A DNA stretch of 64,000 nucleotides from contig REBS01000088.1 in the NCBI GenBank assembly GCA_007692605.1, forward strand, positions 1 through 64,000, in the 5' to 3' direction. The position numbers were made by a program, and so were the translations under genes. Of this stretch, positions 1 through 64,000 are shown piece after piece; within the stretch, counting starts at the first letter, position 1; the number at the start of each line of letters is the position of its first letter. Below the pieces are notes generated by a model, which worked only from the letters and a program-made list of their open reading frames with translations, did no database searches and was not told the DNA's origin. The DNA is from Gemmatimonadales bacterium (lineage in GTDB: Bacteria > Gemmatimonadota > Gemmatimonadetes > Longimicrobiales > Gaopeijiaceae).

Positions 1-102
1 CGCGGCATCGTGCCGGACTGGAGCACGGCCGGGGCCCGCTACGAGCGGGAATCGGCCATCCCGAAGGCCAAGCTGCTCACGGCGCTCGAGGCCATGGATT
101 GA
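1..102 (+). CDS. C-terminal fragment of an unrecognised protein
   Basis: An open frame enters from the left edge and ends at TGA (100-102), leaving 33 codons. The fragment contains a tryptophan and charged helical stretches, and its last residues read TALEAMD. The frame is open from base 1 and uses GC-rich third positions, as the neighbouring genes do. The family cannot be recognised from so short a tail. What follows is not coding but repetitive. Confidence 0.5.
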   Translation, partial: RGIVPDWSTAGARYERESAIPKAKLLTALEAMD

Positions 103-170
103 AAAATATGGTGCTTGGTCGGGCGGTGCTCCGGACGACCAATGGCCTGAGCTGTCGTCGGCGGGACTGG

Positions 171-250
171 GTGATGGGATCAGCGCCCCGGCATGGAAGG
201 GTCTGGGTGATGGGGTAAGCGCCGGGGCACGGAAGGGTCAACGTAATGGG
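171..250. repeat. 36-bp tandem repeat, about 2.2 copies
   Basis: Copies begin with GTGATGGG at 171, GTGATGGGG at 207 and GTAATGGGG at 243, giving an exact 36-bp period. The first two units share most positions, including a GCGCC...GGCA(T/C)GGAAGGGTC segment. The array sits in the 452-bp gene-free stretch 103-554, directly before a second repeat family. Its function is unknown; replication slippage or a protein-binding array are both possible. Confidence 0.7.
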
Positions 251-300
251 GCGAGCGTTTCGATTCGGGCCCGGGGAGGCGACGGATGGAGCGGAGAACC

Positions 301-438
301 ATCACAAATACGCATGGCGCCGGGGACAACCGGGATGACTATCATGAATACGCATATTGCAAGGGGACAGTCGGGGAGAGCCATCATGAATACGCATAAC
401 GCGCTCGGGGCAGCCCGCGAGTTATCATGACTTCGCAT
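301..438. repeat. About 41-bp degenerate tandem repeat, four copies
   Basis: The core ATCATGAATACGCAT recurs at 301 (as ATCACAAATACGCAT), 341, 383 and 424 (as ATCATGACTTCGCAT), spaced 40, 42 and 41 bp. The intervening sequence is GC-rich and shares a GGGGACA-like segment in the middle copies. The even spacing is close to four helical turns, so the cores lie on the same DNA face. The array ends about 115 bp before the dehydrogenase start at 555, so it could be a regulatory binding array. Nothing else is seen in 103-554. Confidence 0.75.
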
Positions 439-554
439 ACTCATGCGCCGGTCATGTGACTTCTGGTCCGGGGCCGTGCATTCCGGACCGACCTCGTGCT
501 TTCGGCTCCGAGGCCTATCTTACGACTCACCCTCAGCCCAAGGAATCGCGCCCC

Positions 555-1646
555 ATGGCCATTCGCGTCGCCCTCATGACCGGACCGGACGAGCCGATCC
601 GGATCACCGACCTGCCCGACCCGGAGCCGGGACCCGGCGAGGTCGTCCTCGACACCGTCGCCAGCGAGGTCTGCGGCACCGACGTGCACCTCTGGCATGG
701 CCACCTGGCGGGGATTCCCTGGCCGATCATTCCCGGGCACGTCAGCATCGGCAGGATCGCCGAGGCGCGCGGTGTCGAACACGATGCACTCGGCGAGCGG
801 CTCGATCCGGGCGACCTGGTCACCTTTCTGGACGTACACGGCACCTGTCACGCCTGCTACCAGTGCACGGTGGCGGGCCAGCCCAACCGCTGCCCCTCGC
901 GCCGCGTGTACGGGATCACCTTCCCGGCCTCCGACGGCCTGCTCGGCGGCTGGAGCGAGCAGATCCTCCTCAAGGCCGGGGTCCGGATCCTGAAGCTGCC
1001 CCCCGGGATCGACGCCGACCGCTTCATCGGCGGAGGCTGCGGCCTCTTCACCGGCTTCGCGACCGTGGAGCGCAGCGGCATGCGAATGGGCGACACGGTG
1101 CTCGTCCAGGGCTCCGGTCCCGTCGGGCTCGCGGCCGCCGCCTTCGCCCACCTGCGCGGGGCGGGTCGCGTGCTCATGATCGGAGCCCCCGAGGCCCGCC
1201 TCGAGCTGGCCGAGGCCTTCGGTGTCGACCTCTGCCTGGACCTGGAGCGGGCGGACCGGGCGGAGCGTCGGGCCGCAATCATGGAGGCCACGCGCGGCCG
1301 GGGAGCCGATGTGGTCCTCGAAGCCTCGGGGAACCCGAACGCCCTCCCCGAAGGCCTCGATCTATTGCGGGACGGCGGATGCTACATCGTGGCGGGCCAC
1401 TACACCGACGTGGGGCCCGTCGAGCTGAATCCCCACCTCGATTTCAACCGCAAGCATGTCGATCTGAGAGGGCAGTGGGGCACCGATTTCCGCCACCTGG
1501 CGGGAGCGCTGCAGATGCTCTCCCGCCACGGCGACCGGCTGCCCTTCGAGCGGGTGATCGGCGCCCGCTATCCTCTCGAGAAGGCCGAGGAGGCCCTCCG
1601 GGACGTCGAAGCCCTGCGGGTCACGAAAGCGGTTATGGTTCCCTGA
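555..1646 (+). CDS. Zinc-type alcohol dehydrogenase (MDR superfamily)
   Basis: This 363-residue cytosolic medium-chain dehydrogenase would oxidise or reduce an alcohol/carbonyl substrate with NAD(P). Its N-terminal GroES-like domain holds the catalytic-zinc start CGTD near residue 39. A structural-zinc loop follows, with cysteines in HACYQC and NRC. The Rossmann domain carries GSGPVGLAAAA. The start at 555 is chosen because AAGGA lies 10 nt upstream and the family N-terminus begins here. An oddity is that the usual GHE motif reads GHV (PGHVSIG), so a common zinc-proximal glutamate is lost. It is a single gene between the tandem repeats and a convergent desaturase. The substrate cannot be told; threonine, sorbitol or aryl-alcohol type members are all possible. 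Confidence 0.85.
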   Translation: MAIRVALMTGPDEPIRITDLPDPEPGPGEVVLDTVASEVCGTDVHLWHGHLAGIPWPIIPGHVSIGRIAEARGVEHDALGERLDPGDLVTFLDVHGTCHACYQCTVAGQPNRCPSRRVYGITFPASDGLLGGWSEQILLKAGVRILKLPPGIDADRFIGGGCGLFTGFATVERSGMRMGDTVLVQGSGPVGLAAAAFAHLRGAGRVLMIGAPEARLELAEAFGVDLCLDLERADRAERRAAIMEATRGRGADVVLEASGNPNALPEGLDLLRDGGCYIVAGHYTDVGPVELNPHLDFNRKHVDLRGQWGTDFRHLAGALQMLSRHGDRLPFERVIGARYPLEKAEEALRDVEALRVTKAVMVP

Positions 1647-1677
1647 GGAACATGCCACTTGGCGGATCAGCGGCGCG

Positions 1678-2769
1678 TCAGAGCTCGTTGAATCGGATCA
1701 TCCGGCCGCGGTCCTCATCCCATAGCGTGAGCCGAAAGAGTCGGGCGGAATCCTTCAGCGTGACCCGGGTCGCTTCCTGCAACGCGGGGTTCGCGTCCAG
1801 GCACTCCTGCAGGCGGTAGCTCGGAATGCGGCTGCTCAGGTGATGCACGTGGTGCAGGCCGATGCTCGCCGTCAGCCACTGCAGGGGCTTGGGCAGGACC
1901 AGGTGCGAGCTCCCGTACACGGCGGCCTCGAAGAAATCCCAGTCGGGAGCTCGGTCCCAATAGGTCTCTTCGAACTGATGCTGAACGTAGAAGAGGAGGA
2001 TGCCCGTGGCTCCCGCCATGAGGGTCACGGGGGCCTGAACCATCAGGAAGGGGACCAGCCCGATCGTGAAGGTGGCCAGGATCAGGATCCCGGCCAGGCA
2101 GGCGTTCGTGGCCCAGATGCTCCTCCAGGCCTGCTTCCATTCGCGGGGCACCTCGCGGGGATACCGATGCTTGAGCACGAAGTGGAAGATCGGCCCCAGA
2201 AGGAGGAGGGTCACGGGGTTCCGATAGATCCGGTACCCCAGCCGCCCCCGCTTCGAGAGCGCCTGGTACTCGCGGACCGTCAGGGTCTCGACATCGCCGA
2301 AGCCCCGCAGGTCGAGGTCGCCGGTATGCGCGTGGTGATGCGCGTGGGTCCGCCGCCAGTACTGGTACGGGGTCAGGGTGAGCACCCCGATGCAGAAGCC
2401 CACCAGGTCGCGGGCCGTTCGCGAGCGGAAGTAGGAGCCGTGCCCGCAGTCGTGCTGGATCATGAAGAGCCGGACCAGGAACGCCGCGGTCGGCACCGTC
2501 AGGAGCAGGGTGAGCAGATAGCTGACCTCGAGCGCCAGGAAGGCGGCGACCCAGAACACGGTAAACCCGATCAGCGACACGGCCAGCCCCGACACGCTCC
2601 GCACGGGATCCGGATCCATATAGGGGCGCGTCATCTTCAGCCATTCACGCGACGGCCCGTCCTCGGGGGAGTTCCCGTCGGGGAGATTGTCGTTGGGGGC
2701 ATCACCGTCGGAAGAAGGGCCGGCGGCGGAATCGAAGATGCGGTCGGGAGCCGGTTCGGGAGCCGACAC
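1678..2769 (-). CDS. Membrane fatty-acid desaturase
   Basis: This is an integral-membrane di-iron desaturase of the FA_desaturase family, which inserts a double bond into acyl chains using oxygen and an electron donor. All three histidine boxes are present: HDCGH, HAHHHAH and the C-terminal HHVHH. They lie between hydrophobic stretches, and the 363-residue length is normal. The first 45 residues are proline- and acid-rich with no resemblance to the family. The true start may therefore be the internal Met about 2634 rather than this GTG. It is the last gene of a minus-strand run and lies 141 bp after the polyketide synthase. Chain desaturation before or after polyketide extension is an attractive but unproven link. 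Family members also include carotenoid-modifying enzymes, so the substrate is uncertain. Confidence 0.88.
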   Translation of the reverse strand: MSAPEPAPDRIFDSAAGPSSDGDAPNDNLPDGNSPEDGPSREWLKMTRPYMDPDPVRSVSGLAVSLIGFTVFWVAAFLALEVSYLLTLLLTVPTAAFLVRLFMIQHDCGHGSYFRSRTARDLVGFCIGVLTLTPYQYWRRTHAHHHAHTGDLDLRGFGDVETLTVREYQALSKRGRLGYRIYRNPVTLLLLGPIFHFVLKHRYPREVPREWKQAWRSIWATNACLAGILILATFTIGLVPFLMVQAPVTLMAGATGILLFYVQHQFEETYWDRAPDWDFFEAAVYGSSHLVLPKPLQWLTASIGLHHVHHLSSRIPSYRLQECLDANPALQEATRVTLKDSARLFRLTLWDEDRGRMIRFNEL

Positions 2770-2910
2770 TGATGTCGAAGACTGATTCAGGGGAGGACTC
2801 CCAATAGAACTGAAGGATGGAGGGGATTCGGTCGCTCGTACCCGGCCGAACGTTCAATTTCGTCGATTTCGGGCTCGGCCGCCATGGCGGCGGGGTTTTC
2901 GGGGAGGCGC

Positions 2911-4107
2911 TTACCGCACGCGAAAGAGCCCGGTCTCGATCGTCAGTCCGGGCCCGAATGCCATGGCCAGGACGGGGTCGTCGCGCTGGAGGTCACCACT
3001 CTCGAGGATCTGCTTGAGCACGAAGAGCACCGTCGCGCTGCTCATGTTGCCGTACCGGCGCAGCACCTCTCGCGAGGCTTCGAGCGCCTCAGGCCGGAGC
3101 GCCATCGACTCCTCGACCCGGTCCAGGATCGCCCGACCTCCCGGGTGAATCCCCCACCAGGGGATCTCGTCGGCCCGCACCCCGGCCCTTTCGAGCAGGG
3201 CACCGACCACCGGCTCGAGGTTGCTCTCGATGATCTGCGGCACATAGGTCGAAAGCTTCATCCGGAAGCCGTCGTCGCCGATCGTCCATGCCATGTCCTC
3301 CTCACCCTCCTCGGTCAGGTCGGTGTGGAAGGACCCGAACTCGAGCACGCGCCCCCGGGCCGGCGCATGGTCCGGCGCATGGGCCGACGCATGGTCCGAC
3401 GCATGGTCCGACGCTTGGGCCGACGCTTGGGCCGACGCATGGGCCGACGCATCCGGGGCACGCGCACTCACCAGGGCACCCGCGCCTCCATCGGCAAAGA
3501 CCGCCCCCGCGATCAGGTCGTCGGTGTTTTCGGTGAAGCGCAGGTGCAGCGTGCAGAGCTCGACGCACAACACGAGCACGACGGCCCGGGGATCATTGCG
3601 GCAGAAGGCCTCGGCCATCCTCAGCCCCTGGAAGGCGGCGTAGCAGCCCATAAACCCCAGGTGATAGCGCTGGGTGCTCCCCGAAAGCCCCAGGGCCCGC
3701 ACCACGTGATAGTCGGGCCCCGGCGCGAAGAACCCCGTGCACGAGACCGTGATCACGTGGGTGACGTCGCTCGGCTGCACCCCCGGCGTCTTCTCGACCA
3801 GTCCTCTCGCCAGCGCCTCGAAGTGCCTCTTCGCCTCGCGCGTGTAGACCTCGTTTCGGGTGTGCGTGCCGGGAGTCGGAAGGAGCGTCTCGGGGTCGGC
3901 GAAGAAGAGGGGCGACTGCGCATCCTCGTCGAAGTCGTCGATGACGCTGTGGCGCGTCTCGATCCCCGAGTTCCGGTAGATGCTCCGGATGATCCGGCGC
4001 ACGCCCTTTCGCTCGGAGCAGTGCCGCTGCATCAGCTCGCAGGCCCACTCCTGAGAATAGCTCGAGTCGGGCACCGAGGTTTCGAGGGCGTGCAGATAGA
4101 CCGGCAT
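2911..4107 (-). CDS. Type III polyketide synthase (chalcone/alkylresorcinol synthase-like)
   Basis: This 398-residue homodimeric thiolase-fold enzyme would extend an acyl-CoA starter with malonyl-CoA to form alkylpyrones or alkylresorcinols. The catalytic triad is complete: Cys155 in GFMGCYAAFQG, His321 in WWGIHPGG, and Asn354 in YGNMSSAT. Between residues about 215 and 250 an Ala/Ser/His/Asp-rich stretch encoded by 12-bp DNA repeats interrupts a region that is a surface loop in the family. A GGAGGG ribosome site lies before the ATG, and only 8 bp separate it from the upstream alpha/beta hydrolase-OsmC gene, so the two are surely co-transcribed. The fatty-acid desaturase follows on the same strand. 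A long-chain fatty starter is likely in this family but is inference here. Confidence 0.93.
   Translation of the reverse strand: MPVYLHALETSVPDSSYSQEWACELMQRHCSERKGVRRIIRSIYRNSGIETRHSVIDDFDEDAQSPLFFADPETLLPTPGTHTRNEVYTREAKRHFEALARGLVEKTPGVQPSDVTHVITVSCTGFFAPGPDYHVVRALGLSGSTQRYHLGFMGCYAAFQGLRMAEAFCRNDPRAVVLVLCVELCTLHLRFTENTDDLIAGAVFADGGAGALVSARAPDASAHASAQASAQASDHASDHASAHAPDHAPARGRVLEFGSFHTDLTEEGEEDMAWTIGDDGFRMKLSTYVPQIIESNLEPVVGALLERAGVRADEIPWWGIHPGGRAILDRVEESMALRPEALEASREVLRRYGNMSSATVLFVLKQILESGDLQRDDPVLAMAFGPGLTIETGLFRVR
3365..3448. repeat. In-frame 12-bp minisatellite, seven copies, inside the polyketide synthase gene
   Basis: Seven consecutive 12-bp units of the form GC(A/T)TGG(T/G)CCG(A/G)C run from 3365 to 3448, followed by a decayed copy. 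Since 12 is a multiple of 3, copy-number change keeps the frame and alters only the length of an Ala/Ser/His/Asp/Gln loop in the enzyme. Units differ at just two or three positions, which points to recent expansion. Confidence 0.85.
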
Positions 4108-4115
4108 CGGGGCCG

Positions 4116-5456
4116 TTATCCCTCCCCTTCCGCCGGCGCTTCCGGGTCCTTGCGGATCGTTCCGATCCGGACCCCCGCCTCCAGGGTGCGGTGGACCGGG
4201 CAGCGCGAGGCGATCTCGACCAGACGTGCGCGCTGGCCGTCGGAGAGCGGCCCCTCGACGGTCACCTCCCGGCTGATGTAGTCGACCCGGGGGTCATCGC
4301 CGTCGCGTCGCTTCTCGTGCCGCAGCGATGTCCGCACCTCCTTGACCGGCCATCCTTTTCGGTCGGCATACATGCGGACCGTCATGGTGGTGCAGGTGCC
4401 GAGTGCGGCGGCGAGCAGTTCGTACGGGGTCGGCCCCTGGTCCTCGCCCCCGACCGAAGCCGGCTCGTCGGCCAGGAGGTGGTGCTGCCGCGCCCGGATC
4501 TCGGTCTGGAAGCCCGACTCCCCGGTCCGGACCATCACCTGATCCCCTTTGGCCTTGTCTTCGACGGGAGACTCCTCATCGGACGCATGGTCTCCCGTGG
4601 GCGGGTCGGTCGAAGGCTCCTCGCCTTGCCCCACCCCTTCCGAGGCGGCGACGCGAGCATGCTGCGTGCCCTCCCCCGATTCCGGGTCGTCCCTGATCTC
4701 GACGTAGCGTCCCACCCATCCGGCGATCGCACGTGCCGCGTAGCGGGAATCCCGCTGATCGGTGAGCAGGTGATCGGCGCCATCGAGCGCAATGAAGCTG
4801 CGCGGATGCCTCGCCATGGTGAACAGGGTGCCGGCATGGTCGATCGAGACCACTTCGTCCACCGGGGAATGCAGGATCAGGAGCGCCCGGTCGAGATCGC
4901 GGACCACCTCCTTCATTCGGGCCTCACGAATATCCTCGACGAACTGCTGCTTCACCTTGAAGGGCCGGCCGGCCAGGTGCACGGTGGCCATCCCCTCGGC
5001 CTCGATCTCGTCGAAGGAGTCCTCCATGTGCTGGAGCACGTGTGCCGGATCCGACGGGGCCCCGATCGTCACCACCGCCCGGCAGCTCGGAACCTGATGC
5101 GCCGCATGAAGCACGGCCGCTCCACCCAGCGAGTGCCCGATGAGGATCTCGGGGGGCCCCCATTCGGCTTCCATGTAGGACGCCGCGGCCACGAGATCCT
5201 CGATGTTCGACGAGAAGTTCGTGTCGGCGAAGTCGCCTTCGCTCTCGCCCAGCCCCGTGAAGTCGAAGCGCAGGACCGCGATCCCCTCCAGATTGAGCGA
5301 CCGGGCCACGTTCACGACCGCGTTCAGGTTCTTCGAGCATGTGAAGCAGTGTGCGAACAGGGCCCAGGCACGCGGGGTCCCCTCGACGGGGAGGTCGACG
5401 CGGGCGGCGAGCTGATCGCCGGAAGCGCCCTCGAAGGTCACTCTCTGAGTGGCCAT
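4116..5456 (-). CDS. Alpha/beta hydrolase-OsmC fusion protein
   Basis: This 446-residue two-domain cytosolic protein has an N-terminal alpha/beta hydrolase (about 1-250) with the nucleophile elbow GHSLGG. It also has the acid region HSPVDEVV and the catalytic His region GADHLL. An acidic, low-complexity linker (about 255-310) leads to an OsmC/Ohr-type domain. That domain has the two expected cysteines, in GTCTTM and CPVHRTLE, which in OsmC proteins reduce organic hydroperoxides. The fusion is a known architecture, but its physiological substrate is not established. It lies between a START-like gene (44-bp gap) and the polyketide synthase (8-bp gap). That suggests protection or processing of lipids made by this operon. 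The ATG at 5456 fits the family start. Confidence 0.88.
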   Translation of the reverse strand: MATQRVTFEGASGDQLAARVDLPVEGTPRAWALFAHCFTCSKNLNAVVNVARSLNLEGIAVLRFDFTGLGESEGDFADTNFSSNIEDLVAAASYMEAEWGPPEILIGHSLGGAAVLHAAHQVPSCRAVVTIGAPSDPAHVLQHMEDSFDEIEAEGMATVHLAGRPFKVKQQFVEDIREARMKEVVRDLDRALLILHSPVDEVVSIDHAGTLFTMARHPRSFIALDGADHLLTDQRDSRYAARAIAGWVGRYVEIRDDPESGEGTQHARVAASEGVGQGEEPSTDPPTGDHASDEESPVEDKAKGDQVMVRTGESGFQTEIRARQHHLLADEPASVGGEDQGPTPYELLAAALGTCTTMTVRMYADRKGWPVKEVRTSLRHEKRRDGDDPRVDYISREVTVEGPLSDGQRARLVEIASRCPVHRTLEAGVRIGTIRKDPEAPAEGEG

Positions 5457-5501
5457 GGATGGCCTCGCTCTGAATGGGAGAAGAAAACGAACTCGATGTC
5501 G

Positions 5502-5993
5502 TCAGGGGCCTTCGAGACGATCCTTCAGGCCCCGAAGCCAGGCGGCGCGCGATGCCCGCAGCGTCTTGCGCAGCGTCCTGCGCAGCACGAAGGGGAAGAA
5601 CCCCCACCAGCTCTCTTCGGTCCGAACCCGGGTCCGCCCCCCGGTCATGGGCTCGATCGTCCACCGCTGGTACCCCCGGGCACCGAGGGTCCGCAGGGTC
5701 CAGCTCAGGCGAGCTCCGGGCTCAACCTCGTGGAGGATCGAGGAGATCCTCATCCCGTCGGCCCGCCATTGGAGGCGGACGCCGGGACGGGCCTCCTCGG
5801 CCTTCAGAACCGCGAAATCGACCCCGCGATGCCAGAGCGGCCAACGTTCCACGGCGACCAGCAGGTCCCAGATGGCCTCGGGCGACGCGGCCACCTCGGC
5901 CTCGAAGCGCACCAGGACGGGAGCGTCGGCACGCAACTCCAGGAGCTCCGGACCGGGTGGGGTGCCGTCTCGCGGAGACACGGCGACGGTCAC
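5502..5993 (-). CDS. START-like (SRPBCC) ligand-binding protein
   Basis: This 163-residue polyketide-cyclase/START-fold protein is predicted to bind a hydrophobic ligand in a helix-grip cavity. Typical SRPBCC features are the early strand with FEAEVAASPEAIWDLL, a central WPLWHRGV segment, and the C-terminal long amphipathic helix starting LRRTLRKTLRAS. The GTG start at 5993 overlaps the stop of the upstream lapA-like gene as GTGA, so translation is coupled. Its position in front of the alpha/beta hydrolase-OsmC and type III polyketide synthase genes suits a lipid or polyketide handling role. No catalytic residues can be assigned, so whether it is a cyclase or merely a carrier is open. Confidence 0.8.
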   Translation of the reverse strand: MTVAVSPRDGTPPGPELLELRADAPVLVRFEAEVAASPEAIWDLLVAVERWPLWHRGVDFAVLKAEEARPGVRLQWRADGMRISSILHEVEPGARLSWTLRTLGARGYQRWTIEPMTGGRTRVRTEESWWGFFPFVLRRTLRKTLRASRAAWLRGLKDRLEGP

Positions 5994-6208
5994 TCCGAGC
6001 CGCCGGACCCCGGGCGGTTTCCGCGTCCGACCAGGTAGCCGGCGAGTCCCCCGGCGAAGAAGGCCACCCCCAGCAGTACGAAGCGCGGCATGGACAGCCT
6101 CCACATGAACACGTTCGTGACCACGACTTCCTGATTCTGGACAACCAGGACGAAGACCAGCAGCACCAGAATCACGATGATCGAAAGCCGCAGCTTCTGC
6201 ATTTTCAT
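5990..6208 (-). CDS. LapA-domain small membrane protein
   Basis: This 72-residue protein has two transmembrane helices, at about residues 8-24 and 43-62. They are joined by a short hydrophilic stretch starting QNQEVV. This arrangement, with VVQNQ after the first helix and a glycine-rich second helix ending in an arginine, is typical of LapA/DUF1049 (YciS-like) proteins. In enterobacteria these partner with LapB in lipopolysaccharide assembly control. No lapB is present here. It is the first gene of the minus-strand run and ends in a GTGA overlap with the START-like gene. The ATG is preceded by GGAG, 8 bases before it. Confidence 0.8.
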   Translation of the reverse strand: MKMQKLRLSIIVILVLLVFVLVVQNQEVVVTNVFMWRLSMPRFVLLGVAFFAGGLAGYLVGRGNRPGSGGSE

Positions 6209-6294
6209 GGAGGTTCTCCGGAAAAGGAGTGAGTCTGTCGGTTATGGTCACCAGGATCGGGAGTTTCGACCGTCCGGACCGGGAGTTTCGATCT

Positions 6295-6461
6295 CTAGTG
6301 TAGTGTCTCGAAAGTCCCGTTTAGCACCGAGACTGACGATGCGCCGCTCTGGCAAGGCGCACCGACGAGGAATAGCACCGCTATTCCGAGCGAGGTGCAA
6401 CGCGGCCAGGGTGGATGCAGCGGCGGTCGAATGCCACGGGACTTTCGAGACACTACACTAG
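6295..6461. mobile_element. MITE-like element with perfect 26-bp terminal inverted repeats
   Basis: The ends 6295-6320 and 6436-6461 are exact reverse complements over 26 bp; each reads CTAGTGTAGTGTCTCGAAAG inward from its outer edge. TA at each edge is compatible with the TA target duplication of the IS630/Tc1 group. The interior has no ORF and is itself roughly symmetrical around a hairpin at 6369-6387 (GGAATAGC-ACC-GCTATTCC). The whole 167 bp could therefore fold into one long stem. It occupies most of the gap 6209-6704 between the lapA-like gene and the barrel gene. Flanking it at 6260 and 6281 is a short direct repeat GGGAGTTTCGA. Confidence 0.75.
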
Positions 6462-6704
6462 GATCGGGAATCGAGCGTTCTCACACAAGGATTCGGGGAC
6501 CCGGCAGGGGGAATCCACGGTTGCCCGCCTCGGATCCGACTTCATACCTTCGAGGGTGGGGAGGCCTCGTGTGCCGTGCTTTCGTGCGCCCGGCTCCGGA
6601 GGGCCGCACGTTCGTGCCCCAGGCCCCGGGTGCCCCGCCCTCGAGCCCGAGGCCGCGCGAATTCACGGATCGCACACTCCGATCCCGACAGGAGCCGCAC
6701 ACCC

Positions 6705-8012
6705 ATGACCGCTCGATCCCCCGCTGCCCCGGCCCGCTTCCTCCGCCTTCCCCTCGTGAGCCTTGCGATCTTCCTGGGATTCGTGATTCCCGTGAAATCC
6801 CCGGTCGGCCCCGCTCCCGCGATCGCACAGGAAGCCCTCCGTCCCTTCATCGCCGAGGCCCGGCCCATCCTCGATGCCCGGCTGCGCTTCGAGCACGTCG
6901 ACCAAGTGGGGTTCGAGCACAATGCGCGGGCATTGACCGTCCGGGGTCGCATGGGCGCGGAATCGGGTGCGGTGGGCGGCTTCCGGCTGCTCCTCGAGGG
7001 CGACATGACCCGCGCACTCGGTGTCGAGGACTTCAACAGCACGGTGAACGGGCGGGTCAGCCGGCCCGTCGTTGCCGACCCCGACTCCGAGCGGATCAAC
7101 CGTGCACAGCTCAGTTGGCAGGGACGGGGGTGGACCGCGGTCGTCGGGCGTCAGCGGGTGGTCCACGATCAGGCTCGGTTCATCGGGAATGTGGGATTCC
7201 GGCAGAACGAGCAGACCTTCGATGCGGTCCGGCTGCAGGGATCCGTCGGCCCCGCCCTCGCGGTCGAATACGCCCACCTGTGGCAGGCCAACCGGATCTT
7301 CGGAAGCAATTCCGCCTTCGGGGCCGAGCGCCTCTCCGGGCACCTCGTGCACGCCTCGCGGTCACTCCCCTTCGGCACCCTGAGCGCGCACGGCTACTGG
7401 CTCGACTTCGACGATGCCCTGGCCGGCGCCTCGAACCGCACGCTGGGACTCCGGCTCGTCGGAGACCGTCCGCTCGCTCCCGGGTGGACGGCGAACTGGG
7501 CGGCGGCTCACTCGCAGCAGCAGGATCACGGGAGCGCGTCCGACGACTTCTCTCTCGGCTACACCGAACTCCGGGCCGGCCTCGCCCATCGGGGGCTCTC
7601 CCTCAGCCTGGGCTTCGAGCGCCTGGAGGGCGATGGGAACCGGGGGTTCGCCACCCCCCTGGCCACCCTCCACGCCTTTCAGGGCTTTGCGGATGTATTC
7701 CTGACCACTCCTCCCGACGGCGTCGTCGACCGGCACCTCGTCGTCGCGTATCGCCGCGACAACCTCCCGGGCCTCGGTGGTCTGCGTCTGGCCGTCCGTC
7801 TCCACGACTTCGAAGTGCAGGGCAGCCCGACCGGATCGAACCCCACCGATCTGGGCCGGGAGTGGAACGCCACCGCCTGCATGCACCCCCGAGCCAACTG
7901 GGACATCGTCGCCGAGTACGCCGACCACTCGGGCTTTCGGATCTCGGACGCGCCCACCGGCCCGGGCGCCGTGAGCAAGTTCTGGCTCTCGACGGTCGTT
8001 CGGATCCCCTGA
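6705..8012 (+). CDS. Outer-membrane beta-barrel (alginate-export-like porin)
   Basis: The 435-residue product has an N-terminal signal peptide: positive MTARSP..R, hydrophobic LPLVSLAIFLGFVIP, cleavage near AIAQEA. A run of alternating hydrophobic/aromatic strands typical of an outer-membrane barrel follows. The first mature segment (about 60-180: RFEHVDQ, LTVRGRMG, RINRAQLSWQG, VVGRQRVVHDQARFIGNVGFRQNEQTFD) resembles the alginate-export/AlgE-like porin family. The specific substrate is unknown. The ATG at 6705 is selected because the signal peptide starts here and GGAG lies 11-14 nt upstream. It stands alone between the MITE-like element and a convergent thyX. The C-terminus ends STVVRIP rather than in the usual aromatic residue. 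Confidence 0.78.
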   Translation: MTARSPAAPARFLRLPLVSLAIFLGFVIPVKSPVGPAPAIAQEALRPFIAEARPILDARLRFEHVDQVGFEHNARALTVRGRMGAESGAVGGFRLLLEGDMTRALGVEDFNSTVNGRVSRPVVADPDSERINRAQLSWQGRGWTAVVGRQRVVHDQARFIGNVGFRQNEQTFDAVRLQGSVGPALAVEYAHLWQANRIFGSNSAFGAERLSGHLVHASRSLPFGTLSAHGYWLDFDDALAGASNRTLGLRLVGDRPLAPGWTANWAAAHSQQQDHGSASDDFSLGYTELRAGLAHRGLSLSLGFERLEGDGNRGFATPLATLHAFQGFADVFLTTPPDGVVDRHLVVAYRRDNLPGLGGLRLAVRLHDFEVQGSPTGSNPTDLGREWNATACMHPRANWDIVAEYADHSGFRISDAPTGPGAVSKFWLSTVVRIP

Positions 8013-8090
8013 CCCGCGGATTCCATCCGGAGAGCGACGCAGTCGAAGTGCGGTCGGTCCGCGCTCGGGATGGTCCGCGCCAGGGGGTGG

Positions 8091-9077
8091 TCACCCCTCC
8101 AGATCGGGCACCGCGTCGGCCATCTCGCGCCCCACCTCGTCGGCGGGTCTCATGGTCGAGAGGTCGAGCTCGAAATCGGGAGCGGAGCGCGGCTCCAGCT
8201 TCCCCCGCAGCTCCCGGATCTCGCGCGGGGAGAGGCCGGTCTCGGCCAGGGCGGCCGCATCGAGCTCCCCGGCGTCCGCACGCACCCCGATCCCCTCCTC
8301 GCCCGCCGGTTGCAGGAGTCGGGCGATCGCCGCGAGTTCCCCGCGGCTCATCGGGCTGCCCATCAGGTCGTAGTCGATCCAGGCCTCGTACGAGAGGGGG
8401 GCGACCCGCTTCACGATGCCCGCCATGATTTCGCCGAAGGCACGGATCTCCCACTGCGCGTGCGGATCGACCCGCAGGGTCAGAAAGTGCAGTAGGTTGT
8501 GCAGATCGATCTTCCAGTACCACTGGGTATAGGTCGAAAGGGGCAGGTCGATCCGGGCGATCTCGCGTGCCACATCTTCGCCCAGGAGCCACTCGTAGGT
8601 GTCGGCGGCCTCGGCTCGACCCCGGTCCCAGCGGGCCACCGCTTCGGTATGAAGCGCCCGGTCGGCGGCGCCGGTCTCGCGCCCCTGCTTGTTCGACGCA
8701 CTCTGGTGCGCGAAGTGCTCGGCATCGGGGCTGTAGAAGAGGAGCGGCATGAGCGAGTAGCGGCCGCTGTATTCGTTCACCGAGGCGGTCCGGTGGCGAA
8801 TCCACTGTCGGGCCACGAACATCGGCATGGCGCAGTGGAACTTGAACTCGACCATCTCCGACGGCGTGGTGTGGCGGTGCCGGCGCAGGTAGCGGACCAG
8901 CCCCCGGGTGGCCGACTGTTTCCGGGTCCCGTACCCGTAGCTCACGCGGGCCGCGCGCTCCACGTCTTCGTCGGAGCCCATGTAGTCGACCAGCGAGACG
9001 AAGCCGTGATCCAGGACGGGAAAGTAGCCTCCGAGGATCTCTTCGGCCGCGGGGTTGGTGGGGCGCTTGGTCTGCAT
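8091..9077 (-). CDS. thyX: Flavin-dependent thymidylate synthase ThyX
   Basis: ThyX converts dUMP to dTMP using FAD, NADPH and methylene-tetrahydrofolate, replacing ThyA in many bacteria. The signature RHR-x7-S is present as RHRTASVNEYS at residues 94-104. Other conserved segments are the preceding VEFKFHCAMPMFVARQW and the C-terminal dUMP-site stretch LHNLLHFLTLR. At 328 residues it is longer than the classic 220-250, with an extra C-terminal acidic part (about 245-328) that carries no recognisable motif. It is transcribed away from hemE, the two starts being 275 bp apart, and converges on the barrel gene. Confidence 0.95.
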   Translation of the reverse strand: MQTKRPTNPAAEEILGGYFPVLDHGFVSLVDYMGSDEDVERAARVSYGYGTRKQSATRGLVRYLRRHRHTTPSEMVEFKFHCAMPMFVARQWIRHRTASVNEYSGRYSLMPLLFYSPDAEHFAHQSASNKQGRETGAADRALHTEAVARWDRGRAEAADTYEWLLGEDVAREIARIDLPLSTYTQWYWKIDLHNLLHFLTLRVDPHAQWEIRAFGEIMAGIVKRVAPLSYEAWIDYDLMGSPMSRGELAAIARLLQPAGEEGIGVRADAGELDAAALAETGLSPREIRELRGKLEPRSAPDFELDLSTMRPADEVGREMADAVPDLEG

Positions 9078-9352
9078 GATGACGAGGTCGGGCTGGAGGG
9101 GCTCTGGGTGGAGTGGACCCGGCGGGACCGGGCCCGCAGAGAATTAAGCCCGGAAGGCGGATCGCTGCAACCGGGGCAGTCGGAGACACCGGTGGCGCGG
9201 CCGGAGCGGGCAGAGCGGGTGACGAGGCCGAGGCGGCGGGCGTGACGCCTCGCCTCCGGGATGGTACATTGCGGCCCTCACCGGCTCGGGGCCCGGCTTC
9301 ACCTCCCCGAACCCATCGATTCCGGACTCCGACTCCTCAGGCCACCCGCCCC

Positions 9353-10390
9353 ATGAACGATCTGCTCCTGCGCGCCGCCCGCCGTGAATCCGTCGACCGC
9401 ACCCCCGTCTGGTTCATGCGCCAGGCCGGCCGCTCGCTTCCGCGCTACCACGACCTGAAGGGTGACCGCGACCTGCTCGAGGTGACCCGTGACCCCCGCC
9501 TCGCCGCCGACATCACGATGCTGCCCCTCGAGTACTTTCCCGTCGACGGCGCCGTCCTGTACGCCGACATCTCGACGATCTTCGTCGGGGCCGGGATCGA
9601 CGTGACGATCGAGAAGGGGCTGGGGCCGGTACTCCCGCATCCCTACAACACCGCCGAGACGATCCGGGGCCTGAAGCCCTTCGACGCGAGGGACACCCTC
9701 GATTTCGTGATGCGGACCCTGCAGATCCTCAAGTCCGAGCTCGACATTCCGGTCCTGGGATTCCTGGGGGCTCCGTTCACCCTCATGACCTACATGGTCG
9801 AATCACCCCGCACGCGGGACCGGCACGGCACCAAGGCCTTCATGTGGCGGGAGCCCGAGCTCTGGGACCACCTCATGTCGTACTGGAGCGAGCAACTGAT
9901 CGACTTCGGGGTGGCGCAGGTCGAGGCGGGGGCGAGTGTGATCCAGCTCTTCGATTCCTGGGCCGGTGCCCTGCACCCCGACGACTACGAGCGGCACGTG
10001 CTCCCCTATTCGGCCCGGATCCTCGAGGGGCTGAAGGCAGCCGGGATCCCGACGATCAACTTCGCGACCGGAAACCCCGCTCTGCTGCCGATGATGGCTC
10101 GGGCCGGGGGCGATGTGATCGGGCTCGACTGGCGGGTCCGGCTCGACGAGGCGTGGGAGATCGTGGGGCACGACCGCGGGGTTCAGGGCAATCTGGATCC
10201 CATCGTCCTGACCACCGACCCCGAAACGGCGATCGCTCGCGCCGACGAGGTGCTGAAGGCCGCGGGCGGGCGTCCGGGTCACATCTTCAATGTGGGGCAC
10301 GGACTGACCCCGCAGGCGAAGCCCGAGGTGATCAGGGCGGTCGTCGATCACGTGCACGCGGCGGGGGGTACCCGGGCCGTGAAGGGCTGA
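9353..10390 (+). CDS. hemE: Uroporphyrinogen III decarboxylase
   Basis: This cytosolic enzyme removes four carboxyl groups from uroporphyrinogen III to give coproporphyrinogen III, the common precursor of haem and bacteriochlorophyll. The 345-residue length is standard. The N-terminal signature TPVWFMRQAGRSLPRY, with its conserved arginines, is intact. So are the aspartate in ADISTIF, the later motif GFLGAPFTLMTYM and the C-terminal FNVGHG. The start at 9353 is set by homology, since the family begins MNDLLLRA; no strong ribosome site is seen. Ferrochelatase follows 143 bp downstream on the same strand, so this is a two-gene tetrapyrrole unit away from the bch block. Confidence 0.97.
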   Translation: MNDLLLRAARRESVDRTPVWFMRQAGRSLPRYHDLKGDRDLLEVTRDPRLAADITMLPLEYFPVDGAVLYADISTIFVGAGIDVTIEKGLGPVLPHPYNTAETIRGLKPFDARDTLDFVMRTLQILKSELDIPVLGFLGAPFTLMTYMVESPRTRDRHGTKAFMWREPELWDHLMSYWSEQLIDFGVAQVEAGASVIQLFDSWAGALHPDDYERHVLPYSARILEGLKAAGIPTINFATGNPALLPMMARAGGDVIGLDWRVRLDEAWEIVGHDRGVQGNLDPIVLTTDPETAIARADEVLKAAGGRPGHIFNVGHGLTPQAKPEVIRAVVDHVHAAGGTRAVKG

Positions 10391-10533
10391 ACGGGCAGGC
10401 GGACCCGAGGGCCAGCGGACGGGTCGGGTCGAACCGGCGGACCCGACCCCGCGCTCGTGGGTACCCGCCGCCGTCCGCACGATCGCGCCGACGCCCTGCA
10501 TCGGTGCTCCCTTCAGCCCCGCCCCTGATTCGA

Positions 10534-11610
10534 ATGAAAAAGACCGCCGTCATCACCCTCAACTTCGGCGAGCCGACCCAGGCCACCCCCGATCACGTCG
10601 TTCCCTTCCTGGAGCGCATCTTCTACACGAACAGCTCGCTCGAGGCCCAGGAGACCGAGGCCGAGAAGCGGGCCCGGTCCCGCCAGCTGGCGGAGCGTCG
10701 CGCCCCCGGGTTGATCGAGGAATACAAGGAGATCGGGGGGTCGCCGCTCAACGAGCAGGCCGACACCCACGCCCGGGAGCTGGGACTCGAGTTCATCCGG
10801 CGAGAGTTGCCGGTTCACGTCTATTCGGCCTACCAGTACACGGCGCCCCTGATCGCCGACGTGGTGAAGCGGGCCCGGGCCGATGGGGTCGAGCGCCTGA
10901 TCGGCCTCCCCGTGTATCCCCTCTGCGGACACTCGACCAATGTGGCCGCACTGAACGACGTGCAGGCCGCGATCGACGAGATCAGCTGGACCGAGGTGGA
11001 GTTCGAGGGGATCACCGGCTGGCATCGGCACCCCCTTTATCTCGAGATGCGGGCCGACGGGGTACGGCGCACGGCCAAGGAGGCCGGGGTCGACGTTTCG
11101 GCGAAGGGGACCCGGCTCGTCTTCTCGGCGCATGGGACCCCGAAGAAGTATCTCGACGCCGGAAGCGGCTATGCGAAGTATGTCGACGAGTTCTGCACCG
11201 AGATCGCCTCCCTCCTGGGGGTCACCGACTATGTCCTCGGCTTTCAGAACCACTCGAACCGCGGGGTGGAGTGGACCCAGCCCGACGTGGAGTCGGTGAT
11301 CGAGACGATCGAGGCCGACACCGTGGTCGTCGACCCGGTCTCCTTCATGCGCGAGCAGTCCGAGACCCTCGCCGAACTCGACCACGACCTGCGCGAAGAG
11401 GCCGAGGCGCGCGGTCTCGCCTTCCACCGTGTGCCGGTGCCCCACGACGACCCCCGCTTCATCACGGTGCTGGCCGACTTGATGGAACCCTTCATCACGG
11501 GCGACGACAGCCCCGTGGGGCTCCGCTACGGGGCGTGCCGCTGCCGGCCGGAAGCGAATACCTTCTGCCTCAACTCCCTGCCCCGGGATCAGGCGGCGCC
11601 GAGGCCGTAG
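10534..11610 (+). CDS. hemH: Ferrochelatase
   Basis: This enzyme inserts Fe2+ into protoporphyrin IX or coproporphyrin III to make haem. It is 358 residues with both catalytic regions: His200 in VFSAHGTP and Glu246 in NRGVEWTQP. Other conserved parts are NFGEPT near the N-terminus and PVYPLCG. The C-terminus carries a small cysteine group, C335-x-C337-x7-C345. Some bacterial ferrochelatases bind a [2Fe-2S] cluster through C-terminal and internal cysteines, so this one may too (Cys131 and Cys221 are other candidates); this is inference. It follows hemE. The terminal-pathway type (protoporphyrin or coproporphyrin) cannot be decided because neither HemN nor HemQ is in the window. Confidence 0.96.
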   Translation: MKKTAVITLNFGEPTQATPDHVVPFLERIFYTNSSLEAQETEAEKRARSRQLAERRAPGLIEEYKEIGGSPLNEQADTHARELGLEFIRRELPVHVYSAYQYTAPLIADVVKRARADGVERLIGLPVYPLCGHSTNVAALNDVQAAIDEISWTEVEFEGITGWHRHPLYLEMRADGVRRTAKEAGVDVSAKGTRLVFSAHGTPKKYLDAGSGYAKYVDEFCTEIASLLGVTDYVLGFQNHSNRGVEWTQPDVESVIETIEADTVVVDPVSFMREQSETLAELDHDLREEAEARGLAFHRVPVPHDDPRFITVLADLMEPFITGDDSPVGLRYGACRCRPEANTFCLNSLPRDQAAPRP

Positions 11611-11670
11611 ACCGCATCCCGGCCACAGCTCCCAGTCCGGAGCGGGTCCCGGTCCCACCGAAGATCCCAG

Positions 11671-11706
11671 CCGGCCCGGCCCCCACGACGAAGGGCGCCG
11701 GGCCGG
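11671..11706. terminator. Possible bidirectional terminator hairpin between hemH and susD
   Basis: A perfect 10-bp inverted repeat, CCGGCCCGGC (11671-11680) and GCCGGGCCGG (11697-11706), with a 16-nt loop lies in the 175-bp gap between convergent genes. Stem strength is high but no T-run follows on either strand, so it may only pause polymerase or act with Rho. Confidence 0.4.
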
Positions 11707-11785
11707 GGAGGGTCCTCTCTCCCGCGGCACCGACGCCCCGCGTTCGGCCTGAGCGATCTCGGATCAGCTCAGTCGGAGCTCACGA

Positions 11786-13207
11786 TCAGCTCCAAGATCC
11801 CGGTGACCCGGCCGGGCAGGCATCGCCCGACGACAGGTTGGGGTTGTTGTCCAGCTCGCGCTGCACGATCGGGAAGGCGATGTCGTCACCGCCCCCGATT
11901 CCCTCCTTCACGGGCGGGAAGAGGTCGATGTTCACCGTCGGGTCCAGGCGCAGACGGCGCGAGGTGACGTGCCGGTCTCCGGTGAGCCAGAGCTCCCGCG
12001 CCCGCTCGTCGGCGACGCGCTTGATGTCGGCCTCGAGCTCACCGGTCAGGGTGATCGGCTGCAGCAGATTCTCGGGCTCGGGCGGGTTCACCCCGAACTG
12101 GATCGTGGCCCGCGTGCTGAAGTCGCTGCGCAGGTCGTTGATGATCTCCTCGGCTGCCCCCGTCTGACCATCCCGAATCGCGACCTCGGCCTCGATCAGC
12201 CTGGCCTCGTATCCGGACGCCATGAAGACGTCGGCTTCGGGACGATTGTAGAGCTGCTGCAGGTTCACGGGGATCGACTGGTCGAAGGAGGTGAAGCCGG
12301 GGGGGCGAACGTCAATCAGGTTCAGTCGGACGAAGGTCTCGAAGTGCTCGAAGACCTCGTTGCCCCTGGACGCCTGGGATCCGTCCCCCACACTCCACCG
12401 GATCGTCTCGGTGTCTCCGTGCGTGAAGGTGTACATCTCGTTGAACTGGGCGGGATCGTTGTTCGAGTACTCCGCGAAGTACATGAAGTCCCTCGGTACC
12501 TGCCGTGCCAGATCCCGGGCCTGCGTGTAATTGCCCAGCCAGAGGTGGGCCCTGGCCTGTCCGAGGACCGCAGCGAGCCGCACATCGTTCAGCCCTTCCT
12601 GGGTGGCGAGCTGCTCGGCCTCTCCGAGGAAGGTGAGCGCGTCCTGAATCCGGTCATTCGGCATGAGGGGAGCCGACTCGTTCGCCATCCCGGTCAGGAT
12701 GCTCCAGCAGTAGAGCTCACCGAGCCAGAGGCGACTGAATCCACCGTACAGCCGGGCCAGCGCGATCCCTTCCCTCAGGTCCGCCTGAACAGACTCGAAG
12801 TCGGGGTCGCCGAGCAGGTTGTCGAAGATGAAGGCCGTGGTATCGGCCTGCATCCGGGCCTGATGGAGGGGCACGTAGACCTCGACGGTCAGTGTCGCGT
12901 TGTTGGGTGAGATTCGGCGGGCATCCACCTGAGCCCGGGTTGGGAAGGTTCCGGCGAGCACCATCTCGTCGGTCAGCATCGCCGAGTAGCGGATGATGTC
13001 GTCGGTGGCCTCGTGGTAGTTTCCGACCAGACCGTTGATGAGGGTCGGGACCGCTGCGGGTCCGGCCGCATCGATGTCCTCGGGGGTGACGATCCCCCGG
13101 TCGTCGACATCGAGGATCCCGCCGTCGCATCCGGCCATGACCAGCACGGCCAGGGCCAGAAGCGACGCCGCCCCCCGGCGCACGATTGCGTTGATTGTAG
13201 TATTCAT
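11786..13207 (-). CDS. SusD/RagB-family outer-membrane lipoprotein
   Basis: SusD-like proteins cap a SusC-like TonB barrel and capture glycans, peptides or other nutrients at the cell surface. This 473-residue product begins with a lipoprotein signal (SLLALAVLVMAGC; lipobox cysteine near residue 27). A mostly alpha-helical body of tetratricopeptide-like pairs follows, for example LARLYGGFSRLWLGELYCWS and AAVLGQARAHLWLGNYTQARDLA. A typical C-terminal segment RVADERARELWLTGDRHVTSRRLRLDP completes it. The start at 13207 has GGAG 8 nt upstream. It lies 52 bp after the SusC gene on the same strand, so the pair is one operon. No adjacent glycosidase hints at the substrate. Confidence 0.9.
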   Translation of the reverse strand: MNTTINAIVRRGAASLLALAVLVMAGCDGGILDVDDRGIVTPEDIDAAGPAAVPTLINGLVGNYHEATDDIIRYSAMLTDEMVLAGTFPTRAQVDARRISPNNATLTVEVYVPLHQARMQADTTAFIFDNLLGDPDFESVQADLREGIALARLYGGFSRLWLGELYCWSILTGMANESAPLMPNDRIQDALTFLGEAEQLATQEGLNDVRLAAVLGQARAHLWLGNYTQARDLARQVPRDFMYFAEYSNNDPAQFNEMYTFTHGDTETIRWSVGDGSQASRGNEVFEHFETFVRLNLIDVRPPGFTSFDQSIPVNLQQLYNRPEADVFMASGYEARLIEAEVAIRDGQTGAAEEIINDLRSDFSTRATIQFGVNPPEPENLLQPITLTGELEADIKRVADERARELWLTGDRHVTSRRLRLDPTVNIDLFPPVKEGIGGGDDIAFPIVQRELDNNPNLSSGDACPAGSPGSWS

Positions 13208-13259
13208 CGGTTTATCTCCGTATCTCTGAGGATGTCTGTAGCGATTCATCCCGACCTCC

Positions 13260-16200
13260 TCAGAAGGTGATTGAGAACTGACCCGTCACGCGCTTCGCGG
13301 GAGGCAGGGTGAGGAATTCGGCCCTCGTGGCCTGCGCGCCTCCGGCAAAGCTGATCTCCGGATCGAGCCCGGAGTAATTCGTGAAGGTGGCGAGGTTCTC
13401 GCCGGCAATGGTGAAGTGGCCTCGTGTGGCACCCAGGTGACCCAGCCAGGAATCGGGGAGCTGGATCCGCGCCGATACGGTGCGCAGGCGCAGGAAGTCC
13501 GCGTCCTCGACCCAGGGAGAGATCCCCTGGTCGGCCGAAGCCGCCTGCTTCAGGCGAGCCATGTCGGTGGGCTCCCCGTCGGCATCCCGCTCGAAGATCT
13601 GCGTGCAGGTGCCGCCGAACTCGCCACCCCCGAGGAACCCGCACATGAATTCCTCGGTGCTGTTGAACTGCTGGTGCCCCCCGGCGAAGCCGAGGTTGGC
13701 ATGCAGGGTGAGTCGATCCCCGAGCGTCACATTGGTCGTGATCGACCCTTCCCACTCGGGCGTCGGATGCCCCAGGAAGACCGGATCATCGCTCACCTCC
13801 ACCTCACCGTCGTCGCCGATCGTGTACAGATTTCCGAAGTACGACGCGAAGGGATGTCCCTCCTGGTGTCGCTGGCTGTTGCCGCCGAGTCCGAAGATGA
13901 TCGGCTCGTCGAGCGAGGTGATCTCGCCCCGGTTCGTCGAGGCGGTGAACCGCCAGTCCCAGAAAAGGCCGGGACGATCCATCGTGATCAGGTCGAGGCC
14001 CAGCTCGACCCCGCTGTTCGTCATCTCACCCACATTGGTGAACTGCGCACCGGAGAATCCGGTCGACGGTGCCTGCGGCCGGGTGACGATCGCGTCCTCG
14101 GTCTGCTGGTTGTAGTACGTCATGTCGATCCCGAGTCGGCCTTCGAGGAGGTCGGTCTCGAAACCGAGCTCGATCTCGCGACCCGTCTCGGGCCGCAGGT
14201 CCGGGTTTCCGGGCCGGGTCAGGCGGATTCCCGCCAGATCCGAATCACGGAAGCTGACCCGCTCCGCGCTCAGCAGCTGCAGGGCGGCGAAGCTCGAAGG
14301 CTGCTTGCCCGAGGTTCCCCATGCCCCGCGCACGCGCAGGAAGTCGAGCGCGTCATACTCGGGGAACCAGTCCTCCTCGCTGAGCACCCACGACCCCATG
14401 ATCCGGGGATAGGCCTGGCGACCCAGGTTCTCACCGAAGGCGCTGTTCTCGTCGACCCGAACCGCCGGAGTGATGAAGAGGCGGTCCCGGTACCCGAACT
14501 GCTGCTGGACGAACAGACCCAGCGTCCGGGTCTCGACCACATTCTCGAATCCCTGGGTCCGCACGGCGTTCGAGACCGTCGAGCTTCCCGTGGGCAGGAA
14601 CTGGCCGAAGGATCCGGCCGACTCCGCCTGCTCGCGGAAGAACTGTCCGCCGAGCGTCGTGGTCGAACGCAGATCCGGGGTGAGGTCCGTCGTCAGCGTC
14701 GCACTCCCCTCGACGGTGAAGTTCCGGTTGATCACGTGGTTGACCGTCCGCTGACCCAGCGAAGCCGAGCCGAAGGGAAGGTCCGGGTCCACCGGAATCA
14801 GGGAGCCGAACTGGTCGGAGAACTCGTCGTACCCCACCGTGCCCCGCAGACGCAGGACGTCGAAGGGGTCGTAGTCGATGGTCGCACTCGAGGTGAACCG
14901 CTCCACCTTCTGCTGGTTGGAGAGCGTACTCACGTCGTTGAAGTCGCGGCCCCCGAAGAAGGGAAGCGCGGCGCATCCCTGCGTTCCGAGCGGTACTCCG
15001 AAGGCACGCGAGACCTCGAAGTCGATCGGGCAGGTCTGGACGTTCTCTTCACCCGTCACCGGGTCGTCGCGCGTGATCGGCTTCTCCCAGGGGAACCCGA
15101 TCAATGCGATCCCGATGTAGCCGAACCCGTTGTTGTCGTTGTCGGGCAACTCCACATTGGTCGCCGCGAATCCGACCTGCGACGAGATCTGCACGTTCTC
15201 CGAGGGCTCCAGGCTGAAGTTCCCCCGCACGCTGTAGCGCTGCATTTCGTTGTTCGGCAGCGAGCCCTCGTTGTCGGTGATGTCCCCCGACAGGAAGTAT
15301 CTCAGCGCTTCGGAGCCGCCACGCAGGCTGAGCCCGGTGGTCCGCTCCACGCCGGTCCGCCACGGGCTCAGATCGGTTCCGTCGCGCTCCAGAAGGTTCA
15401 TCGTGTAGACCGTGTCCGGCGCGGCCTCACCGAAGAAGGCCCGCGGGTTGAAGGCGTTGGAGGGCCATTCGGTGTCATCCCAGACCCCGCCCATCTCCGT
15501 CCGGAAGGTCCACTCCCCCTCGCCGGTCTGTCCGCGTTTCGTGGTGATCCGGATCACACCCGCGGCCGCCTCGGTCCCGTACAGCGTCGCGGCCGAGGGA
15601 CCCTTCACGATCTCGATCGACTCGATCTCGTTCGGGTTCAGGTCGTTCAGCCGGCTCGTGTTCTGCCCGCCCACACCGGGACCCGAGCTCACATCGTTCG
15701 AGACCCGGGCGCCATCGATATAGATCAGCGGGGTGTTGTTCAGACTGATCGAGCTGTTTCCGCGGATCCGGATCGTCGAGGCCGCTCCGGTCGTACCCGA
15801 TCCGAGCTGGACCGTCACACCGGACGCCTGCCCCTGCAGCATGCTCGTGACATTCGTGGGCATGGCGCGTTCCATGAGCTGCAGCCCGCTCAACCGGGTG
15901 GCTGCATTTCCGAGCTCCCGTCGTCGCTGCTCGCCCGTGGCGGTCACCACGAGGCCTTCGAGGGCGATCGGAGAGATCTGGAGGTTGAAGTTCAGGGTGG
16001 CCGTCTCACCCGCCTGGACCTGGACGGTCCGGGTCTCGGACTGGAAGCCGAGTCTGCGGGCGCGCACCGTGGCCTCGCCGGCCGGTACGTTCGCGATGGA
16101 ATATCGCCCCTCGGCATCCGTGAACGCGTTCAGATTCGTGTCCGGAACCGCCACTTCGACGGCCGACATCGGCTCGCCGGTCTGGGCGTTGGTCACCTGT

Positions 16201-16310
16201 CCCGAGACGGTCCCGGTCTGCTGGGCCGGAAGCCCGGCCGCGGTGAAGAGGAGAAATGCCGCGGCGACGAGCGTCGCGCGCACTCCTCCATGAAGTCGTG
16301 AAGGAAACAT
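13260..16310 (-). CDS. SusC/RagA-family TonB-dependent outer-membrane receptor
   Basis: This 1016-residue outer-membrane transporter is energised by TonB/ExbBD to import large substrates with its SusD partner. It has a signal peptide to about residue 28 (VAAAFLLFTAAGLPAQ). A carboxypeptidase-regulatory domain (about 30-115: GTVSGQVTNAQTGEPMSAVEV) comes next. The plug domain contains STIRIRGNSSISLNNTPLIY and the SusC signature IEIVKGPSAATLYGTEAAAGV. A 22-strand barrel follows, ending in phenylalanine (SITF). The ATG at 16310 is preceded by AAGGAG 8 nt away. The gene runs directly into the SusD gene. SusC/SusD pairs are known outside Bacteroidota, including in Gemmatimonadota. Confidence 0.95.
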   Translation of the reverse strand: MFPSRLHGGVRATLVAAAFLLFTAAGLPAQQTGTVSGQVTNAQTGEPMSAVEVAVPDTNLNAFTDAEGRYSIANVPAGEATVRARRLGFQSETRTVQVQAGETATLNFNLQISPIALEGLVVTATGEQRRRELGNAATRLSGLQLMERAMPTNVTSMLQGQASGVTVQLGSGTTGAASTIRIRGNSSISLNNTPLIYIDGARVSNDVSSGPGVGGQNTSRLNDLNPNEIESIEIVKGPSAATLYGTEAAAGVIRITTKRGQTGEGEWTFRTEMGGVWDDTEWPSNAFNPRAFFGEAAPDTVYTMNLLERDGTDLSPWRTGVERTTGLSLRGGSEALRYFLSGDITDNEGSLPNNEMQRYSVRGNFSLEPSENVQISSQVGFAATNVELPDNDNNGFGYIGIALIGFPWEKPITRDDPVTGEENVQTCPIDFEVSRAFGVPLGTQGCAALPFFGGRDFNDVSTLSNQQKVERFTSSATIDYDPFDVLRLRGTVGYDEFSDQFGSLIPVDPDLPFGSASLGQRTVNHVINRNFTVEGSATLTTDLTPDLRSTTTLGGQFFREQAESAGSFGQFLPTGSSTVSNAVRTQGFENVVETRTLGLFVQQQFGYRDRLFITPAVRVDENSAFGENLGRQAYPRIMGSWVLSEEDWFPEYDALDFLRVRGAWGTSGKQPSSFAALQLLSAERVSFRDSDLAGIRLTRPGNPDLRPETGREIELGFETDLLEGRLGIDMTYYNQQTEDAIVTRPQAPSTGFSGAQFTNVGEMTNSGVELGLDLITMDRPGLFWDWRFTASTNRGEITSLDEPIIFGLGGNSQRHQEGHPFASYFGNLYTIGDDGEVEVSDDPVFLGHPTPEWEGSITTNVTLGDRLTLHANLGFAGGHQQFNSTEEFMCGFLGGGEFGGTCTQIFERDADGEPTDMARLKQAASADQGISPWVEDADFLRLRTVSARIQLPDSWLGHLGATRGHFTIAGENLATFTNYSGLDPEISFAGGAQATRAEFLTLPPAKRVTGQFSITF

Positions 16311-16744
16311 GAGGAAACTCCTTGCCAGAAAACCGCATGAAGGCGGTCGGGGCGAGGACTTCTCCCGGCGATGTTCGTGGCGTCCTGACCCGTCGCGCCC
16401 GAGTTGGTGGATCCCGGCCGGAGGGTGTCCGGACGAACGGGATCCGAGCGAACCAAAAAGAAGTGTGAGCGACAACCTCCTCTCTCCCGTTCGGCCATTC
16501 GTATCGAGCGCCCCGGATCGGTGGACGGTCCGGAAGGACCTGTCCCGAAACGGCAGAACTCCGCGGGAACCCGTCTCGGGGTTCACAGGCGAGCACGGCA
16601 ACGGGATTGGCCATACTCGCTGTTAGGGGGAACAGGTTATGTCACCAAAAAGTTCCGAAGTTCCACGGAATCGTTTCGATGCCCCCTACCCCCAGGGGGT
16701 CAATGATGCCTGGCAGAAAGGGGGATTGGGCGGGTTCTGAGGGG
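16311..16744. other. Gene-free leader region upstream of the SusC/SusD operon
   Basis: These 434 bp separate the start of the minus-strand SusC gene from the end of the first HemY gene. The part near 16600-16680 is the least GC-rich and contains TATGTCACCA (16638-16647). The same 10-mer lies at 26351-26360 upstream of another outer-membrane barrel gene. On the minus strand a loose TTGGTG-N17-TAACAG pair can be read there as a promoter. A near-palindrome ACCCCCAGGGGGT lies around 16690. No gene is seen. Confidence 0.4.
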
Positions 16745-18019
16745 TCAGCGCGTACCGGACGAGGCTGCCAGAACCTCTGCCATCGCCTCGGTTCGGGCCA
16801 ATCGCCCGGGAATCCCGACACGCGATTCGTAGTTCGAGCAGAGGTGGATCCCGGCCGGGAGGCTCAGGTCCTCCATGGCGACCCAGCTTCGATCCCACGA
16901 GGGCACGCGGGTGCGGCTAACCTGAAGGACACGGGTGGAGCACCCGGTGATGTCTTCGAACTCCCCGCTCGCGATCGCCCCGATCTCGGCATCGTCGAGG
17001 GTGAGCAGTGCCGGATCGCGGGCCCCGCCCAGGAAGGCGGTGTAGATACCGTCCCGACCCAGTGCAGAGGCGTTCCAGGTGACGCCGCGGGTCCGACGTG
17101 GCTCGCCATAGGCCACCTGGTAGCCGAGGCCATGAAGGGAGCAGTCCCCGAGCAGGTGCACCACGGCCAGGCGGTTGTACCGCAGGCGGTCGAGCCGGGC
17201 CGCGGCGTCCGGTGCCACCGGGCCCAGGAGTCGCGAGGCGCCCTCGGCCGGCAGGGTGAGCACCACATCGGTGACTTCGAGGCGATCCCCTCCGGAGTGG
17301 CGCAGCACCCACCCTCCCGCCTCCAGGCGATCGATACCCTCCACGGGGGCTTCGAGTGCGACCCGCCCCTCAACCCGCCGATGCATCGCGCTCGTGAGCT
17401 CCCCCATCCCGTCCTCGAACGAGATCGCGGGAGGGGCGGCGCTCCGGTTGAAGGAGCCGCGCAGGAAGCCCCACAGGATGCTCCGCTGAACCCCGAAGCC
17501 CTCCATGGTCTCGGCCAGGGAATGGCGCACGAACATCTGGCCGGGATCGCTCCCGTAGAGTCCGCCGAAGAGGGGGCCCATCAGGTTCTCGTAGGCCTCG
17601 CGACCGAACTTCCGGACCAGGAAGCCCTCGACCGTCTCCTCTTCGTCATACCCGCCGGTCAACGGTTCGAGAAGGAGCCTCGCCTTTCCCCGCCAGCTCA
17701 GCAGATCGGTGCGCACCAGCCCTGCGGGCTCGAAGGGGACCCTGCGGATCCGTCCGCCCCGGAGCACGTACAGGGGAAGATCCACCGGAACCGAGACCGT
17801 CCGATCGGACAGCCCAAGCACCTTTACGAGACGGCCCACCGGAGGTGTCACCCGTGTCCGTTGCGGTCCGAAGTCGAGTACACGTCCCTCGTGTCGAACC
17901 GACCGGATCACCCCGCCCGGACGCGACGAAGCCTCGAACACCCGGTGCTCGATCCCCCTCTCCTCCAGATGTATGCTCAGCGAGAGTCCGGTGATTCCGG
18001 CTCCGACAATCCCGATCAT
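16745..18019 (-). CDS. hemY: Protoporphyrinogen/coproporphyrinogen oxidase-like flavoprotein (first HemY paralogue)
   Basis: This 424-residue FAD enzyme of the amine-oxidase fold probably performs the six-electron oxidation of a porphyrinogen to a porphyrin. The N-terminal dinucleotide fold reads GIVGAGITGLSLSIHLEERG, followed by the substrate-cofactor motif SRPGGVIRS. The middle HemY segment NLMGPLFGGLYGSDPGQM is present. The C-terminal FAD segment (GIHLCSNYESRVGIPG) is looser than in the second paralogue at 34507, which has the more canonical GVSVGDALGSGLAAA. The start at 18019 gives the standard N-terminus; an upstream extension is not family-like. It is a single gene followed by SusC and preceded by DUF3810. 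Being nearer to hemE-hemH, it may serve haem synthesis; that is inference. Confidence 0.82.
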   Translation of the reverse strand: MIGIVGAGITGLSLSIHLEERGIEHRVFEASSRPGGVIRSVRHEGRVLDFGPQRTRVTPPVGRLVKVLGLSDRTVSVPVDLPLYVLRGGRIRRVPFEPAGLVRTDLLSWRGKARLLLEPLTGGYDEEETVEGFLVRKFGREAYENLMGPLFGGLYGSDPGQMFVRHSLAETMEGFGVQRSILWGFLRGSFNRSAAPPAISFEDGMGELTSAMHRRVEGRVALEAPVEGIDRLEAGGWVLRHSGGDRLEVTDVVLTLPAEGASRLLGPVAPDAAARLDRLRYNRLAVVHLLGDCSLHGLGYQVAYGEPRRTRGVTWNASALGRDGIYTAFLGGARDPALLTLDDAEIGAIASGEFEDITGCSTRVLQVSRTRVPSWDRSWVAMEDLSLPAGIHLCSNYESRVGIPGRLARTEAMAEVLAASSGTR

Positions 18020-18124
18020 GAAGGCGGTCTGAGGTCTCGAGGAGGGCGATGGCGCCGCCGCAGGCGTGGGTGGGCCCTCCAATTTCCCTCCTGCGCCCCT
18101 ACTTATCAAGGAAGGGGGATGGAT

Positions 18125-19381
18125 TCATGGTCGGGGAGGGAGCGTGGATCCATGGTCGGGAAGAGGGAGATCCGCGGAGGGGAAAGGGGTGGGCCCCGGA
18201 TCCTGCGCGGTGGGGGCGAGGACCGCCTCGAGTCCGAATTCACGAGCCAGGGCGACCACCACCCACACGCTTCCGCGGTAGTTGGCGACCCCCTCGGGAA
18301 TTCCGTGCGAGCGGAGCATGGCATCGTTGGCGCGCCGCGCGATCTCCCCGACCGGTCCTCGGCCCCGGAGCCAGTAGTCGCGGATCGCGTCGACATCGCG
18401 CTGCACCCCGGGAAGACGCGACTCGAGGAGCGCGACCGTGGTCTCCGGGTCGACCGCCGCAAGCTCCGAGAGCAGCTGCCGCTGAAGAAAGAGCGCGCCC
18501 GAGTAGCGCTGGTGCAGGTCCGGAGAGAGCGCCGTGACCAGGTACGCGAGGGTGTTCGCGTCCGATTCACGGGCGATCCCCCGCTGGTGCGCCATCTCGT
18601 GCGCCAGGTCCTTTCCGCGCGCCGGCCCCGGCAGGTCGCCCATGACCAGCGCCTCGCCCGTGTAGGGGAAGTACATGCCGGCGATCTGCACCCAGCGGAC
18701 GATCGGGGTCAGAAGGAAGGCCTTGGGCGCTCCGTGCCGCTGGCCGAACCGATCGGGGAGATTCCATCGCTCGACCGACCGATCCCAGCCGGCTTCGAGC
18801 GCGGGCACCTGGGGGCGGATGGGGGGCGCGGGGGTCGGCACCCCCAGGTCGGCCTCTCCGTTCAGGGCCAGGTAGAGGGCGTTGGTTCGCTCGACCAGCG
18901 CCTCGGCCACCTGGGCGAGCTCCGCCCGGGGAATCGGGCCGCGCTCGGGCAGGCCCAGCGCGGCCTCGACCCCCGGGCGGGCGTACTGGAACCCCCAGAG
19001 CAGGTAGAAAAGGGCGATCAGGATCCCGGCGTCCTGCGCGAGCCGGAGCCCCCCGCGCAGCGCCGCGCGACCGGGTGGGTCCCGTCGGGCGCGGACGTCG
19101 GCGAGACCGCGCACGAGTCCGACCAGCTGCCGCAACAGGACTGCGCCGATAACCAGCTCGGCCAGCGCGAAGGGGATCCAGCCGGTGACCAGCGAGAGAA
19201 GGCGCGGCAGCTCGGCCAGCGGGCCCTGCCCGACCATCCGCTCCGCCAGATCGGGGTGGGCCGAGAGGCCCCGGTAGAGCATCCAGGCCAGGACCCCGGC
19301 CCCGATTCCGAGCAGCCGTCGCCCCAGCCGGAGCGGGGGGTGTCCGGCGGGAGACGACGTCATCGATTCGGAGCGATTCAT
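18125..19381 (-). CDS. DUF3810 membrane protein with HExxH motif
   Basis: This 418-residue protein of the DUF3810 family has three hydrophobic segments near the N-terminus, at about 22-42, 62-90 and 118-135. A large soluble part then contains HEMAHQRG (residue about 257), a zinc-metallopeptidase-type HExxH with a following glutamate region ESDANTLAY. That makes it a predicted membrane-anchored zincin. Its substrate and role are not known. The last 30 residues are proline-rich and encoded by DNA with a short direct repeat (CATGGTCGGG, twice around 18126-18161). It diverges from the M28 peptidase gene (162-bp gap) and lies 105 bp upstream of the first HemY gene on the same strand. Confidence 0.85.
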   Translation of the reverse strand: MNRSESMTSSPAGHPPLRLGRRLLGIGAGVLAWMLYRGLSAHPDLAERMVGQGPLAELPRLLSLVTGWIPFALAELVIGAVLLRQLVGLVRGLADVRARRDPPGRAALRGGLRLAQDAGILIALFYLLWGFQYARPGVEAALGLPERGPIPRAELAQVAEALVERTNALYLALNGEADLGVPTPAPPIRPQVPALEAGWDRSVERWNLPDRFGQRHGAPKAFLLTPIVRWVQIAGMYFPYTGEALVMGDLPGPARGKDLAHEMAHQRGIARESDANTLAYLVTALSPDLHQRYSGALFLQRQLLSELAAVDPETTVALLESRLPGVQRDVDAIRDYWLRGRGPVGEIARRANDAMLRSHGIPEGVANYRGSVWVVVALAREFGLEAVLAPTAQDPGPTPFPSADLPLPDHGSTLPPRP

Positions 19382-19543
19382 GGACGCCGGGTGGGAGACG
19401 GGGTGCGGGAGGGGCGGGGCGGACGTACGTTGGTCCCTTCGGACCCCCTCCTCGGAGGGGAGTGTACTTCGGTCGAGACGGCGCTGTCCACCGGACGCAC
19501 GAAGCCGCCCGTCATCGAACCCTTCCGCCTCCCACGAGGATCC

Positions 19544-20569
19544 ATGAGCCCACGTTCACATCGCAGGGTCGGGCCTTCGCACCGTGCCGCCCTTCTCCCG
19601 ACGTCCCTGTCGGCAGTCCTGACGGCGGTCCTTTCGGCACTTCTGCTGGCTTCGGCACCGGCACCGGCATCGGCGCAGGTCGCCGCCGAGGCCACCCGCA
19701 TCGACGCCCAGCAGATGCTCGAGGACCTGGGGGCGCTCGCGCACGATTCCATGGAAGGGCGCCGCACCGGAACCCCGGGCAACGAACGCGCCCGACAGAT
19801 GCTCTTGAGGGCCTTCGACGACCGAGGGATCGCGCCGGTCAACGGCGATCGCACTCATTCGTTCTCCTTCATCGGCCGCCAGGACGAGGCCACCTACGAG
19901 GGACTCAACATTCTCGGCATGATCGAGGGAACGGTGCACCCGGACCGCTACATCGTCCTCACGGCGCACTACGACCACCTGGGAGTCCAGGACGGCCAGA
20001 TCTACAACGGGGCCGACGACAACGCCTCGGGAACCGCCGCGATTCTCGCGATCGGAGAGTGGCTGCGTCGGAACCCTCCCCGCCACTCGATCGTGCTCGC
20101 CGCCCTCGACGCCGAGGAGATGGGCCTGCAGGGGGCTCGAGCCTTCATCGCCGATCCCCCCGTGCCGCTCGACCGGATCGTGATGAACGTGAACCTCGAC
20201 ATGGTGAGCCGGAGCGAAGCCGAGGAACTATACGCAGCCGGCACCTACCACTACCCCTTCCTCACGCCACTCGTCGAAGAGGTCGCGGCACGCTCATCGA
20301 TCACCCTGCTCATGGGCCACGACTCCCCCGCCCTGCCCCCCGGCGACGACTGGACGATGGCCTCGGACCACGGCCCCTTCCACCAGGTCGGCATCCCCTT
20401 CATCTACTTCGGGGTCGAGGACCACCCCGGCTACCACGACCCCTCGGACACGGTCGAGAACATCACCCCCGGCTTCTACGTGTCGGCGGTCGAGACCATC
20501 CTGGACTTCGTGATCCAGGCCGATCGTCGTGGCGAAAGGATCCTCGAGTCGCGCGGAACGAGTCCGTGA
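19544..20569 (+). CDS. Secreted M28-family zinc aminopeptidase
   Basis: This 341-residue exported peptidase has a signal peptide ending near APASAQV. All elements of the M28 co-catalytic zinc site are present: His in TAHYDHLG, bridging Asp in NGADDNASG, catalytic Glu-Glu in DAEEMGLQG, Asp in NLDMVSRS, and the last His in HPGYHDPSDT. It would remove N-terminal residues from peptides in the periplasm or outside the cell. The ATG at 19544 sits behind AGGA. Its TGA overlaps the GTG of the next gene as GTGA, so the acetyltransferase is translationally coupled to it. Confidence 0.93.
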   Translation: MSPRSHRRVGPSHRAALLPTSLSAVLTAVLSALLLASAPAPASAQVAAEATRIDAQQMLEDLGALAHDSMEGRRTGTPGNERARQMLLRAFDDRGIAPVNGDRTHSFSFIGRQDEATYEGLNILGMIEGTVHPDRYIVLTAHYDHLGVQDGQIYNGADDNASGTAAILAIGEWLRRNPPRHSIVLAALDAEEMGLQGARAFIADPPVPLDRIVMNVNLDMVSRSEAEELYAAGTYHYPFLTPLVEEVAARSSITLLMGHDSPALPPGDDWTMASDHGPFHQVGIPFIYFGVEDHPGYHDPSDTVENITPGFYVSAVETILDFVIQADRRGERILESRGTSP

Positions 20570-21093
20570 CCCGGGACGGCCCCCCGGCGATCGAGATCCG
20601 TCCGGTCGTACGCGACGATGTCGAGATCTTCCTGGCGCTCATCGATGCGCACGCCGATTTCGAGCGCATGGAGCGGCCCGGCCCCGAAGCCCGCAAGCGG
20701 CTCATCGAGGACGCCCTCCGAAGCCCTCCCCGATACCGGGCCTACCTGGCCTCGATTCACGGCGAGGACGTCGGGTACGCCTTCACCTACGAGGCCTACT
20801 CCTCCTTCCTGGCGCGGCCTACCCTCTTTCTGGAGGACATCTTCGTCTTTTCGGAGTACCGGGGGCACGGCTTCGGTGGCGTGATGTTCGACTACCTCGT
20901 GCGCGAGGCGGTGCGGCTGGGGTGCGGCCGCATGGAGTGGATGGTCCAGGACTGGAACGAGGGGGCGATCCGGTTCTACGAGCGGCGCGGGGCGATCCAG
21001 CTGTCGGAGTGGCACACCTACCGGATCGACCAGGAGCAGCTCGAGCGGCTCGCGGCGGGAGAGTACCGACCGGGGCAGTCGCGCACGGAGTGA
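20566..21093 (+). CDS. GNAT-family N-acetyltransferase (SAT-like)
   Basis: This 175-residue cytosolic acetyl-CoA-dependent acetyltransferase has motif A as FSEYRGHGFGGVMFDYL (Q/RxxGxG/A-type acetyl-CoA loop). The segment LFLEDIFV before it and the C-terminal WNEGAIRFYERRGA are both typical of diamine/spermidine-type acetyltransferases. The substrate cannot be fixed. The GTG start at 20566 overlaps the stop of the M28 peptidase gene by 4 bp. Coupling of a secreted peptidase to a cytosolic acetyltransferase suggests handling of an imported amine or peptide, but this is only contextual. Confidence 0.88.
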   Translation: MTRDGPPAIEIRPVVRDDVEIFLALIDAHADFERMERPGPEARKRLIEDALRSPPRYRAYLASIHGEDVGYAFTYEAYSSFLARPTLFLEDIFVFSEYRGHGFGGVMFDYLVREAVRLGCGRMEWMVQDWNEGAIRFYERRGAIQLSEWHTYRIDQEQLERLAAGEYRPGQSRTE

Positions 21094-21204
21094 TCGCGCC
21101 GGCGGACCGCACGCCGTGCGTGGCTCCCTTTCGTGGGCCCCGGGGGTTCCCGCACAGCGCCCGAGATACCATCTTCGAGGCGCGAACCGACACCGGATTT
21201 CGAA

Positions 21205-21260
21205 CGCAGCGCGTGGAACCCCGCGCATCGACCGCAGCGCATCAAACCCAGCGCATCGAC
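21205..21260. repeat. 28-bp tandem duplication before the P5C dehydrogenase gene
   Basis: Two adjoining 28-bp units (21205-21232 and 21233-21260) both begin CGCAGCGC and end GCGCATCGAC, differing at about five central positions. The array lies in the 192-bp gap and ends 25 bp before the ATG, close to the ribosome site AGGAG. An effect on leader structure is possible. Confidence 0.65.
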
Positions 21261-21285
21261 CCCAAGCACCAGGAGTTTCGACACC

Positions 21286-22914
21286 ATGCTCGACGGCCAT
21301 CCCCGCATCCCGACCCCGACCAACGAACCGATCCAGGGCTACGCCCCGGGCTCTCCGGAGCGCGCGAGTCTCGAGGCTCGCATCCGGACGATGTCGGCCG
21401 AGACCGCCGACTGCCCCATGGTGATCGGGGGCCGCGAGGTCCGCAGCGGCGAGACCTTCGTGCAGACCTCGCCCCACCGGCACTCCAACGAGCTGGCGAC
21501 GGTCCATGGCGCCCGGCGCTCCGACGTCGAAGAGGCGATCGACTCCGCCCTCTCGGTGGCCGACGATTGGGCCTCGATGCCCTGGCGCGACCGCTCGGCG
21601 ATCTTCCTGAAGTCCGCGGAGCTGATCGCGGGGCCCTACCGCGACGCGATCAACGCCTCGACGATCCTGGGCCAGTCGAAGTCGGTGCAGCAGGCCGAGA
21701 TCGACGCCGCCTGTGAACTCGTCGACTTCCTGCGCTTCAATGTGCACTACGCCGAGCAGATCTATCGGGAGCAGCCGATGTACTCGCCCGGCGCCACCTG
21801 GAATCAGCTTGACTGGCGCCCTCTGGAGGGCTTCGTCCTGGCGATCACCCCCTTCAACTTCACCGCAATCGGCGGGAATCTCCCTACGGCTCCGGCCATG
21901 ATGGGCAACGTGGTGCTCTGGAAGCCGTCGGAGAAGCAGGCGCTGAGCGCCCACTACACGATGGAGGCCTTCCGTGAGGCCGGGGTCCCCGACGGGGTGA
22001 TCAACATGCTGCACGGCGACGGCGCGCGGGTCTCCGACGTGGCCATGGCGCACGAGAGCTTCGCGGGGCTCCACTTCACCGGATCGTCGACGGTCCTCAA
22101 ATCGCTCTGGAAGAAGGCCGGGGACAACCTGGACCGCTACCGCACCTACCCGCGGATCGTGGGCGAGAGCGGAGGAAAGGACTTCGTGGCCGTGCACCCG
22201 TCGGCCGAGGCGGAGCCGGTGGTGATCGCGCTCGCCCGGGCCGCCTTCGAATACCAGGGGCAGAAGTGCTCCGCGGCCTCGCGCGCCTACATCCCGGAAT
22301 CGCTCTGGCCCGAGATTCGCGATGGGATCCGCGAGGTGGTCGGCCAGATCACGATGGGCGACGTGGGCGAGGACCTCTCGACCTTCATGGGCGCGGTGAT
22401 CGACGAGGGCGCCTTCAAAAAGCATCGCGACGCGATCGAGCAGGCGAAGGCCGACGGACTCGAGATCGTCTGCGGCGGGGGCACCGACGACTCGGTGGGC
22501 TGGTTCGTCGAGCCCACCGTCCTGCGCACCGACGACCCGCACTACGACACCATGGAGCGCGAGCTCTTCGGGCCGATCCTCACCGTGTACGTCTACGAGG
22601 ATTCGAAGTGGGAGGAGACCCTCGACCTGGTCGACTCCACCAGCGCCTACGCCCTGACCGGCTCGGTCTTCGCGCACGAGCGCAAGACGCTCATGGAGGC
22701 CTCGCACCGCCTCCGGAACGCCGCGGGCAACTTCTACCTGAACGACAAGCCGACCGGATCGGTCGTGGGCCAGCAGCCCTTCGGTGGCGCCCGCGCCTCG
22801 GGTACGAACGACAAGGCCGGATCGTTCCTGAACCTGCTGCGCTGGGTCTCGCCCCGCTCGATCAAGGAGAACTTCGTGCCCGTGCTCGACTGGACGTACC
22901 CGCACATGGGCTGA
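21286..22914 (+). CDS. Delta-1-pyrroline-5-carboxylate dehydrogenase
   Basis: This enzyme oxidises glutamate-gamma-semialdehyde to glutamate with NAD+, the second step of proline catabolism. The 542-residue length matches the stand-alone (non-PutA) type. Aldehyde-dehydrogenase features are the catalytic cysteine in YQGQKCSAASR and the general-base Glu in RIVGESGGKDF. Also present are the ITPFNFTAIGGNLP nucleotide region and the C-terminal QPFGGARASGTNDKAG. The ATG at 21286 is preceded by AGGAG at about 21271. No proline dehydrogenase gene is seen in the window, so its upstream partner must lie elsewhere. The gene is monocistronic by layout, and the next gene is convergent. Confidence 0.95.
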   Translation: MLDGHPRIPTPTNEPIQGYAPGSPERASLEARIRTMSAETADCPMVIGGREVRSGETFVQTSPHRHSNELATVHGARRSDVEEAIDSALSVADDWASMPWRDRSAIFLKSAELIAGPYRDAINASTILGQSKSVQQAEIDAACELVDFLRFNVHYAEQIYREQPMYSPGATWNQLDWRPLEGFVLAITPFNFTAIGGNLPTAPAMMGNVVLWKPSEKQALSAHYTMEAFREAGVPDGVINMLHGDGARVSDVAMAHESFAGLHFTGSSTVLKSLWKKAGDNLDRYRTYPRIVGESGGKDFVAVHPSAEAEPVVIALARAAFEYQGQKCSAASRAYIPESLWPEIRDGIREVVGQITMGDVGEDLSTFMGAVIDEGAFKKHRDAIEQAKADGLEIVCGGGTDDSVGWFVEPTVLRTDDPHYDTMERELFGPILTVYVYEDSKWEETLDLVDSTSAYALTGSVFAHERKTLMEASHRLRNAAGNFYLNDKPTGSVVGQQPFGGARASGTNDKAGSFLNLLRWVSPRSIKENFVPVLDWTYPHMG

Positions 22915-22936
22915 GGGGAGGCGCGGGACCGAGGGC

Positions 22937-23371
22937 CTACAGACTCCACATCAGGTGACGGCTGTAGTCGTGCAGGAAATAGCGGATCAGGTCTTCCTTC
23001 GTCGAGTTCGTCACGTCCTGATGCAGGGGGCGGTCGCGTAGATGGATCTCGGCCCGGTAGGTCTGACCCTCGGGATCGCGCAGGGGCGCGACGGGAAAGG
23101 CGAAGCCCGTGGTCCGGTACGCCTTCACCTTGACCTCGTAGTAGAACTCCTCCTTTCCGTCCTTGAGCACGCGGATCGAGCCCATGCGGTCGCTGTGCTC
23201 CACCTCGACGTCGCGGCCGTACTCCTGCAGTTCGGTGGCGAGTTCCTCGAAGGCGGGCACCACGACCTGCGAGATGAAGCCCCGTACCCGCCCCGGACCC
23301 TCGGGCTTCGGTTGGCCCCCTCCCTCGGTCGCGGTGAGGAGCATCTTCAGATCTTCTCTCCAGTCACTCAT
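22937..23371 (-). CDS. Unknown 143-residue protein overlapping the BCCT transporter gene
   Basis: The product is not recognised. It is a soluble, charged protein with no signal peptide or membrane segment. A helical N-terminus begins SDWREDLKML. A central region has alternating strands (VEVEHSDRMGSIRV, KEEFYYEVKVKAY). A C-terminal helix contains STKEDLIRYFLHDYSRHLMW. The ATG at 23371 lies 8 bp inside the end of the BCCT gene behind GGAGGAG, so translation is tightly coupled and the two proteins probably work together. A regulatory or accessory role in osmolyte uptake is a reasonable guess and no more. Confidence 0.8.
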   Translation of the reverse strand: MSDWREDLKMLLTATEGGGQPKPEGPGRVRGFISQVVVPAFEELATELQEYGRDVEVEHSDRMGSIRVLKDGKEEFYYEVKVKAYRTTGFAFPVAPLRDPEGQTYRAEIHLRDRPLHQDVTNSTKEDLIRYFLHDYSRHLMWSL

Positions 23372-24944
23372 GGTCTCCTCCGTTGAATTCCGCGTTGACG
23401 GGGCTTGCGTCTCCACGGCCCTTGGCCGGAAAAACCTTTCGGACCCGTCCCCGATCCCTGCTCTCGCTTCTCAGCGCCTTGAGCAGTGAAATGCACATCA
23501 CCACGAGGACCGCGGCAAAGGGGAGTCCGGTCGCGATCGCGGCCGTCTGAAGCGCTGCGAGCCCTCCGGCCCAGAGGAGCACCCCGGCCACCGCACCCTC
23601 GAGGAGCGCCCAGAATACGCGCTGAACCTTGGGCGGATCCGGATTCCCACCCGAAGCGAGCATGTCGATCACCAGAGACCCCGAGTCCGACGAGGTCACG
23701 AAGAAGGCGATGATCACGATCATCGCGAGGATCGAGGTGACGGCCGAGAGCGGGAAGCCCTGCAGGAGCGCGAAGAGCATCTCTTCGGCCCCGACGCCAG
23801 CGATCCCCCCCTCGCCGAAGAGCTCCCGATGCAGGCCGCTGTTTCCGAAGGTGGTCAGCCAGAAGGTCGTGAAGGCCGCGGGCACCAGGAGGACCCCGCC
23901 GATGAACTCGCGAATCGTTCGCCCGCGCGAGACCCGGGCGATGAACATCCCGACGAAGGGCGACCAGGCGATCCACCATCCCCAATAGAAGAGGGTCCAG
24001 GTGCCGTGCCACTCCCCGTCGCCCCAGGCGTCGATCCAGAAGGTCGTCTCGACGATCGAAGACAGGTAGTTCCCGGTGTTCTCGACCCAGTTGTTCAGGA
24101 GGAACACCGTCGGCCCCACCGCGAAGACGAAGAGGACCAGGATCACGGCGACCGTCATGTTGAAGTTCGACAGTCGGCGGATCCCCTTGTCGAGCCCCGC
24201 GACCACGGAGCCGGTGGCGATCAGGGTGATGACCGTGATCAGCCCGAGCTGGAGGCCGGTCGCGTCCTCGAGCCCCAGGCCGAAGAGGTAGTCGATCCCG
24301 GCCGCCACCTGCATCACCCCGAGTCCGAGCGAGGTCGCCACCCCGAAGATGGTGCCGAAGATCGCGAGCACATCGATCGTGTGCCCGATCGGGCCATGGA
24401 TCCGGTCGCCCAGGAGTGGATGAAAGGCGGAGCGGATCGACAGGGGCAGCCCCTTGCGAAACGAGAAGTAGGCGAGCGAGAGCCCCACGACGATGTAGAT
24501 GGCCCAGGCGTGCACGCCCCAGTGAAAGAAGGTGAGCCGCATCGCCTCGGACGCCGCCTCGACGGTCTCGCTCTCGACGGTCGGCGAGCCCAGGTAGTAG
24601 AACATCGGCTCGGCGACCGACCAGAAGACGAGCCCGATCCCCATCCCCGCGCTGAAGAGCATGGCGAACCACGAGAAGTAGCTGTACTCGGGCTCCGAGT
24701 CGTCCTCGCCCAGACGGATGCTCCCCCAGGGGCTGAAGAAGAGGGCGATCACGAAGAAAAGGAAGAAGGCCACCGACATGACGTAGAACCAGCCGAAGTT
24801 GTCCACGATTCCGCCCTGGACGACATCGAAGACCTGCTCGGTCTGCTCCACGAAGAAGACCCCGAAGACCAGGAAGATTCCGATGATTATGATCGCGGGG
24901 AAGAAGACTCCGGGGCTCAGCTCCAGCTTCTCTTTCCAGTCCAT
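23364..24944 (-). CDS. BCCT-family betaine/choline/carnitine transporter
   Basis: This 526-residue inner-membrane secondary transporter for quaternary ammonium osmolytes has 12 hydrophobic helices and a charged C-terminal tail. The diagnostic GMGIGLVFWSVAEP segment and the tryptophan-rich signature FYWGWWIAWSPFVGMFIARV are both present; these form the substrate aromatic box in the family. The GMGIG form is typical of Na+-coupled betaine members. The tail (about 490-526) is basic (SRDRGRVRKVFPAKGRG), as in osmosensing BCCT carriers. It overlaps the unknown 143-residue gene downstream by 8 bp and follows the porin-like gene (57-bp gap), so the three form one minus-strand unit. Confidence 0.95.
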   Translation of the reverse strand: MDWKEKLELSPGVFFPAIIIIGIFLVFGVFFVEQTEQVFDVVQGGIVDNFGWFYVMSVAFFLFFVIALFFSPWGSIRLGEDDSEPEYSYFSWFAMLFSAGMGIGLVFWSVAEPMFYYLGSPTVESETVEAASEAMRLTFFHWGVHAWAIYIVVGLSLAYFSFRKGLPLSIRSAFHPLLGDRIHGPIGHTIDVLAIFGTIFGVATSLGLGVMQVAAGIDYLFGLGLEDATGLQLGLITVITLIATGSVVAGLDKGIRRLSNFNMTVAVILVLFVFAVGPTVFLLNNWVENTGNYLSSIVETTFWIDAWGDGEWHGTWTLFYWGWWIAWSPFVGMFIARVSRGRTIREFIGGVLLVPAAFTTFWLTTFGNSGLHRELFGEGGIAGVGAEEMLFALLQGFPLSAVTSILAMIVIIAFFVTSSDSGSLVIDMLASGGNPDPPKVQRVFWALLEGAVAGVLLWAGGLAALQTAAIATGLPFAAVLVVMCISLLKALRSESRDRGRVRKVFPAKGRGDASPVNAEFNGGDHE

Positions 24945-25001
24945 TCGAGGCTCCCGTGTTCGAGTGGTGCGGAAGGGTGCGCGACGTCGTGCTTGGGGGC
25001 T

Positions 25002-26258
25002 CTAGAAGTAGTAGCCGATGTTCACATTGAATCGGGCGTTCCAGGGGGCATCGGGGATTCCCGGTCCGAGTCCCACCCCGAAGCTGTCGGTCAGCCAGGG
25101 ATGGTTGTTGCCCATGGCCAGGTCGAAGTAGGTGAACAGCCCCCCGGCCGCGATCGAGAAGCCCAGCACGTTCTGATGGGTGGGCTCGAATCCATCGGCG
25201 GCCTTCGCCATGTAGCTGTAGTTCTCGTAGAGGTTGATCTGGGTGAAGGGGCCGAACTCGATGTCCTTCGAGTACTGGACCCCGAGCGTCGCGATCCAGG
25301 CTTCGGCGGCCACGTCGTAGGGATCGCCGTAGGCGCCCTTCCGGATCACGTCGACATCGAGGCCGTCGTCGTCGGTGGCGGTGTAGCCGTATTGAAGGAG
25401 CTGCGCCTTCACGTTCCAGGGGCCGTAGTCGCCATCGGCGTGCGCCGCCCACGCCCAGCGCGAGCCCCAGTCATCGGTTGCCATGTTGTAGATCCCCCCG
25501 GCCTGAAGCGAGCCACCGACTTCGGTCGAGCCTCCACCGGCGTGCTCGAGCGTCCGGGTGAGCCGGACATTGCCCTGGTGCTTCTCCTGGTTCGACTGCC
25601 CCTCGGTGGGGATCATGTCGTAGGAATAGCGGCCGGCGCCTCCGATGCCGAACGAGGCCTCGCCGTACGCGGGCCCCGAGGGCTCGGGCTGAAGGAAGTA
25701 GGCCAGGTCCAGATTCCAGCCGTCGTCGCGGTGGTGCGAGAGCTTGAGCCCCATGTCGTGGTCGTCTTCGAGCCCCACGTAGTAGGGGAGCTGAAACCAC
25801 CAGTTGTGCGAGTTGTACTGGACGTTTCCGAAGGGCGCCTGGGTCACGCCGACCTGCAGTTCGGTCTCGTCCGAGAAGGCGTACTCGAGCCAGCCTTCCT
25901 TGATGAAGTGCGTGTTGAAGGTCGGATAGAATCGGTACTCGAACTGGATCCCGACCCCGGCGGTGTGCGCCTGCACGTTGATCCGCCAGGTGTCCCAGGT
26001 GAACTGGGTGCTGTTCGGGGTGCGGTCGCCCTCGTAGAAGGTGCTGAGGAAGTTGAAGCGGACCGCCCCGCCCACGTGCAGGAAGTCGTCGCCGTCATCG
26101 AGGAGGGTGAGTCCACCCCTCTCCCCCTCGTCGGAATCCGCCGCGGGCGCGCCGGACTGGGGCACCTGGAGTTCCTGCGCGTCGGCCGCAGGAGTGGCCC
26201 AGAGGACGAGGACGAGGGCGAACACCAGGGACGCTGCAGCTCTCACCGAGTCGGTCAC
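25002..26258 (-). CDS. Outer-membrane beta-barrel protein (porin-like)
   Basis: This 418-residue product has a signal peptide (SLVFALVLVLWATPAADAQE) and a short acidic linker. It then shows a repeating strand pattern rich in Trp, Tyr and Asp, ending NVNIGYYF with the terminal phenylalanine needed for BAM recognition. No family name can be given with certainty; it resembles phosphate-selective or carbohydrate porin-like barrels. It starts with GTG, fixed by the signal peptide. It lies upstream of the BCCT carrier on the same strand with a 57-bp gap. It could thus give an osmolyte a route through the outer membrane; this is inferred from context. Confidence 0.82.
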   Translation of the reverse strand: MTDSVRAAASLVFALVLVLWATPAADAQELQVPQSGAPAADSDEGERGGLTLLDDGDDFLHVGGAVRFNFLSTFYEGDRTPNSTQFTWDTWRINVQAHTAGVGIQFEYRFYPTFNTHFIKEGWLEYAFSDETELQVGVTQAPFGNVQYNSHNWWFQLPYYVGLEDDHDMGLKLSHHRDDGWNLDLAYFLQPEPSGPAYGEASFGIGGAGRYSYDMIPTEGQSNQEKHQGNVRLTRTLEHAGGGSTEVGGSLQAGGIYNMATDDWGSRWAWAAHADGDYGPWNVKAQLLQYGYTATDDDGLDVDVIRKGAYGDPYDVAAEAWIATLGVQYSKDIEFGPFTQINLYENYSYMAKAADGFEPTHQNVLGFSIAAGGLFTYFDLAMGNNHPWLTDSFGVGLGPGIPDAPWNARFNVNIGYYF

Positions 26259-26344
26259 GTGTGAATCCTCCGTCGAATGTCAGTTTCGGCGGTCGGGCTC
26301 GATACCAATCACGTTTACCAGTGTTCCAAGGCATTCGCAAGCGG

Positions 26345-26372
26345 TTCGACTATGTCACCACCACGAGTCGAA
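26345..26372. promoter_or_regulatory. Inverted repeat upstream of the porin-BCCT operon
   Basis: TTCGACT (26345-26351) and AGTCGAA (26366-26372) form a perfect 7-bp inverted repeat with a 14-nt spacer. The repeat lies 87-114 bp upstream of the barrel-gene start, in the only non-coding gap before it (26259-26401). Its arms overlap TATGTCACCA, which also occurs upstream of the SusC gene. It may be an operator; the sequence alone does not identify the regulator. Confidence 0.35.
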
Positions 26373-26401
26373 TCACATCATATGGGAGCACTCCCTCACA
26401 C

Positions 26402-28780
26402 TCACCCTCCGATCCGATATTCCCGGGGAGGATCCACGCCGAGCAGGTGTTCGACGAAATAATCCCAGGTCCGCCGGATTGAGTACGGCTCATTCGCATA
26501 GCCGTGTCCCCGATTCGGCATCACGATCACATCGAAGTCCTTGTTCGCATCGATCAGTGCGTCGATCAGGAGCAGGGTCATATTGGGGTGGACGTTCGAG
26601 TCCATGGTCCCGTAGCTCAGCAGGAGCCGGCCTTCGAGACGACCGGCCATGAGGTGAAGCGCCTGGTTCTCGAACGAGTCCGTCCCATCCTCGTCGACCT
26701 CGAAGGGGCCGTGGTACTTCTCGCCCCAGTAGAAGGTGTAGCCGCGGTTGTCATGGTTCCCCGCGCCGGCGACACCGACATGGAAGAAGTCGGGGTGCCG
26801 GAGGAGCGCCGCGGCGGTCGCGAACCCACCCCCGGAGTGCCCGTAGATCCCGACCCGGTCCAGATCGATCCAGTCGTGTCGGGCCGCCAGCTCCCGCATC
26901 GCCGAGATCTGGTCGGGGAGGCCGTTGTCGGCCATGTCCCCGTAGTAGGCGGCGTGCACCCGCTTCGATCGCTGGGGTGCGCCCAGGGCATCGACGAGCA
27001 CCACGATGAACCCGAGTTCGGCCAGGGCGTGCGCCTGTCCGCGTCGGCTCACCGAGAAGGAGCGGGTCCCCACACTCCCGGTCTGCGGCCCGGGATAGAT
27101 CGCGTTCACGATCGGGTACCGCTTCTCGGGATCGAAGTTCGAGGGTCGAATGAGCAGGCCGTGGATCGGGGTGACCCCGTCTCGAGCCCGCGCCGTGAAG
27201 GGCTCCGGCGGACTCCACCCGAGCGATTCGAGCTCGGCGATATCGGCCTCCTCGATCACCGCGATCTGGCTCCCGTCTCTCGTGCGGCGAACCGAGGTGA
27301 CCGGGGGCGTGTCGACCGTGGATGCGCGGGCCACGAAATGCTCCGCCGTGGGCGACAGGCTGAGGTCGTGATCCATCGGTCCCGCCGTGAGCCGCTGAAG
27401 CCCCGAGCCGTCGAAGCCGACTCGATACAGGTTGCGGTGGTAGGGATCGACCCCCGCCTCGCGCCCGATCGCGCTGAACAGGAGGGAGCCCCCCGACGCG
27501 TCGACGTGGAGGATATCGAGGACGTTCCAGTCGCCCCCGGTAATCCGGTTCAGGAGCTCGCCCGAGTTCAGGTCGTAGCGGAACAGGTGGCCCCAGCCAT
27601 CACGCTGCGAAAACCAGAGCACCTCGCCCCGGTCATGCAGGACCCGCCAGTTGGGAAGCCCGCCCGAGGCGATGTTCGTCTCGTAGAACTGGGGATGGCT
27701 CTCTTCGAGGATGGTCTCGACCGCCCCCGACTCCGGATCGGCCACCCGCAGCGTCACCGTGCGGTAGTCCCGCGAGACCGAGACGAAGGCCAGGCGGTCG
27801 CCGTCTTCACTCCACTCCACATCGGCCCACTGCTGCCCCCGGGCCAGCCCGCAGCACGACGAGGTGCGCTGGTGGTCGGGGGGGGTGTCGAGCTCGACGA
27901 CGCGCCGGTCCTCGACGTGCAGGACCACCCGCTCGAGCATCGGGACGATCGAATCGCCCACGAGGGCGTAGGGCCAGGCCTCGAGTTCGGCACGGGGCTC
28001 GGCCGTGCGCAGCAGGTACATGTCCTCGACGCCTCGCTCGTCCAGCCGGTAGGTCGCGATCCGGCGGGAATCGGGCGACCACAGGAGGATCGCCTGGTTG
28101 GTCCGCCGCCAGCCCTGGGAATCGGCGGCGTAGCCATAGCGATCCTCGCCGTCGGTGGTCAGAGCGAACTCCTCGCCGGTCTCCGAGTCGAAGACCCAGA
28201 GGTTGTGGTCCCGGCGAAAGGCCGTATACCGGCCATCGGGCGACGAGACCCCCGACGGACCGGCGGAGGGCGAATCGACCTCGCTGCACCGATCATCCGC
28301 GATGTTGCACTCCCAGCGATCCCCGGCCGCCTGCACCCGGAGTGCTCGGCCCTCGTCGACCCACTCGAAGCTGTTGAAGGGAAGCTGCAGCGCCTCGTAG
28401 CTCTCGCCGGCCGCGGCAGAGAGGGAAGCCGAAAGCCGTTCGTGATCGAAGGCGCGGGCGCGATCCCCGTTGGCTGCGTTCACCTGGTAGAAGGCGAATC
28501 CCCCGGGGACACGGGTCCGGTACCAGAACCGGGTATCGTCGATCCAGTTCGGGGAGACATCGGCCCGGAAGACCCGCGAAGAGGCGTTCCAGGTGAGGAA
28601 GGCCTCGGCGCGCTGGTAGTCGGCGGAGGTCAAAGCCTCGGGTTGGGCGGCAGCGTGCGCCTGGGCCTGAGTCGGCACCGGAGTCGAGAGGAGCATGCCG
28701 GTGACCATCACCGTGACCGTGACCGTGGTCAGGAGGAGCGTGAGTGCCGGCCACACCGGTTCTCTGCAGGGATCCTTCAT
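26402..28780 (-). CDS. Secreted S9 prolyl oligopeptidase (dipeptidyl-peptidase IV type)
   Basis: This 792-residue exported serine peptidase would cleave dipeptides, often X-Pro, from peptide N-termini. It has a signal segment (WPALTLLLTTVTVTVMVTGMLLS) and an eight-bladed DPP-IV N-terminal beta-propeller (about 60-500). The catalytic alpha/beta hydrolase domain (about 530-792) carries Ser in GIYGHSGGGFA, Asp in GTMDSNVHP and His in MPNRGHGYANEPY, the order expected for family S9. It is transcribed alone toward the porin gene. The divergent or co-directional histidine kinase (53-bp gap upstream, same strand) may belong to the same transcript. Confidence 0.95.
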   Translation of the reverse strand: MKDPCREPVWPALTLLLTTVTVTVMVTGMLLSTPVPTQAQAHAAAQPEALTSADYQRAEAFLTWNASSRVFRADVSPNWIDDTRFWYRTRVPGGFAFYQVNAANGDRARAFDHERLSASLSAAAGESYEALQLPFNSFEWVDEGRALRVQAAGDRWECNIADDRCSEVDSPSAGPSGVSSPDGRYTAFRRDHNLWVFDSETGEEFALTTDGEDRYGYAADSQGWRRTNQAILLWSPDSRRIATYRLDERGVEDMYLLRTAEPRAELEAWPYALVGDSIVPMLERVVLHVEDRRVVELDTPPDHQRTSSCCGLARGQQWADVEWSEDGDRLAFVSVSRDYRTVTLRVADPESGAVETILEESHPQFYETNIASGGLPNWRVLHDRGEVLWFSQRDGWGHLFRYDLNSGELLNRITGGDWNVLDILHVDASGGSLLFSAIGREAGVDPYHRNLYRVGFDGSGLQRLTAGPMDHDLSLSPTAEHFVARASTVDTPPVTSVRRTRDGSQIAVIEEADIAELESLGWSPPEPFTARARDGVTPIHGLLIRPSNFDPEKRYPIVNAIYPGPQTGSVGTRSFSVSRRGQAHALAELGFIVVLVDALGAPQRSKRVHAAYYGDMADNGLPDQISAMRELAARHDWIDLDRVGIYGHSGGGFATAAALLRHPDFFHVGVAGAGNHDNRGYTFYWGEKYHGPFEVDEDGTDSFENQALHLMAGRLEGRLLLSYGTMDSNVHPNMTLLLIDALIDANKDFDVIVMPNRGHGYANEPYSIRRTWDYFVEHLLGVDPPREYRIGG

Positions 28781-28833
28781 TTCTTCACCTCGGGGCGTCG
28801 TTGAGCGTACGTGGAAATTCGCGGGGCGATCGA

Positions 28834-31113
28834 TCAGGAGCGCGGAGTGCTCCGGATCAGAAGGAGCTGAACACGCTGAAGAAGCTGTTGGGGAGTGAAC
28901 GGCTTGGCAAGAAAATCGGACCGGCGATCCTTGGCCCGGTCCTGCAGGGCGACCTCTTCGGGGTAGCCCGACACGAAGAGCACCGGCATCTCGGGAAATC
29001 GCATGCGGACCCGCTCGGCCAGCTCCTCGCCGTCCATTCCGGGCATGCGCACATCGGTCACGAGGATGTCGGCCGCAAAGCCCGGGGCGTCGAGACCTTC
29101 GAGCGCCGAGGCCGGATCGGGAAAGGAAATCACGTCGAAGCCGGCCCGGTCGAGAACCCGTTCCGCCATCCGGCGGACGCGCTCCTCGTCTTCGACAACC
29201 ATCACGAGGCCCTCGCCCACCGCTCCGGCCGTGGGCGCACGGGTCTCGACCCGGGCCGGGACCGCTTCCCCGCTCGAAGCCGGGATCAGGACCCGGAAGG
29301 TGGTGCCCTCTCCCGGCTCGCTCTCGACGTCGACCTGACCGCCGCCCCGGGTGACGATGCCGTACACGGTGGACAGCCCCAGGCCGGTCCCCTTGCCGAC
29401 GGGCTTGGTCGTGTAGAAGGGCTCGAAGATCCGTGCCTGGGTGCGGGGATCCATCCCCACGCCCTCGTCTCGCACGGTCAGGACCACGTAGTCTCCGGGC
29501 TCCAGTCCCGGGTAGCGGGTCCGCCCCGCCTCGGTGAATCGGCGAGTGCTCGTCCCGATCTCCAGAACCCCGCCGTCGGGCATCGCGTCGCGAGAATTCA
29601 CGGCCAGATTGATCAGAACCTGCTCCATCTCTCCCATGTCGGCCACCACGGCCGGGAGGTCCCGGGCCAGGGCGGTACGCAGTTCCACCTTCTCGCCCAG
29701 GAGTCGGATCAGCATTCGCTGCACCTGCTCGACCACTTCATTCATGTCGAGCGGAACCGGCGTGACCACCTGCCGCCTCGAGAAGGAGAGGAGCTGCCGC
29801 GTGAGACCACCACCCCGATCTCCGGCTTCCTGGATCGCTTCGAGGCTTTCGCGAACATCCTCGCCGAACCCGCCGACGGTGCCCTGTGCGGCCCCCTCCG
29901 AGAGGAGAAACCGGGCCTCGCCCGAAATCACGGTGAGCAGATTGTTGAAGTCGTGCGCGACGCCTCCGGCGAGGCGACCCACGGCCTCCATCTTCTGTGC
30001 CTGCCGAACCTGCTCCCCGAGTCTCCTCCGTTCCGTAACATCCTCGGCGAGCACCTCGAGCGCGATCCGCCCCCGCTCCAGAAAGGCGCTCGCAGTGAGC
30101 CGCACGAAGATCTCCTCGCCGTCGGCCCGGATCCAGAGGGCTTCGCGACCGATGACCGTGCCCTTCTGGCGAGCATCGAGCGCCAGGCTCTCGAACTCCC
30201 CCGGGTTCACGAAAAACTCCGGCGCCTTCCTCCGGGGGACCGCGCCCTCCCATGCCTCGCCAAGAATCGACTCCAGCGCCGGATTCCACTCGAGGATCAC
30301 TCCGTCCGAAGCGGCCAGGAACACGCCGAAGGGTGCGTGCCGCAGGATCGACTCGTAGCGATCCCTCGCCCGGCGCACCTCATCACTCTGACGTCGGGCC
30401 TCGGTCACATCGGACATCACACCGACGGCACGGACCGCGGCCCCGTCCTCGCGGCGGACCACGTAGCCGCGATCGAGAATTCGGACCCGGACCCCGTCGG
30501 CTCGGTGGAAGGGATACTCCTCGGTCCAGACCCTTCCCCCCCCCTCCAGCGTCGATTCCAGGCTCCTGCGCACGCGGGTGCGGTCGGGCTCCGGGATCCG
30601 TTCGAACCAGGGGGCGAGGGTGCCGGCATCCCGCTGCTCGGTGCCCAGGAAGGCCCGCAGCGCCTCGTTCCTGTGGACCTTCCCCGACTCGAGATCCCAG
30701 TCCCAGATCATGTCCCGGGTGGCCCTCAGGACCAGCTCGTGCCGCTCGGCCGAGCGAAAGAGTTCCTCTTCGGCGCGGTCCCGAGCCTCGAGCGTCCGGT
30801 TGAGAGTGCCCGCGAGCGCTGCGAACTCGTCGGGTCCCTCTTCGGAGATCCGAGCGCCCCGGACCGCCTCCGCCTCCGAGGCACCGCGCCGCAGGCGATC
30901 GATGGAGCGAAGGAAGGTCCGATCGAGCGCCCAGAGGCCTCCACCCACCACGATCATCACACCCAGAAGGGTCAGAGCATGCGGGAGGAACTGCATCCGG
31001 GTGTGCTCGAGATCCCGGAGCATCTCGAAGCCGAGGAGCGCGACCACGATGACCGCGGTCAGGGAGCCCAGGAGGAGGAAGCGGCCACGCAACGAGGAAG
31101 GGAATATCCGCAT
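28834..31113 (-). CDS. Hybrid sensor histidine kinase with two PAS domains and a receiver
   Basis: This 759-residue inner-membrane sensor has two transmembrane helices (about 11-29 and 45-64) with only about 15 residues outside, so sensing is probably cytoplasmic. A HAMP-like linker (65-115) is followed by PAS domains at about 122-240 and 248-365. The dimerisation domain has phospho-acceptor His387 (GGVAHDFNNLL). The ATP-binding domain shows NLAVNSRDAM, DEGVGM and GKGTGLGLSTVYG. A C-terminal receiver (about 635-755) has Asp687 in TDVRMPGMDG. No output regulator lies nearby. Having both transmitter and receiver, it may feed a distant phosphotransfer protein or be self-limiting. It diverges from the FAD oxidoreductase gene across 220 bp. 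Confidence 0.94.
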   Translation of the reverse strand: MRIFPSSLRGRFLLLGSLTAVIVVALLGFEMLRDLEHTRMQFLPHALTLLGVMIVVGGGLWALDRTFLRSIDRLRRGASEAEAVRGARISEEGPDEFAALAGTLNRTLEARDRAEEELFRSAERHELVLRATRDMIWDWDLESGKVHRNEALRAFLGTEQRDAGTLAPWFERIPEPDRTRVRRSLESTLEGGGRVWTEEYPFHRADGVRVRILDRGYVVRREDGAAVRAVGVMSDVTEARRQSDEVRRARDRYESILRHAPFGVFLAASDGVILEWNPALESILGEAWEGAVPRRKAPEFFVNPGEFESLALDARQKGTVIGREALWIRADGEEIFVRLTASAFLERGRIALEVLAEDVTERRRLGEQVRQAQKMEAVGRLAGGVAHDFNNLLTVISGEARFLLSEGAAQGTVGGFGEDVRESLEAIQEAGDRGGGLTRQLLSFSRRQVVTPVPLDMNEVVEQVQRMLIRLLGEKVELRTALARDLPAVVADMGEMEQVLINLAVNSRDAMPDGGVLEIGTSTRRFTEAGRTRYPGLEPGDYVVLTVRDEGVGMDPRTQARIFEPFYTTKPVGKGTGLGLSTVYGIVTRGGGQVDVESEPGEGTTFRVLIPASSGEAVPARVETRAPTAGAVGEGLVMVVEDEERVRRMAERVLDRAGFDVISFPDPASALEGLDAPGFAADILVTDVRMPGMDGEELAERVRMRFPEMPVLFVSGYPEEVALQDRAKDRRSDFLAKPFTPQQLLQRVQLLLIRSTPRS

Positions 31114-31333
31114 GGCGCCAATCTAGGAGGGGGCCGATCGCCGGACCACCCCGGCGGGGGCGGTTCGCCGCCCGATCGGGACCGAAAGCTCACCCGGTGG
31201 ATCCTCCGGATATCATCGGGGTTCCCTCGAATATCACGACTCCCCGGACGCCTTATTTTCGCACCAGGCGGCCTTTGGGATTCGTGTGCCCGGAACCCGG
31301 GTCCTGACGGCTGCCCCAGCACGAATGGGGATC

Positions 31334-32623
31334 ATGGCCAATTCTCGGAATTCAGTGGACGCGTTGGTTGTCGGTGGCGGGCTCGCAGGTCTGGCGTGTG
31401 CCAATGACCTGGCCGCTGCGGGTCTCTCCGTTCAGCTCCTGGAGGCCGGGGACCGACCGGGCGGACGCGTGCGGACCGACGAGGTGGACGGGTACCGTCT
31501 GGATCGGGGGTTCCAGGTCCTTCTCGAGGCTTATCCGGAGTGTCGAGCCCGACTCGATTACGAGGCCCTCGACCTGAAGCGCTTCTACGCCGGGGCCCTG
31601 GTGCGGGTCGATGGTGCCTTTCACCGCTTCGCCGATCCCGGCACCGAGGTCCTCGCCGCCATTCGTTCGGCCACGAATCCGGTCGGGACGCTCGCGGACA
31701 AGCTCCGAGCCGCCCGGGTGGCGAGAGAACTTCGTCAGGGAGACCCCGAGTCGCTGATGGAGGCGGATGCCCCCTCGACCCTGGAGCTCCTCAGGGAAGA
31801 AGGGTTCTCGGACCGGATGATCAATCAGTTCTTCCGGCCCTTCTTCGGGGGGGTCCTCCTCGATCGGGAACTCGGGGTCTCCGGACGGCTTTTCCGATAC
31901 TATTTCCGGATGTTCGCCGATGGTCGGACCTCGCTGCCTGCCGAGGGAATGGAGTCAATCCCCCGCCAGCTCGCGTCGCGGCTTCCCGAGGGATCGATCT
32001 CGACGGGCACCCGGGTGCACCGGGTCACATCGAACCGGGTCGAGATCGCCGACGGAGACACTCTCAAGGCCGACTTCGTGGTGGTGGCCGTCGAAGGGCC
32101 CGAAGCGGCGCGCCTTCTGAACGGCGAGGTCGCCGATCCCGGATCCCGGGGCGTGCACTGCCTGTACTTCGACGCCCCCGAGCCCCCGATCGAAGAGGGG
32201 ATCCTGATGGTCAACGGCGAGGGCCGGGGACCCGTGAACAATGTGGCGGTCCTGAGCGAGGTAGCGCGCGGCTACGCCCCCCCGGACCGGTCCCTGATCT
32301 CGATGACGGTCGTGGGTGCGAACGGGCTCGACACCTCGGACCTCGAGCGGGCCGTTCTGGTGCAGATGAAGGAGTGGTTCGGGCCCCGGGTCGCGGAGTG
32401 GCGTGCCCTGCGGCACTATCACATTCCGCATGCCCAGCCGCTGCAGACGCCCGAGCGGATGACCTCGGCGCGCCGTCCGGTTCGGCTCGACCGGGGGCTC
32501 TACGTGTGCGGGGACCACCGGGACAACGCATCGCTGAACGGGGCGCTGGCGTCGGGGGGGCGTGCCGCAGAGAGCGCCCTGATGGACCGGGAATCCCTGG
32601 AGCTGGCCGGATCTGCCGCCTGA
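31334..32623 (+). CDS. FAD-dependent amine-oxidase-fold oxidoreductase (carotenoid-desaturase-like)
   Basis: This 429-residue flavoprotein has an N-terminal FAD fold as ALVVGGGLAGLACANDLAAAG, followed by GDRPGGRVRTDEVDGYRLDRGFQ, the layout of phytoene-desaturase and protoporphyrinogen-oxidase relatives. The C-terminal FAD motif LYVCGDHRDNASLNGALASGGRAAE is also intact. The central segment FFRPFFGGVLLDREL resembles cyanobacterial-type desaturase relatives. Its substrate is not known. Proximity to CrtI-like, HemY, BchI/D, CruF and CrtF genes suggests pigment metabolism, but it converges on the CrtI-like gene and could act elsewhere. ATG 31334 was preferred over 31325 because the hydrophobic FAD strand then begins at the usual distance. 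Confidence 0.82.
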   Translation: MANSRNSVDALVVGGGLAGLACANDLAAAGLSVQLLEAGDRPGGRVRTDEVDGYRLDRGFQVLLEAYPECRARLDYEALDLKRFYAGALVRVDGAFHRFADPGTEVLAAIRSATNPVGTLADKLRAARVARELRQGDPESLMEADAPSTLELLREEGFSDRMINQFFRPFFGGVLLDRELGVSGRLFRYYFRMFADGRTSLPAEGMESIPRQLASRLPEGSISTGTRVHRVTSNRVEIADGDTLKADFVVVAVEGPEAARLLNGEVADPGSRGVHCLYFDAPEPPIEEGILMVNGEGRGPVNNVAVLSEVARGYAPPDRSLISMTVVGANGLDTSDLERAVLVQMKEWFGPRVAEWRALRHYHIPHAQPLQTPERMTSARRPVRLDRGLYVCGDHRDNASLNGALASGGRAAESALMDRESLELAGSAA

Positions 32624-32630
32624 GGGCCGC

Positions 32631-34280
32631 TCAGCCGGTGCGAGGCGGGCCCGACGGCACCCCCGAAGTCGGCGCGACCGGAGGCACCGCCTCGGCCGCA
32701 TCGTGGCGGGCGCGGTGCGGGTCCAGCTCTACCTTCCCCTGTTCGTCCCAGTCCCACTGGTCGGCGAGCCCCAGGTCCTCGGCGATGCACCCGTAGGTGG
32801 TCTCGGCCGACAGGAACACCCCCGGGACCCCGGCCCCCGGGTGCGTTCCCGCCCCCACCAGGTAGAGCCCATCGACGTCTTCACTGCGGTTGTGCGGCCG
32901 GAACCATGCAGTCTGCGTGAACTTCGGGACCACGGCGAACGCGTTGCCGAGGGTGGAGTTCAGTTCGTCCCGAAAGTCCCGCGGATCCATCAGGTGGCAG
33001 ACCTCCAGATTCTCGCGCAGACCTTCGAGCCCCCAGTCTTCGAGGAAGTCGATGACCGTGTCGGCGAAAGGTTCCCGCAACTCCTCCCAGTCGAGCCCGG
33101 ACCCGAGATTGGCCACCGGAACGAGGACGTACATGCTCTCGCAGCCCTCGGGCGCCATCGAGGGGTCGGTCCTCGTTGGAACGTGCAGGTACATCGAAAA
33201 GTCGTCGGGCAAGATCTTCTTCTCGAAGATGTCCTCGAGCAGGTCCCGATAGCGCTCGGTCAGGATCAGGGTGTGATGCTCCAGCGCCGGATATTGCTTC
33301 CTGGTTCCCAGGTAGAGGAGGAAGCACGACATCGAGTAGTCGATCTTCGCCACCTTCCGATCCGTCCACTTCTTCCGGTGCTCGGAGGCGATCAGGTCTC
33401 GATAGGTATGGCCCACATCGCCGTTCGATACCACCAGGTCGGCCTCGAATCGACGCCCCCCGGCCTCGACGTGGGTGGCCCGGCCGCCTTCGACCCCGAT
33501 CCGCGTTACCTCGTGTTCGGTGAGGATCTCGCCGCCCAGCTCCCGGAAGAGGGTGCCCAGCGCCTCGACCAGCGAGTACATCCCACCCCGCGAGAACCAG
33601 ACGCCCCCGCGGCGCTCCAGATACGGGATCATCAGGTAGACCGAAGGGGTGTGGAAGGGGTTTCCGCCCACGAAGAGCGGATGGAAGGAGTAGATGAACC
33701 GGTGCCGGAAGTCCTCGAAGTACCGATTCACGAACTGCGCGACCGGACGATAGGCGTCGAGCTTGATCATCTTCGGAATGAAGCCCACCATCGTCTTCAG
33801 GCTCCCGAAATTCTTCGATCCCAGGCGGTTGCCGATCACCTCGTCGTAGATCGGACGAACCTTCGCCATGAAGTCGTCGAAGCGCTCGGCGTCGCGCTCG
33901 TTGAAGGTCGCCATCTGTGCCTTCATGCGATCCGGATCGCCCACGTAGTCGATGTGGGTGCCGTCATGGAAGTAGATCCGGTAGTAGGGATCCAGCGGCA
34001 TCAGTTCGAGGTAGTCCTCCATCCGCCGGCCCGCCGCCTGGAAGACGGCGTCGATGATATGGGGCGCGGTGATCAGCGAAGGGCCCATGTCGAAGACGTA
34101 CCCGCGGTCCTCGAGGTGGTAGGCGCGCCCGCCCAGCTTTTCCCGCTTCTCGAGAAGGGTGACCTGGAGACCCGCCGCCTGCAGGCGCACGGCGAGGGCC
34201 AGGCCGCCGAAACCGCTGCCGATGACGACGGCGCGACGAGGATCTTCGGATGGGTTCGACAGGGATTCAGGAGACGACAT
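32631..34280 (-). CDS. Phytoene desaturase-family protein (CrtI/CrtD-like)
   Basis: This 549-residue FAD enzyme of the CrtI class would desaturate acyclic carotenoids at the membrane surface. It has the FAD fold AVVIGSGFGGLALAVRLQAAG and the adjacent LEKREKLGGRAYHLED. A substrate-region pattern contains DMGPSLITAPHIIDAVF. The CrtI C-terminal signature LYLVGAGTHPGAGVPGVFLSAE is an excellent match. It may act as phytoene desaturase or as a CrtD-type 3,4-desaturase; the two cannot be separated by eye. The last 40 residues are a polar extension. ATG 34280 gives the standard family N-terminus. It diverges from the canonical HemY gene across 226 bp. Confidence 0.93.
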   Translation of the reverse strand: MSSPESLSNPSEDPRRAVVIGSGFGGLALAVRLQAAGLQVTLLEKREKLGGRAYHLEDRGYVFDMGPSLITAPHIIDAVFQAAGRRMEDYLELMPLDPYYRIYFHDGTHIDYVGDPDRMKAQMATFNERDAERFDDFMAKVRPIYDEVIGNRLGSKNFGSLKTMVGFIPKMIKLDAYRPVAQFVNRYFEDFRHRFIYSFHPLFVGGNPFHTPSVYLMIPYLERRGGVWFSRGGMYSLVEALGTLFRELGGEILTEHEVTRIGVEGGRATHVEAGGRRFEADLVVSNGDVGHTYRDLIASEHRKKWTDRKVAKIDYSMSCFLLYLGTRKQYPALEHHTLILTERYRDLLEDIFEKKILPDDFSMYLHVPTRTDPSMAPEGCESMYVLVPVANLGSGLDWEELREPFADTVIDFLEDWGLEGLRENLEVCHLMDPRDFRDELNSTLGNAFAVVPKFTQTAWFRPHNRSEDVDGLYLVGAGTHPGAGVPGVFLSAETTYGCIAEDLGLADQWDWDEQGKVELDPHRARHDAAEAVPPVAPTSGVPSGPPRTG

Positions 34281-34506
34281 ACCAGGGTCCAGGTTCCGGA
34301 ATGGAAAGGCGAGGCCCGGAGGAGACGGCATCCGGAGGGGGGTCGCGGGTCGAGGGTACCGCCGAGGGCGGTGGGGGTTCCCGCAAAGCGGGCGTTCCTT
34401 GCCGAACGGTCTCCGCAGATGCAAACTCACCGCCGACCTTCCGGCCGGCCCCCTGCGGCCGGACCCCCGAATCCACAACCGCCCATCCTCTCCGAACGGC
34501 CCGGTC

Positions 34507-35937
34507 ATGACATCCACGCCCCCTGAACCGACCGGTCCGCCGACCGCCGCCGTCGTGGGCGCGGGGCTGGCCGGTCTGGCCGCGGCCTTCCGGCTGCATC
34601 GCCGCGGTGTCGACGTGCGTGTCTTCGAGGCGGCGGCGCGACCGGGTGGGATGGTGCGGAGCCACCGCGCCGGCGGCTTCCTGGCCGAGGCCGGCCCCCA
34701 CTCGCTGAGTCGGCCCGACGCCGAGGTCCAAGCGCTCTTCTCCGAAGCGGGACTCGGCGATCGACGCATCATGCCCGACGCGGACCGATCCGCGCGCTTC
34801 ATCGTTCGCGAGGGCAAACTCATCGCGCTTCCCTCAGGGCCCGCAGGGATCCTCTCGACCCCCCTGCTCTCCCTGAGAGCCCGCATGCGAATCCTGGCAG
34901 AGCCCCTGCGTCCGCGCACCCGCTCCCCCGGTGATGACGAGTCGGTCGCAGATCTCCTACGCCGGCGGGGAATGGGACAGGAGATCGTGGACCGATTCCT
35001 CGACCCCTTCGTGGCCGGGGTCTATGCGGGCAACCCGGAGCGGCTCTCGGCGGAGCACGCATTCCCCCTCCTGCTGGAGCTCGAGCGGGAGCATGGCTCG
35101 CTGATCCGGGGGCTCCTCGTGCGATCGTGGACCGGGCGATCCGAACGGAGGAAGGAGCCCGAATCCGAGCCCCCGATCTTCTCCTTCCGCGATGGGATGG
35201 AAGAGATCCCGAGGGCGCTCGCCCGACCCCTCTCGGCCCGGATCCATCTCGAGACGCCCGTGACGGCCCTGACGCCCGACGAGAGCTCCGGCTGGCGGCT
35301 TCATGGCGCGCACGGAGATCTCGGTCGATTCGACCGGATTCTCCTCGCCCTTCCGGCTCACCGGCTGGCCACACTCGATCTCCCCCTCGAGGCCGGAGCC
35401 ATCCTGACGCCGATCTCCCGCGTCCCGCACCCCCCGATCATCCTTCTGACCCTGGGCTTTCCGCGGTCCACCGGTCAACACCCCATGGATGGATTCGGAA
35501 TGCTGATCCCCCGAATCGAGAAGGCCGATATACTCGGGGCGCTCTTTCCCTCGACGCTCTTTTCGGCGAGAGCTCCCGAGGGCCATGTCTCCGTCGCCGC
35601 CTTCGTGGGGGGAACCCGTCAGCCCGAACTGGCCTCACTCCCCGACGAGGCGCTCGAGCCGCTCGTACTCGGGGAGCTCGGGCGACTGCTGGGAATCCGG
35701 GAGACGCCGGTGTTCCGGCATCTGGCGCGGTGGGAACGGAGCATCCCGCAGGTGAATGTAGGCTACGCCGAGGTGAAGGCGGCCGCGGGGGAGCTGGAGC
35801 GTGCGCTCGCCGGGGTGCACCTGGCCGGAAGCTGGCGGAACGGGGTGTCGGTCGGAGACGCGCTGGGGTCGGGGCTGGCGGCAGCCGAGAGGATTATCGG
35901 AGCGATCCACGAGTCGGCGGGGACCCGATCGGTCTGA
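34507..35937 (+). CDS. hemY: Protoporphyrinogen oxidase HemY (second paralogue, in the pigment block)
   Basis: This 476-residue FAD enzyme is a close match to canonical HemY. It has GAGLAGLAAAFRLHRRGV, the AARPGGMVRS loop, and the diagnostic DPFVAGVYAGNPERLSAEHA. The C-terminal FAD segment is HLAGSWRNGVSVGDALGSGL. It would oxidise protoporphyrinogen IX to protoporphyrin IX, the substrate of magnesium chelatase. It lies just upstream of bchI (100-bp gap holding a promoter-like pair). A second HemY lies at 16745-18019. The pairing of this copy with chelatase genes suggests a dedicated bacteriochlorophyll-branch oxidase, which is inference. Confidence 0.92.
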   Translation: MTSTPPEPTGPPTAAVVGAGLAGLAAAFRLHRRGVDVRVFEAAARPGGMVRSHRAGGFLAEAGPHSLSRPDAEVQALFSEAGLGDRRIMPDADRSARFIVREGKLIALPSGPAGILSTPLLSLRARMRILAEPLRPRTRSPGDDESVADLLRRRGMGQEIVDRFLDPFVAGVYAGNPERLSAEHAFPLLLELEREHGSLIRGLLVRSWTGRSERRKEPESEPPIFSFRDGMEEIPRALARPLSARIHLETPVTALTPDESSGWRLHGAHGDLGRFDRILLALPAHRLATLDLPLEAGAILTPISRVPHPPIILLTLGFPRSTGQHPMDGFGMLIPRIEKADILGALFPSTLFSARAPEGHVSVAAFVGGTRQPELASLPDEALEPLVLGELGRLLGIRETPVFRHLARWERSIPQVNVGYAEVKAAAGELERALAGVHLAGSWRNGVSVGDALGSGLAAAERIIGAIHESAGTRSV

Positions 35938-35967
35938 GCGGGAATCCCCTCCGATTTCGAGAACGCA

Positions 35968-35996
35968 TTGCAGTCGGACGCCCACCGCCCTATTGT
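35968..35996 (+). promoter_or_regulatory. Candidate promoter of the bchI operon
   Basis: TTGCAG (35968-35973) and TATTGT (35991-35996) are separated by 17 bp, a sigma-70-like arrangement about 42 bp before the bchI start. Over the -10 lies TGT-N12-ACT (35994-36011). This is one base from the TGT-N12-ACA site of PpsR/CrtJ repressors of photosynthesis genes. Confidence 0.4.
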
Positions 35997-36037
35997 CGAA
36001 GTTCGTTCACTCTACCTGACGTCCAGGAAAATTGACA

Positions 36038-37108
36038 GTGCCCCGACCCTTTCCGTTCTCTGCCATCGTCGGCCAGTCCGAGATGAAGCTGGCCCTGCAG
36101 ATCGCCGCCGTCGATCCGACCCTCGGCGGGGTCCTGATCTTCGGCGACCGGGGCACCGGCAAGTCCACGGCGATTCGGGCTCTGGCGGCTCTCCTGCCCC
36201 CCATCGAGGTGGTGCAGGGCTGCCCGTACCAGTGTCGTCCCTCGGCAAATGGCTCGAAGTGCCCGCACTGCGACGCCGGTCTGGGGAGCGGGGATTTCGC
36301 ACCCTCCCGGACGGTCGCGCGCAAGCCACCGCCTCGCCCCGACCGACCGACCGCCTCGATCCCGGTGCCGATGGTGGACCTGCCCCTCGGAGCGACCGAG
36401 GATCGGGTCGTGGGCACCCTCGATCTGGAGCAGGCTCTTCTGGACGGCACCCGCCGGTTCGAGCCCGGTCTCCTGGCCCGCGCCAATCGCGGATTCCTGT
36501 ATATCGACGAGGTGAACCTGCTCGACGACCACCTGGTCGACCTCCTCCTCGATGTGGCAGCCTCGGGCGAGAACGTGGTGGAGCGGGAGGGAATCTCGGT
36601 GCGCCATCCCGCGCGCTTCGTGCTCGTGGGGAGCGGCAATCCCGAAGAGGGGGACCTGCGCCCTCAGCTCCTGGACCGGTTCGGTCTTTCGGTCGAGGTC
36701 GGCACACCCCGCGATATCGAGGACCGCATGGAGGTCCTGCGCCGGCGCGACGAGTACGACCGAGACCCCGAGGGCTTCGCGAAACGATGGGCAGCGATGG
36801 AGGGTCGGATTCGGGCCGCGCTCGGCCGCGCCCGCGACGCCCTCCCCGAGATCGCCGTCCCGGACCCGATCCTCCGCCGGGCATCGGAGCTCTGTCTCGC
36901 CCTCGAGATCGACGGGCTCCGGGGCGAACTCACACTGATTCGGGCGGGCCGCGCCCTCGCCGCCCTCGAGGAGCGGGAGGCCATGATCGAGGAGGATCTC
37001 GTTCGGATCGCCGCACCCTCTCTGCGCCATCGTCTCCGCCGCGACCCTCTCGACGAGAGCGGCAGCACCACCCGGGTGCAACGAGCCCTCGATGAGTTGG
37101 GGCTCTGA
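36038..37108 (+). CDS. bchI: Magnesium chelatase ATPase subunit BchI
   Basis: BchI is the AAA+ motor subunit that, with BchD and BchH, inserts Mg2+ into protoporphyrin IX to start bacteriochlorophyll synthesis. Walker A (GDRGTGKST, about 36-44), Walker B (LYIDEVNLLDD) and the near-invariant sensor stretch GSGNPEEGDLRPQLLDRFGL are all present. They match phototroph BchI rather than the ComM-like relatives. A loop holds four cysteines (GCPYQC and KCPHC) that might bind metal or be redox-active. The GTG at 36038 (10 nt after AGGA) is preferred over TTG at 36032; the choice changes only two residues. The bchD start follows 3 bp after the stop. Confidence 0.95.
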   Translation: MPRPFPFSAIVGQSEMKLALQIAAVDPTLGGVLIFGDRGTGKSTAIRALAALLPPIEVVQGCPYQCRPSANGSKCPHCDAGLGSGDFAPSRTVARKPPPRPDRPTASIPVPMVDLPLGATEDRVVGTLDLEQALLDGTRRFEPGLLARANRGFLYIDEVNLLDDHLVDLLLDVAASGENVVEREGISVRHPARFVLVGSGNPEEGDLRPQLLDRFGLSVEVGTPRDIEDRMEVLRRRDEYDRDPEGFAKRWAAMEGRIRAALGRARDALPEIAVPDPILRRASELCLALEIDGLRGELTLIRAGRALAALEEREAMIEEDLVRIAAPSLRHRLRRDPLDESGSTTRVQRALDELGL

Positions 37109-37111
37109 TCG

Positions 37112-39043
37112 ATGACAGGGGACGGTGCGCACCCGGTGCCCGACTCCGGCTCTCCCCCCCTTCCCCGCGACCCCTTCGCACTGGCCGCCCTCCTTCTCGC
37201 CATCGACCCCACGGGACTTCGCGGGGTGGTGCTCGAAGGCCCGACCGGCCCCGCCCCCGAGCTCTGGGCCGGGCGCTTCCGGGAGCTCCTTCCGGGCCGT
37301 CCGCCCTGGCGGCGGGTCCCGACCGGGATCACCGTCGACCGGCTGGTCGGAGGCGTCGACCTGGCTGCGACGCTCGCCCTCGGACGACGGGTTCTCCTGC
37401 CCGGAGTCCTGGCCCAGGCCGATCGAGGCGTCGTCGTACTCCCTTCGGCGGAGCGCCTTCCCCCCGAGGTCGCCTCTCCCCTGCTCGAGGCATGCGACCG
37501 TGGGCGGATCCGGATCGAGCGCGAGGGGATCTCCGACGACCTCCCGGCGCGGGTCGCGGTCGTGGCGCTCGATGAGGCCCGCGAGGGAGAGGCCCCGACC
37601 CCCGAAGCACTCCGGGATCGGCTCGCCTTCCTCCTCCCCCTCCCACCCCGCTGGACTCCCGAAGGGCTCGAGGGATGGAACTCGGCCCATATCGGCACGG
37701 CCCGGGCGCTCCTTGCGGACATCGAACTTCCCGACTCGCTGCTGCGACAGCTGACCGTGCAGGCCGACGGGCCGGAGGGGCCGGTCTCGCTTCGCCCCCT
37801 ACTCCACGCGCTCAGAGCGGCAAGGGCCCTCGCCGCTCTCTGCGCGTCGAATCCCCTCCCTTCCGAGACCCTCGCGCGGATCGCGGGGGCGCTGGTGCTT
37901 TCTCCCCGCGGGTTCCCCCTCCCGGAGGAAGCCGACGGCGCGGAGTCCGAAGACTCGGGCGACCAGTCGAGCCCGCCTCCGCAGGAGCCGGACTCCGAGG
38001 CTCCGGGCTCCGAGCCCGCGCCCCCCGAGCCCGCCACTCGGGAGGCTCCCTTCGCGCCCCCACCCGCGGCCGATTCCGCTGCCACGCCATCCACGGCGCC
38101 CGGGTCCGACTCGCCCCCGCCGACCGGATCCGAAGACGATGTGCCGGGCTCTCTTCTCCTCCCTGCCGAGATCGCCCGAGCGCTCCTTCCCGAGGGCCTG
38201 CTCGAGGGCTCTCGCACCCGGGGCCGATCGATCCGGGCAGCGCCCGGGACTCGGGGCGGGGGAGAGCTCACCCGCAGCCACGAGCGGGGCCGACGGGTGG
38301 GTGCCGAGGCGGGCACGCCCGGGCGGGGCCGACGGCTCGACCTGCCCGCGACGCTCCGAGCCGCGGCGCCCTGGCAGGCCGTGCGACGCCGCGAGGCGGG
38401 AGCGACCGATGGCGCAGCCCCCATCCACCTTCGGATCGAGCGTTCCGATCTGCACGTGCAGCGCCGCGTCCGCTCGGCGACTCGCCGCACCATCTTCACG
38501 GTCGACGCCTCGGGATCGCAGGCGCTCCGGCGGCTCGGCGAGGTGAAGGGCGCCGTGGAGCTCCTCCTGGCCGACGCCTACCGGCGGCGTGAAGAAGTGG
38601 CGCTCGTCGTCTTCCGGAACCGCGAGGCCCACATCGTTCTTCCCCCCACCCGCTCCCTCACCCGTGCCAAGCGTCTCCTGCGAGGGCTGGTCGGAGGCGG
38701 CGGCACTCCCCTCGCCCGCGGGCTCGAGACCGCCGCAGGGCTGGCGACCGAGGCGACCCGGAGCGGCACCCGACCCCGGATCATCCTCCTCTCGGACGGT
38801 CGTCCCAACGTGGACCGCGAGGGTCGGGGGGGGCGGAGTCTCGCTCGTTCGGACGCCATGGCCATGGCCCGGCACCTCGGAGCCTCGGGCGTCCCCCTCA
38901 TGGTCCTCGACACATCCGCTCGGGGCGAGCCCTTCCTGAACGAGCTGGCGGAGCAGATGGGGACCCGGGCCCATCACCTTCCCTATGCGGACGCCCGGGG
39001 GATCCGCCGGGCGGTCTCGCACGACGCGGAGGCGCACCCGTGA
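37112..39043 (+). CDS. bchD: Magnesium chelatase subunit BchD
   Basis: BchD forms the hexameric platform that couples BchI ATPase rings to BchH. This 643-residue protein has a degenerate AAA+ N-terminus (about 20-270) without a true Walker A (EGPTGPAPELW). An acidic, proline-rich linker (about 280-350: ESEDSGDQSSPPPQEPDSE and onward) follows. The C-terminal integrin-I/vWA domain (about 455-640) carries the MIDAS motif FTVDASGSQ and the later threonine/aspartate positions (GGGGTPLARG, LLSDGRPNVD). This order is that of BchD. It starts 3 bp after bchI and its stop overlaps the GTG of the cruF-like gene as GTGA. Confidence 0.95.
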   Translation: MTGDGAHPVPDSGSPPLPRDPFALAALLLAIDPTGLRGVVLEGPTGPAPELWAGRFRELLPGRPPWRRVPTGITVDRLVGGVDLAATLALGRRVLLPGVLAQADRGVVVLPSAERLPPEVASPLLEACDRGRIRIEREGISDDLPARVAVVALDEAREGEAPTPEALRDRLAFLLPLPPRWTPEGLEGWNSAHIGTARALLADIELPDSLLRQLTVQADGPEGPVSLRPLLHALRAARALAALCASNPLPSETLARIAGALVLSPRGFPLPEEADGAESEDSGDQSSPPPQEPDSEAPGSEPAPPEPATREAPFAPPPAADSAATPSTAPGSDSPPPTGSEDDVPGSLLLPAEIARALLPEGLLEGSRTRGRSIRAAPGTRGGGELTRSHERGRRVGAEAGTPGRGRRLDLPATLRAAAPWQAVRRREAGATDGAAPIHLRIERSDLHVQRRVRSATRRTIFTVDASGSQALRRLGEVKGAVELLLADAYRRREEVALVVFRNREAHIVLPPTRSLTRAKRLLRGLVGGGGTPLARGLETAAGLATEATRSGTRPRIILLSDGRPNVDREGRGGRSLARSDAMAMARHLGASGVPLMVLDTSARGEPFLNELAEQMGTRAHHLPYADARGIRRAVSHDAEAHP

Positions 39044-39894
39044 ACCAGACCCGAACCGCCGATCCGCCCCCGAGCGTGGCGATCCCCCTTCGTGCCTTCC
39101 TGCGCTGGTGCCTCGTCGCGCACGCCGGCCTCATCCTCTTCTCCCTGGTCTCCTTCCCCCTGGTGGTGGGCCGCCGCGCGCCCGGATGGGTGAGCACCCA
39201 ACTCTGGGATGCCGTGTACGGGTGGGGAATGACCTGGACCGGCCCCCTCTACATCGCGGCCGGATTCGGCGTCGCGGCGGCGGCGTGGCTCCTTCGGCTC
39301 GGACTCGGACGCGCCGTCGTCTCGATGACCGTCGTCGTCCTGCTGGGGTTCGCGGTCGAACTCATGGGCACCACCACGGACCTCCCCTTCGGTCCCTACA
39401 GCTACGGGGGGCTCCTCGGCGGGAAGATCCTGGGGCATGTCCCCTGGGTGATTCCGCTCTCATGGTTCACCCTGCTGTATGCCAGCCTCGCGCTCTCGCT
39501 CCGCATGGGGATCGGCCGGCTCGGCACCGCGCTGATGGCCTCGGCCGGACTCCTGGCGTGGGACGTCCTGATGGATCCGGCAATGAGCGTCGCCTTCCCG
39601 TTCTGGAGCTGGGATGTCGACGGCATCTACTTCGGTATGCCCCTGATCAACTGGGTGGGATGGTTCGCCACGGGCGTCCTCATGGCCGGCGCGGTCCTCG
39701 TCCTGCACCCTCTCGAGCGCCTGCGCCCCCTCTCCCGCGATCGGCTCCCTGTGATCCTGTACGTCCTGAACGGGCTCCCGCCCTTCCTTCTGGCGGTTCT
39801 GGGAGGTCTTTTCTGGGCCGCGATCATCGGAGCCGGAGCCATGGGCGCGTTCCTCTTCCTCACCCTTCGCAGCGATGCCGGAGCCCGCTTATGA
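39040..39894 (+). CDS. cruF: Carotenoid 1,2-hydratase, CruF-like (DUF422)
   Basis: This 284-residue integral-membrane protein with about seven hydrophobic helices is of the CruF/DUF422 family, which adds water across the end double bond of acyclic or monocyclic carotenoids. The family blocks VELMGTTTDLPFGPYSY, GHVPWVIPLSWF, WDVLMDPAMS and GIYFGMPLINWVGWF are all recognisable. It begins with GTG inside the bchD stop and ends in ATGA, shared with the methyltransferase gene. The product would be the 1-hydroxy carotenoid that CrtF methylates, so gene order follows pathway order. Confidence 0.9.
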   Translation: MNQTRTADPPPSVAIPLRAFLRWCLVAHAGLILFSLVSFPLVVGRRAPGWVSTQLWDAVYGWGMTWTGPLYIAAGFGVAAAAWLLRLGLGRAVVSMTVVVLLGFAVELMGTTTDLPFGPYSYGGLLGGKILGHVPWVIPLSWFTLLYASLALSLRMGIGRLGTALMASAGLLAWDVLMDPAMSVAFPFWSWDVDGIYFGMPLINWVGWFATGVLMAGAVLVLHPLERLRPLSRDRLPVILYVLNGLPPFLLAVLGGLFWAAIIGAGAMGAFLFLTLRSDAGARL

Positions 39895-41159
39895 GTCGTG
39901 CGCACGAGAGCCGGGGCCGGGAACGCACCGCCAATCCCGGGGCGGAGCGTCGGGCCGATTACGGGATCCCTCTCGGAACCGGCAGCGGGACCGGCGGCGA
40001 GACCGGCACCAGAACCGACGCGCCCCCGGTCCAGGCCCGGAGCCTGGGCCTCTGGGAGCGCCTGCTCGAAGCGCGCGACCGCATCCTGGCGAGCCCCCGC
40101 TTCCAGCGCTGGGCCGCCTCGTTTCCTCTCACCCGCCCCATCGCACTTCGGCGTTCCCGGCAGGTTTTCGACCTGTGCGCCGGCTTCGTCTACAGCCAGT
40201 CGGTCCTGGCGTGCGTACGGCTCGACCTCTTCGACCTCCTCTCCGAGGGGCCCCTCTCGGTCCGCGAACTCGCGACCGAGACCGGAATCCCCGAGGAGCG
40301 CCTTGCCCGGCTGCTGGGGGCGGGCGAAGCGCTGAGGCTCCTCCGGCGGACCCGGGACGGGCGGATCGCCCTCGGCCCCCTGGGCGCGCCCCTGGTGGGC
40401 AACGAAGCGCTCGCCGCCATGGTCGAACACAACGTGCTCTTCTATCACGACCTCTCCGACCCCCTCCAGCTTCTTCGCAACGGGAGCGGCGCAAGCAGCT
40501 CGCTCCTCCAGCGGTACTGGGCCTACACGCGATCCCCGCAGGCAAGCGAGCTGACCGAGGACCAGGTCGGGCCGTACTCCTCGCTCATGGCACAGTCCCA
40601 GCCGCTCGTCTCCCGCGAGATCCTCGACGCCTACCCCTTCGACGAGCACCGTGTCGTGCTCGACGTAGGTGGTGGAGAAGGCGCCTTTCTCGAGGCGGTG
40701 GGTCGGGAGCACCCCGAGCTCTCCCTGGCCCTCTTCGACCTGCCGGCGGTCTCGGAGCTCGGGCGAAGACGCCTGGAGTCCGCCTTTCCCGATCGGGACA
40801 TCCGGGTCCGGGGGGGAGACTTCTTTCGTGATCGGCTCCCCCGGGGCGCCGACCTGATCACCCTGGTGAGAATCCTCCATGACCACAACGACGCAGAGGC
40901 ACTCCGCATCCTGCAATCCGCCCGCGAAGCGCTCGAACCCGGGGGCCGGGTGGTGGTCGCCGAGCCGATGGCCGGGGTCCGGGGCGCCGAGACGGTAGGC
41001 GATGCCTACTTCTCTCTCTATCTGCTCGCGATGGGTCAGGGGCGTCCCCGCACGCCCTCGGAGTACCGTGACCTCCTCCGCGCGGCGGGCTTCCGCCGGA
41101 TTCGAACCCCACGACCCCGGTCTCCCGTCCTCACCGGCATGGTGTCCGGACAGCTCTGA
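39891..41159 (+). CDS. crtF: Carotenoid O-methyltransferase, CrtF-like
   Basis: This 422-residue SAM-dependent methyltransferase of the O-methyltransferase_2 class has an N-terminal winged-helix dimerisation region (about 95-190: VRLDLFDLLSEGPLSVRELA). The catalytic domain shows the SAM motif VVLDVGGGEGAFLEAV. The active-site segment LVRILHDHNDAEALRIL is characteristic of CrtF (hydroxyneurosporene methyltransferase) and BchU. CrtF is preferred since the preceding gene is a carotenoid hydratase. The first 45 residues are a polar, glycine-rich extension. The ATG at 39891 overlaps the cruF stop by 4 bp. A 207-bp gap without a gene follows. Confidence 0.88.
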   Translation: MSRAHESRGRERTANPGAERRADYGIPLGTGSGTGGETGTRTDAPPVQARSLGLWERLLEARDRILASPRFQRWAASFPLTRPIALRRSRQVFDLCAGFVYSQSVLACVRLDLFDLLSEGPLSVRELATETGIPEERLARLLGAGEALRLLRRTRDGRIALGPLGAPLVGNEALAAMVEHNVLFYHDLSDPLQLLRNGSGASSSLLQRYWAYTRSPQASELTEDQVGPYSSLMAQSQPLVSREILDAYPFDEHRVVLDVGGGEGAFLEAVGREHPELSLALFDLPAVSELGRRRLESAFPDRDIRVRGGDFFRDRLPRGADLITLVRILHDHNDAEALRILQSAREALEPGGRVVVAEPMAGVRGAETVGDAYFSLYLLAMGQGRPRTPSEYRDLLRAAGFRRIRTPRPRSPVLTGMVSGQL

Positions 41160-41366
41160 GCCCACGCGTCAGGGTCCTTTCGACTCCTGGGGAGCCCCCC
41201 CCGCTTCGCGACACTGCGCCCGGGCCGGCTCGGTACGCCCCACGGGCGATCGCGCCCCGCGGGAACGAGCCTCCATCCCCAGGGTTGCGGTACGGCCCTC
41301 ACTCCCTTCAATTTCAAATCTTTTCAGGGCCTCCCTTTCCCCTTACAGGCTTTCAAACCGGACCTC

Positions 41367-43454
41367 ATGTCTGACCTCCCTTCGACCCGCACTTCGACGC
41401 ATCCTTCCGAACAGCGGGAAAATCCGATTCTCGACCAGGGGTACAGAATCCCATTTGACCGCATCGAGGCGGATCACGTAGTTCCCGGCATACGGACCGT
41501 CATTGCGCAAACCGAGGACGGGATCGCATCGCTTTCGGAGTCCGACGAGACGCCGACATGGGAAAACACGATCGTCCGCTTCGACGACCTCACGCGGAGG
41601 GTCCGCCGCGCGACCACCCCCGTGCAGCACCTCCTGGGCGTGCGGGAGACCCCTGAACTTCGGGAGGCCTGGCGGGAAATCCTCCCGGAAGTCTCGGCGT
41701 TCTGGTCCCGCCTCTACCTGCATGAAGGTCTCTGGGCGAGGATGCGGAGCTACGGCGAGACTCCCGAGGCCGCCCAGCTCGAATCTCTCGAGGCCCGGCA
41801 CCTGCACAAGACGCTGCGTGACTTCCAGCGGGCGGGCGCCGACCTGCCGGCAAGGGACCGCGCGCGGCTCGAGGCAATCGAGGTCGAGCTCTCGCGCCTC
41901 GAGCAGGAATTCTCCGAGAACGTCCTCGATGCCACGGCCGGCTACACCCTGCACATCGAGGACCCAGAGCGGCTCGAAGGGATTCCCTCCGACGCGATGG
42001 CCCGGTTTCGCGCCCGTGCCGAGGCCGACGGCCGCGAGGGCTGGACCCTGACCCTCGACGCCCCCTCCTTTCTGGCCGTGATGAAACACGCCCACGATCG
42101 GGAGCTCCGCCGGGAGCTTCACGGGGCCTACCTGGCGCGCGGAACCGAGGGGGACCTCGACAACCGGCCCCTGATCCCGCGAATCCTCGAACTTCGAAGC
42201 GAGAAGGCGAAGCTGCTGGGCTTCGACAACTACCCCGACTACCGGCTCGAGGAGCAGATGGCCCAGTCGGGAGACCGGGCACGCGCCTTCATCGACGAGA
42301 TGATCGAGCGGACCCGGCCCTACTGGCGCCGTGACCTCGCCGAGTTCGAGGCGGCCGCCACCGAACGGGAGATGGGTGACCTGCATCCGTGGGACACGGG
42401 CTACCTGATGGAACAGATGCGAAAGGCGCGTTTCGATCTCGACGAGGAGGAACTCCGTCCATACTTTCCGATCGAGGGGGTGGTCGAAGGGCTCTTCGCC
42501 CTCGCGAAGCGCCTGTTCGGCCTCACGATCAAGGCCCGCGAGATCGACGAGATCTGGCACGAAGATGTGCGCTTCTACGAGATCCGCGACGATGGGGGAG
42601 TCCACCTGGGCTCCTTCTACGCCGACTTCTTCCCGCGCCGCGAGAAGCGTCAGGGAGCGTGGATGGCCGACTTCGCGTACGGCATACCCCCCGAAGTCGC
42701 AGTGGAGCGGGGCGTGGATCCGGCCCCCCATCTCGGGAACATCTGCGCCAACTTCCCACCCCCCGACGGGGACACACCCGCCCTGCTCTCGCATCGCGAT
42801 GTCGAGACCCTCTTCCACGAATTCGGGCACCTGCTGCATCACTGTGTTTCGAGGGTTCCGATCGAGGGGCGGGGGGGAATCAACGTGGCGTGGGACTGGG
42901 TCGAGCTTCCCAGCCAACTCCTCGAAAACTGGTGCTGGGAGCGCGAGGCCCTGACCCTCTTCGCCCGCCACTGGGAGTCCGGAGAGCCCCTCCCCGCCGA
43001 CCTCCACGAACGGATGCTCAAGGCTCGTCGGTTCATGGGCGGCTGGATGCAGATGCGCCAGCTTTCCTTCGGGACGCTGGACCAGGCGCTGCACACCGAG
43101 TACGACCCCGAGAACGACGGAGATCCCGTCGCCTGGGTCACCGAGCGTCTGGTGGAGCTCTCGCCCAACCGGGAGTTCGCGGCCAGCCATCCCCTGCCGG
43201 CCTTCCTGCACCTCTTCTCGGGCGGCTATGCGGCCTCGTACTATGCATACCTCTGGTCCGAGGTTCTCGAGGCCGACCTCTTCACGCGGTTCCAGGACGA
43301 GGGGGTGTTCAATTCCGAAGTCGGTCGCGAGTATGTCGACCAGATTCTTTCCCAGGGCGACCGATACGACCCCGATGTGCTCTTTCGCCGTTTCATGGGT
43401 CGAGACCCCGATCCCGAGGCGCTGATCCGCAGAAATCTCGGCTCGACTGACTGA
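41367..43454 (+). CDS. M3-family oligopeptidase (oligopeptidase A-like)
   Basis: This 695-residue cytosolic zinc peptidase would degrade short peptides, including cleaved signal peptides. The active site HEFGHLLHH (zinc ligands from HExxH) and the third-ligand region containing ELPSQLLENW are canonical for M3. The all-helical N-terminal half with REWREILPEVS-like segments and the C-terminal FSGGYAASYYAYLWSEVLEADLF also fit. It lacks a signal peptide. Length and ends match oligopeptidase A/PrlC better than dipeptidyl carboxypeptidase, though the two are close. It is alone, upstream of the phosphate operon, whose Pho box follows its stop by 37 bp. Confidence 0.95.
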   Translation: MSDLPSTRTSTHPSEQRENPILDQGYRIPFDRIEADHVVPGIRTVIAQTEDGIASLSESDETPTWENTIVRFDDLTRRVRRATTPVQHLLGVRETPELREAWREILPEVSAFWSRLYLHEGLWARMRSYGETPEAAQLESLEARHLHKTLRDFQRAGADLPARDRARLEAIEVELSRLEQEFSENVLDATAGYTLHIEDPERLEGIPSDAMARFRARAEADGREGWTLTLDAPSFLAVMKHAHDRELRRELHGAYLARGTEGDLDNRPLIPRILELRSEKAKLLGFDNYPDYRLEEQMAQSGDRARAFIDEMIERTRPYWRRDLAEFEAAATEREMGDLHPWDTGYLMEQMRKARFDLDEEELRPYFPIEGVVEGLFALAKRLFGLTIKAREIDEIWHEDVRFYEIRDDGGVHLGSFYADFFPRREKRQGAWMADFAYGIPPEVAVERGVDPAPHLGNICANFPPPDGDTPALLSHRDVETLFHEFGHLLHHCVSRVPIEGRGGINVAWDWVELPSQLLENWCWEREALTLFARHWESGEPLPADLHERMLKARRFMGGWMQMRQLSFGTLDQALHTEYDPENDGDPVAWVTERLVELSPNREFAASHPLPAFLHLFSGGYAASYYAYLWSEVLEADLFTRFQDEGVFNSEVGREYVDQILSQGDRYDPDVLFRRFMGRDPDPEALIRRNLGSTD

Positions 43455-43491
43455 CTCTTCGGCGACCGGCGTGACCGTCCGTTCACCATTC

Positions 43492-43509
43492 TGTTACAAA
43501 GCGGTTACA
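43492..43509 (+). promoter_or_regulatory. Pho-box-like PhoB site upstream of the pst operon
   Basis: TGTTACA (43492-43498) and GGTTACA (43503-43509) are 7-bp direct repeats with a 4-bp spacer, the same 11-bp period as the PhoB target of proteobacteria. A weaker GTTCACC lies one period upstream. The site is 82 bp before pstS, consistent with phosphate-starvation control. No phoB or phoR gene is in the window. Confidence 0.7.
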
Positions 43510-43591
43510 GGCCACTGATACCTTCCGTCCGTGGTGCCCGCGGCGGCCTGCCGCGCCGGCACCCTTTCATGTTTCCGGCCGGGAGCGATGA

Positions 43592-44875
43592 ATGGCAGGC
43601 AGTGGAATCGGGGGAAGGAGTCCGTGCGGATGGTCCATCTCGGGCCGGCTGGGAATCCTGGTGACCACCCTCCTCGTGCTCTCGGCGTGCTGGAGTACCG
43701 ACCGGGACTCATCGACCGACGGCGACGGGGACTCCGAAAGCGTCGGCCGCCTCACGATCACGGGGGCGGGCGCGACCTTTCCCTTTCCGATCTACTCCCG
43801 CTGGTTCTCGATCTACTCGCGGGACCATCCGGTCCGGATCAACTACCAGTCGATCGGATCCGGGGGCGGGATCCGGCAGATGATCGAGGGGACCGTCGAC
43901 TTCGGGGCCACCGATGCACCCCTGACCGAAGAAGACCTCGATCGCATCCCCGGCACGCTTTCGATTCCGACCGTACTCGGCGCGGTGGTCCTGACCTACA
44001 ATCTCCCGGACATGGCCCGTTCCCTTCGCCTCGACGGGGAGATCATTGCGGGTATCTTCCTCGGTGAAATCACGCGGTGGCGGGATCCACGAATCCTGGT
44101 CCTGAACCCCGATGTGGAGATCCCCGACCGCGACATCATTCCCGTCCACCGCTCCGACGGCTCGGGGACGACCTATGTCTTCACCGATTACCTGCACGAG
44201 ATCAGCCCCGCCTGGCGCACGCGGGTGGGTCGGGGCAATGCGGTTCGCTGGCCCACCGGACTCGGCGCCCGCGGCAACGAGGGGGTCACCGGACAGGTCC
44301 GGCAGTCGCCGGGGGCCATCGGATACGTGGAGCAGGTCTTCGCCCGGCAGAACAATCTGCCGATGGCCGATGTCCGAAATCGCCGGGGACAGTTCGTGGC
44401 GCCCTCGATCGAGGCCACGACCCTGGCCGCCTCCGGTCTCGCCGAGCGCATCCCCGACGACGACGACTTCCGCCTCTCGATCGTCGACGCCGACACCGAC
44501 GGAGCCTACCCGATCGCCTCGTGGACGTACCTGCTGATCGCGCCGCACTATCGCGACTGCAACCGGGGGCGAGCCATCCTCGAGGTGATCCGCTGGGCCC
44601 TGCTCGAGCGCGCAGACGACGTGCGGGACCTCAACTACGCGCCCCTCACCCTCGAGATCCGGGTCCGGGCCCTGAACGCCCTGAAGGCGGTCACCTGCGG
44701 GACCGACGAGCGCCCGATCTTCGATCCGGACCGCGACTTCATGGCCGAAGCGATCGGCGAGGCCGAGGCCCCCGAGCTCGAGATCGAAATCGACGGTGAA
44801 CCGGAGCCCGAGGCCGATTCCCTCCCCCCTTCCGAACTCGAAGCCGGAGCGGACCTCGATGGCCGGCAGCACTGA
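43592..44875 (+). CDS. pstS: Phosphate-binding lipoprotein PstS
   Basis: This is the periplasmic high-affinity phosphate receptor of the PstSCAB importer. The 427-residue product has a lipoprotein signal (LVTTLLVLSAC). The PstS core has GAGATFPFPIYSRW, the phosphate-loop INYQSIGSGGGIRQM, and VHRSDGSGTTYVFTDYL. The family pattern SPGAIGYVEQVFA is present. An unusual acidic tail (about 390-427, rich in Glu and Pro) extends past the folded domain, and the pstC start codon is nested in it. It is the first gene of the pst operon behind the Pho box. ATG 43592 was taken; ATG 43588 is out of frame. Confidence 0.95.
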   Translation: MAGSGIGGRSPCGWSISGRLGILVTTLLVLSACWSTDRDSSTDGDGDSESVGRLTITGAGATFPFPIYSRWFSIYSRDHPVRINYQSIGSGGGIRQMIEGTVDFGATDAPLTEEDLDRIPGTLSIPTVLGAVVLTYNLPDMARSLRLDGEIIAGIFLGEITRWRDPRILVLNPDVEIPDRDIIPVHRSDGSGTTYVFTDYLHEISPAWRTRVGRGNAVRWPTGLGARGNEGVTGQVRQSPGAIGYVEQVFARQNNLPMADVRNRRGQFVAPSIEATTLAASGLAERIPDDDDFRLSIVDADTDGAYPIASWTYLLIAPHYRDCNRGRAILEVIRWALLERADDVRDLNYAPLTLEIRVRALNALKAVTCGTDERPIFDPDRDFMAEAIGEAEAPELEIEIDGEPEPEADSLPPSELEAGADLDGRQH

Positions 44876-45830
44876 CGGCGGCGGGCTCCTGGCCCGACTC
44901 CTCCCCTCCAGGAGCCGGGGGAACCTGCAGGACCAGATCTACGGGCTCATCCTTCTTGTCTTCGGCCTGAGCCTTCCGGTCCTCTTCCTCTTCATCGTCC
45001 TGAGGATCGGGAGCGAGTCACAGCTCGCGATCGAGGCCTTCGGATGGGGATTCATCACCAGCCAGGAGTGGAACCCGGTCCTGCGGGAGTTCGGAGCCCT
45101 CCCCTTCATCTTCGGGACCGTGGTCTCCTCCTTTCTGGCGCTCGTGATCGCGGTGCCCCTCTCGGTGGGGCTCGCCATCTTCCTGACCGAGCTCGCCCCC
45201 CGCTGGCTCGCCGGCCCGATCGCCTTTGCCACCGAACTGCTGGCCGCGATCCCCTCGGTCGTCTACGGCCTCTGGGGCATCTTCGTGATGGTTCCCTGGC
45301 TCCGGTTCACGATCCAGGAGCCGCTGTCCAGACGCTTCGGCGACACGATCCCCTTCCTCGAGGGGCCCGCGTACGGGTTCAGTATGATGTCGGGGGCGGT
45401 GATCCTCTCGATCATGATCATCCCCTTCATCTCGGCGGTGACCCGCGAGGTCCTCGACGCGGTGCCCCGCGAGCAGCGTGAGGCGTCGCTCGCCCTCGGG
45501 GCGACCCGATGGGAGATGACCTGGCAGGTCGCCCTCCCCTACGCGCTGCCCGGAATCATCGGGGGCGCGATCCTGGGACTGGGGCGCGCCCTGGGCGAGA
45601 CCATGGCGATCACGATGGTGATCGGGAACCGCCCGGACATCGCGGCCTCGCTCTTCGCCCCCGGCTACACGATGGCTTCGGTGCTCGCCAACGAATTCAC
45701 CGAAGCCACCGGCGCCCTCTACCTTTCGGCGCTCATGGAGATCGCCCTGATCCTCTTCGGGATCACGATCATCGTGAACATCATGGCGCAGTTTCTCGTC
45801 TGGCGCGTCGCGAAACAGGGAGGCCGCTGA
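44859..45830 (+). CDS. pstC: Phosphate ABC transporter permease PstC
   Basis: This 323-residue inner-membrane permease has six helices and the EAA-type cytoplasmic loop (VPREQREASLALGATRWEM...ALPGIIGGAILGLGRALGE) that contacts PstB. The ATG at 44859 lies 17 bp inside pstS, behind GGAGCGG. A longer frame from 44796 would overlap pstS by 80 bp and is less likely. Its stop shares one base with the pstA start (TGATG), so the permeases are coupled. Confidence 0.95.
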   Translation: MAGSTDGGGLLARLLPSRSRGNLQDQIYGLILLVFGLSLPVLFLFIVLRIGSESQLAIEAFGWGFITSQEWNPVLREFGALPFIFGTVVSSFLALVIAVPLSVGLAIFLTELAPRWLAGPIAFATELLAAIPSVVYGLWGIFVMVPWLRFTIQEPLSRRFGDTIPFLEGPAYGFSMMSGAVILSIMIIPFISAVTREVLDAVPREQREASLALGATRWEMTWQVALPYALPGIIGGAILGLGRALGETMAITMVIGNRPDIAASLFAPGYTMASVLANEFTEATGALYLSALMEIALILFGITIIVNIMAQFLVWRVAKQGGR

Positions 45831-46714
45831 TGGCGTCCTCGACCCCCTCGACCGAAAACCAGGTCACCGGCGGAGGCATCTCGACCCGCCGCAAGCTCGT
45901 GAACCAGGTCATGCTCACCCTCACCGGGGTGGCGTCGGTGCTGGTCCTGATTCCGCTCCTGCTGATCTTCTACTACTTGCTGGCGGCAGGCGCCGGCTCG
46001 ATCAACATCGACTTCTTCACGCAGCTCCCCGCACCGGTGGGTGAGCCAGGCGGCGGAATGGCCAACGCGATCGTGGGCACCCTCTCCCTCGTGCTCCTGG
46101 CGGGCGCGATCGGGATCCCGATCGCGGTGGGCGCGGGGGTCTTTTTGGCCGAGGCGGGGCGCTCCCCGCTCGGCAACTTCGTGCGGTTCATCGCCGACGT
46201 GATGAACGGAATCCCCTCGATCGTGACGGGGATCTTCGTGTGGGCCTGGATCGTGGTCTGGATGGGGCGCTTCTCGCTCCTGGCCGGGTCGATCGCCCTG
46301 GCGGTGATGCTGATCCCGATGGTCACCCGCACCACCGAGGAAATGGTTCGACTCGTGCCGCGAGAGCTGCGCGAGGGCGGGGTGGCCCTCGGCTTCACCC
46401 GCTGGCGCACCACCCTCGGCATCGTCCTGCCGGCGGCGAAGAGCGGGATCCTGACGGGGATCCTCGTGGCGCTCGCCCGCATCGCGGGAGAGACCGCCCC
46501 CCTTCTGTTCACCGCCTTCGGCAACCCCTTCTGGGAGTGGCGCCTGAACGAGCCGATCTCGGCGCTTCCACTCCTGATCTACCAGTACGCCATCTCGCCC
46601 TACGACGAGTGGCACCGTCTCGCCTGGGCCGCCTCGCTGGTCCTCATCGGCATGGTGCTCGCCATCAGTCTCATGGCACGCTTCATCATCAAGAATCCAT
46701 ACCGGGACCGCTGA
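45830..46714 (+). CDS. pstA: Phosphate ABC transporter permease PstA
   Basis: This 294-residue second permease of the phosphate importer forms the channel with PstC. Six hydrophobic helices are present. The EAA loop reads [21 protein letters not shown]...[15 protein letters not shown], which is the PstA pattern. The start ATG overlaps the pstC stop by one base, and pstB begins 1 bp after its stop. Gene order S-C-A-B-U is the standard one. Confidence 0.95.
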
Positions 46715-46715
46715 C

Positions 46716-47585
46716 ATGGACAATCCCACCACAGCCTCGAAGACGAAGACCCCCTCCTCGAATCCCGCGAGGAAGATGGCGATCGATCACGCGGATGAGA
46801 GCCCTCCGGTTCCGTCCGCGGACAAGGCCCGTCTCGCGATCGAGGCCCGAGCCTTCTCGTTCTGGTACGGATCGACGCAGGCCCTCGACTCGATCGACCT
46901 GAAGGTCCCCGAGCGGCGGGTCACCGCACTGATCGGGCCCTCGGGATGCGGCAAGTCGACCTTCCTGCGCTCGATCAACCGGATGAACGACCTCATTCCG
47001 AAGATCCGGCACGAAGGGGACATCCTCCTCGAGAACGACTCGGTGTACCGTACGGATCGAGACGTGGTGCAGCTGCGCAAGTCGGTCGGGATGGTCTTTC
47101 AGAAATCGAATCCGTTCCCGAAGTCCATCTACCAGAACGTGGCGTATGGTCCCAGGGTCAACGGACTGGTGAAGGGCAGGCGTGAAATGGACGCACTCGT
47201 CGAGTCCTCGCTCCGACAGGCGGCGCTCTGGGACGAGGTGAAGGACCGACTCGACTCGAGTGCCCTCGGGCTCTCGGGAGGACAGCAGCAGCGCCTGTGC
47301 ATCGCCCGGGCCCTGGCGGTCTCGCCCGAGGTGATCCTGATGGACGAGCCGGCGTCGGCGCTCGACCCGATCGCTACCCAGAAGATCGAGGAGCTCATCT
47401 ACGAGCTCAAGAACGACTACACGATCCTGATCGTGACGCACAACATGCAGCAGGCGGCCCGCGTCTCGGACTACACCGCGTTTTTCTTCATGGGCCGGCT
47501 CATCGAGGTCGGCCGGACCGAGGAGCTCTTCACGAATCCCGTCGAAGAGCAGACCGAAGCCTACATCACCGGACGGTTCGGATGA
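46716..47585 (+). CDS. pstB: Phosphate ABC transporter ATP-binding protein PstB
   Basis: This 289-residue ATPase drives PstSCA uptake at the inner face of the membrane. Walker A is GPSGCGKST, the signature loop is [15 protein letters not shown], Walker B is [13 protein letters not shown], and the switch is [17 protein letters not shown]. The PstB hallmark [20 protein letters not shown] is exact. About 40 extra polar residues precede the ATPase core, so a later start (for example Met21) is possible. Its stop overlaps the phoU start as ATGA. Confidence 0.97.
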
Positions 47586-48298
47586 CGACGACAGAGAGAG
47601 GCGGCCCCGCCCGACACTTCCACACCGAGCTCGCCGAGCTCAAGGCGCTCCTGCTCAAGATGTCGGGTGAGGCCGAGGAGCTCGTCCGGATCTCGGTCGA
47701 AGCCCTCCTCGAGCAAAACCTCGAGAAGGCGCAGGCCACGGTCGACGGGGACCTCCGCGTGGACCAGCTGGAGCTCGAGATCGACAAGGCCGCGCACGAG
47801 CTGCTGGCCCTTCAGCAGCCGATGGCCGGGGACCTGCGCTTCATCACCATGACGATGAAGATCTCGAACGACCTGGAGCGGGTCGGGGACCACGCGGTGA
47901 ACATCGCGCGCGCCGTGCAGCGGCTGGCCGACCTGCCTCCCTTCGGCAGGGCACCCGAGGTCGCCGAGATGGCCCGCCTCGCCAGCGACATGCTCTCCGA
48001 CGCCCTCGACTCCTTCGTGCGACGGGACGCCGAAATGGCACGGGGCATCGGGGCCCGGGACGACCAGGTGGACCACCTGTACAACTCGATGTTCCGGATC
48101 CTCCTGACGCACATGATGGAGGACCCCCGACGCATCGGACCGGCCATGTCGACGCTCCTGATCTCGAAGAATCTGGAGCGGATCGCCGACCTTGCGACCA
48201 ACGTGGCCGAAGATGTCGTCTTTCTGGTCGAAGGCAAGGTGATCAAGCACGGTTCGGGTCGGGGAGGGCGCCCGGCGGACCGAACCGCGCCCCGCTGA
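47582..48298 (+). CDS. phoU: Phosphate transport regulator PhoU
   Basis: This 238-residue all-helical protein of two PhoU repeats links the phosphate transporter state to the PhoR kinase and restrains uptake. Each repeat has the metal-binding E/DxxxD pattern: [16 protein letters not shown] in the first and [19 protein letters not shown] in the second. It overlaps pstB by 4 bp, completing the operon. No phoR-phoB pair follows; a 137-bp gap leads to an unrelated solute-binding lipoprotein. Confidence 0.95.
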
Positions 48299-48435
48299 GT
48301 GGAACCGTAGCGCCCGGCGCGTGTCTCTCCCAGTGCCGGGGATGAGATGGTCCCCCCGGCTCCGGGAAGCTGCATGCGGTCGACCCGTCCCGTTCCCGGG
48401 AGTGGTTCAGCGGCGGGCACCAGCAGGAGAGTTCC

Positions 48436-49434
48436 GTGCGTGCTATCGACCCTGCCCCCGTCAGGGCTCCCTACAACCCCATCCTCTCTCTCCTCCTCGT
48501 CTCCGTGTTGCTCGTGGTTCCCACGGGCTGCGGGTCCGACGGCGAGGACGTGAGCAGTTGGACGCCCGGGCCCCGCCCCGTCTCCGACGAGCGTCCGGTC
48601 CTGGCCGCGTCCGGCGACGTCGAGGTGGACCGGGGATCCACCTTTGCCGCCGTCAGCGAGAGCGGCGAAGGGGAGATCGTGGTGATCTTCACGAACGCGG
48701 ACGGGTGGGCCTACTTCGACGACGAGGGATATCTCACCGGGGTCTCCGTCGAGATCCTCGAGGACTTCTTCCGCTGGGTGGAATCGACCCGTGACGTCTC
48801 GCTCGACGTGGTCTGGTCCGAAGACGACGACTGGATGCAGTTCTACCGCAGGGTCCGCGACGCCCGGGGCGGAGTGATCGGGGCCGGCAACGTCACCATC
48901 ACCGACGAGCGCCGCCAGGAGCTGGACTTCTCGCCCGCCTACCAGAGCAATGTTGCGGTGCTGATCACCCACGAGGACGTTCCCGAACTCGAGTCCATGC
49001 AGAACGCCTCGGAGCGTTTCCGGGGATTCGCGGCACACCCCTATCTCGGGACGCTGCACGAGGAGCGGGTGAACCAGCTGAGAGAGCGTCGGATCCCGGG
49101 CCTGCGAGTCCTCCCCCTCAGCTCCAACGACGAGATCCTGGCCGCCGTCTCCGAATCGCCGGACCGGCTGGCCTGGATCGACGCTCACGCGTACTTCCGC
49201 GGGGTCGAGGAAGGGTTGCCCATCCGACGCCATCCGGTGGCCGACGACAGCTCCGAGAGCTTCGGGTTCATCCTCCCCCGTGGATCCGACTGGACCCCGC
49301 TGCTCGAGGAGTTCTTCCTCGAAGACGACGGCTACCGGAACTCCGAGCGGTACCGCGAGATCCTCCTCACCCACCTGGGAGAGGGGCTCAGCGAGCTCCT
49401 CGAGGAAGTTCGTGAAGTTCGTGAAGTCCGGTAA
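48436..49434 (+). CDS. Family-3 solute-binding lipoprotein, orphan
   Basis: This 332-residue lipoprotein (signal LLLVSVLLVVPTGC) has the amino-acid-type periplasmic binding fold (SBP_bac_3). Supporting features are an N-terminal lobe with YLTGVSVEILEDFF, the hinge region GAGNVTITDERRQELDFSPAY, and a second lobe with AWIDAHAYF. No permease or ATPase gene is near, so it may act as a sensor or be served by a distant transporter. The GTG at 48436 has AGGAG 6 nt upstream. The C-terminus ends EVREVREVR, encoded by a 9-bp tandem repeat that also supplies the TAA stop. It lies downstream of phoU, but a 137-bp gap makes co-transcription uncertain. Confidence 0.88.
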   Translation: MRAIDPAPVRAPYNPILSLLLVSVLLVVPTGCGSDGEDVSSWTPGPRPVSDERPVLAASGDVEVDRGSTFAAVSESGEGEIVVIFTNADGWAYFDDEGYLTGVSVEILEDFFRWVESTRDVSLDVVWSEDDDWMQFYRRVRDARGGVIGAGNVTITDERRQELDFSPAYQSNVAVLITHEDVPELESMQNASERFRGFAAHPYLGTLHEERVNQLRERRIPGLRVLPLSSNDEILAAVSESPDRLAWIDAHAYFRGVEEGLPIRRHPVADDSSESFGFILPRGSDWTPLLEEFFLEDDGYRNSERYREILLTHLGEGLSELLEEVREVREVR

Positions 49435-49467
49435 GTCCGGGAAGTTCGGGAAGTTCGGCAGGTCCGG
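49405..49467. repeat. 9-bp tandem repeat spanning a stop codon
   Basis: Seven consecutive 9-bp units of the type GAAGTTCG(T/G) run from 49405 to 49467. The fourth unit begins TAA instead of GAA, and this substitution is the stop codon of the solute-binding lipoprotein. Copies after the stop keep the same frame, so the original open frame probably ran on. Confidence 0.85.
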
Positions 49468-49485
49468 CAGGGCCGCCCGGAGGCA

Positions 49486-51483
49486 TCATGATCCGCCCAG
49501 CATCGCCTCCAGAACCGAGCGTCCCGTAGCGTCGCGGGGGGTCGGGATTCCGGTGTAGTCGGCGACCGTCGGCGCCACTACCGTAGCGCGAACCCCATCG
49601 ATTCGCCCCGCTTCGAAGGGACCGCCGACCGCGCAGAAGGCGGTATACATGTCGGGCTCGTCGGGCGGGAATCCGTGCCCCGCCCACAGAGGCGCATCGC
49701 TCACCGCCGCATCCCCCCCGAGCGATCCGGTGGTCCGGTATCCGGGAGCGGTGCCCCAGTAGAGGTCTCCCCCGGCCGGTCCGCCGATCCCGAGTTCAGG
49801 CTCCTCGGACGGGGTGAAGGTGCGCGTCACCACGGGTCGACCATCCTCGTCGACCACCCCCTCGATGGCCTCGCGCGCCAGGGCGATCACCGAGGCCTCC
49901 TCGTCGGGGGGCACGATCCCGTCCACCCACGCCTCGCGGTTCACCGAGATCCAGTACCCGTTGGGGGCCAGCGCCCGGGTGCGCGACAGGTCGATCTGTC
50001 CGGCCTCGTCGAGCACGAGAAGCCCCGCGTCGATCAGGGCCCGGTTGGGTCGAAAGAAGCGCCACGAGCTGCGCATCCCGTGATCTCCGGTCACGAACAC
50101 CGCGGCTTTGGAGGCCTCGGCCAACTCGATCAGGTGGCCCAACCGGCGGTCGACCAGCCTCCAGACCCTCGCGCGGAACTCGCGGACCTGCTCCGCGATC
50201 CCGGCATCGTAGCCGGGATACTCCGGATCGAGATAGCCGAGGAGCTCGTGGTCGATCGCGTCCGAGAGGGGAAAGTAATCCATCTGCAGCCTCGGCTCGA
50301 AGTGGGTCCAGAGCCACTCCGACCCCCGCATGAACTGACGCAGGAGGAGCTCCGCCGTCTCCAGGTACCGGGATTCGGCCGTACCGTCGCCCCCCGCCAT
50401 CAGGGTCGGGCCGAGGCCACCGCTGCGGTAGAGGGCGAAGGCGGAGTTCCCGATCCACCCTCCGACGGCGGCGTCATAGGCCTCCTCGAGATCGGGCCGG
50501 TTCCCCTCCATGAGGTGCATCGAGGGATGATAGATCAGCAGCTCCGAGCCATCGGGGGCGAGGTCGAAGAGACGCAGGTGGAGATAGGTACGCCCGCCCT
50601 CCACGGGGAGCTCGAGGGGCTCCGAGAAGTGGCGGGCCGGCTCCCGCCCGTCGAGGGGCTCGCTCTCGAGCGGCGCCCGCCGAGCCGTGACCGCCCGGGA
50701 GAGATCCGGGCCGAGCCCCACACTGATCGCCGCATAGCCCTCCTCACCCTCGGCTCCGTGCATGAGCAGATCGAAGGCCCCGGCGGCGTTCGTCCAGCGG
50801 TACGCCCGGGGCGCCGGGTCGGCGGGGAGTACATCGAGGTCCGTCCAATCTGCGGCATCCGCCGGGTCGAGGTCCGAAAGCCTCAGAAGTCCGTGGCCCA
50901 CCACCGTTCGGTTGTATCCGTTCAGGACGTTCACGTCCGCTCGCTCCAGCGCCTGCCGTGCCAGCTCCCGCCGCTCCTCGAGCTCGGAGGTGCGGGGGCC
51001 ATCGACCGAGGGGAAGCCCGGCACCCCGGGCGCCTGCGTGACATGGTGGGCCGCAACCGGAATCCCCGCGAGGCCGGCCGTCACCCAGAGGGGATCGGCC
51101 GACAGGACGGCATAGTCGAATCCCGAGATCGTCTCGGTGACCCGGTGCTCCGATCGAGGGAGCCGATGCTGCCCACCGGCAGTGGCACCGGTGACGTCAC
51201 CGAAGGCGCCGGTCCAGAGGGTGGCGTGGCTCGACGGGGTCACCGAGGGCATGCCCACCATCGCGTAGTCGGCGCACATCCCCCGGTCGAACACACCGAA
51301 GAGCTCGGGGGCCTCGGCGGGCGTCAGGGTCTCGCGCAGGATCGACTCGCTCAGCGCGTCGATGCTGACGAGGATCGCCCGGGACGTCTGCTCGGCGGGA
51401 GTCGATGGGGCTTCGCACCCTGCCAGGACGGCGAGGGTGAGCCCGAGCACGACGGCGGGGAGTCGGAGATGTCGCTGGAGCAT
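49486..51483 (-). CDS. Alkaline-phosphatase-superfamily lipoprotein (type I phosphodiesterase/nucleotide pyrophosphatase-like)
   Basis: This 665-residue exported lipoprotein (signal LGLTLAVLAGC) has a phosphodiesterase/NPP-type fold. The N-terminal metal and nucleophile regions are VSIDALSESIL and SVTPSSHATLWTG. The later metal-ligand segments FVTGDHGMRSSW and WAGHGFPPD are both recognisable. A large insertion (about 190-420) with strand-rich, Ala/Pro-rich sequence separates them. The substrate is unknown; phosphodiesters, nucleotides or phosphonolipids are possible. It is in reverse orientation downstream of the phosphate operon and diverges from the serine hydrolase gene across 199 bp. Phosphate scavenging is plausible, but no Pho box was found before it. 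Confidence 0.85.
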   Translation of the reverse strand: MLQRHLRLPAVVLGLTLAVLAGCEAPSTPAEQTSRAILVSIDALSESILRETLTPAEAPELFGVFDRGMCADYAMVGMPSVTPSSHATLWTGAFGDVTGATAGGQHRLPRSEHRVTETISGFDYAVLSADPLWVTAGLAGIPVAAHHVTQAPGVPGFPSVDGPRTSELEERRELARQALERADVNVLNGYNRTVVGHGLLRLSDLDPADAADWTDLDVLPADPAPRAYRWTNAAGAFDLLMHGAEGEEGYAAISVGLGPDLSRAVTARRAPLESEPLDGREPARHFSEPLELPVEGGRTYLHLRLFDLAPDGSELLIYHPSMHLMEGNRPDLEEAYDAAVGGWIGNSAFALYRSGGLGPTLMAGGDGTAESRYLETAELLLRQFMRGSEWLWTHFEPRLQMDYFPLSDAIDHELLGYLDPEYPGYDAGIAEQVREFRARVWRLVDRRLGHLIELAEASKAAVFVTGDHGMRSSWRFFRPNRALIDAGLLVLDEAGQIDLSRTRALAPNGYWISVNREAWVDGIVPPDEEASVIALAREAIEGVVDEDGRPVVTRTFTPSEEPELGIGGPAGGDLYWGTAPGYRTTGSLGGDAAVSDAPLWAGHGFPPDEPDMYTAFCAVGGPFEAGRIDGVRATVVAPTVADYTGIPTPRDATGRSVLEAMLGGS

Positions 51484-51682
51484 TCGGATCTCGAGGGTTC
51501 CGGTGGTGGGGAGTGTGAAGGGGCGACGCACCGACGGTACGACCGTGCGACCCGGCGACCGGCGTGCAGATAACCCCCACATGGTAATCGGATCCACCCT
51601 TGCCCGCGCACCCGAACGGGCCGCATTATCGCTGCGATCCCGTAACGATTCTCGGACGCACTCCCGCCCAGGACCCAAAACC

Positions 51683-52960
51683 ATGCAGGCAGACACCCGA
51701 CCGGCGCCCCTCACCCCCTCCGTACCCCTCCTGCGGGCCGCATGCCTCGGACTGGCCCTCCTCGTGGCCTTCGGGAGTCTTCTTCCGACCGCCCTCGAGG
51801 GCCAGGAGTACTTCCCCCCCCGGGGGGACTGGGAGGTCCGCGACCCCGGGCAGGTCGGGATGTCGGCTTCGCTCCTGGACGAGGCGATCCAGTTCGCGAT
51901 CGAGGCCGAAAGTACGGGCCCTCGCGACCTGGCGCTCGCCCACCAGAGAGGGTTCGCCCGGGAGCCCTTCGGGGAGCAGGTGGGTCCCTTCAAGGAGCGC
52001 GGCCCGAACACGGGGGTGATCATCCGCAACGGGTACATCGTGGCGGAGTGGGGGGAGCCCCACCGGGTCGACAACACCTTCAGCGTGACCAAGAGCTTCG
52101 TGGCGACCACGGTGGGGCTCGCCTGGGATCGGGGCCTGATCCCCGACCTCTTCGAACCGGTGGGACCGCTCATGGCGCCCGTCTTCGCGCAGAACCCCGA
52201 GTGTGTCGCTCCCCGGGCCGCCACCGGGGAGTTCCCCCAGCTCGCCCCGCCCTTCGAGCCCTTTGCGAGCGAGCACAACGCCCGGGTCCGGTGGGACGAC
52301 CTGCTTCGGCAGACGTCGGACTGGGAGGGGATGCTCTGGTGCAAACCGGACTGGGGCGATCGGCCCTCGGGGAATCCCGACGAGTGGCTCACCCGCGAGC
52401 GGAATGAGCCGGGAACGGTCTACGAGTACAACGACACCCGGGTCAACCTCCTGGCGCTGGCGTCTCTGAACATCTGGCGGACCCCGCTGCCCGAGGTGCT
52501 TCGCGAGCACGTGATGGACCCGATCGGGGCCTCACCCACCTGGCGCTGGACGGGATACGAGAACTCCTGGGTGCTGCTCGACGGACGCTGGGTCGAATCC
52601 GTCAGCGGAGGTGCGCACTGGGGAGGCGGCATGTTCATCAGCGCCCGGGACATGGCCCGCTTCGGCCTGCTGAACCTTCGTAACGGCCAGTGGGAGGGAG
52701 ACCAGCTGCTCTCCGAGAGCTGGCTCGAGCAGGCCCGCACTCCGGGGGTGAACCCCGGCTACGGCTTCATGAACTACTTCCTGAACCAGGACGGCCGGGG
52801 GTGGTCCGAGGCCAGCGAGGGATCACACTACCACGCCGGGGCCGGCTCGAACATCATCTACGTGGATTTCGAGAACGACCTGGTGGTGGTGGTGCGGTGG
52901 ATCCGGAACGGGGCGCTGAACGAATTCATCGGGAAGGTGCTCGCCGCCATCGAGGACTGA
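51683..52960 (+). CDS. Secreted beta-lactamase-fold serine hydrolase
   Basis: This 425-residue exported hydrolase of the class C beta-lactamase/esterase family begins with a signal peptide (LRAACLGLALLVAFGSLLPTALEG). The three expected motifs are SVTKSF (nucleophile SxxK), YEYND (Tyr-x-Asn) and HYHAGAGSN (third box). It may be an esterase, peptidase or true D-Ala carboxypeptidase; resistance activity cannot be assumed. ATG 51683 is preferred because the signal peptide begins here; the longer upstream frame is not protein-like. Its stop lies 11 bp from the end of the convergent plug-like protein. Confidence 0.9.
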   Translation: MQADTRPAPLTPSVPLLRAACLGLALLVAFGSLLPTALEGQEYFPPRGDWEVRDPGQVGMSASLLDEAIQFAIEAESTGPRDLALAHQRGFAREPFGEQVGPFKERGPNTGVIIRNGYIVAEWGEPHRVDNTFSVTKSFVATTVGLAWDRGLIPDLFEPVGPLMAPVFAQNPECVAPRAATGEFPQLAPPFEPFASEHNARVRWDDLLRQTSDWEGMLWCKPDWGDRPSGNPDEWLTRERNEPGTVYEYNDTRVNLLALASLNIWRTPLPEVLREHVMDPIGASPTWRWTGYENSWVLLDGRWVESVSGGAHWGGGMFISARDMARFGLLNLRNGQWEGDQLLSESWLEQARTPGVNPGYGFMNYFLNQDGRGWSEASEGSHYHAGAGSNIIYVDFENDLVVVVRWIRNGALNEFIGKVLAAIED

Positions 52961-52971
52961 GCCCCGGCCCG

Positions 52972-53850
52972 TCAGCCGTCGGGCACCTGGATTCCGCGGT
53001 TCCACGAGTCCCAGAGCCAGATGTTGACCAGACCGCAGAGTGGCGGGGCACTGGAGCCCGGCTGGTTCAGGATGTGGTGGCGGAGCTCCTCGGGCACCTC
53101 GTTCCACTCGCGGTAGACTTCGACGGCGCCGATGTGCTCGCGGCGCAGCCGGTTGATGGCTCCATGGCCCGCCGGCCACTCGTTGACCAGCACGACCAGG
53201 CACCGCCGCCCCAGGAGAGACTGGAGCCGGCCGGATCCCGCCCGAGCCCCCCCGCGAAACTCCACCCCCTCGATCCGGTTCGCGATGCTCTCGGTGATGG
53301 TGCGGTCGCGAGCCGCGTTGATCGAGGCGCCCGCAAGGAAGGTCCCCTGCCCCTGCAACTGCCGCTCGAGCACACGCTCGCGAGGCGGGGCGATGTACGA
53401 CCAGTGGGCACGGCGACGCACCTCGAGGGTGTCGAGCATGACCGGCTCCGGTTGGACCTCCAGGTCGGGAACGGTGACCACCCCGTCCGGATCCAGTTCG
53501 AAGGGCTCGCTGATGCTCACCCGGTAGCCGAGACGCCCGGCCTCGACCACGACCGGCACGCCCAGGTCGTCGGCGTCGGCCAGGATGATCAGGCGGTACA
53601 GCCCCCGATCATCGGTGTAGCCGGAGCCGAACACCTGCTGTCCGTCCTCGCTCACCACGCGGACTGCCGCCGCGGAGAGAGGTTCGCCCGAGACGGCCTC
53701 GATGACCCGCCCTTCGACCCGGGGCCCATCGAAGGTCTCCCACGCCTGCTGCTGCGCGGTGAGGGCCGGGGGGAGGGCCAGAACGCACACGACCCCCGCC
53801 ACCGCGAGCCAGCGCGCAGTGACGGAGGTCGTGCGAACGATCGTGTCCAT
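52972..53850 (-). CDS. Secreted carboxypeptidase-regulatory/plug-like protein without a barrel
   Basis: This 292-residue exported protein has a signal peptide ending ALTAQQ. A carboxypeptidase-regulatory-like beta-sandwich (about 42-135: VEGRVIEAVSGEPLSAAAVRVV) follows. The C-terminal part (about 165-285) resembles the plug of a TonB-dependent receptor: ITESIANRIEGVEF, the LVVLVNEWP strand, and the IGAVEVYREWNEVP strand. Two cysteines (RRCLVV and PLCGLV) could form a disulphide. There is no beta-barrel. It may be a surface or periplasmic adaptor; the function is unknown. The start at 53850 follows GGGAG. A perfect 11-bp palindrome sits 10-43 bp upstream. Confidence 0.75.
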   Translation of the reverse strand: MDTIVRTTSVTARWLAVAGVVCVLALPPALTAQQQAWETFDGPRVEGRVIEAVSGEPLSAAAVRVVSEDGQQVFGSGYTDDRGLYRLIILADADDLGVPVVVEAGRLGYRVSISEPFELDPDGVVTVPDLEVQPEPVMLDTLEVRRRAHWSYIAPPRERVLERQLQGQGTFLAGASINAARDRTITESIANRIEGVEFRGGARAGSGRLQSLLGRRCLVVLVNEWPAGHGAINRLRREHIGAVEVYREWNEVPEELRHHILNQPGSSAPPLCGLVNIWLWDSWNRGIQVPDG

Positions 53851-53859
53851 CTCAACTCC

Positions 53860-53893
53860 CCAATGAATGAGTCCCGCTAGTATCATTCATTGG
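53860..53893. promoter_or_regulatory. Perfect 11-bp inverted repeat, probable operator
   Basis: CCAATGAATGA (53860-53870) and TCATTCATTGG (53883-53893) are exact reverse complements with a 12-nt spacer. The repeat is unusually AT-rich for this genome and lies just upstream of the minus-strand gene starting at 53850. It covers the expected promoter-to-ribosome-site zone. No T-run follows, so an operator is likelier than a terminator. Confidence 0.6.
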
Positions 53894-53960
53894 TCGACCC
53901 CCATGGGTCAAGTCGGCCGGGGACCGAAACCGGCCGTGGTCCGGCACCCGGACCCTCTCT

Positions 53961-55547
53961 TCAGTTCGGCAGCATGAGTGTGGACAGGGGGGTGGCCTCC
54001 ATGAGCTTGTAGATCGGGAAGAGGGGCGCGTCGCCCTCGCCATCCTTGAACGTCTGGACCTCGGGCTTCGGAAGCCAGGCGTCCATGTGGTTCCAGTAGA
54101 CCACCCCGTCGGTCGATTCGGGCTCCAGCATGTGACCGATCACCCGGCCCTGCATCTGCCCCATCCGGACGATGTAGGTGCCCTCGGGAAGGGTCACCTC
54201 ACGGGTCACCTCATCCTCGACGTGCACCCGGGTCGAAGCGGCGTGATTGTAGGCTCGCTCGTAGGTGATGTCGGCGATCGTGTAGGCCGTCACCGTGACC
54301 TCGGTGTCTTCCTGCAGCCGCTCGATCGTCACGGCGTGCCGCTGGAGGAGTTCGATCGCGCTCTCGGCATCGCGGGGCACGACGTAGGCCCATGGCCGGT
54401 CGCGGCTCAGGGTCGCCACCGGACGCTTCAGCAGCTCCCCGCCGGTGACCTCGATGATCTCCCGGTCCTGCCCCTGGCCGCTCGAGATCAGGTAGTCGAC
54501 CGGATCCGGCTCCGGCTCGTACTCGGTCTCGATCGCGATCTGTCCGGACGGCTCCATGCCGAGCTCGACGGTCGCGACCCGCACGTCCCGCACGGTCTGC
54601 ATGAGCTCGGCCGCGTGGTCCCTCGACCACTCCACGACCGCTTCGTACGCCAGGACCCCGCTGAGCACTCCGTCCTCCATGGGCTGCCCCCCCGGCGACT
54701 CGAAGAGGATCCCCACGGTGTTGGCGAAGCCGCCGTAGTTGCGGCCGATCCGCGGATCGGTGCCGCCGACGTACCAGGTGTCCTCGTCACCGCGAGCATA
54801 GAACCACGACAGGTATCCCTCGGCCTCGAGCTTCTCGTCGATGGCGGGGAAGATCGCATCGTCGCAGAGTGCGGTGATGCGCGGATCCGGAGCGGCGTGA
54901 CTGGGGCACTGGTAGTTGATGTTGTACGGGAACGAGCCCCCGTTGTGGCCATCGATGTACAGATGGGGAGCCCAGCGCAGGATCACATTCTGGAGATAGC
55001 CCTGGATTTCGGGCTGTTCGAGCTTCATGTAGTCCCGGTTCAGGTCCAGCCGCCACAGGTTTCCGCGCACCGGCCCGCCGGGAGCCGAAAAGCCGTCCGG
55101 ATTGATCTGCGGCACCACGACCAGGGTGACCTCGTCGAGGATGTCGTTCATCTCGGTGCCGGGTGTGGCGAGGTCGCGCATCATGATCAGGACCGACTCC
55201 CGGAGCGTGCGCTCGGGACCATGGACCCCCGCGGCCAGCACCAGGATGGGCTTGCCCAGCGCCCACGCCTCCCACGGCTGCGTCACCGCGGGGCGGGAGA
55301 AGACGGCATAGGGCAGAAGCCGACCCTGATGGGTCTCGCCGTAAAAGCCCATGCGCATCTCGGTGCTCATGGCCTGTATCCGGGTGAGATACGACATCAT
55401 GTTGTCGTAGCTCGTGTACTCGGTGAACCCGGACTCCTCGGCCTGGGTCCGGATCTCCTGTGCCTCACCGGGGGTCGGCGCCCCGGCAAGGAGAATCAGG
55501 AGGGCGGCGCAAAGCGCCACCCCCCCACTCATGGTTCTCTTCTTCAT
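53961..55547 (-). CDS. Secreted M14-family zinc carboxypeptidase
   Basis: This 528-residue exported metallopeptidase has a signal peptide (ALCAALLILLAGAPTPGEAQ). Its carboxypeptidase domain has the zinc pair HGPE in GVHGPERTLRES and later His in LYIDGHNGG. The conserved arginine/asparagine stretch WRLDLNRDYM and the catalytic Glu region ILFESPGG are also present. A C-terminal half of beta-strand-rich sequence of unknown fold (about 340-528) follows. It starts 31 bp downstream of the HExxH metalloprotease gene on the same strand, so the two are probably one operon for extracellular peptide breakdown. Confidence 0.92.
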   Translation of the reverse strand: MKKRTMSGGVALCAALLILLAGAPTPGEAQEIRTQAEESGFTEYTSYDNMMSYLTRIQAMSTEMRMGFYGETHQGRLLPYAVFSRPAVTQPWEAWALGKPILVLAAGVHGPERTLRESVLIMMRDLATPGTEMNDILDEVTLVVVPQINPDGFSAPGGPVRGNLWRLDLNRDYMKLEQPEIQGYLQNVILRWAPHLYIDGHNGGSFPYNINYQCPSHAAPDPRITALCDDAIFPAIDEKLEAEGYLSWFYARGDEDTWYVGGTDPRIGRNYGGFANTVGILFESPGGQPMEDGVLSGVLAYEAVVEWSRDHAAELMQTVRDVRVATVELGMEPSGQIAIETEYEPEPDPVDYLISSGQGQDREIIEVTGGELLKRPVATLSRDRPWAYVVPRDAESAIELLQRHAVTIERLQEDTEVTVTAYTIADITYERAYNHAASTRVHVEDEVTREVTLPEGTYIVRMGQMQGRVIGHMLEPESTDGVVYWNHMDAWLPKPEVQTFKDGEGDAPLFPIYKLMEATPLSTLMLPN

Positions 55548-55578
55548 CGGTTCGATCCCTTTCTATACCGTCGGGTCA

Positions 55579-57954
55579 TCAGTGGTCGAGGATTCGGTTG
55601 ATCTCTTCCTGAATGTCCTGCAGATGGAGCTGAGTCATCCGGTGGTTGCTTCGATTCGCGGCCTGTCCGACGGCCGTCGCGAGCTCACGCATCTCGGCCC
55701 GGACGATGGGCCGAGCGTCGGAAGAGCGCTGAGGACTCTCGGGGTTCAGATAGCCATCCATGACCTCGAGATAGACCCGCTGCAGGTTGCGGCGATACAC
55801 GCTGACCTGCGGGTTCGAGGCCGTGATCTCGCTCCAGACGCCGTCACGCAGGTCGGCCATCAGGTCGGCCACCGAGTAGACGCCCTGTCCGTTCGCCAGC
55901 GCCTCGTACTCCACGAGGCGGTTGAGACGAGCCGGGTTCATGAGGACGCGCAGCGTGTTCCCCTGCTGCGTTCCGAAGCGACTCACCACACCTTCGGCCT
56001 CGATCCGCCGGAGGACGTCCTGGTCCAGGAACATCTCCGGCACCCGGAAGGCGTTCTCCTTCAGGTACTCGAGTGCCTCCTGCTGCTCTGCCCGGCTCAC
56101 CGGCTCGAAGCGCGCGCCCGTCCCGTACTTCTCCTGGGTGTACGCACCACCGACGATCGCGGCTACGTGCGAGTTGTATCGGCCCCACTGGCCGACCACG
56201 TTCCCGTAGAGCTCCTCGAGCGTTGAATAATCCTGGCCGGGGCGCTCGGCGACATCGAGCAGAGAGCCCATGACCCGCTCCAGATTCCGCATGGCCAGCG
56301 TCGACGACTGAACCGCGTCGGCGTTCCCGACCGCCTCGGTGACGGCCTCGGGGTCGTTGGGAGCCCCCGGGGTCGTGAAGCGGAACCAGGGCACCGTGTC
56401 CTGCATGCGCGACCAGGAATCGAGCGTCTCCCACTCCTCGTCGGGGGTGGTGGCGCCTGGGATCGGCTTGTTCTGCCACATCACGGCGAAGCGGTCGTAC
56501 GGTCCCACCTTCGGGATGAGCAGGTGTACCGGAATGCTGTCTTCCGGCTGCGCCACGTAGTTGAAGCGGGAGTAGTCCATCAGGGTGGCGACGTGCCCCC
56601 CCATCCGCTCGAGGAAGTCCGCCGACCGGATCGAATCGGCGGGGTACATGGCCGAAGCCTTGAAGTTGTGCGGAAAGCCCACCGCGTGCCCGATCTCGTG
56701 GGCCACCACGTACTCGACCAGCTCACCCATGAGGGAGTCCGGAAGGGGTAGCTCTCGCGCGCGCTCATCGAGCGGCGAAACCTGCACGAAGTACCAGTTG
56801 CGCAGGAGGTTCATGACGTTGTGATACATGTTGACCTCCGCCTTCAGGATCTCTCCGGTGCGGGGGTCGACGGTGTTTCCACCGGTCGCGTTCGCGACCG
56901 TCGATGCTCTCCAGTAGATCATCGAGTTGCGGGCGTCGTGCTGCGACCACGTCGGATCCTCTTCGGGGGTCGGCGCGAGTCGGGGAATGATCGCGTTCGA
57001 GAAGCCGGCCTCCTCATAGGCCTCGAGCCACTGGTCGACACCGGCCTCGACATAGGGGATCAGCCACTCGGGCGTGGCGCGGTCGATCCAGAACACGATC
57101 GGCTCCACCGGATCCGAGATCTCGGCGTTCGGGTTCTCCTTCTCGAGTCGGAACTTGCGGATGAAGCGTCGCTGCTCGGAGCGATGCTCCGGGCGCGAGA
57201 AGTCATAGTGCGCCATCGACATGATTCCCACGCGGGAATCGTGCAGACGCGGCATCATGGGCTCCTCGGGGAGCTTGAGCATGCTCCAGTTGATGCGCAT
57301 GGTCGAAGCGGGCGTGCCCGCGGGCGCATTCGCGCCGGTCTGCGTGCCGAGCACGTCGATGTTCGTCGGGAACGTGCGAACCTCGTTGATCCGGGTGCGA
57401 TCGCTCTGCAGCCCCGTCACCTGGATGAACTCGGGAATGTTCGTGGTATACAGGCGCGTCACCTCGATCACCGCCGCCGAGTCCGCCCCGAAGGTCTCGA
57501 TGTCGAACGAGGCGATGATGCTTCCGCGGGTGAGCGCGTGCACGGCCCGGTAGATGGCCGAGTCCGGGTGCGCCACCATGGAATGGTCCACGGTACGCAG
57601 CTCGACCCGGTCGTCGTGGCGCTCCCAGCGAACGTTGCGATTGCCCCGCGACCCCCAACCACCCTCGTCGACCCGGGTCATGATCATCATGTCCTTGTCG
57701 TACTCCGACGGCGGAATCTCGAAGTAGAGCTTTCCGTCGACCTCGTGGGTCAGGAAGAGCCCTTCCTGCGTGACGGCATCGTCGGTGATGACCTCGGAAT
57801 ACGGCTTGAAGTCGTCGTTGTCATTGGATGGGGCGGGTCGCTCCGCGGCCTGGGGAGCGGGGGTGGCAGCCGGCGCCTCGCGCGAGGCACATCCGGCGAC
57901 CGAGAGCGCGAAGGCGGCTCCCATCGCCAGCAGAGAAGTTCGGTGAACACGCAT
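55579..57954 (-). CDS. Large zinc metalloprotease lipoprotein (DUF5117/DUF4953 type)
   Basis: This 791-residue exported lipoprotein has the signal LLAMGAAFALSVAGC. An N-terminal DUF5117-like region (about 85-250) comes first. A metzincin-like core then has the extended zinc motif HEIGHAVGFPHNF (HExxHxxGxxHN) and a downstream methionine-turn candidate ATLMDYSRFN. The preceding RNSMIYWR and AEVNMYHNV segments are usual in this family of uncharacterised bacterial proteases. Substrates are unknown. ATG 57954 follows AGGGA. It precedes the M14 gene by 31 bp and follows the LVIVD terminator. Confidence 0.92.
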   Translation of the reverse strand: MRVHRTSLLAMGAAFALSVAGCASREAPAATPAPQAAERPAPSNDNDDFKPYSEVITDDAVTQEGLFLTHEVDGKLYFEIPPSEYDKDMMIMTRVDEGGWGSRGNRNVRWERHDDRVELRTVDHSMVAHPDSAIYRAVHALTRGSIIASFDIETFGADSAAVIEVTRLYTTNIPEFIQVTGLQSDRTRINEVRTFPTNIDVLGTQTGANAPAGTPASTMRINWSMLKLPEEPMMPRLHDSRVGIMSMAHYDFSRPEHRSEQRRFIRKFRLEKENPNAEISDPVEPIVFWIDRATPEWLIPYVEAGVDQWLEAYEEAGFSNAIIPRLAPTPEEDPTWSQHDARNSMIYWRASTVANATGGNTVDPRTGEILKAEVNMYHNVMNLLRNWYFVQVSPLDERARELPLPDSLMGELVEYVVAHEIGHAVGFPHNFKASAMYPADSIRSADFLERMGGHVATLMDYSRFNYVAQPEDSIPVHLLIPKVGPYDRFAVMWQNKPIPGATTPDEEWETLDSWSRMQDTVPWFRFTTPGAPNDPEAVTEAVGNADAVQSSTLAMRNLERVMGSLLDVAERPGQDYSTLEELYGNVVGQWGRYNSHVAAIVGGAYTQEKYGTGARFEPVSRAEQQEALEYLKENAFRVPEMFLDQDVLRRIEAEGVVSRFGTQQGNTLRVLMNPARLNRLVEYEALANGQGVYSVADLMADLRDGVWSEITASNPQVSVYRRNLQRVYLEVMDGYLNPESPQRSSDARPIVRAEMRELATAVGQAANRSNHRMTQLHLQDIQEEINRILDH

Positions 57955-58055
57955 GATGATCCCTGGATCCTTGGGTTTCGGGGCCGGGGCGAACCCGGCG
58001 GTGTCGTGGGGTAGGCGGGGAAAGTACGGTCCCGGCCGCGTTGCGTCGAGGGTGA

Positions 58056-58097
58056 GTGAAAAGAAGAGGGCGCCGCCGGATCCGATCCGGCGGCGCC
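58056..58097 (-). terminator. Rho-independent terminator of the LVIVD gene
   Basis: GGCGCCGCCGGATC (58069-58082) and GATCCGGCGGCGCC (58084-58097) form a perfect 14-bp inverted repeat. Read on the minus strand, the stem is followed at once by CTCTTCTTTTCAC (58068-58056), a pyrimidine/T-rich tail. It lies 34 bp beyond the stop codon at 58131. Confidence 0.8.
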
Positions 58098-58130
58098 ACA
58101 GGCCTCTGCGGGCTGGTGTCTCGCAGGTCG

Positions 58131-60191
58131 TCAGTTGTCCTGTTCGTTCTCTTCGAGCGCCACGGGCTGGCGAGGCTCGATCTCGAGGGCCCACATCCCG
58201 CTGTTCCAGTCCGAGAGGAAGAGGCGGCCCTTGAAGGGCATTCCACTCCAGACCATCGGGGCGTTCGAGATGTAACCGACCGGGTCCGCCGGCTTGTACA
58301 CCGCGATCTCCCGGCCCTGCGTGTGCAGATTCCCCATCAGGTCACCCGACACGTCGACGACCCGAATCCCTCCCTCGTAGTAGGCCTGGTAGAGGACGTC
58401 ATCTTCGACCCAGATGTTGTGCGTGCCATACTCCGGCACCTTGTACCGGGCGATCTTCCTCGGGTTCTCCATGTCGGTGAAGTCGAGGATGTGTGTATAG
58501 CCGGCGGTGTTCGACGGCGTGCCTCCCTGACCCGTCTCCGGGTCGTAGGGCTGTGTCGACAGACCTCCCTCGAGGGCCATTCCGCGTCGACTCATGATCT
58601 CGTCTCCGGCGAACACCAGGAGCCGACCGGTCGACTCCTGATAATACGGATAGACCGCGTGGGTGCGGCCCCCGGGCGTCGTGAGCTGGCTCACGAACAC
58701 GGGATTCTCGGGGGTGCCCCCCCAGGCCCCGTTTCCGACGTCGTAGACCAGGATCCCGCATCCCCACTGGGCGGAATACCCGAGCCCGTCGAGCACCCAC
58801 ACATCGTGGATCCGGCAGTCCTCATGCTGCACCTCACCCACCGTGCGGGGATTCTCGAGATCCTCGATATCGATGATCACGTACTTCTGACCACCGGAGA
58901 GGGCGTAGACGTAGTCCTCCATCGGGAAGGCGTTATGCACCCCACCGGTGAGGCCGTCGGTGACGTTCGCCGCGATCCGCGGATGCGCCGGGTCGGCCAG
59001 ATCGAGGATGATCAGTCCGTTCACCCGGTCCGACGCCCCCTCACGGGTCATCGTGGCGTAGCGTGCGTCCGGAGAGACCTTCACATCGTTGACCGTGCGG
59101 GCGTCGACCTGCACCGAATCGGTCTTCACAAGATTCGTCGGGTCCGTCACATCCCACATGTAGGCCCACCCATCGGCCCCCCAGGTGCCCGAGATCGCGT
59201 AGTCGCGTCCATCATTGCCTTCGAAAACCCAGAAGTCCGAGGTATGCACGTTGTCCACCCGCCCCTGACCCCGGAACTCGATTCGTTGCACAACCTGCCG
59301 GGGCTGGACCTCGACCGCTCGACGGGCCGAGAGCGGTCCGGCACTCGCCGTAACGGCGTACTGACCGGGCTCCTCGGCCAGGAAGCGTCCGGAGTCGACC
59401 ACAGCGACCGCGCCGGGGACCTGGACCCCATCCTCGGACCGGAAGGAGTACCCCCACTGGACCGGCACGTCCTCGACAACCGAACCATCCTCGGCGTAGA
59501 AGCGGGGCGAGAACTCGAGCACATCGCCGGTGCGGGCTTCGTCGAGGCCTCCCGTGAGTTCCATCCGGACCGCGGGGAACGCGCGGACGTCGACGCTCCA
59601 GGCCTCGGACGCGCCATCGACGTCAGCGGTGATCGTGACCGAACCGGCCCTGTGAGCACTCACGGCTCCAAACCGGTCCACCGTCGCGACGTCGGGGTCG
59701 GAACTCGTGAAGCGCGGACGCGGGTCGGGACGCTCGGACCCGTCGGCGTGGAACGCCGAAGCCGAGAGCTCCACGGTGGTGCCCGCGTAGAGGCGCTCGG
59801 ACGCGTGACTCAGTTCGACCCGGGTCACGGCCGGGAAGCTCACCCGAACCGGGATCCCCAGCATGACCGGTTCGCGATCGGCGTCTGCGGGAAGGATCTC
59901 GGTCACGATGATCTGTGCCTCGCTGCCGCCCTGGACCCCCCGCACGACCCGCTCGTCGGCATCGACTTCGATCGCTGCGCTGCTTCGGACGATCCGCAGA
60001 TCGATATCGACTTCGTTTCCCTGCGCATCGAGGGCACGGAGCTGGAAGCTCGCGGTCTGCCCCTGCTCGAGGTCGATCTGCTCGGGGGTTGCGACCAGAC
60101 GGTCGACCGTCTGGGCTTCGACCGGCACAGCGGGAGCCAGAAGGGCCGCCGCGGCGGCCAGCAGGAAGAGTCGGAAGACGACGGATTTCAT
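58131..60191 (-). CDS. Secreted LVIVD-repeat beta-propeller protein with Ig-like domains
   Basis: This 686-residue exported protein has a signal peptide (LFLLAAAAALLAPAVPVEAQ). Three bacterial Ig-like (Big_2-type) segments lie at about 22-110, 113-205 and 207-300, recognised by their repeats of long strands with ALDAQGN-, AFHADGS- and FYAEDGS-type turns. A C-terminal propeller of LVIVD repeats (about 310-680: AYMWDVTDPTNLVK, LIILDLADPAHPRI, YVIIDIEDLENPRT, IRVVDVSGD) follows. This fold binds ligands or partner proteins on the cell surface; no catalytic residue is evident. ATG 60191 starts the signal peptide. It is monocistronic, ending in a strong terminator, and diverges from the SDR gene across 214 bp. 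Confidence 0.9.
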   Translation of the reverse strand: MKSVVFRLFLLAAAAALLAPAVPVEAQTVDRLVATPEQIDLEQGQTASFQLRALDAQGNEVDIDLRIVRSSAAIEVDADERVVRGVQGGSEAQIIVTEILPADADREPVMLGIPVRVSFPAVTRVELSHASERLYAGTTVELSASAFHADGSERPDPRPRFTSSDPDVATVDRFGAVSAHRAGSVTITADVDGASEAWSVDVRAFPAVRMELTGGLDEARTGDVLEFSPRFYAEDGSVVEDVPVQWGYSFRSEDGVQVPGAVAVVDSGRFLAEEPGQYAVTASAGPLSARRAVEVQPRQVVQRIEFRGQGRVDNVHTSDFWVFEGNDGRDYAISGTWGADGWAYMWDVTDPTNLVKTDSVQVDARTVNDVKVSPDARYATMTREGASDRVNGLIILDLADPAHPRIAANVTDGLTGGVHNAFPMEDYVYALSGGQKYVIIDIEDLENPRTVGEVQHEDCRIHDVWVLDGLGYSAQWGCGILVYDVGNGAWGGTPENPVFVSQLTTPGGRTHAVYPYYQESTGRLLVFAGDEIMSRRGMALEGGLSTQPYDPETGQGGTPSNTAGYTHILDFTDMENPRKIARYKVPEYGTHNIWVEDDVLYQAYYEGGIRVVDVSGDLMGNLHTQGREIAVYKPADPVGYISNAPMVWSGMPFKGRLFLSDWNSGMWALEIEPRQPVALEENEQDN

Positions 60192-60405
60192 GAGACCACT
60201 CCACTTCGGGGTTCCAGGATAACACGGGCCATGCTCAAACTGCCAAAATGACCCTACGGGGCCCCGCACGCAAGCGAAATCCGCCTCGTTTGAGGCCGGA
60301 GGCATGCCCTCCCGAACGGAAATGATCGACCGACCCCGGAACCTGATGCGGCCCCGTCGGGTTCGAGGATGTTCGCGATCTGTTGAAAGCCACGGTGGGA
60401 GACCC

Positions 60406-61185
60406 ATGAATCGACTTCGAGGAAAGCGCGTGCTGATCACGGGGGCCTCGGCCGGCATCGGGCGCGCCTGCGCACGCATCTTCGCCGCCTCGGGGGCCGA
60501 CCTCCTCCTCTCCGCCCGACGCTTCCCCAACCTCGAGTCCCTTCGCCGGGAGCTCACCCTCGAACACGGGGTCGATGTCACGATCGAGCGTCTGGACGTG
60601 CGGGATCGCGCCGGTGTCGAAACGTATGTGGCGAAGCTGGTGGTCGAGAACCGCCTTCCCGACATCCTGGTGAACAACGCCGGACTCTCTCGCGACCTGC
60701 TCCCGTTTCACGAGGGAAAGGTCGAGGGCTGGGAGGAGATGATCGACACCAACGTGAAGGGACTGCTCTACATGTCCCGAGCGATCATCCCCCACATGGT
60801 CGCGCGCGATCAGGGGCATGTCATCCATATCGGAAGCGTCGCGGGCGACACGGTCTATCCGGCAGGAAATGTCTACAACGCCACGAAGTTCGCGGTGCGG
60901 GCCCTGAACGAAGGGATGAACGTGGACCTGGTCGGGACCGGAGTGCGGGTGTCCTCGGTGGACCCGGGACTCGTTGAAACGGAGTTCTCGGAGGTGCGCT
61001 TCCGCGGAGACCGCGAGCGGGCTCGAACCGTCTACGAGGGATATACCCCCCTTCGGGCCGACGATGTGGCCGATGTCGTCCACTATGTCGCGAATGCGCC
61101 GGAGCATGTGAACATCCATCGCACGGTCGTCTACCCGACCGACCAGAGGAACCCCTACGTCCTCCACCGGCGCGACCCCGAATGA
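60406..61185 (+). CDS. Short-chain dehydrogenase (YdfG-like)
   Basis: This 259-residue cytosolic NAD(P)-dependent oxidoreductase has the cofactor loop TGASAGIGRA and the structural NNAG. The catalytic triad is Ser in HIGSVAGD and Tyr-x3-Lys in VYNATK. Arg residues after the loop (SARRF) favour NADP. The whole is closest to the 3-hydroxy-acid dehydrogenase YdfG group, which acts on serine or malonic-semialdehyde-type substrates. ATG 60406 follows GGTGGGAG. It is followed after 31 bp by the MFS gene on the same strand, suggesting a pair. Confidence 0.93.
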   Translation: MNRLRGKRVLITGASAGIGRACARIFAASGADLLLSARRFPNLESLRRELTLEHGVDVTIERLDVRDRAGVETYVAKLVVENRLPDILVNNAGLSRDLLPFHEGKVEGWEEMIDTNVKGLLYMSRAIIPHMVARDQGHVIHIGSVAGDTVYPAGNVYNATKFAVRALNEGMNVDLVGTGVRVSSVDPGLVETEFSEVRFRGDRERARTVYEGYTPLRADDVADVVHYVANAPEHVNIHRTVVYPTDQRNPYVLHRRDPE

Positions 61186-61216
61186 CCTCGCCGGGCGGGG
61201 GGCCGACGTCACTCCG

Positions 61217-62530
61217 GTGATCCGCCTCCCCAACCCGGGGCACCCTCCGCCCTGGCTGGTCGTACTCACACTCTGGCTCCTCGTCTTCTCGGCCAGCAGC
61301 CAGATCATGATCATCGCGCCACTCCTCCCCATGGTCGGCGATGAGCTCGGCATCGAAGAGGCACTGCTGGGGACGCTGGTTTCCGCATACTCGCTGATGG
61401 TCGGTCTCTTCGCGATCATCTCCGGGCCCTTCTCGGACCGGGTCGGTCGCCGTCGGATCCTCCTGGTGGGCACGGGCATCATGACGCTCGCGCTCGGTGC
61501 CCACTTCTGGGTGGCCGGGTACTGGAGCTTCATCCTGGTCCGCGTCCTCGCCGGACTCGCCGGCGGAGTCCTGTCGGGGTCGGCCGTATCGTACGTGGGT
61601 GACTACTTCGCCTACGAGCGAAGAGGATGGGCCACTGGCTGGATCATGAGCGGGACGGCCGCCGGGCAGATCCTCGGAATCCCGATGGGGGTCGTGCTGG
61701 CCGGCTGGTTCGGGTTTCGGATCCCCTTCCTGATCTTCGGCGTGTCGATGGCGGCCACCTTCGTACTGGTCTTCCTGACCCTCCCCCAGCCCGAGGTTCG
61801 CAGAAGCCCGGACCCGGTGACCCTGCGACGGGCGATCGTGGGCTACGTGGGCCTCATCCGGCGCCCCGAGATCGCGGCGGCCTGCTCGGCCTTCCTCCTG
61901 ATGTTCCTGGGAATCTCTTTCTACGTGGTGTACCTGCCCACGTGGCTCGAGCGGGGCATCGGCGCCACTGCGAACGAGATCGCGATCCTCTTTCTCGTCG
62001 GGGGGGTGGCCAACGTCCTCGTGGGTCCGCAGGCCGGCCGCATTTCAGACCGGATCGGGCGAAAGGGCATCATTCTGGTATCGTGCGTGGGGCTCGCCAT
62101 CGTCATGTCCCTCACCACCGTGGTCATCCGGGAGGTCTGGATGGCCTTCCCGTACTTCTTCGTCGTGATGGCGCTCGTCGCGATGCGGATCGGTCCCTTC
62201 TCGGCCCTTCTGACCGTCCTGGTGGCCAGCGACCGACGGGGGTCACTGCTGAGTCTGGCGGTCGCGGTCGGACAGGTCGGTTTCGCGGTCGGTGCCACCC
62301 TCTCGGGAATCCTCTACGCCTCGTACGGGTATGCCCCGACGAGTACGATTGCGGGTGTGTCGGTCCTGGGGATGGGGCTCATGGTGTGGTTCCTGATCCC
62401 GGAGCCGGGGGCCGACGTCACGGTCGACGGATTGGCGCGCGACCCTGGTGGTGGGGTGACTCCGGAGGGCCCAGACGTCGCAGCAACCGGCGGCGCGGGA
62501 CCGCTGAGCGGTCCGGGAGCCCCGGAATGA
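61217..62530 (+). CDS. MFS transporter
   Basis: This 437-residue inner-membrane carrier has twelve predicted helices and the MFS loop 2-3 motif GPFSDRVGRRRILL, repeated in weaker form as GRISDRIGRKGIIL between helices 8 and 9. The layout and lack of long loops resemble drug/proton antiporters of the DHA1 type, but the substrate is unknown. The last 35 residues are polar and glycine-rich. GTG 61217 is used; the helix 1 region begins soon after. It lies 31 bp after the SDR gene, so export or import of an SDR-related metabolite is possible. Confidence 0.9.
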   Translation: MIRLPNPGHPPPWLVVLTLWLLVFSASSQIMIIAPLLPMVGDELGIEEALLGTLVSAYSLMVGLFAIISGPFSDRVGRRRILLVGTGIMTLALGAHFWVAGYWSFILVRVLAGLAGGVLSGSAVSYVGDYFAYERRGWATGWIMSGTAAGQILGIPMGVVLAGWFGFRIPFLIFGVSMAATFVLVFLTLPQPEVRRSPDPVTLRRAIVGYVGLIRRPEIAAACSAFLLMFLGISFYVVYLPTWLERGIGATANEIAILFLVGGVANVLVGPQAGRISDRIGRKGIILVSCVGLAIVMSLTTVVIREVWMAFPYFFVVMALVAMRIGPFSALLTVLVASDRRGSLLSLAVAVGQVGFAVGATLSGILYASYGYAPTSTIAGVSVLGMGLMVWFLIPEPGADVTVDGLARDPGGGVTPEGPDVAATGGAGPLSGPGAPE

Positions 62531-62627
62531 CCCGCCCGCCGGACTCCGGTAGATTACCAGGTTGGGTCCCTGCGATTCGGGCCCGGCCCCTTCATCCTTT
62601 CCCGAACCCAGATGGCCGATCCACCTG

Positions 62628-63848
62628 ATGAGTCCAACCACGTCACGGTCCCACCCGACGCCCCGCAATCCCGTCCGGATCCTTCTGGTCGAAGACGACC
62701 TCGACCAGGCTCACCTCGTGAAGTTTCTCCTCGAAGCCGGGGGAGATTACTCGGTAACCCTCGTGCAGGACGGAGACCGGGCCATCGACCTGCTTCGGGA
62801 ACGGGAGTGGGAACTCCTGATCACCGACCTGAACCTGCCCGGCGCAGACGGAACCGCGGTCGTCGACTTCGCCCGAACCCGACAGGACCGGTTGCCGATC
62901 CTCGCGACCACGGGGTACACGGGTCCGGAGTATGCCCAGCGAGCGATCGACATGGGAGCCGACGACGTTCTCGTGAAGCCCCTCGACCGGGACGAGCTCA
63001 TCGAACGCGTGCGGACGCTCATCCAGAGCGGTCGTCCCGACCGTCGCCCGTCGGCACCCGTGGAGCTGGATCGCCTTCCGGCGGAGCCTCCTCCCGACCG
63101 CCCTCCGGAGCCCGAACCACAGCCCCCCACCCCGATCCGAGACCCCCTTCAGATCCTGGCCATCGGGGTTCGGCCCGGGGACGTGGAAGCCGGGTGCGGT
63201 GGCACCCTCCTGCGCCACCTGGCCCTTGGCGACGGCGTCGTCGTCCTGCACCTCACGAATGAGCCCCGCGAAGACGGGCACGATCCGAACGGAGTGGGTG
63301 TCCGCGAGGTCGCGAGGGAGGCCGGAAGACTCCTGGGGGTGCGAATCTTCGTGGGCAACGTTCGCACGGATCCTGAAGCCGACGGTACGGAGCTGGAGCG
63401 CCTCGCAGGCGGAGCGGTGCGAGAGATCGCGCCCGACATCCTGTACGTCCCCTCGTCCCGGGAACAGAGCCCCGTTCACCGAGCCGCTCTCTCTGCCGCG
63501 ACCCGCGCGGCCTCGGGCGTCCCGAGCCAGTTCGGCTACGACTCCGGTACAGTCTCACCGGACTTCGCTCCTCACGTCTTCGTCCCCCTCTCCGATGCGG
63601 ATCTCGACCGCAAGGTCACTGCTCTGGCTCCGTACCAGGCCCACGCTCGAAGTCATCTGGCGGCAGACTTCGTGCGAGCATCCGCCCGCTTCTGGGGGCG
63701 ATACTCGAATACTCCCGCAACCGAAGCCTTCGAGCTTCTGGAGGGCGCTCCCCCCTTCACCGACGCCGTGATCGTGGAACGCGCCGACCCGGCGCCCTCG
63801 CCTGCTGGACCATCGAATTCCCTGCCCCGCGAACCGGAGTTCCAATGA
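62628..63848 (+). CDS. Receiver domain fused to a degenerate PIG-L-type deacetylase domain
   Basis: This 406-residue protein starts with a response-regulator receiver (about 16-135). It has acidic pocket residues VEDD (22-24), phospho-acceptor Asp67 in TDLNLPGADG, and Lys117 in VKPLD. A proline-rich linker (about 138-172) leads to a LmbE/PIG-L-type domain (about 175-380). Its core IELGCGGTL block reads VEAGCGGTL. The normal AHPDD becomes VRPGD (Arg182, Gly184), so the first zinc-binding His and the catalytic Asp are both missing. The later His (PVHRAAL, H284) and the family tail FWGR...AEAFELLEG-like segment remain. The output may thus be ligand binding rather than deacetylation. ATG 62628 is the family-like start. 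The stop overlaps the LOG gene by 4 bp. Confidence 0.85.
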   Translation: MSPTTSRSHPTPRNPVRILLVEDDLDQAHLVKFLLEAGGDYSVTLVQDGDRAIDLLREREWELLITDLNLPGADGTAVVDFARTRQDRLPILATTGYTGPEYAQRAIDMGADDVLVKPLDRDELIERVRTLIQSGRPDRRPSAPVELDRLPAEPPPDRPPEPEPQPPTPIRDPLQILAIGVRPGDVEAGCGGTLLRHLALGDGVVVLHLTNEPREDGHDPNGVGVREVAREAGRLLGVRIFVGNVRTDPEADGTELERLAGGAVREIAPDILYVPSSREQSPVHRAALSAATRAASGVPSQFGYDSGTVSPDFAPHVFVPLSDADLDRKVTALAPYQAHARSHLAADFVRASARFWGRYSNTPATEAFELLEGAPPFTDAVIVERADPAPSPAGPSNSLPREPEFQ

Positions 63849-64000
63849 CCCCCGATCGGCCCGACCCCGACCCCACCCCGGACACCCCTTCGGACTCCGA
63901 TTCCGACCTCCGGTGGATCTGTGTCTTCTGCGGATCGAGCGCGGGAGAAGACCCGCGGTATCTGGACGCCGCGACGAAGCTGGGGAGGAGCCTTGCGGCA
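63845..64000 (+). CDS. LOG-family (TIGR00730) protein, N-terminal fragment
   Basis: This partial gene runs off the right edge after 52 residues. A disordered Asp/Pro/Ser-rich leader (about 1-22) is followed by WICVFCGSSAGEDPRYLDAA and a helix (TKLGRSLA). Together these are the opening of the LOG/lysine-decarboxylase-like fold, whose members are nucleoside 5-monophosphate phosphoribohydrolases (cytokinin-activating type) or unknown nucleotide hydrolases. The catalytic PGGxGTxxE motif would lie beyond the window. ATG 63845 overlaps the receiver/PIG-L stop as ATGA, so the two are translated together. Confidence 0.85.
   Translation, partial: MTPDRPDPDPTPDTPSDSDSDLRWICVFCGSSAGEDPRYLDAATKLGRSLAA

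What the first reader, a model, noticed from the sequence alone, without database searches (positions are those of the whole stretch)
3365..3448. 12-bp minisatellite inside the type III polyketide synthase
Seven near-identical in-frame units insert about 30 Ala/Ser/His/Asp residues in a region that is a surface loop in chalcone-synthase folds. Copy number may vary between strains and tune enzyme behaviour, a phase-variation-like design seldom reported in such enzymes. Catalytic Cys155, His321 and Asn354 are untouched.
Basis: partly seen in the sequence, partly recalled or inferred. Interest (0 to 1): 0.52.

Follow-up and report, generated by a model that had tools for sequence, protein, structure and literature searches.

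The report
Repeat expansion in polyketide synthase loop
A 12-base DNA unit has been copied about seven extra times inside a bacterial enzyme gene, lengthening a turn of the protein that relatives also keep at varying lengths; this looks like ordinary repeat growth at a harmless spot, not a switch.

Summary
A 12-bp array (window 3357-3452, 8.0 copies, 91% match) lies in frame in the minus-strand gene 2911-4107, a 398-aa type III polyketide synthase with Cys155/His321/Asn354 intact. The best comparison is a congener (G001) with the same locus at about 90-93% DNA identity. Its gene is exactly 84 bp shorter and carries a single unit-like seed. The nearest outgroups are mostly short too, so seven units were most likely gained in the window's lineage. 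Outside the array the two genes are under strong purifying selection (dN 0.021, dS 0.258). All three clean kinds of unit change are non-synonymous. The insertion site is the most length-variable place in the family (105 sequences). One Balneolales relative has its own 27-bp duplication there. Comparable arrays occur elsewhere in the same genome, and two others checked also differ in length between the two species. A 12-bp unit keeps the reading frame, so it cannot switch the gene on or off. The best reading is ordinary slippage-type expansion in a permissive beta-turn, close to neutral. Variation within the species, and any effect on the enzyme, could not be tested here.

The parts
2911..4107 (-). 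type III polyketide synthase gene (398 aa) that hosts the array
   Evidence: Pfam Chal_sti_synt_C 1.2e-30 and Chal_sti_synt_N 5.1e-21; PDB sequence matches to type III PKS; model fold matches type III PKS at Z 47-49
3357..3452 (-). 12-bp tandem array as called by TRF, 8.0 copies, in frame
3355..3450 (-). eight 12-bp units read in the gene's frame, from GCGTCGGCCCAT (ASAH) to the worn GCGCCGGCCCGG (APAR)
3343..3468 (-). residues 214-255: the turn between strand 206-214 and strand 255-264 that holds the array; length-variable across the family
   Evidence: model; loop lengths in 105 homologues

Best explanation
It is a recently grown coding minisatellite. A single GCGTCGGCC-like seed, still seen in the congener, was amplified in 12-bp steps by replication slippage or unequal recombination in the window's lineage. 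It lies in a beta-turn of a type III polyketide synthase that tolerates insertions, so an added flexible Ala/Ser/His/Asp segment of 28 residues was not removed by selection. The frame is kept because the unit is four codons. The enzyme core remains under purifying selection and presumably works as an ordinary type III PKS. Shown: array, frame, 84-bp difference between two species, core constraint, site variability. Inferred: direction of change, slippage as the mechanism, and near-neutrality.
For: Congener G001 has the same locus and lacks exactly 84 bp; its loop reads SARTPEASAPGRV against SARAPDASAH...APARGRV. Nearest outgroup loops are short (13 in L089, 14 in L001 and L008, 9 in G002's L083, against 41 here), though G078 has 30. 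Of 368 codons compared outside the array, 58 differ synonymously and 16 non-synonymously; dN 0.021, dS 0.258. The clean unit variants (S/P, A/D, H/Q) are all non-synonymous although 10 of 36 one-step changes of the unit would be silent. The site after residue 219 has inserts of 4 or more residues in 10 of 105 sequences and of 10 or more in 5 of 105; no other site has more than one of 10 or more. L007 has an independent 27-bp-period duplication in the same loop, reached by 0 of 1000 codon shuffles. In 349,994 bases of this genome the array ranks fourth by TRF score. A 24-bp array is 7.4 copies here and 2.1 in G001, and a His-rich array differs by 18 bp.
Against: Only two closely related genomes carry the comparison, so expansion in one and loss in the other are told apart by parsimony alone, and G078 (69% identical) also has a long, non-repetitive loop. 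The non-synonymous unit changes are few (three clean sites). Neutrality is not proven: the insert is rich in Ala, His and Asp and could have a role.
Confidence: 0.85

Rival explanations
1. The array is a length-tuning element: unit number varies inside the population and changes the enzyme's behaviour (substrate entrance, dimer, partner docking), and variation is favoured.
For: Copy number differs between close species; all clean unit variants are non-synonymous.
Against: No population data; the unit is a multiple of three so the gene is never switched off; comparable arrays elsewhere in the same genome also differ between the species, which points to a general mutational process; the insertion site is generally tolerant.
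Confidence: 0.06
2. The unit number is partly an assembly artefact of short-read metagenome assembly (collapsed or expanded array).
For: The window comes from a fragmented genome of 188 contigs; arrays are known sources of assembly error (PMC6868369, search listing and start of abstract).
Against: The array is only 96 bp, units differ from each other in an ordered way, it lies 3.4 kb inside the contig, the frame is kept, and the flanks are collinear with G001.
Confidence: 0.05
3. The long array is ancestral in the genus and was deleted in G001.
For: Loss of units is as easy as gain in a tandem array; G078, a more distant relative, has a 30-residue stretch here.
Against: G002, L001, L008, L089 and L002 all have short loops; G078's loop is not a clear tandem repeat (332 of 1000 codon shuffles reach its score); the unit pattern was found in 1 of 121 family genomes, the window's own.
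Confidence: 0.07

Closest known systems
Coding satellites/minisatellites of prokaryotes (survey PMC6749651, passages read)
   Same: Tandem units of a length that is a multiple of three inside a protein-coding gene, giving amino-acid repeats.
   Different: Here the host is a type III PKS; short unit (12 bp) and one array only.
In-frame VNTRs of Mycobacterium tuberculosis pe/ppe genes (PMC12817950, abstract and passages read)
   Same: In-frame length changes of repeats inside genes.
   Different: There strains of one species were compared; here only two species. The phase-variable repeats shown there are in promoters.
Bacterial type III polyketide synthases such as PKS18 of M. tuberculosis (1ted); product class of this group (alkylpyrones and the like) is recalled
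   Same: Same fold (Z 48.9, rmsd 2.1 over 356 residues), same catalytic Cys/His/Asn.
   Different: PKS18 has about nine residues between aligned positions 235 and 245 where this protein has the array.

Membership tests
Type III polyketide synthase | Chalcone/stilbene synthase N and C domains | tested here: met
   Pfam PF00195 and PF02797 above curated cut-offs
Type III polyketide synthase | Cys-His-Asn catalytic triad | tested here: met
   C155, H321, N354 invariant in 43 sequences
Type III polyketide synthase | Thiolase-like fold of solved type III PKS | tested here: met
   AlphaFold model pLDDT 90.9; 1000 of 1000 chains aligned have Z 8 or more, best 49.2 with 4b0n_A
Type III polyketide synthase | Iterative condensation activity and product | not testable with these tools
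   needs expression and assay
Coding minisatellite / VNTR | Tandem units of 10 bp or more, beyond chance | tested here: met
   TRF score 143 against a maximum of 69 in 30 shuffles
Coding minisatellite / VNTR | Unit length multiple of three, in frame | tested here: met
   12-bp unit, whole-gene frame open
Coding minisatellite / VNTR | Copy number differs between related genomes | tested here: met
   84 bp (7 units) between G000 and G001; these are two species, not strains
Coding minisatellite / VNTR | Copy number differs between strains of one species | not testable with these tools
   one genome per species held
Phase-variable contingency locus | Unit change shifts the reading frame or alters a promoter | tested here: not met
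   12-bp unit inside the ORF, 84-bp difference keeps the frame

The most novel reading that the evidence does not exclude
Unit number varies within natural populations and sets the length of a flexible Ala/His/Asp arm that changes assembly, partner binding or substrate range of the polyketide synthase, making it a rheostat-like enzyme locus.
Probability: 0.06. Interest if true: 0.5.

Novelty: new member of a known kind. Interest (0 to 1): 0.2.

Why it matters
If the plain reading is right, this is a clean before-and-after pair: one seed unit in a close relative, eight units here, inside a well-studied enzyme fold. It marks a place where type III polyketide synthases accept long inserts, which may be useful for tagging or engineering. 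If unit number did tune the enzyme it would be an unusual rheostat, but nothing here shows that.

Tried and rejected
Phase variation in the strict sense was rejected: the unit is a multiple of three and the array is inside the ORF.

An RNA element was considered: Rfam gave 0 matches at gathering score in the window. Plus-strand ORFs across the array exist but no evidence for them was sought beyond the strong minus-strand gene.

Array spread from elsewhere: the pattern for about one and a half units occurs only in this array in the own genome, and a similar pattern in 1 of 121 family genomes, the own one. An 11-mer shared with the neighbouring gene (4582-4592) was noted; with one mismatch allowed, 5 matches against 2.2 expected, reached by 6 of 100 shuffles, so chance is not excluded.

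Distance of the loop from the active-site entrance could not be measured: model coordinates were not found in the script box.

A 39-bp array (L123) was looked up in G001, but its two halves lie on two contigs there, so no length comparison was possible. Coding status of the other arrays of the genome was looked at but not settled.

Gene neighbourhood: in 83 loci searched with three neighbours of the gene, only the hydrolase-OsmC neighbour was found, in L089 and L008; loci differ in flank length, and G001 was not in that set but is collinear by DNA.

A search of 395 phylum genomes gave 14 with a match at E 1e-40 or better, all of them already seen in the family search.

Papers: searches were searched; none of the papers listed held the phrase 'type III polyketide synthase'. 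This is a weak search of open-licence papers only. Passages were read of PMC6749651 and PMC12817950; the others were seen as listings.

One search was a first alignment with some minus-strand loci read on the wrong strand; it was replaced. From the 112 loci then held, 8 were left out of the loop count: L081 (the window itself) and L084, L085, L087, L088, L090, L091, L092 (same contigs as other rows). The length of 9 for L083 is counted from its row, since one search printed only the 40 longest. Alignments of the most distant rows (L093-L112) are less reliable.

Full report
What is there. The array is real. TRF reports 3357-3452, period 12, 8.0 copies, 91% matches, score 143, the top row of 56 in the window; the best score in 30 dinucleotide-preserving shuffles of the window was 69. 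It lies within the minus-strand ORF 2911-4107 of 398 aa. In the gene's frame the units are ASAH, ASAQ, ASAQ, ASDH, ASDH, ASAH, APDH and a worn APAR. The host is a type III polyketide synthase by Pfam, by PDB sequence matches and by fold: the AlphaFold model (mean pLDDT 90.9, pTM 0.91) matches solved type III PKS with Z up to 49.2. Cys155, His321 and Asn354 are invariant among 43 sequences.

Where it comes from. The closest whole genome, G001 of the same genus, carries the same locus with flanks at 90-93% DNA identity. Its gene is 1113 bp against 1197 bp, an 84-bp difference or exactly seven units, with a one-unit seed left (GAG GCG TCG GCC CCG GGG). The other near relatives mostly have short loops: L089 13, L001 and L008 14, L002 13 residues between the two reference positions, against 41 in the window and 13 in G001; G002 has 9. 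G078 is the exception with 30. The repeat pattern is found in 1 of 121 family genomes, the window's own. Gain in the window's lineage is therefore the simplest reading (inference).

Selection. Outside the array 368 codons were compared between the two genes: 294 identical, 58 synonymous and 16 non-synonymous differences, dN 0.021 and dS 0.258. The enzyme core is constrained. Inside the array the three clean variable sites (S/P, A/D, H/Q) are all non-synonymous, although 10 of 36 one-step changes of the unit would be silent. The number is small, but it does not suggest that the amino-acid sequence of the insert is guarded.

The site. In 105 homologues (the window plus 104 of 112 loci held then; 8 rows left out as repeats of others) the stretch from V213 to L255 has its mode at 11 residues (61 of 105); the window's 41 is the longest, and 7 of 105 have 20 or more. 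Inserts of 10 or more residues fall after residue 219 in 5 of 105; at every other site there is at most one. One relative, L007 (a Balneolales MAG by its title), has its own tandem duplication of period 27 there, a self-match that 0 of 1000 codon shuffles reach; G078 and L004 do not show this (332 and 993 of 1000). In the model the array lies between strands 206-214 and 255-264, pLDDT about 50-71, drawn partly as a helix at 220-233 that should not be trusted. In PKS18 (1ted) the matching stretch is the turn between residues 235 and 245. That it is on the surface is inferred; distances were not measured.

The genome. In 349,994 bases of the same assembly (window, the rest of its contig except 300 bases, and stretches of 20 of the 188 contigs) three arrays score higher. 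Three other arrays (two of those, and one scoring just below) were looked up in the congener: a 24-bp array has 7.4 copies here and 2.1 there, a His-rich 42-bp array differs by 18 bp, and a 39-bp array could not be compared because its halves lie on two contigs there. Unit-number change therefore looks like a general process in these genomes. That most prokaryotic satellites with long repeats have units that are multiples of three, and that many fall in genes, is reported in PMC6749651 (passages read).

Mechanism and verdict. Best reading (0.85): growth of a seed by replication slippage or unequal recombination in an insertion-tolerant turn of an otherwise conserved enzyme, with little or no effect on function. 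The strict phase-variation reading fails, since gain or loss of 12 bp keeps the frame. Tuning of the enzyme is possible but unsupported (0.06). Assembly error is unlikely (0.05) given a 96-bp array with ordered unit variants 3.4 kb inside a contig.

Organism. The genome handle has no name. Several genomes placed in the same family have contigs of the same lengths as contigs titled Gemmatimonadetes MAGs, so the window is most likely from Gemmatimonadota; that these are soda-lake sediments is recalled from the isolate names and fits papers seen as listings.

Noticed in passing
4587-4641: The neighbouring alpha/beta-hydrolase-OsmC fusion gene (4116-5456, minus) is also longer than in G001: the flanking matches imply about 60 bp more in the linker between its two domains. 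It does not look like a tandem repeat.
   Followed up: partly
L135:1284-1543: A roughly 260-bp dispersed repeat next to a 24-bp array: the query around it gave 21 matches in G000 and 19 in G001 (the query itself and both strands counted), some places matching on both strands, as a stem-loop element would; predicted fold energy -119.9 kcal/mol (no shuffle control).
   Followed up: partly
L113:131-190 and L122:6920-7001: Short repeats around ATGCGTATTYATGATA near the start of the congener's contig and in another contig of the own genome.
   Followed up: no
1-102: The window's contig and the congener's contig G001:C6 begin within 20 bases of the same place, as if a common repeat or graph break ended both assemblies.
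   Followed up: no
49404-49469: A 9-bp/27-bp array at the 3' end of the ORF 48436-49434 and just beyond it.
   Followed up: no
L125:18330-18435: A His-rich repeat (GHEHAGH type) in an open frame, 18 bp longer here than in G001.
   Followed up: partly
L004:4001-5203: This Balneolales relative has a separate insert of about 24 residues near its C-terminus, before the AMAFGPGL motif.
   Followed up: no

Follow-up and report, generated by a model that had tools for sequence, protein, structure and literature searches.

A putative orphan response regulator with a degenerate PIG-L domain as its likely pseudoenzyme output in Gemmatimonadota

Response regulators with enzymatic output domains are known, for example the REC-KaiC and REC-glycosyltransferase proteins of archaea (PMC5847659). 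The locus described here raises the question of what a receiver domain may control when it is fused to an enzyme domain whose active-site residues have been replaced. It lies at the end of the window, i.e. the whole stretch of 64,000 nucleotides that was analysed (contig REBS01000088.1 of a Gemmatimonadales bacterium), and its product had been interpreted in the initial annotation as a receiver-driven pseudo-deacetylase coupled to a LOG-family gene. None of the papers searched described a PIG-L pseudoenzyme or a protein joining a receiver to PIG-L. Judging from sequence comparison, we consider it on balance likely that the window protein acts as an orphan response regulator and that a pseudoenzyme, a retired deacetylase of the PIG-L/LmbE type, serves as its output domain.

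Domain architecture and metal site of the fusion protein

The fusion gene (62628..63848, + strand) encodes a protein of 406 amino acids with Pfam matches to both Response_reg and PIG-L. Its ATG start is backed by an orthologue from the same genus, the N-terminus of which reads MSSATSRSHPTPRNPV. The Response_reg match (2.8e-23) covers aa 18-129 (62679..63014, + strand), and the residues expected of a response regulator are all present: the acidic pair D23/D24, the phospho-acceptor D67, T95 at the Thr/Ser position, and K117. The earlier claim of an intact receiver, based on Asp67 and Lys117, was thus borne out. The protein was modelled with AlphaFold on the basis of five sequences; the mean pLDDT was 72.6, with low values for the linker and the two tails. 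In Foldseek searches, receiver structures matched this model with a TM of ~0.9. PIG-L-fold structures (2IXD, 1UAN, BshB) also matched it, the matches to LmbE-like enzymes being 2IXD, 1UAN, and 6P2T.

The PIG-L/LmbE-fold domain extends over approximately aa 174-376 (63147..63755, + strand) and is predicted to be non-catalytic. Its Pfam match (PF02585, aa 183-294, 1.2e-7) exceeds the curated cut-off, phmmer matched the same part to TT1542 (1UAN) at 1.2e-7, and the Rossmann-like LmbE fold likewise places it in the PIG-L/LmbE group. With the N-acetylglucosaminyl deacetylases MshB, BshB, and TT1542, the window protein shares the fold, the GCGG loop, and the C-terminal part; in contrast to them, it lacks the HXDD + H metal motif and is fused to a receiver. 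The characterised LmbE-like enzymes all share the motif HXD1D2 + H, in which two histidines and D2 are the metal ligands and D1 is the catalytic acid/base, and in MshB the loss of H144 or D146 alone reduces activity to ≤1% (PMC4101496). In the window protein, H-P-D-D is replaced by R182-P-G184-D185 (63171..63182, + strand), within the sequence V-R182-P-G184-D185-V-E-A-G-C-G-G, so that the VRPGD read earlier in place of AHPDD is confirmed in the translation. The second motif, H-P-D-H, is replaced by S281-P-V-H284 (63468..63479, + strand). The three metal positions thus carry R182, D185, and H284, and G184 stands in the place of D1.

A search for proteins combining Response_reg and PIG-L, as the initial annotation had proposed, yielded 51 fusions, several of them partial. 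The site is degenerate in 47 of these. Gly replaces the catalytic Asp at position 184 in 45 of the 47 degenerate homologues, and none has His at position 182, where Arg occurs in 30. Position 284 is Arg in 31 degenerate rows and His in just 4 of 47. The late histidine described earlier as kept is thus a misleading feature of the window protein, and H284 was rejected as a surviving metal ligand. In contrast, the third metal ligand, position 185, is Asp or Glu in 46/46 degenerate rows that have it. Arg or Lys occupies at least one of the two zinc-histidine positions in 45/46 degenerate rows; for Arg at 182 or 284 the count is also 45/46 (Fisher p = 0.007, a value that ignores the shared descent of the rows). 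Positions 281-283 of the second motif rank at the 49th-95th percentile of entropy and hence belong to the more variable positions. In the intact and degenerate groups alike, Y304, F313, P315, K329, W356, E366, and E369 are near-invariant; all of these lie outside the metal site. A sequencing error at the motif was rejected, since the same-genus orthologue reads IRPGD and Gly184 recurs throughout the degenerate group. These replacements make it very likely that catalysis has been lost in the degenerate proteins. The PIG-L domain of the window protein is predicted not to bind zinc; residual weak or altered metal binding may persist, as Asp185 is kept.

The receiver is conserved throughout. D23, D67, and K117 are kept in every aligned homologue covering them, and T95 is kept as T or S; among the degenerate rows covering the respective positions, D67 occurs in 45/45 and K117 in 46/46.

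Distribution, origin, and selection of the degenerate form

The fusion is present in approximately 50 of 121 genomes of the Gemmatimonadota family to which the window belongs, distributed over 24 genera, and some genera of the family are without it. In another family of the same class it was found in one of 179 genomes (G247). Beyond G247, no further protein joining both domains outside the family turned up among 394 genomes drawn from across the class, and no viral or plasmid homologue spanned both domains. A narrow family-level distribution and the combination of a receiver with a metabolic-type domain are features shared with REC-KaiC and REC-glycosyltransferase, whereas the output domain of the window protein is without catalytic residues next to an intact set of receiver residues (PMC5847659 for the archaeal proteins). 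The window protein belongs to a known type, response regulators whose output domain derives from an enzyme; here this domain has probably become a pseudoenzyme. In three genomes the fusion gene is seemingly split between frames (L045:9007-9849 in G007, L144 in G117, and L139 in G091), which reflects either decay or assembly errors.

Four fusions are intact (HPDD + HxDH): G131 has two copies, and G012 and G247 have one each. They share the two-domain architecture and the C-terminal signature with the window protein but retain both metal motifs, and the G131 copies adjoin ATP-grasp and kinase genes. In a tree computed without the motif columns, the intact fusions (four rows) and all of the degenerate ones fell on opposite sides of one branch, which had a support of 99/98 and was recovered in 100% of the bootstrap trees. 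After rooting with standalone PIG-L proteins, all degenerate rows grouped in one clade (99/98), with the intact rows as a grade below it. Since a single branch separates the two groups, one ancestral loss of catalysis is the simplest account and is probably what occurred. Orthologues with an intact HPDD motif, which had been named beforehand as evidence against a distinct degenerate system, do exist; however, all of them fall outside the degenerate clade and, because of this placement, mark the likely ancestral state. For the PIG-L part, dN/dS was 0.09-0.15 in five of seven degenerate pairs and 0.126 in the intact pair; the outliers were the distant pair G000/G002 (0.33) and the pair L017/L064 (0.41), for which the receiver gave 0.52. 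Strong purifying selection has acted on the degenerate PIG-L domain since the probable loss of catalysis.

Gene neighbourhoods of degenerate and intact fusions

The degenerate fusions reside in a gene block with the order SDR-MFS-[fusion]-accA-metG. In the window, the constant upstream neighbour is an MFS transporter gene (61217..62530, + strand; Pfam MFS_1, 8.9e-61), and a same-strand MFS gene precedes the fusion in 42 of the 47 degenerate loci; it was not found in the remaining five, which have flanks of about 1 kb or end with the contig. Downstream follows a LOG-family gene (63845..64489, + strand, the window ending at 64000), assigned by its PF03641 match (1e-40) and the PGGxGT motif (APGGLGTIEEF in the translation). 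Direct reading verified the reported 4-bp overlap, the LOG start codon lying inside the fusion stop (ATGA). The functional coupling proposed on this basis did not hold. The absence of LOG beside most orthologues had been named beforehand as a refutation, and this is what the loci show. Of the 47 degenerate loci, only 11 have LOG directly next to the fusion, and these all belong to a 14-member subclade containing the window, in which the spacing ranges from -10 to +39 bp; the three other members are without adjacent LOG, and in one further degenerate locus LOG follows an M1 peptidase gene. In many loci without adjacent LOG, an M1 peptidase gene or accA lies directly 3' of the fusion. Conversely, family members without the fusion carry MFS followed by accA, or MFS-LOG-accA (G017). 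A fusion-LOG functional pair as a general feature was therefore rejected by synteny. The fusion is thus an optional member of the conserved housekeeping block around MFS and accA, and given this gene order neither LOG nor MFS is established as a functional partner. In about 16 loci (L017/L046, L019/L048, L021/L050, and 13 others), a gene for an M1-family aminopeptidase takes the place of LOG downstream of the degenerate fusion.

No histidine kinase gene adjoins the degenerate copies in the loci inspected. The window genome contains 38 HATPase_c matches, none beside the fusion gene. The sole match on the contig (window 29278-29631, - strand, 7.4e-22) lies in a 762-aa frame about 33 kb from the fusion.

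The intact fusions are located in different surroundings. In both G131 copies (L140:5549-11464 and L130:1223-7018), the intact receiver-PIG-L gene is followed by an ATP-grasp gene (ATPgrasp_Ter, PRK12767-like) and by a gene for a large hybrid histidine kinase, which in the copy scanned has the architecture PAS-HisKA-HATPase-REC-Hpt. PHP, TPR, and NtrC-type genes are found nearby, with GGDEF-EAL in the copy scanned. The ATP-grasp gene was sought in the other genomes of the family and was not found in any of these 120 (of 121), and a carry-over of this cassette into degenerate genomes was rejected. The G247 fusion is situated at a contig end (L141:1-5673) with TPR, PHP, and GT2 genes within 5 kb, the GT2 product resembling PgaC/IcaA below the cut-off. 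This gene set is similar to exopolysaccharide loci. The neighbours suggest that the intact form may act, controlled by a kinase, on a surface polymer that contains GlcNAc or on a precursor of such a polymer.

Possible functions of the degenerate output domain

Several explanations other than a pseudoenzyme output were considered. The domain could still be catalytically active, its site being rearranged or metal-free and built around Asp185 and the conserved C-terminal residues; the retention of D/E185 and the near-invariance of the C-terminal set speak for this, but the general base and both zinc histidines are gone, the second motif is comparatively variable, and the MshB variants cited above retain next to no activity, so that we regard this as quite unlikely. 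Somewhat less doubtful, yet still unlikely, is that the pseudo-PIG-L domain regulates an active standalone PIG-L deacetylase by phosphorylation-dependent hetero-oligomerisation. Pseudoenzymes are often paired with active paralogues, and the window genome does contain three other PIG-L genes, at least one of them with an intact AHPDD. Formation of hexamers by BshB (PMC4101496) would also suit such an arrangement. However, the neighbourhoods examined showed no active PIG-L gene linked to the locus, and genera without the fusion also have standalone PIG-L genes.

The two remaining alternatives concern the locus as a whole. That the fusion and the LOG hydrolase form a signalling and nucleotide-metabolism module is very improbable: the overlap in the window and the tight spacing across the LOG-bearing subclade are confined to a minority of loci, LOG stands in the same block without the fusion in G017, and the fusion is kept in genomes without adjacent LOG. 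There is even less reason to regard the gene as a decaying remnant retained merely by its position inside a housekeeping block. The split-looking copies and the absence of the gene from genera of the same family would fit decay, but the low dN/dS in most close pairs, the conserved receiver, and the spread over 24 genera speak strongly against it.

The reading we favour therefore remains that of an orphan response regulator whose output is a pseudoenzyme. The core of the initial annotation, a pseudo-deacetylase driven by a receiver, is well supported by the kept receiver residues, the clade-wide loss of the site, and purifying selection; its LOG module is not. According to the model we propose, an ancestral receiver-PIG-L enzyme would have had a normal HxDD + H zinc site, and in the version within the MFS-accA block of one Gemmatimonadota family the catalytic Asp would have changed to Gly and the zinc His mostly to Arg, with fold and receiver being retained ever after. 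D67 of the window receiver is presumably phosphorylated by a histidine kinase, which would be encoded elsewhere in the genome. The phosphorylated receiver would then alter the assembly or the exposure of the PIG-L module, which would serve for binding, of either a small ligand or a partner protein, and not for hydrolysis. The degenerate domain is thus probably a signal-controlled binding module and not an enzyme, and we infer with moderate confidence that its binding is gated by phosphorylation. That the protein senses a sugar or a nucleotide, as suggested earlier, is conjecture. One tentative and rather doubtful variant is a class of response regulators acting as phospho-gated receptors, in which Arg takes the place of zinc and faces Asp185, creating a cationic pocket that would accept an anionic ligand, either a sugar or a nucleotide.

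If such an Arg-for-zinc receptor were to exist, one protein would integrate the signal of a kinase with that of a metabolite. More generally, the family would represent a single-origin case of an enzyme turned signalling output domain, for which the intact relatives provide controls within the same bacterial class. With both intact and degenerate relatives at hand, what is gained from a dead enzyme would be directly testable in a response regulator.
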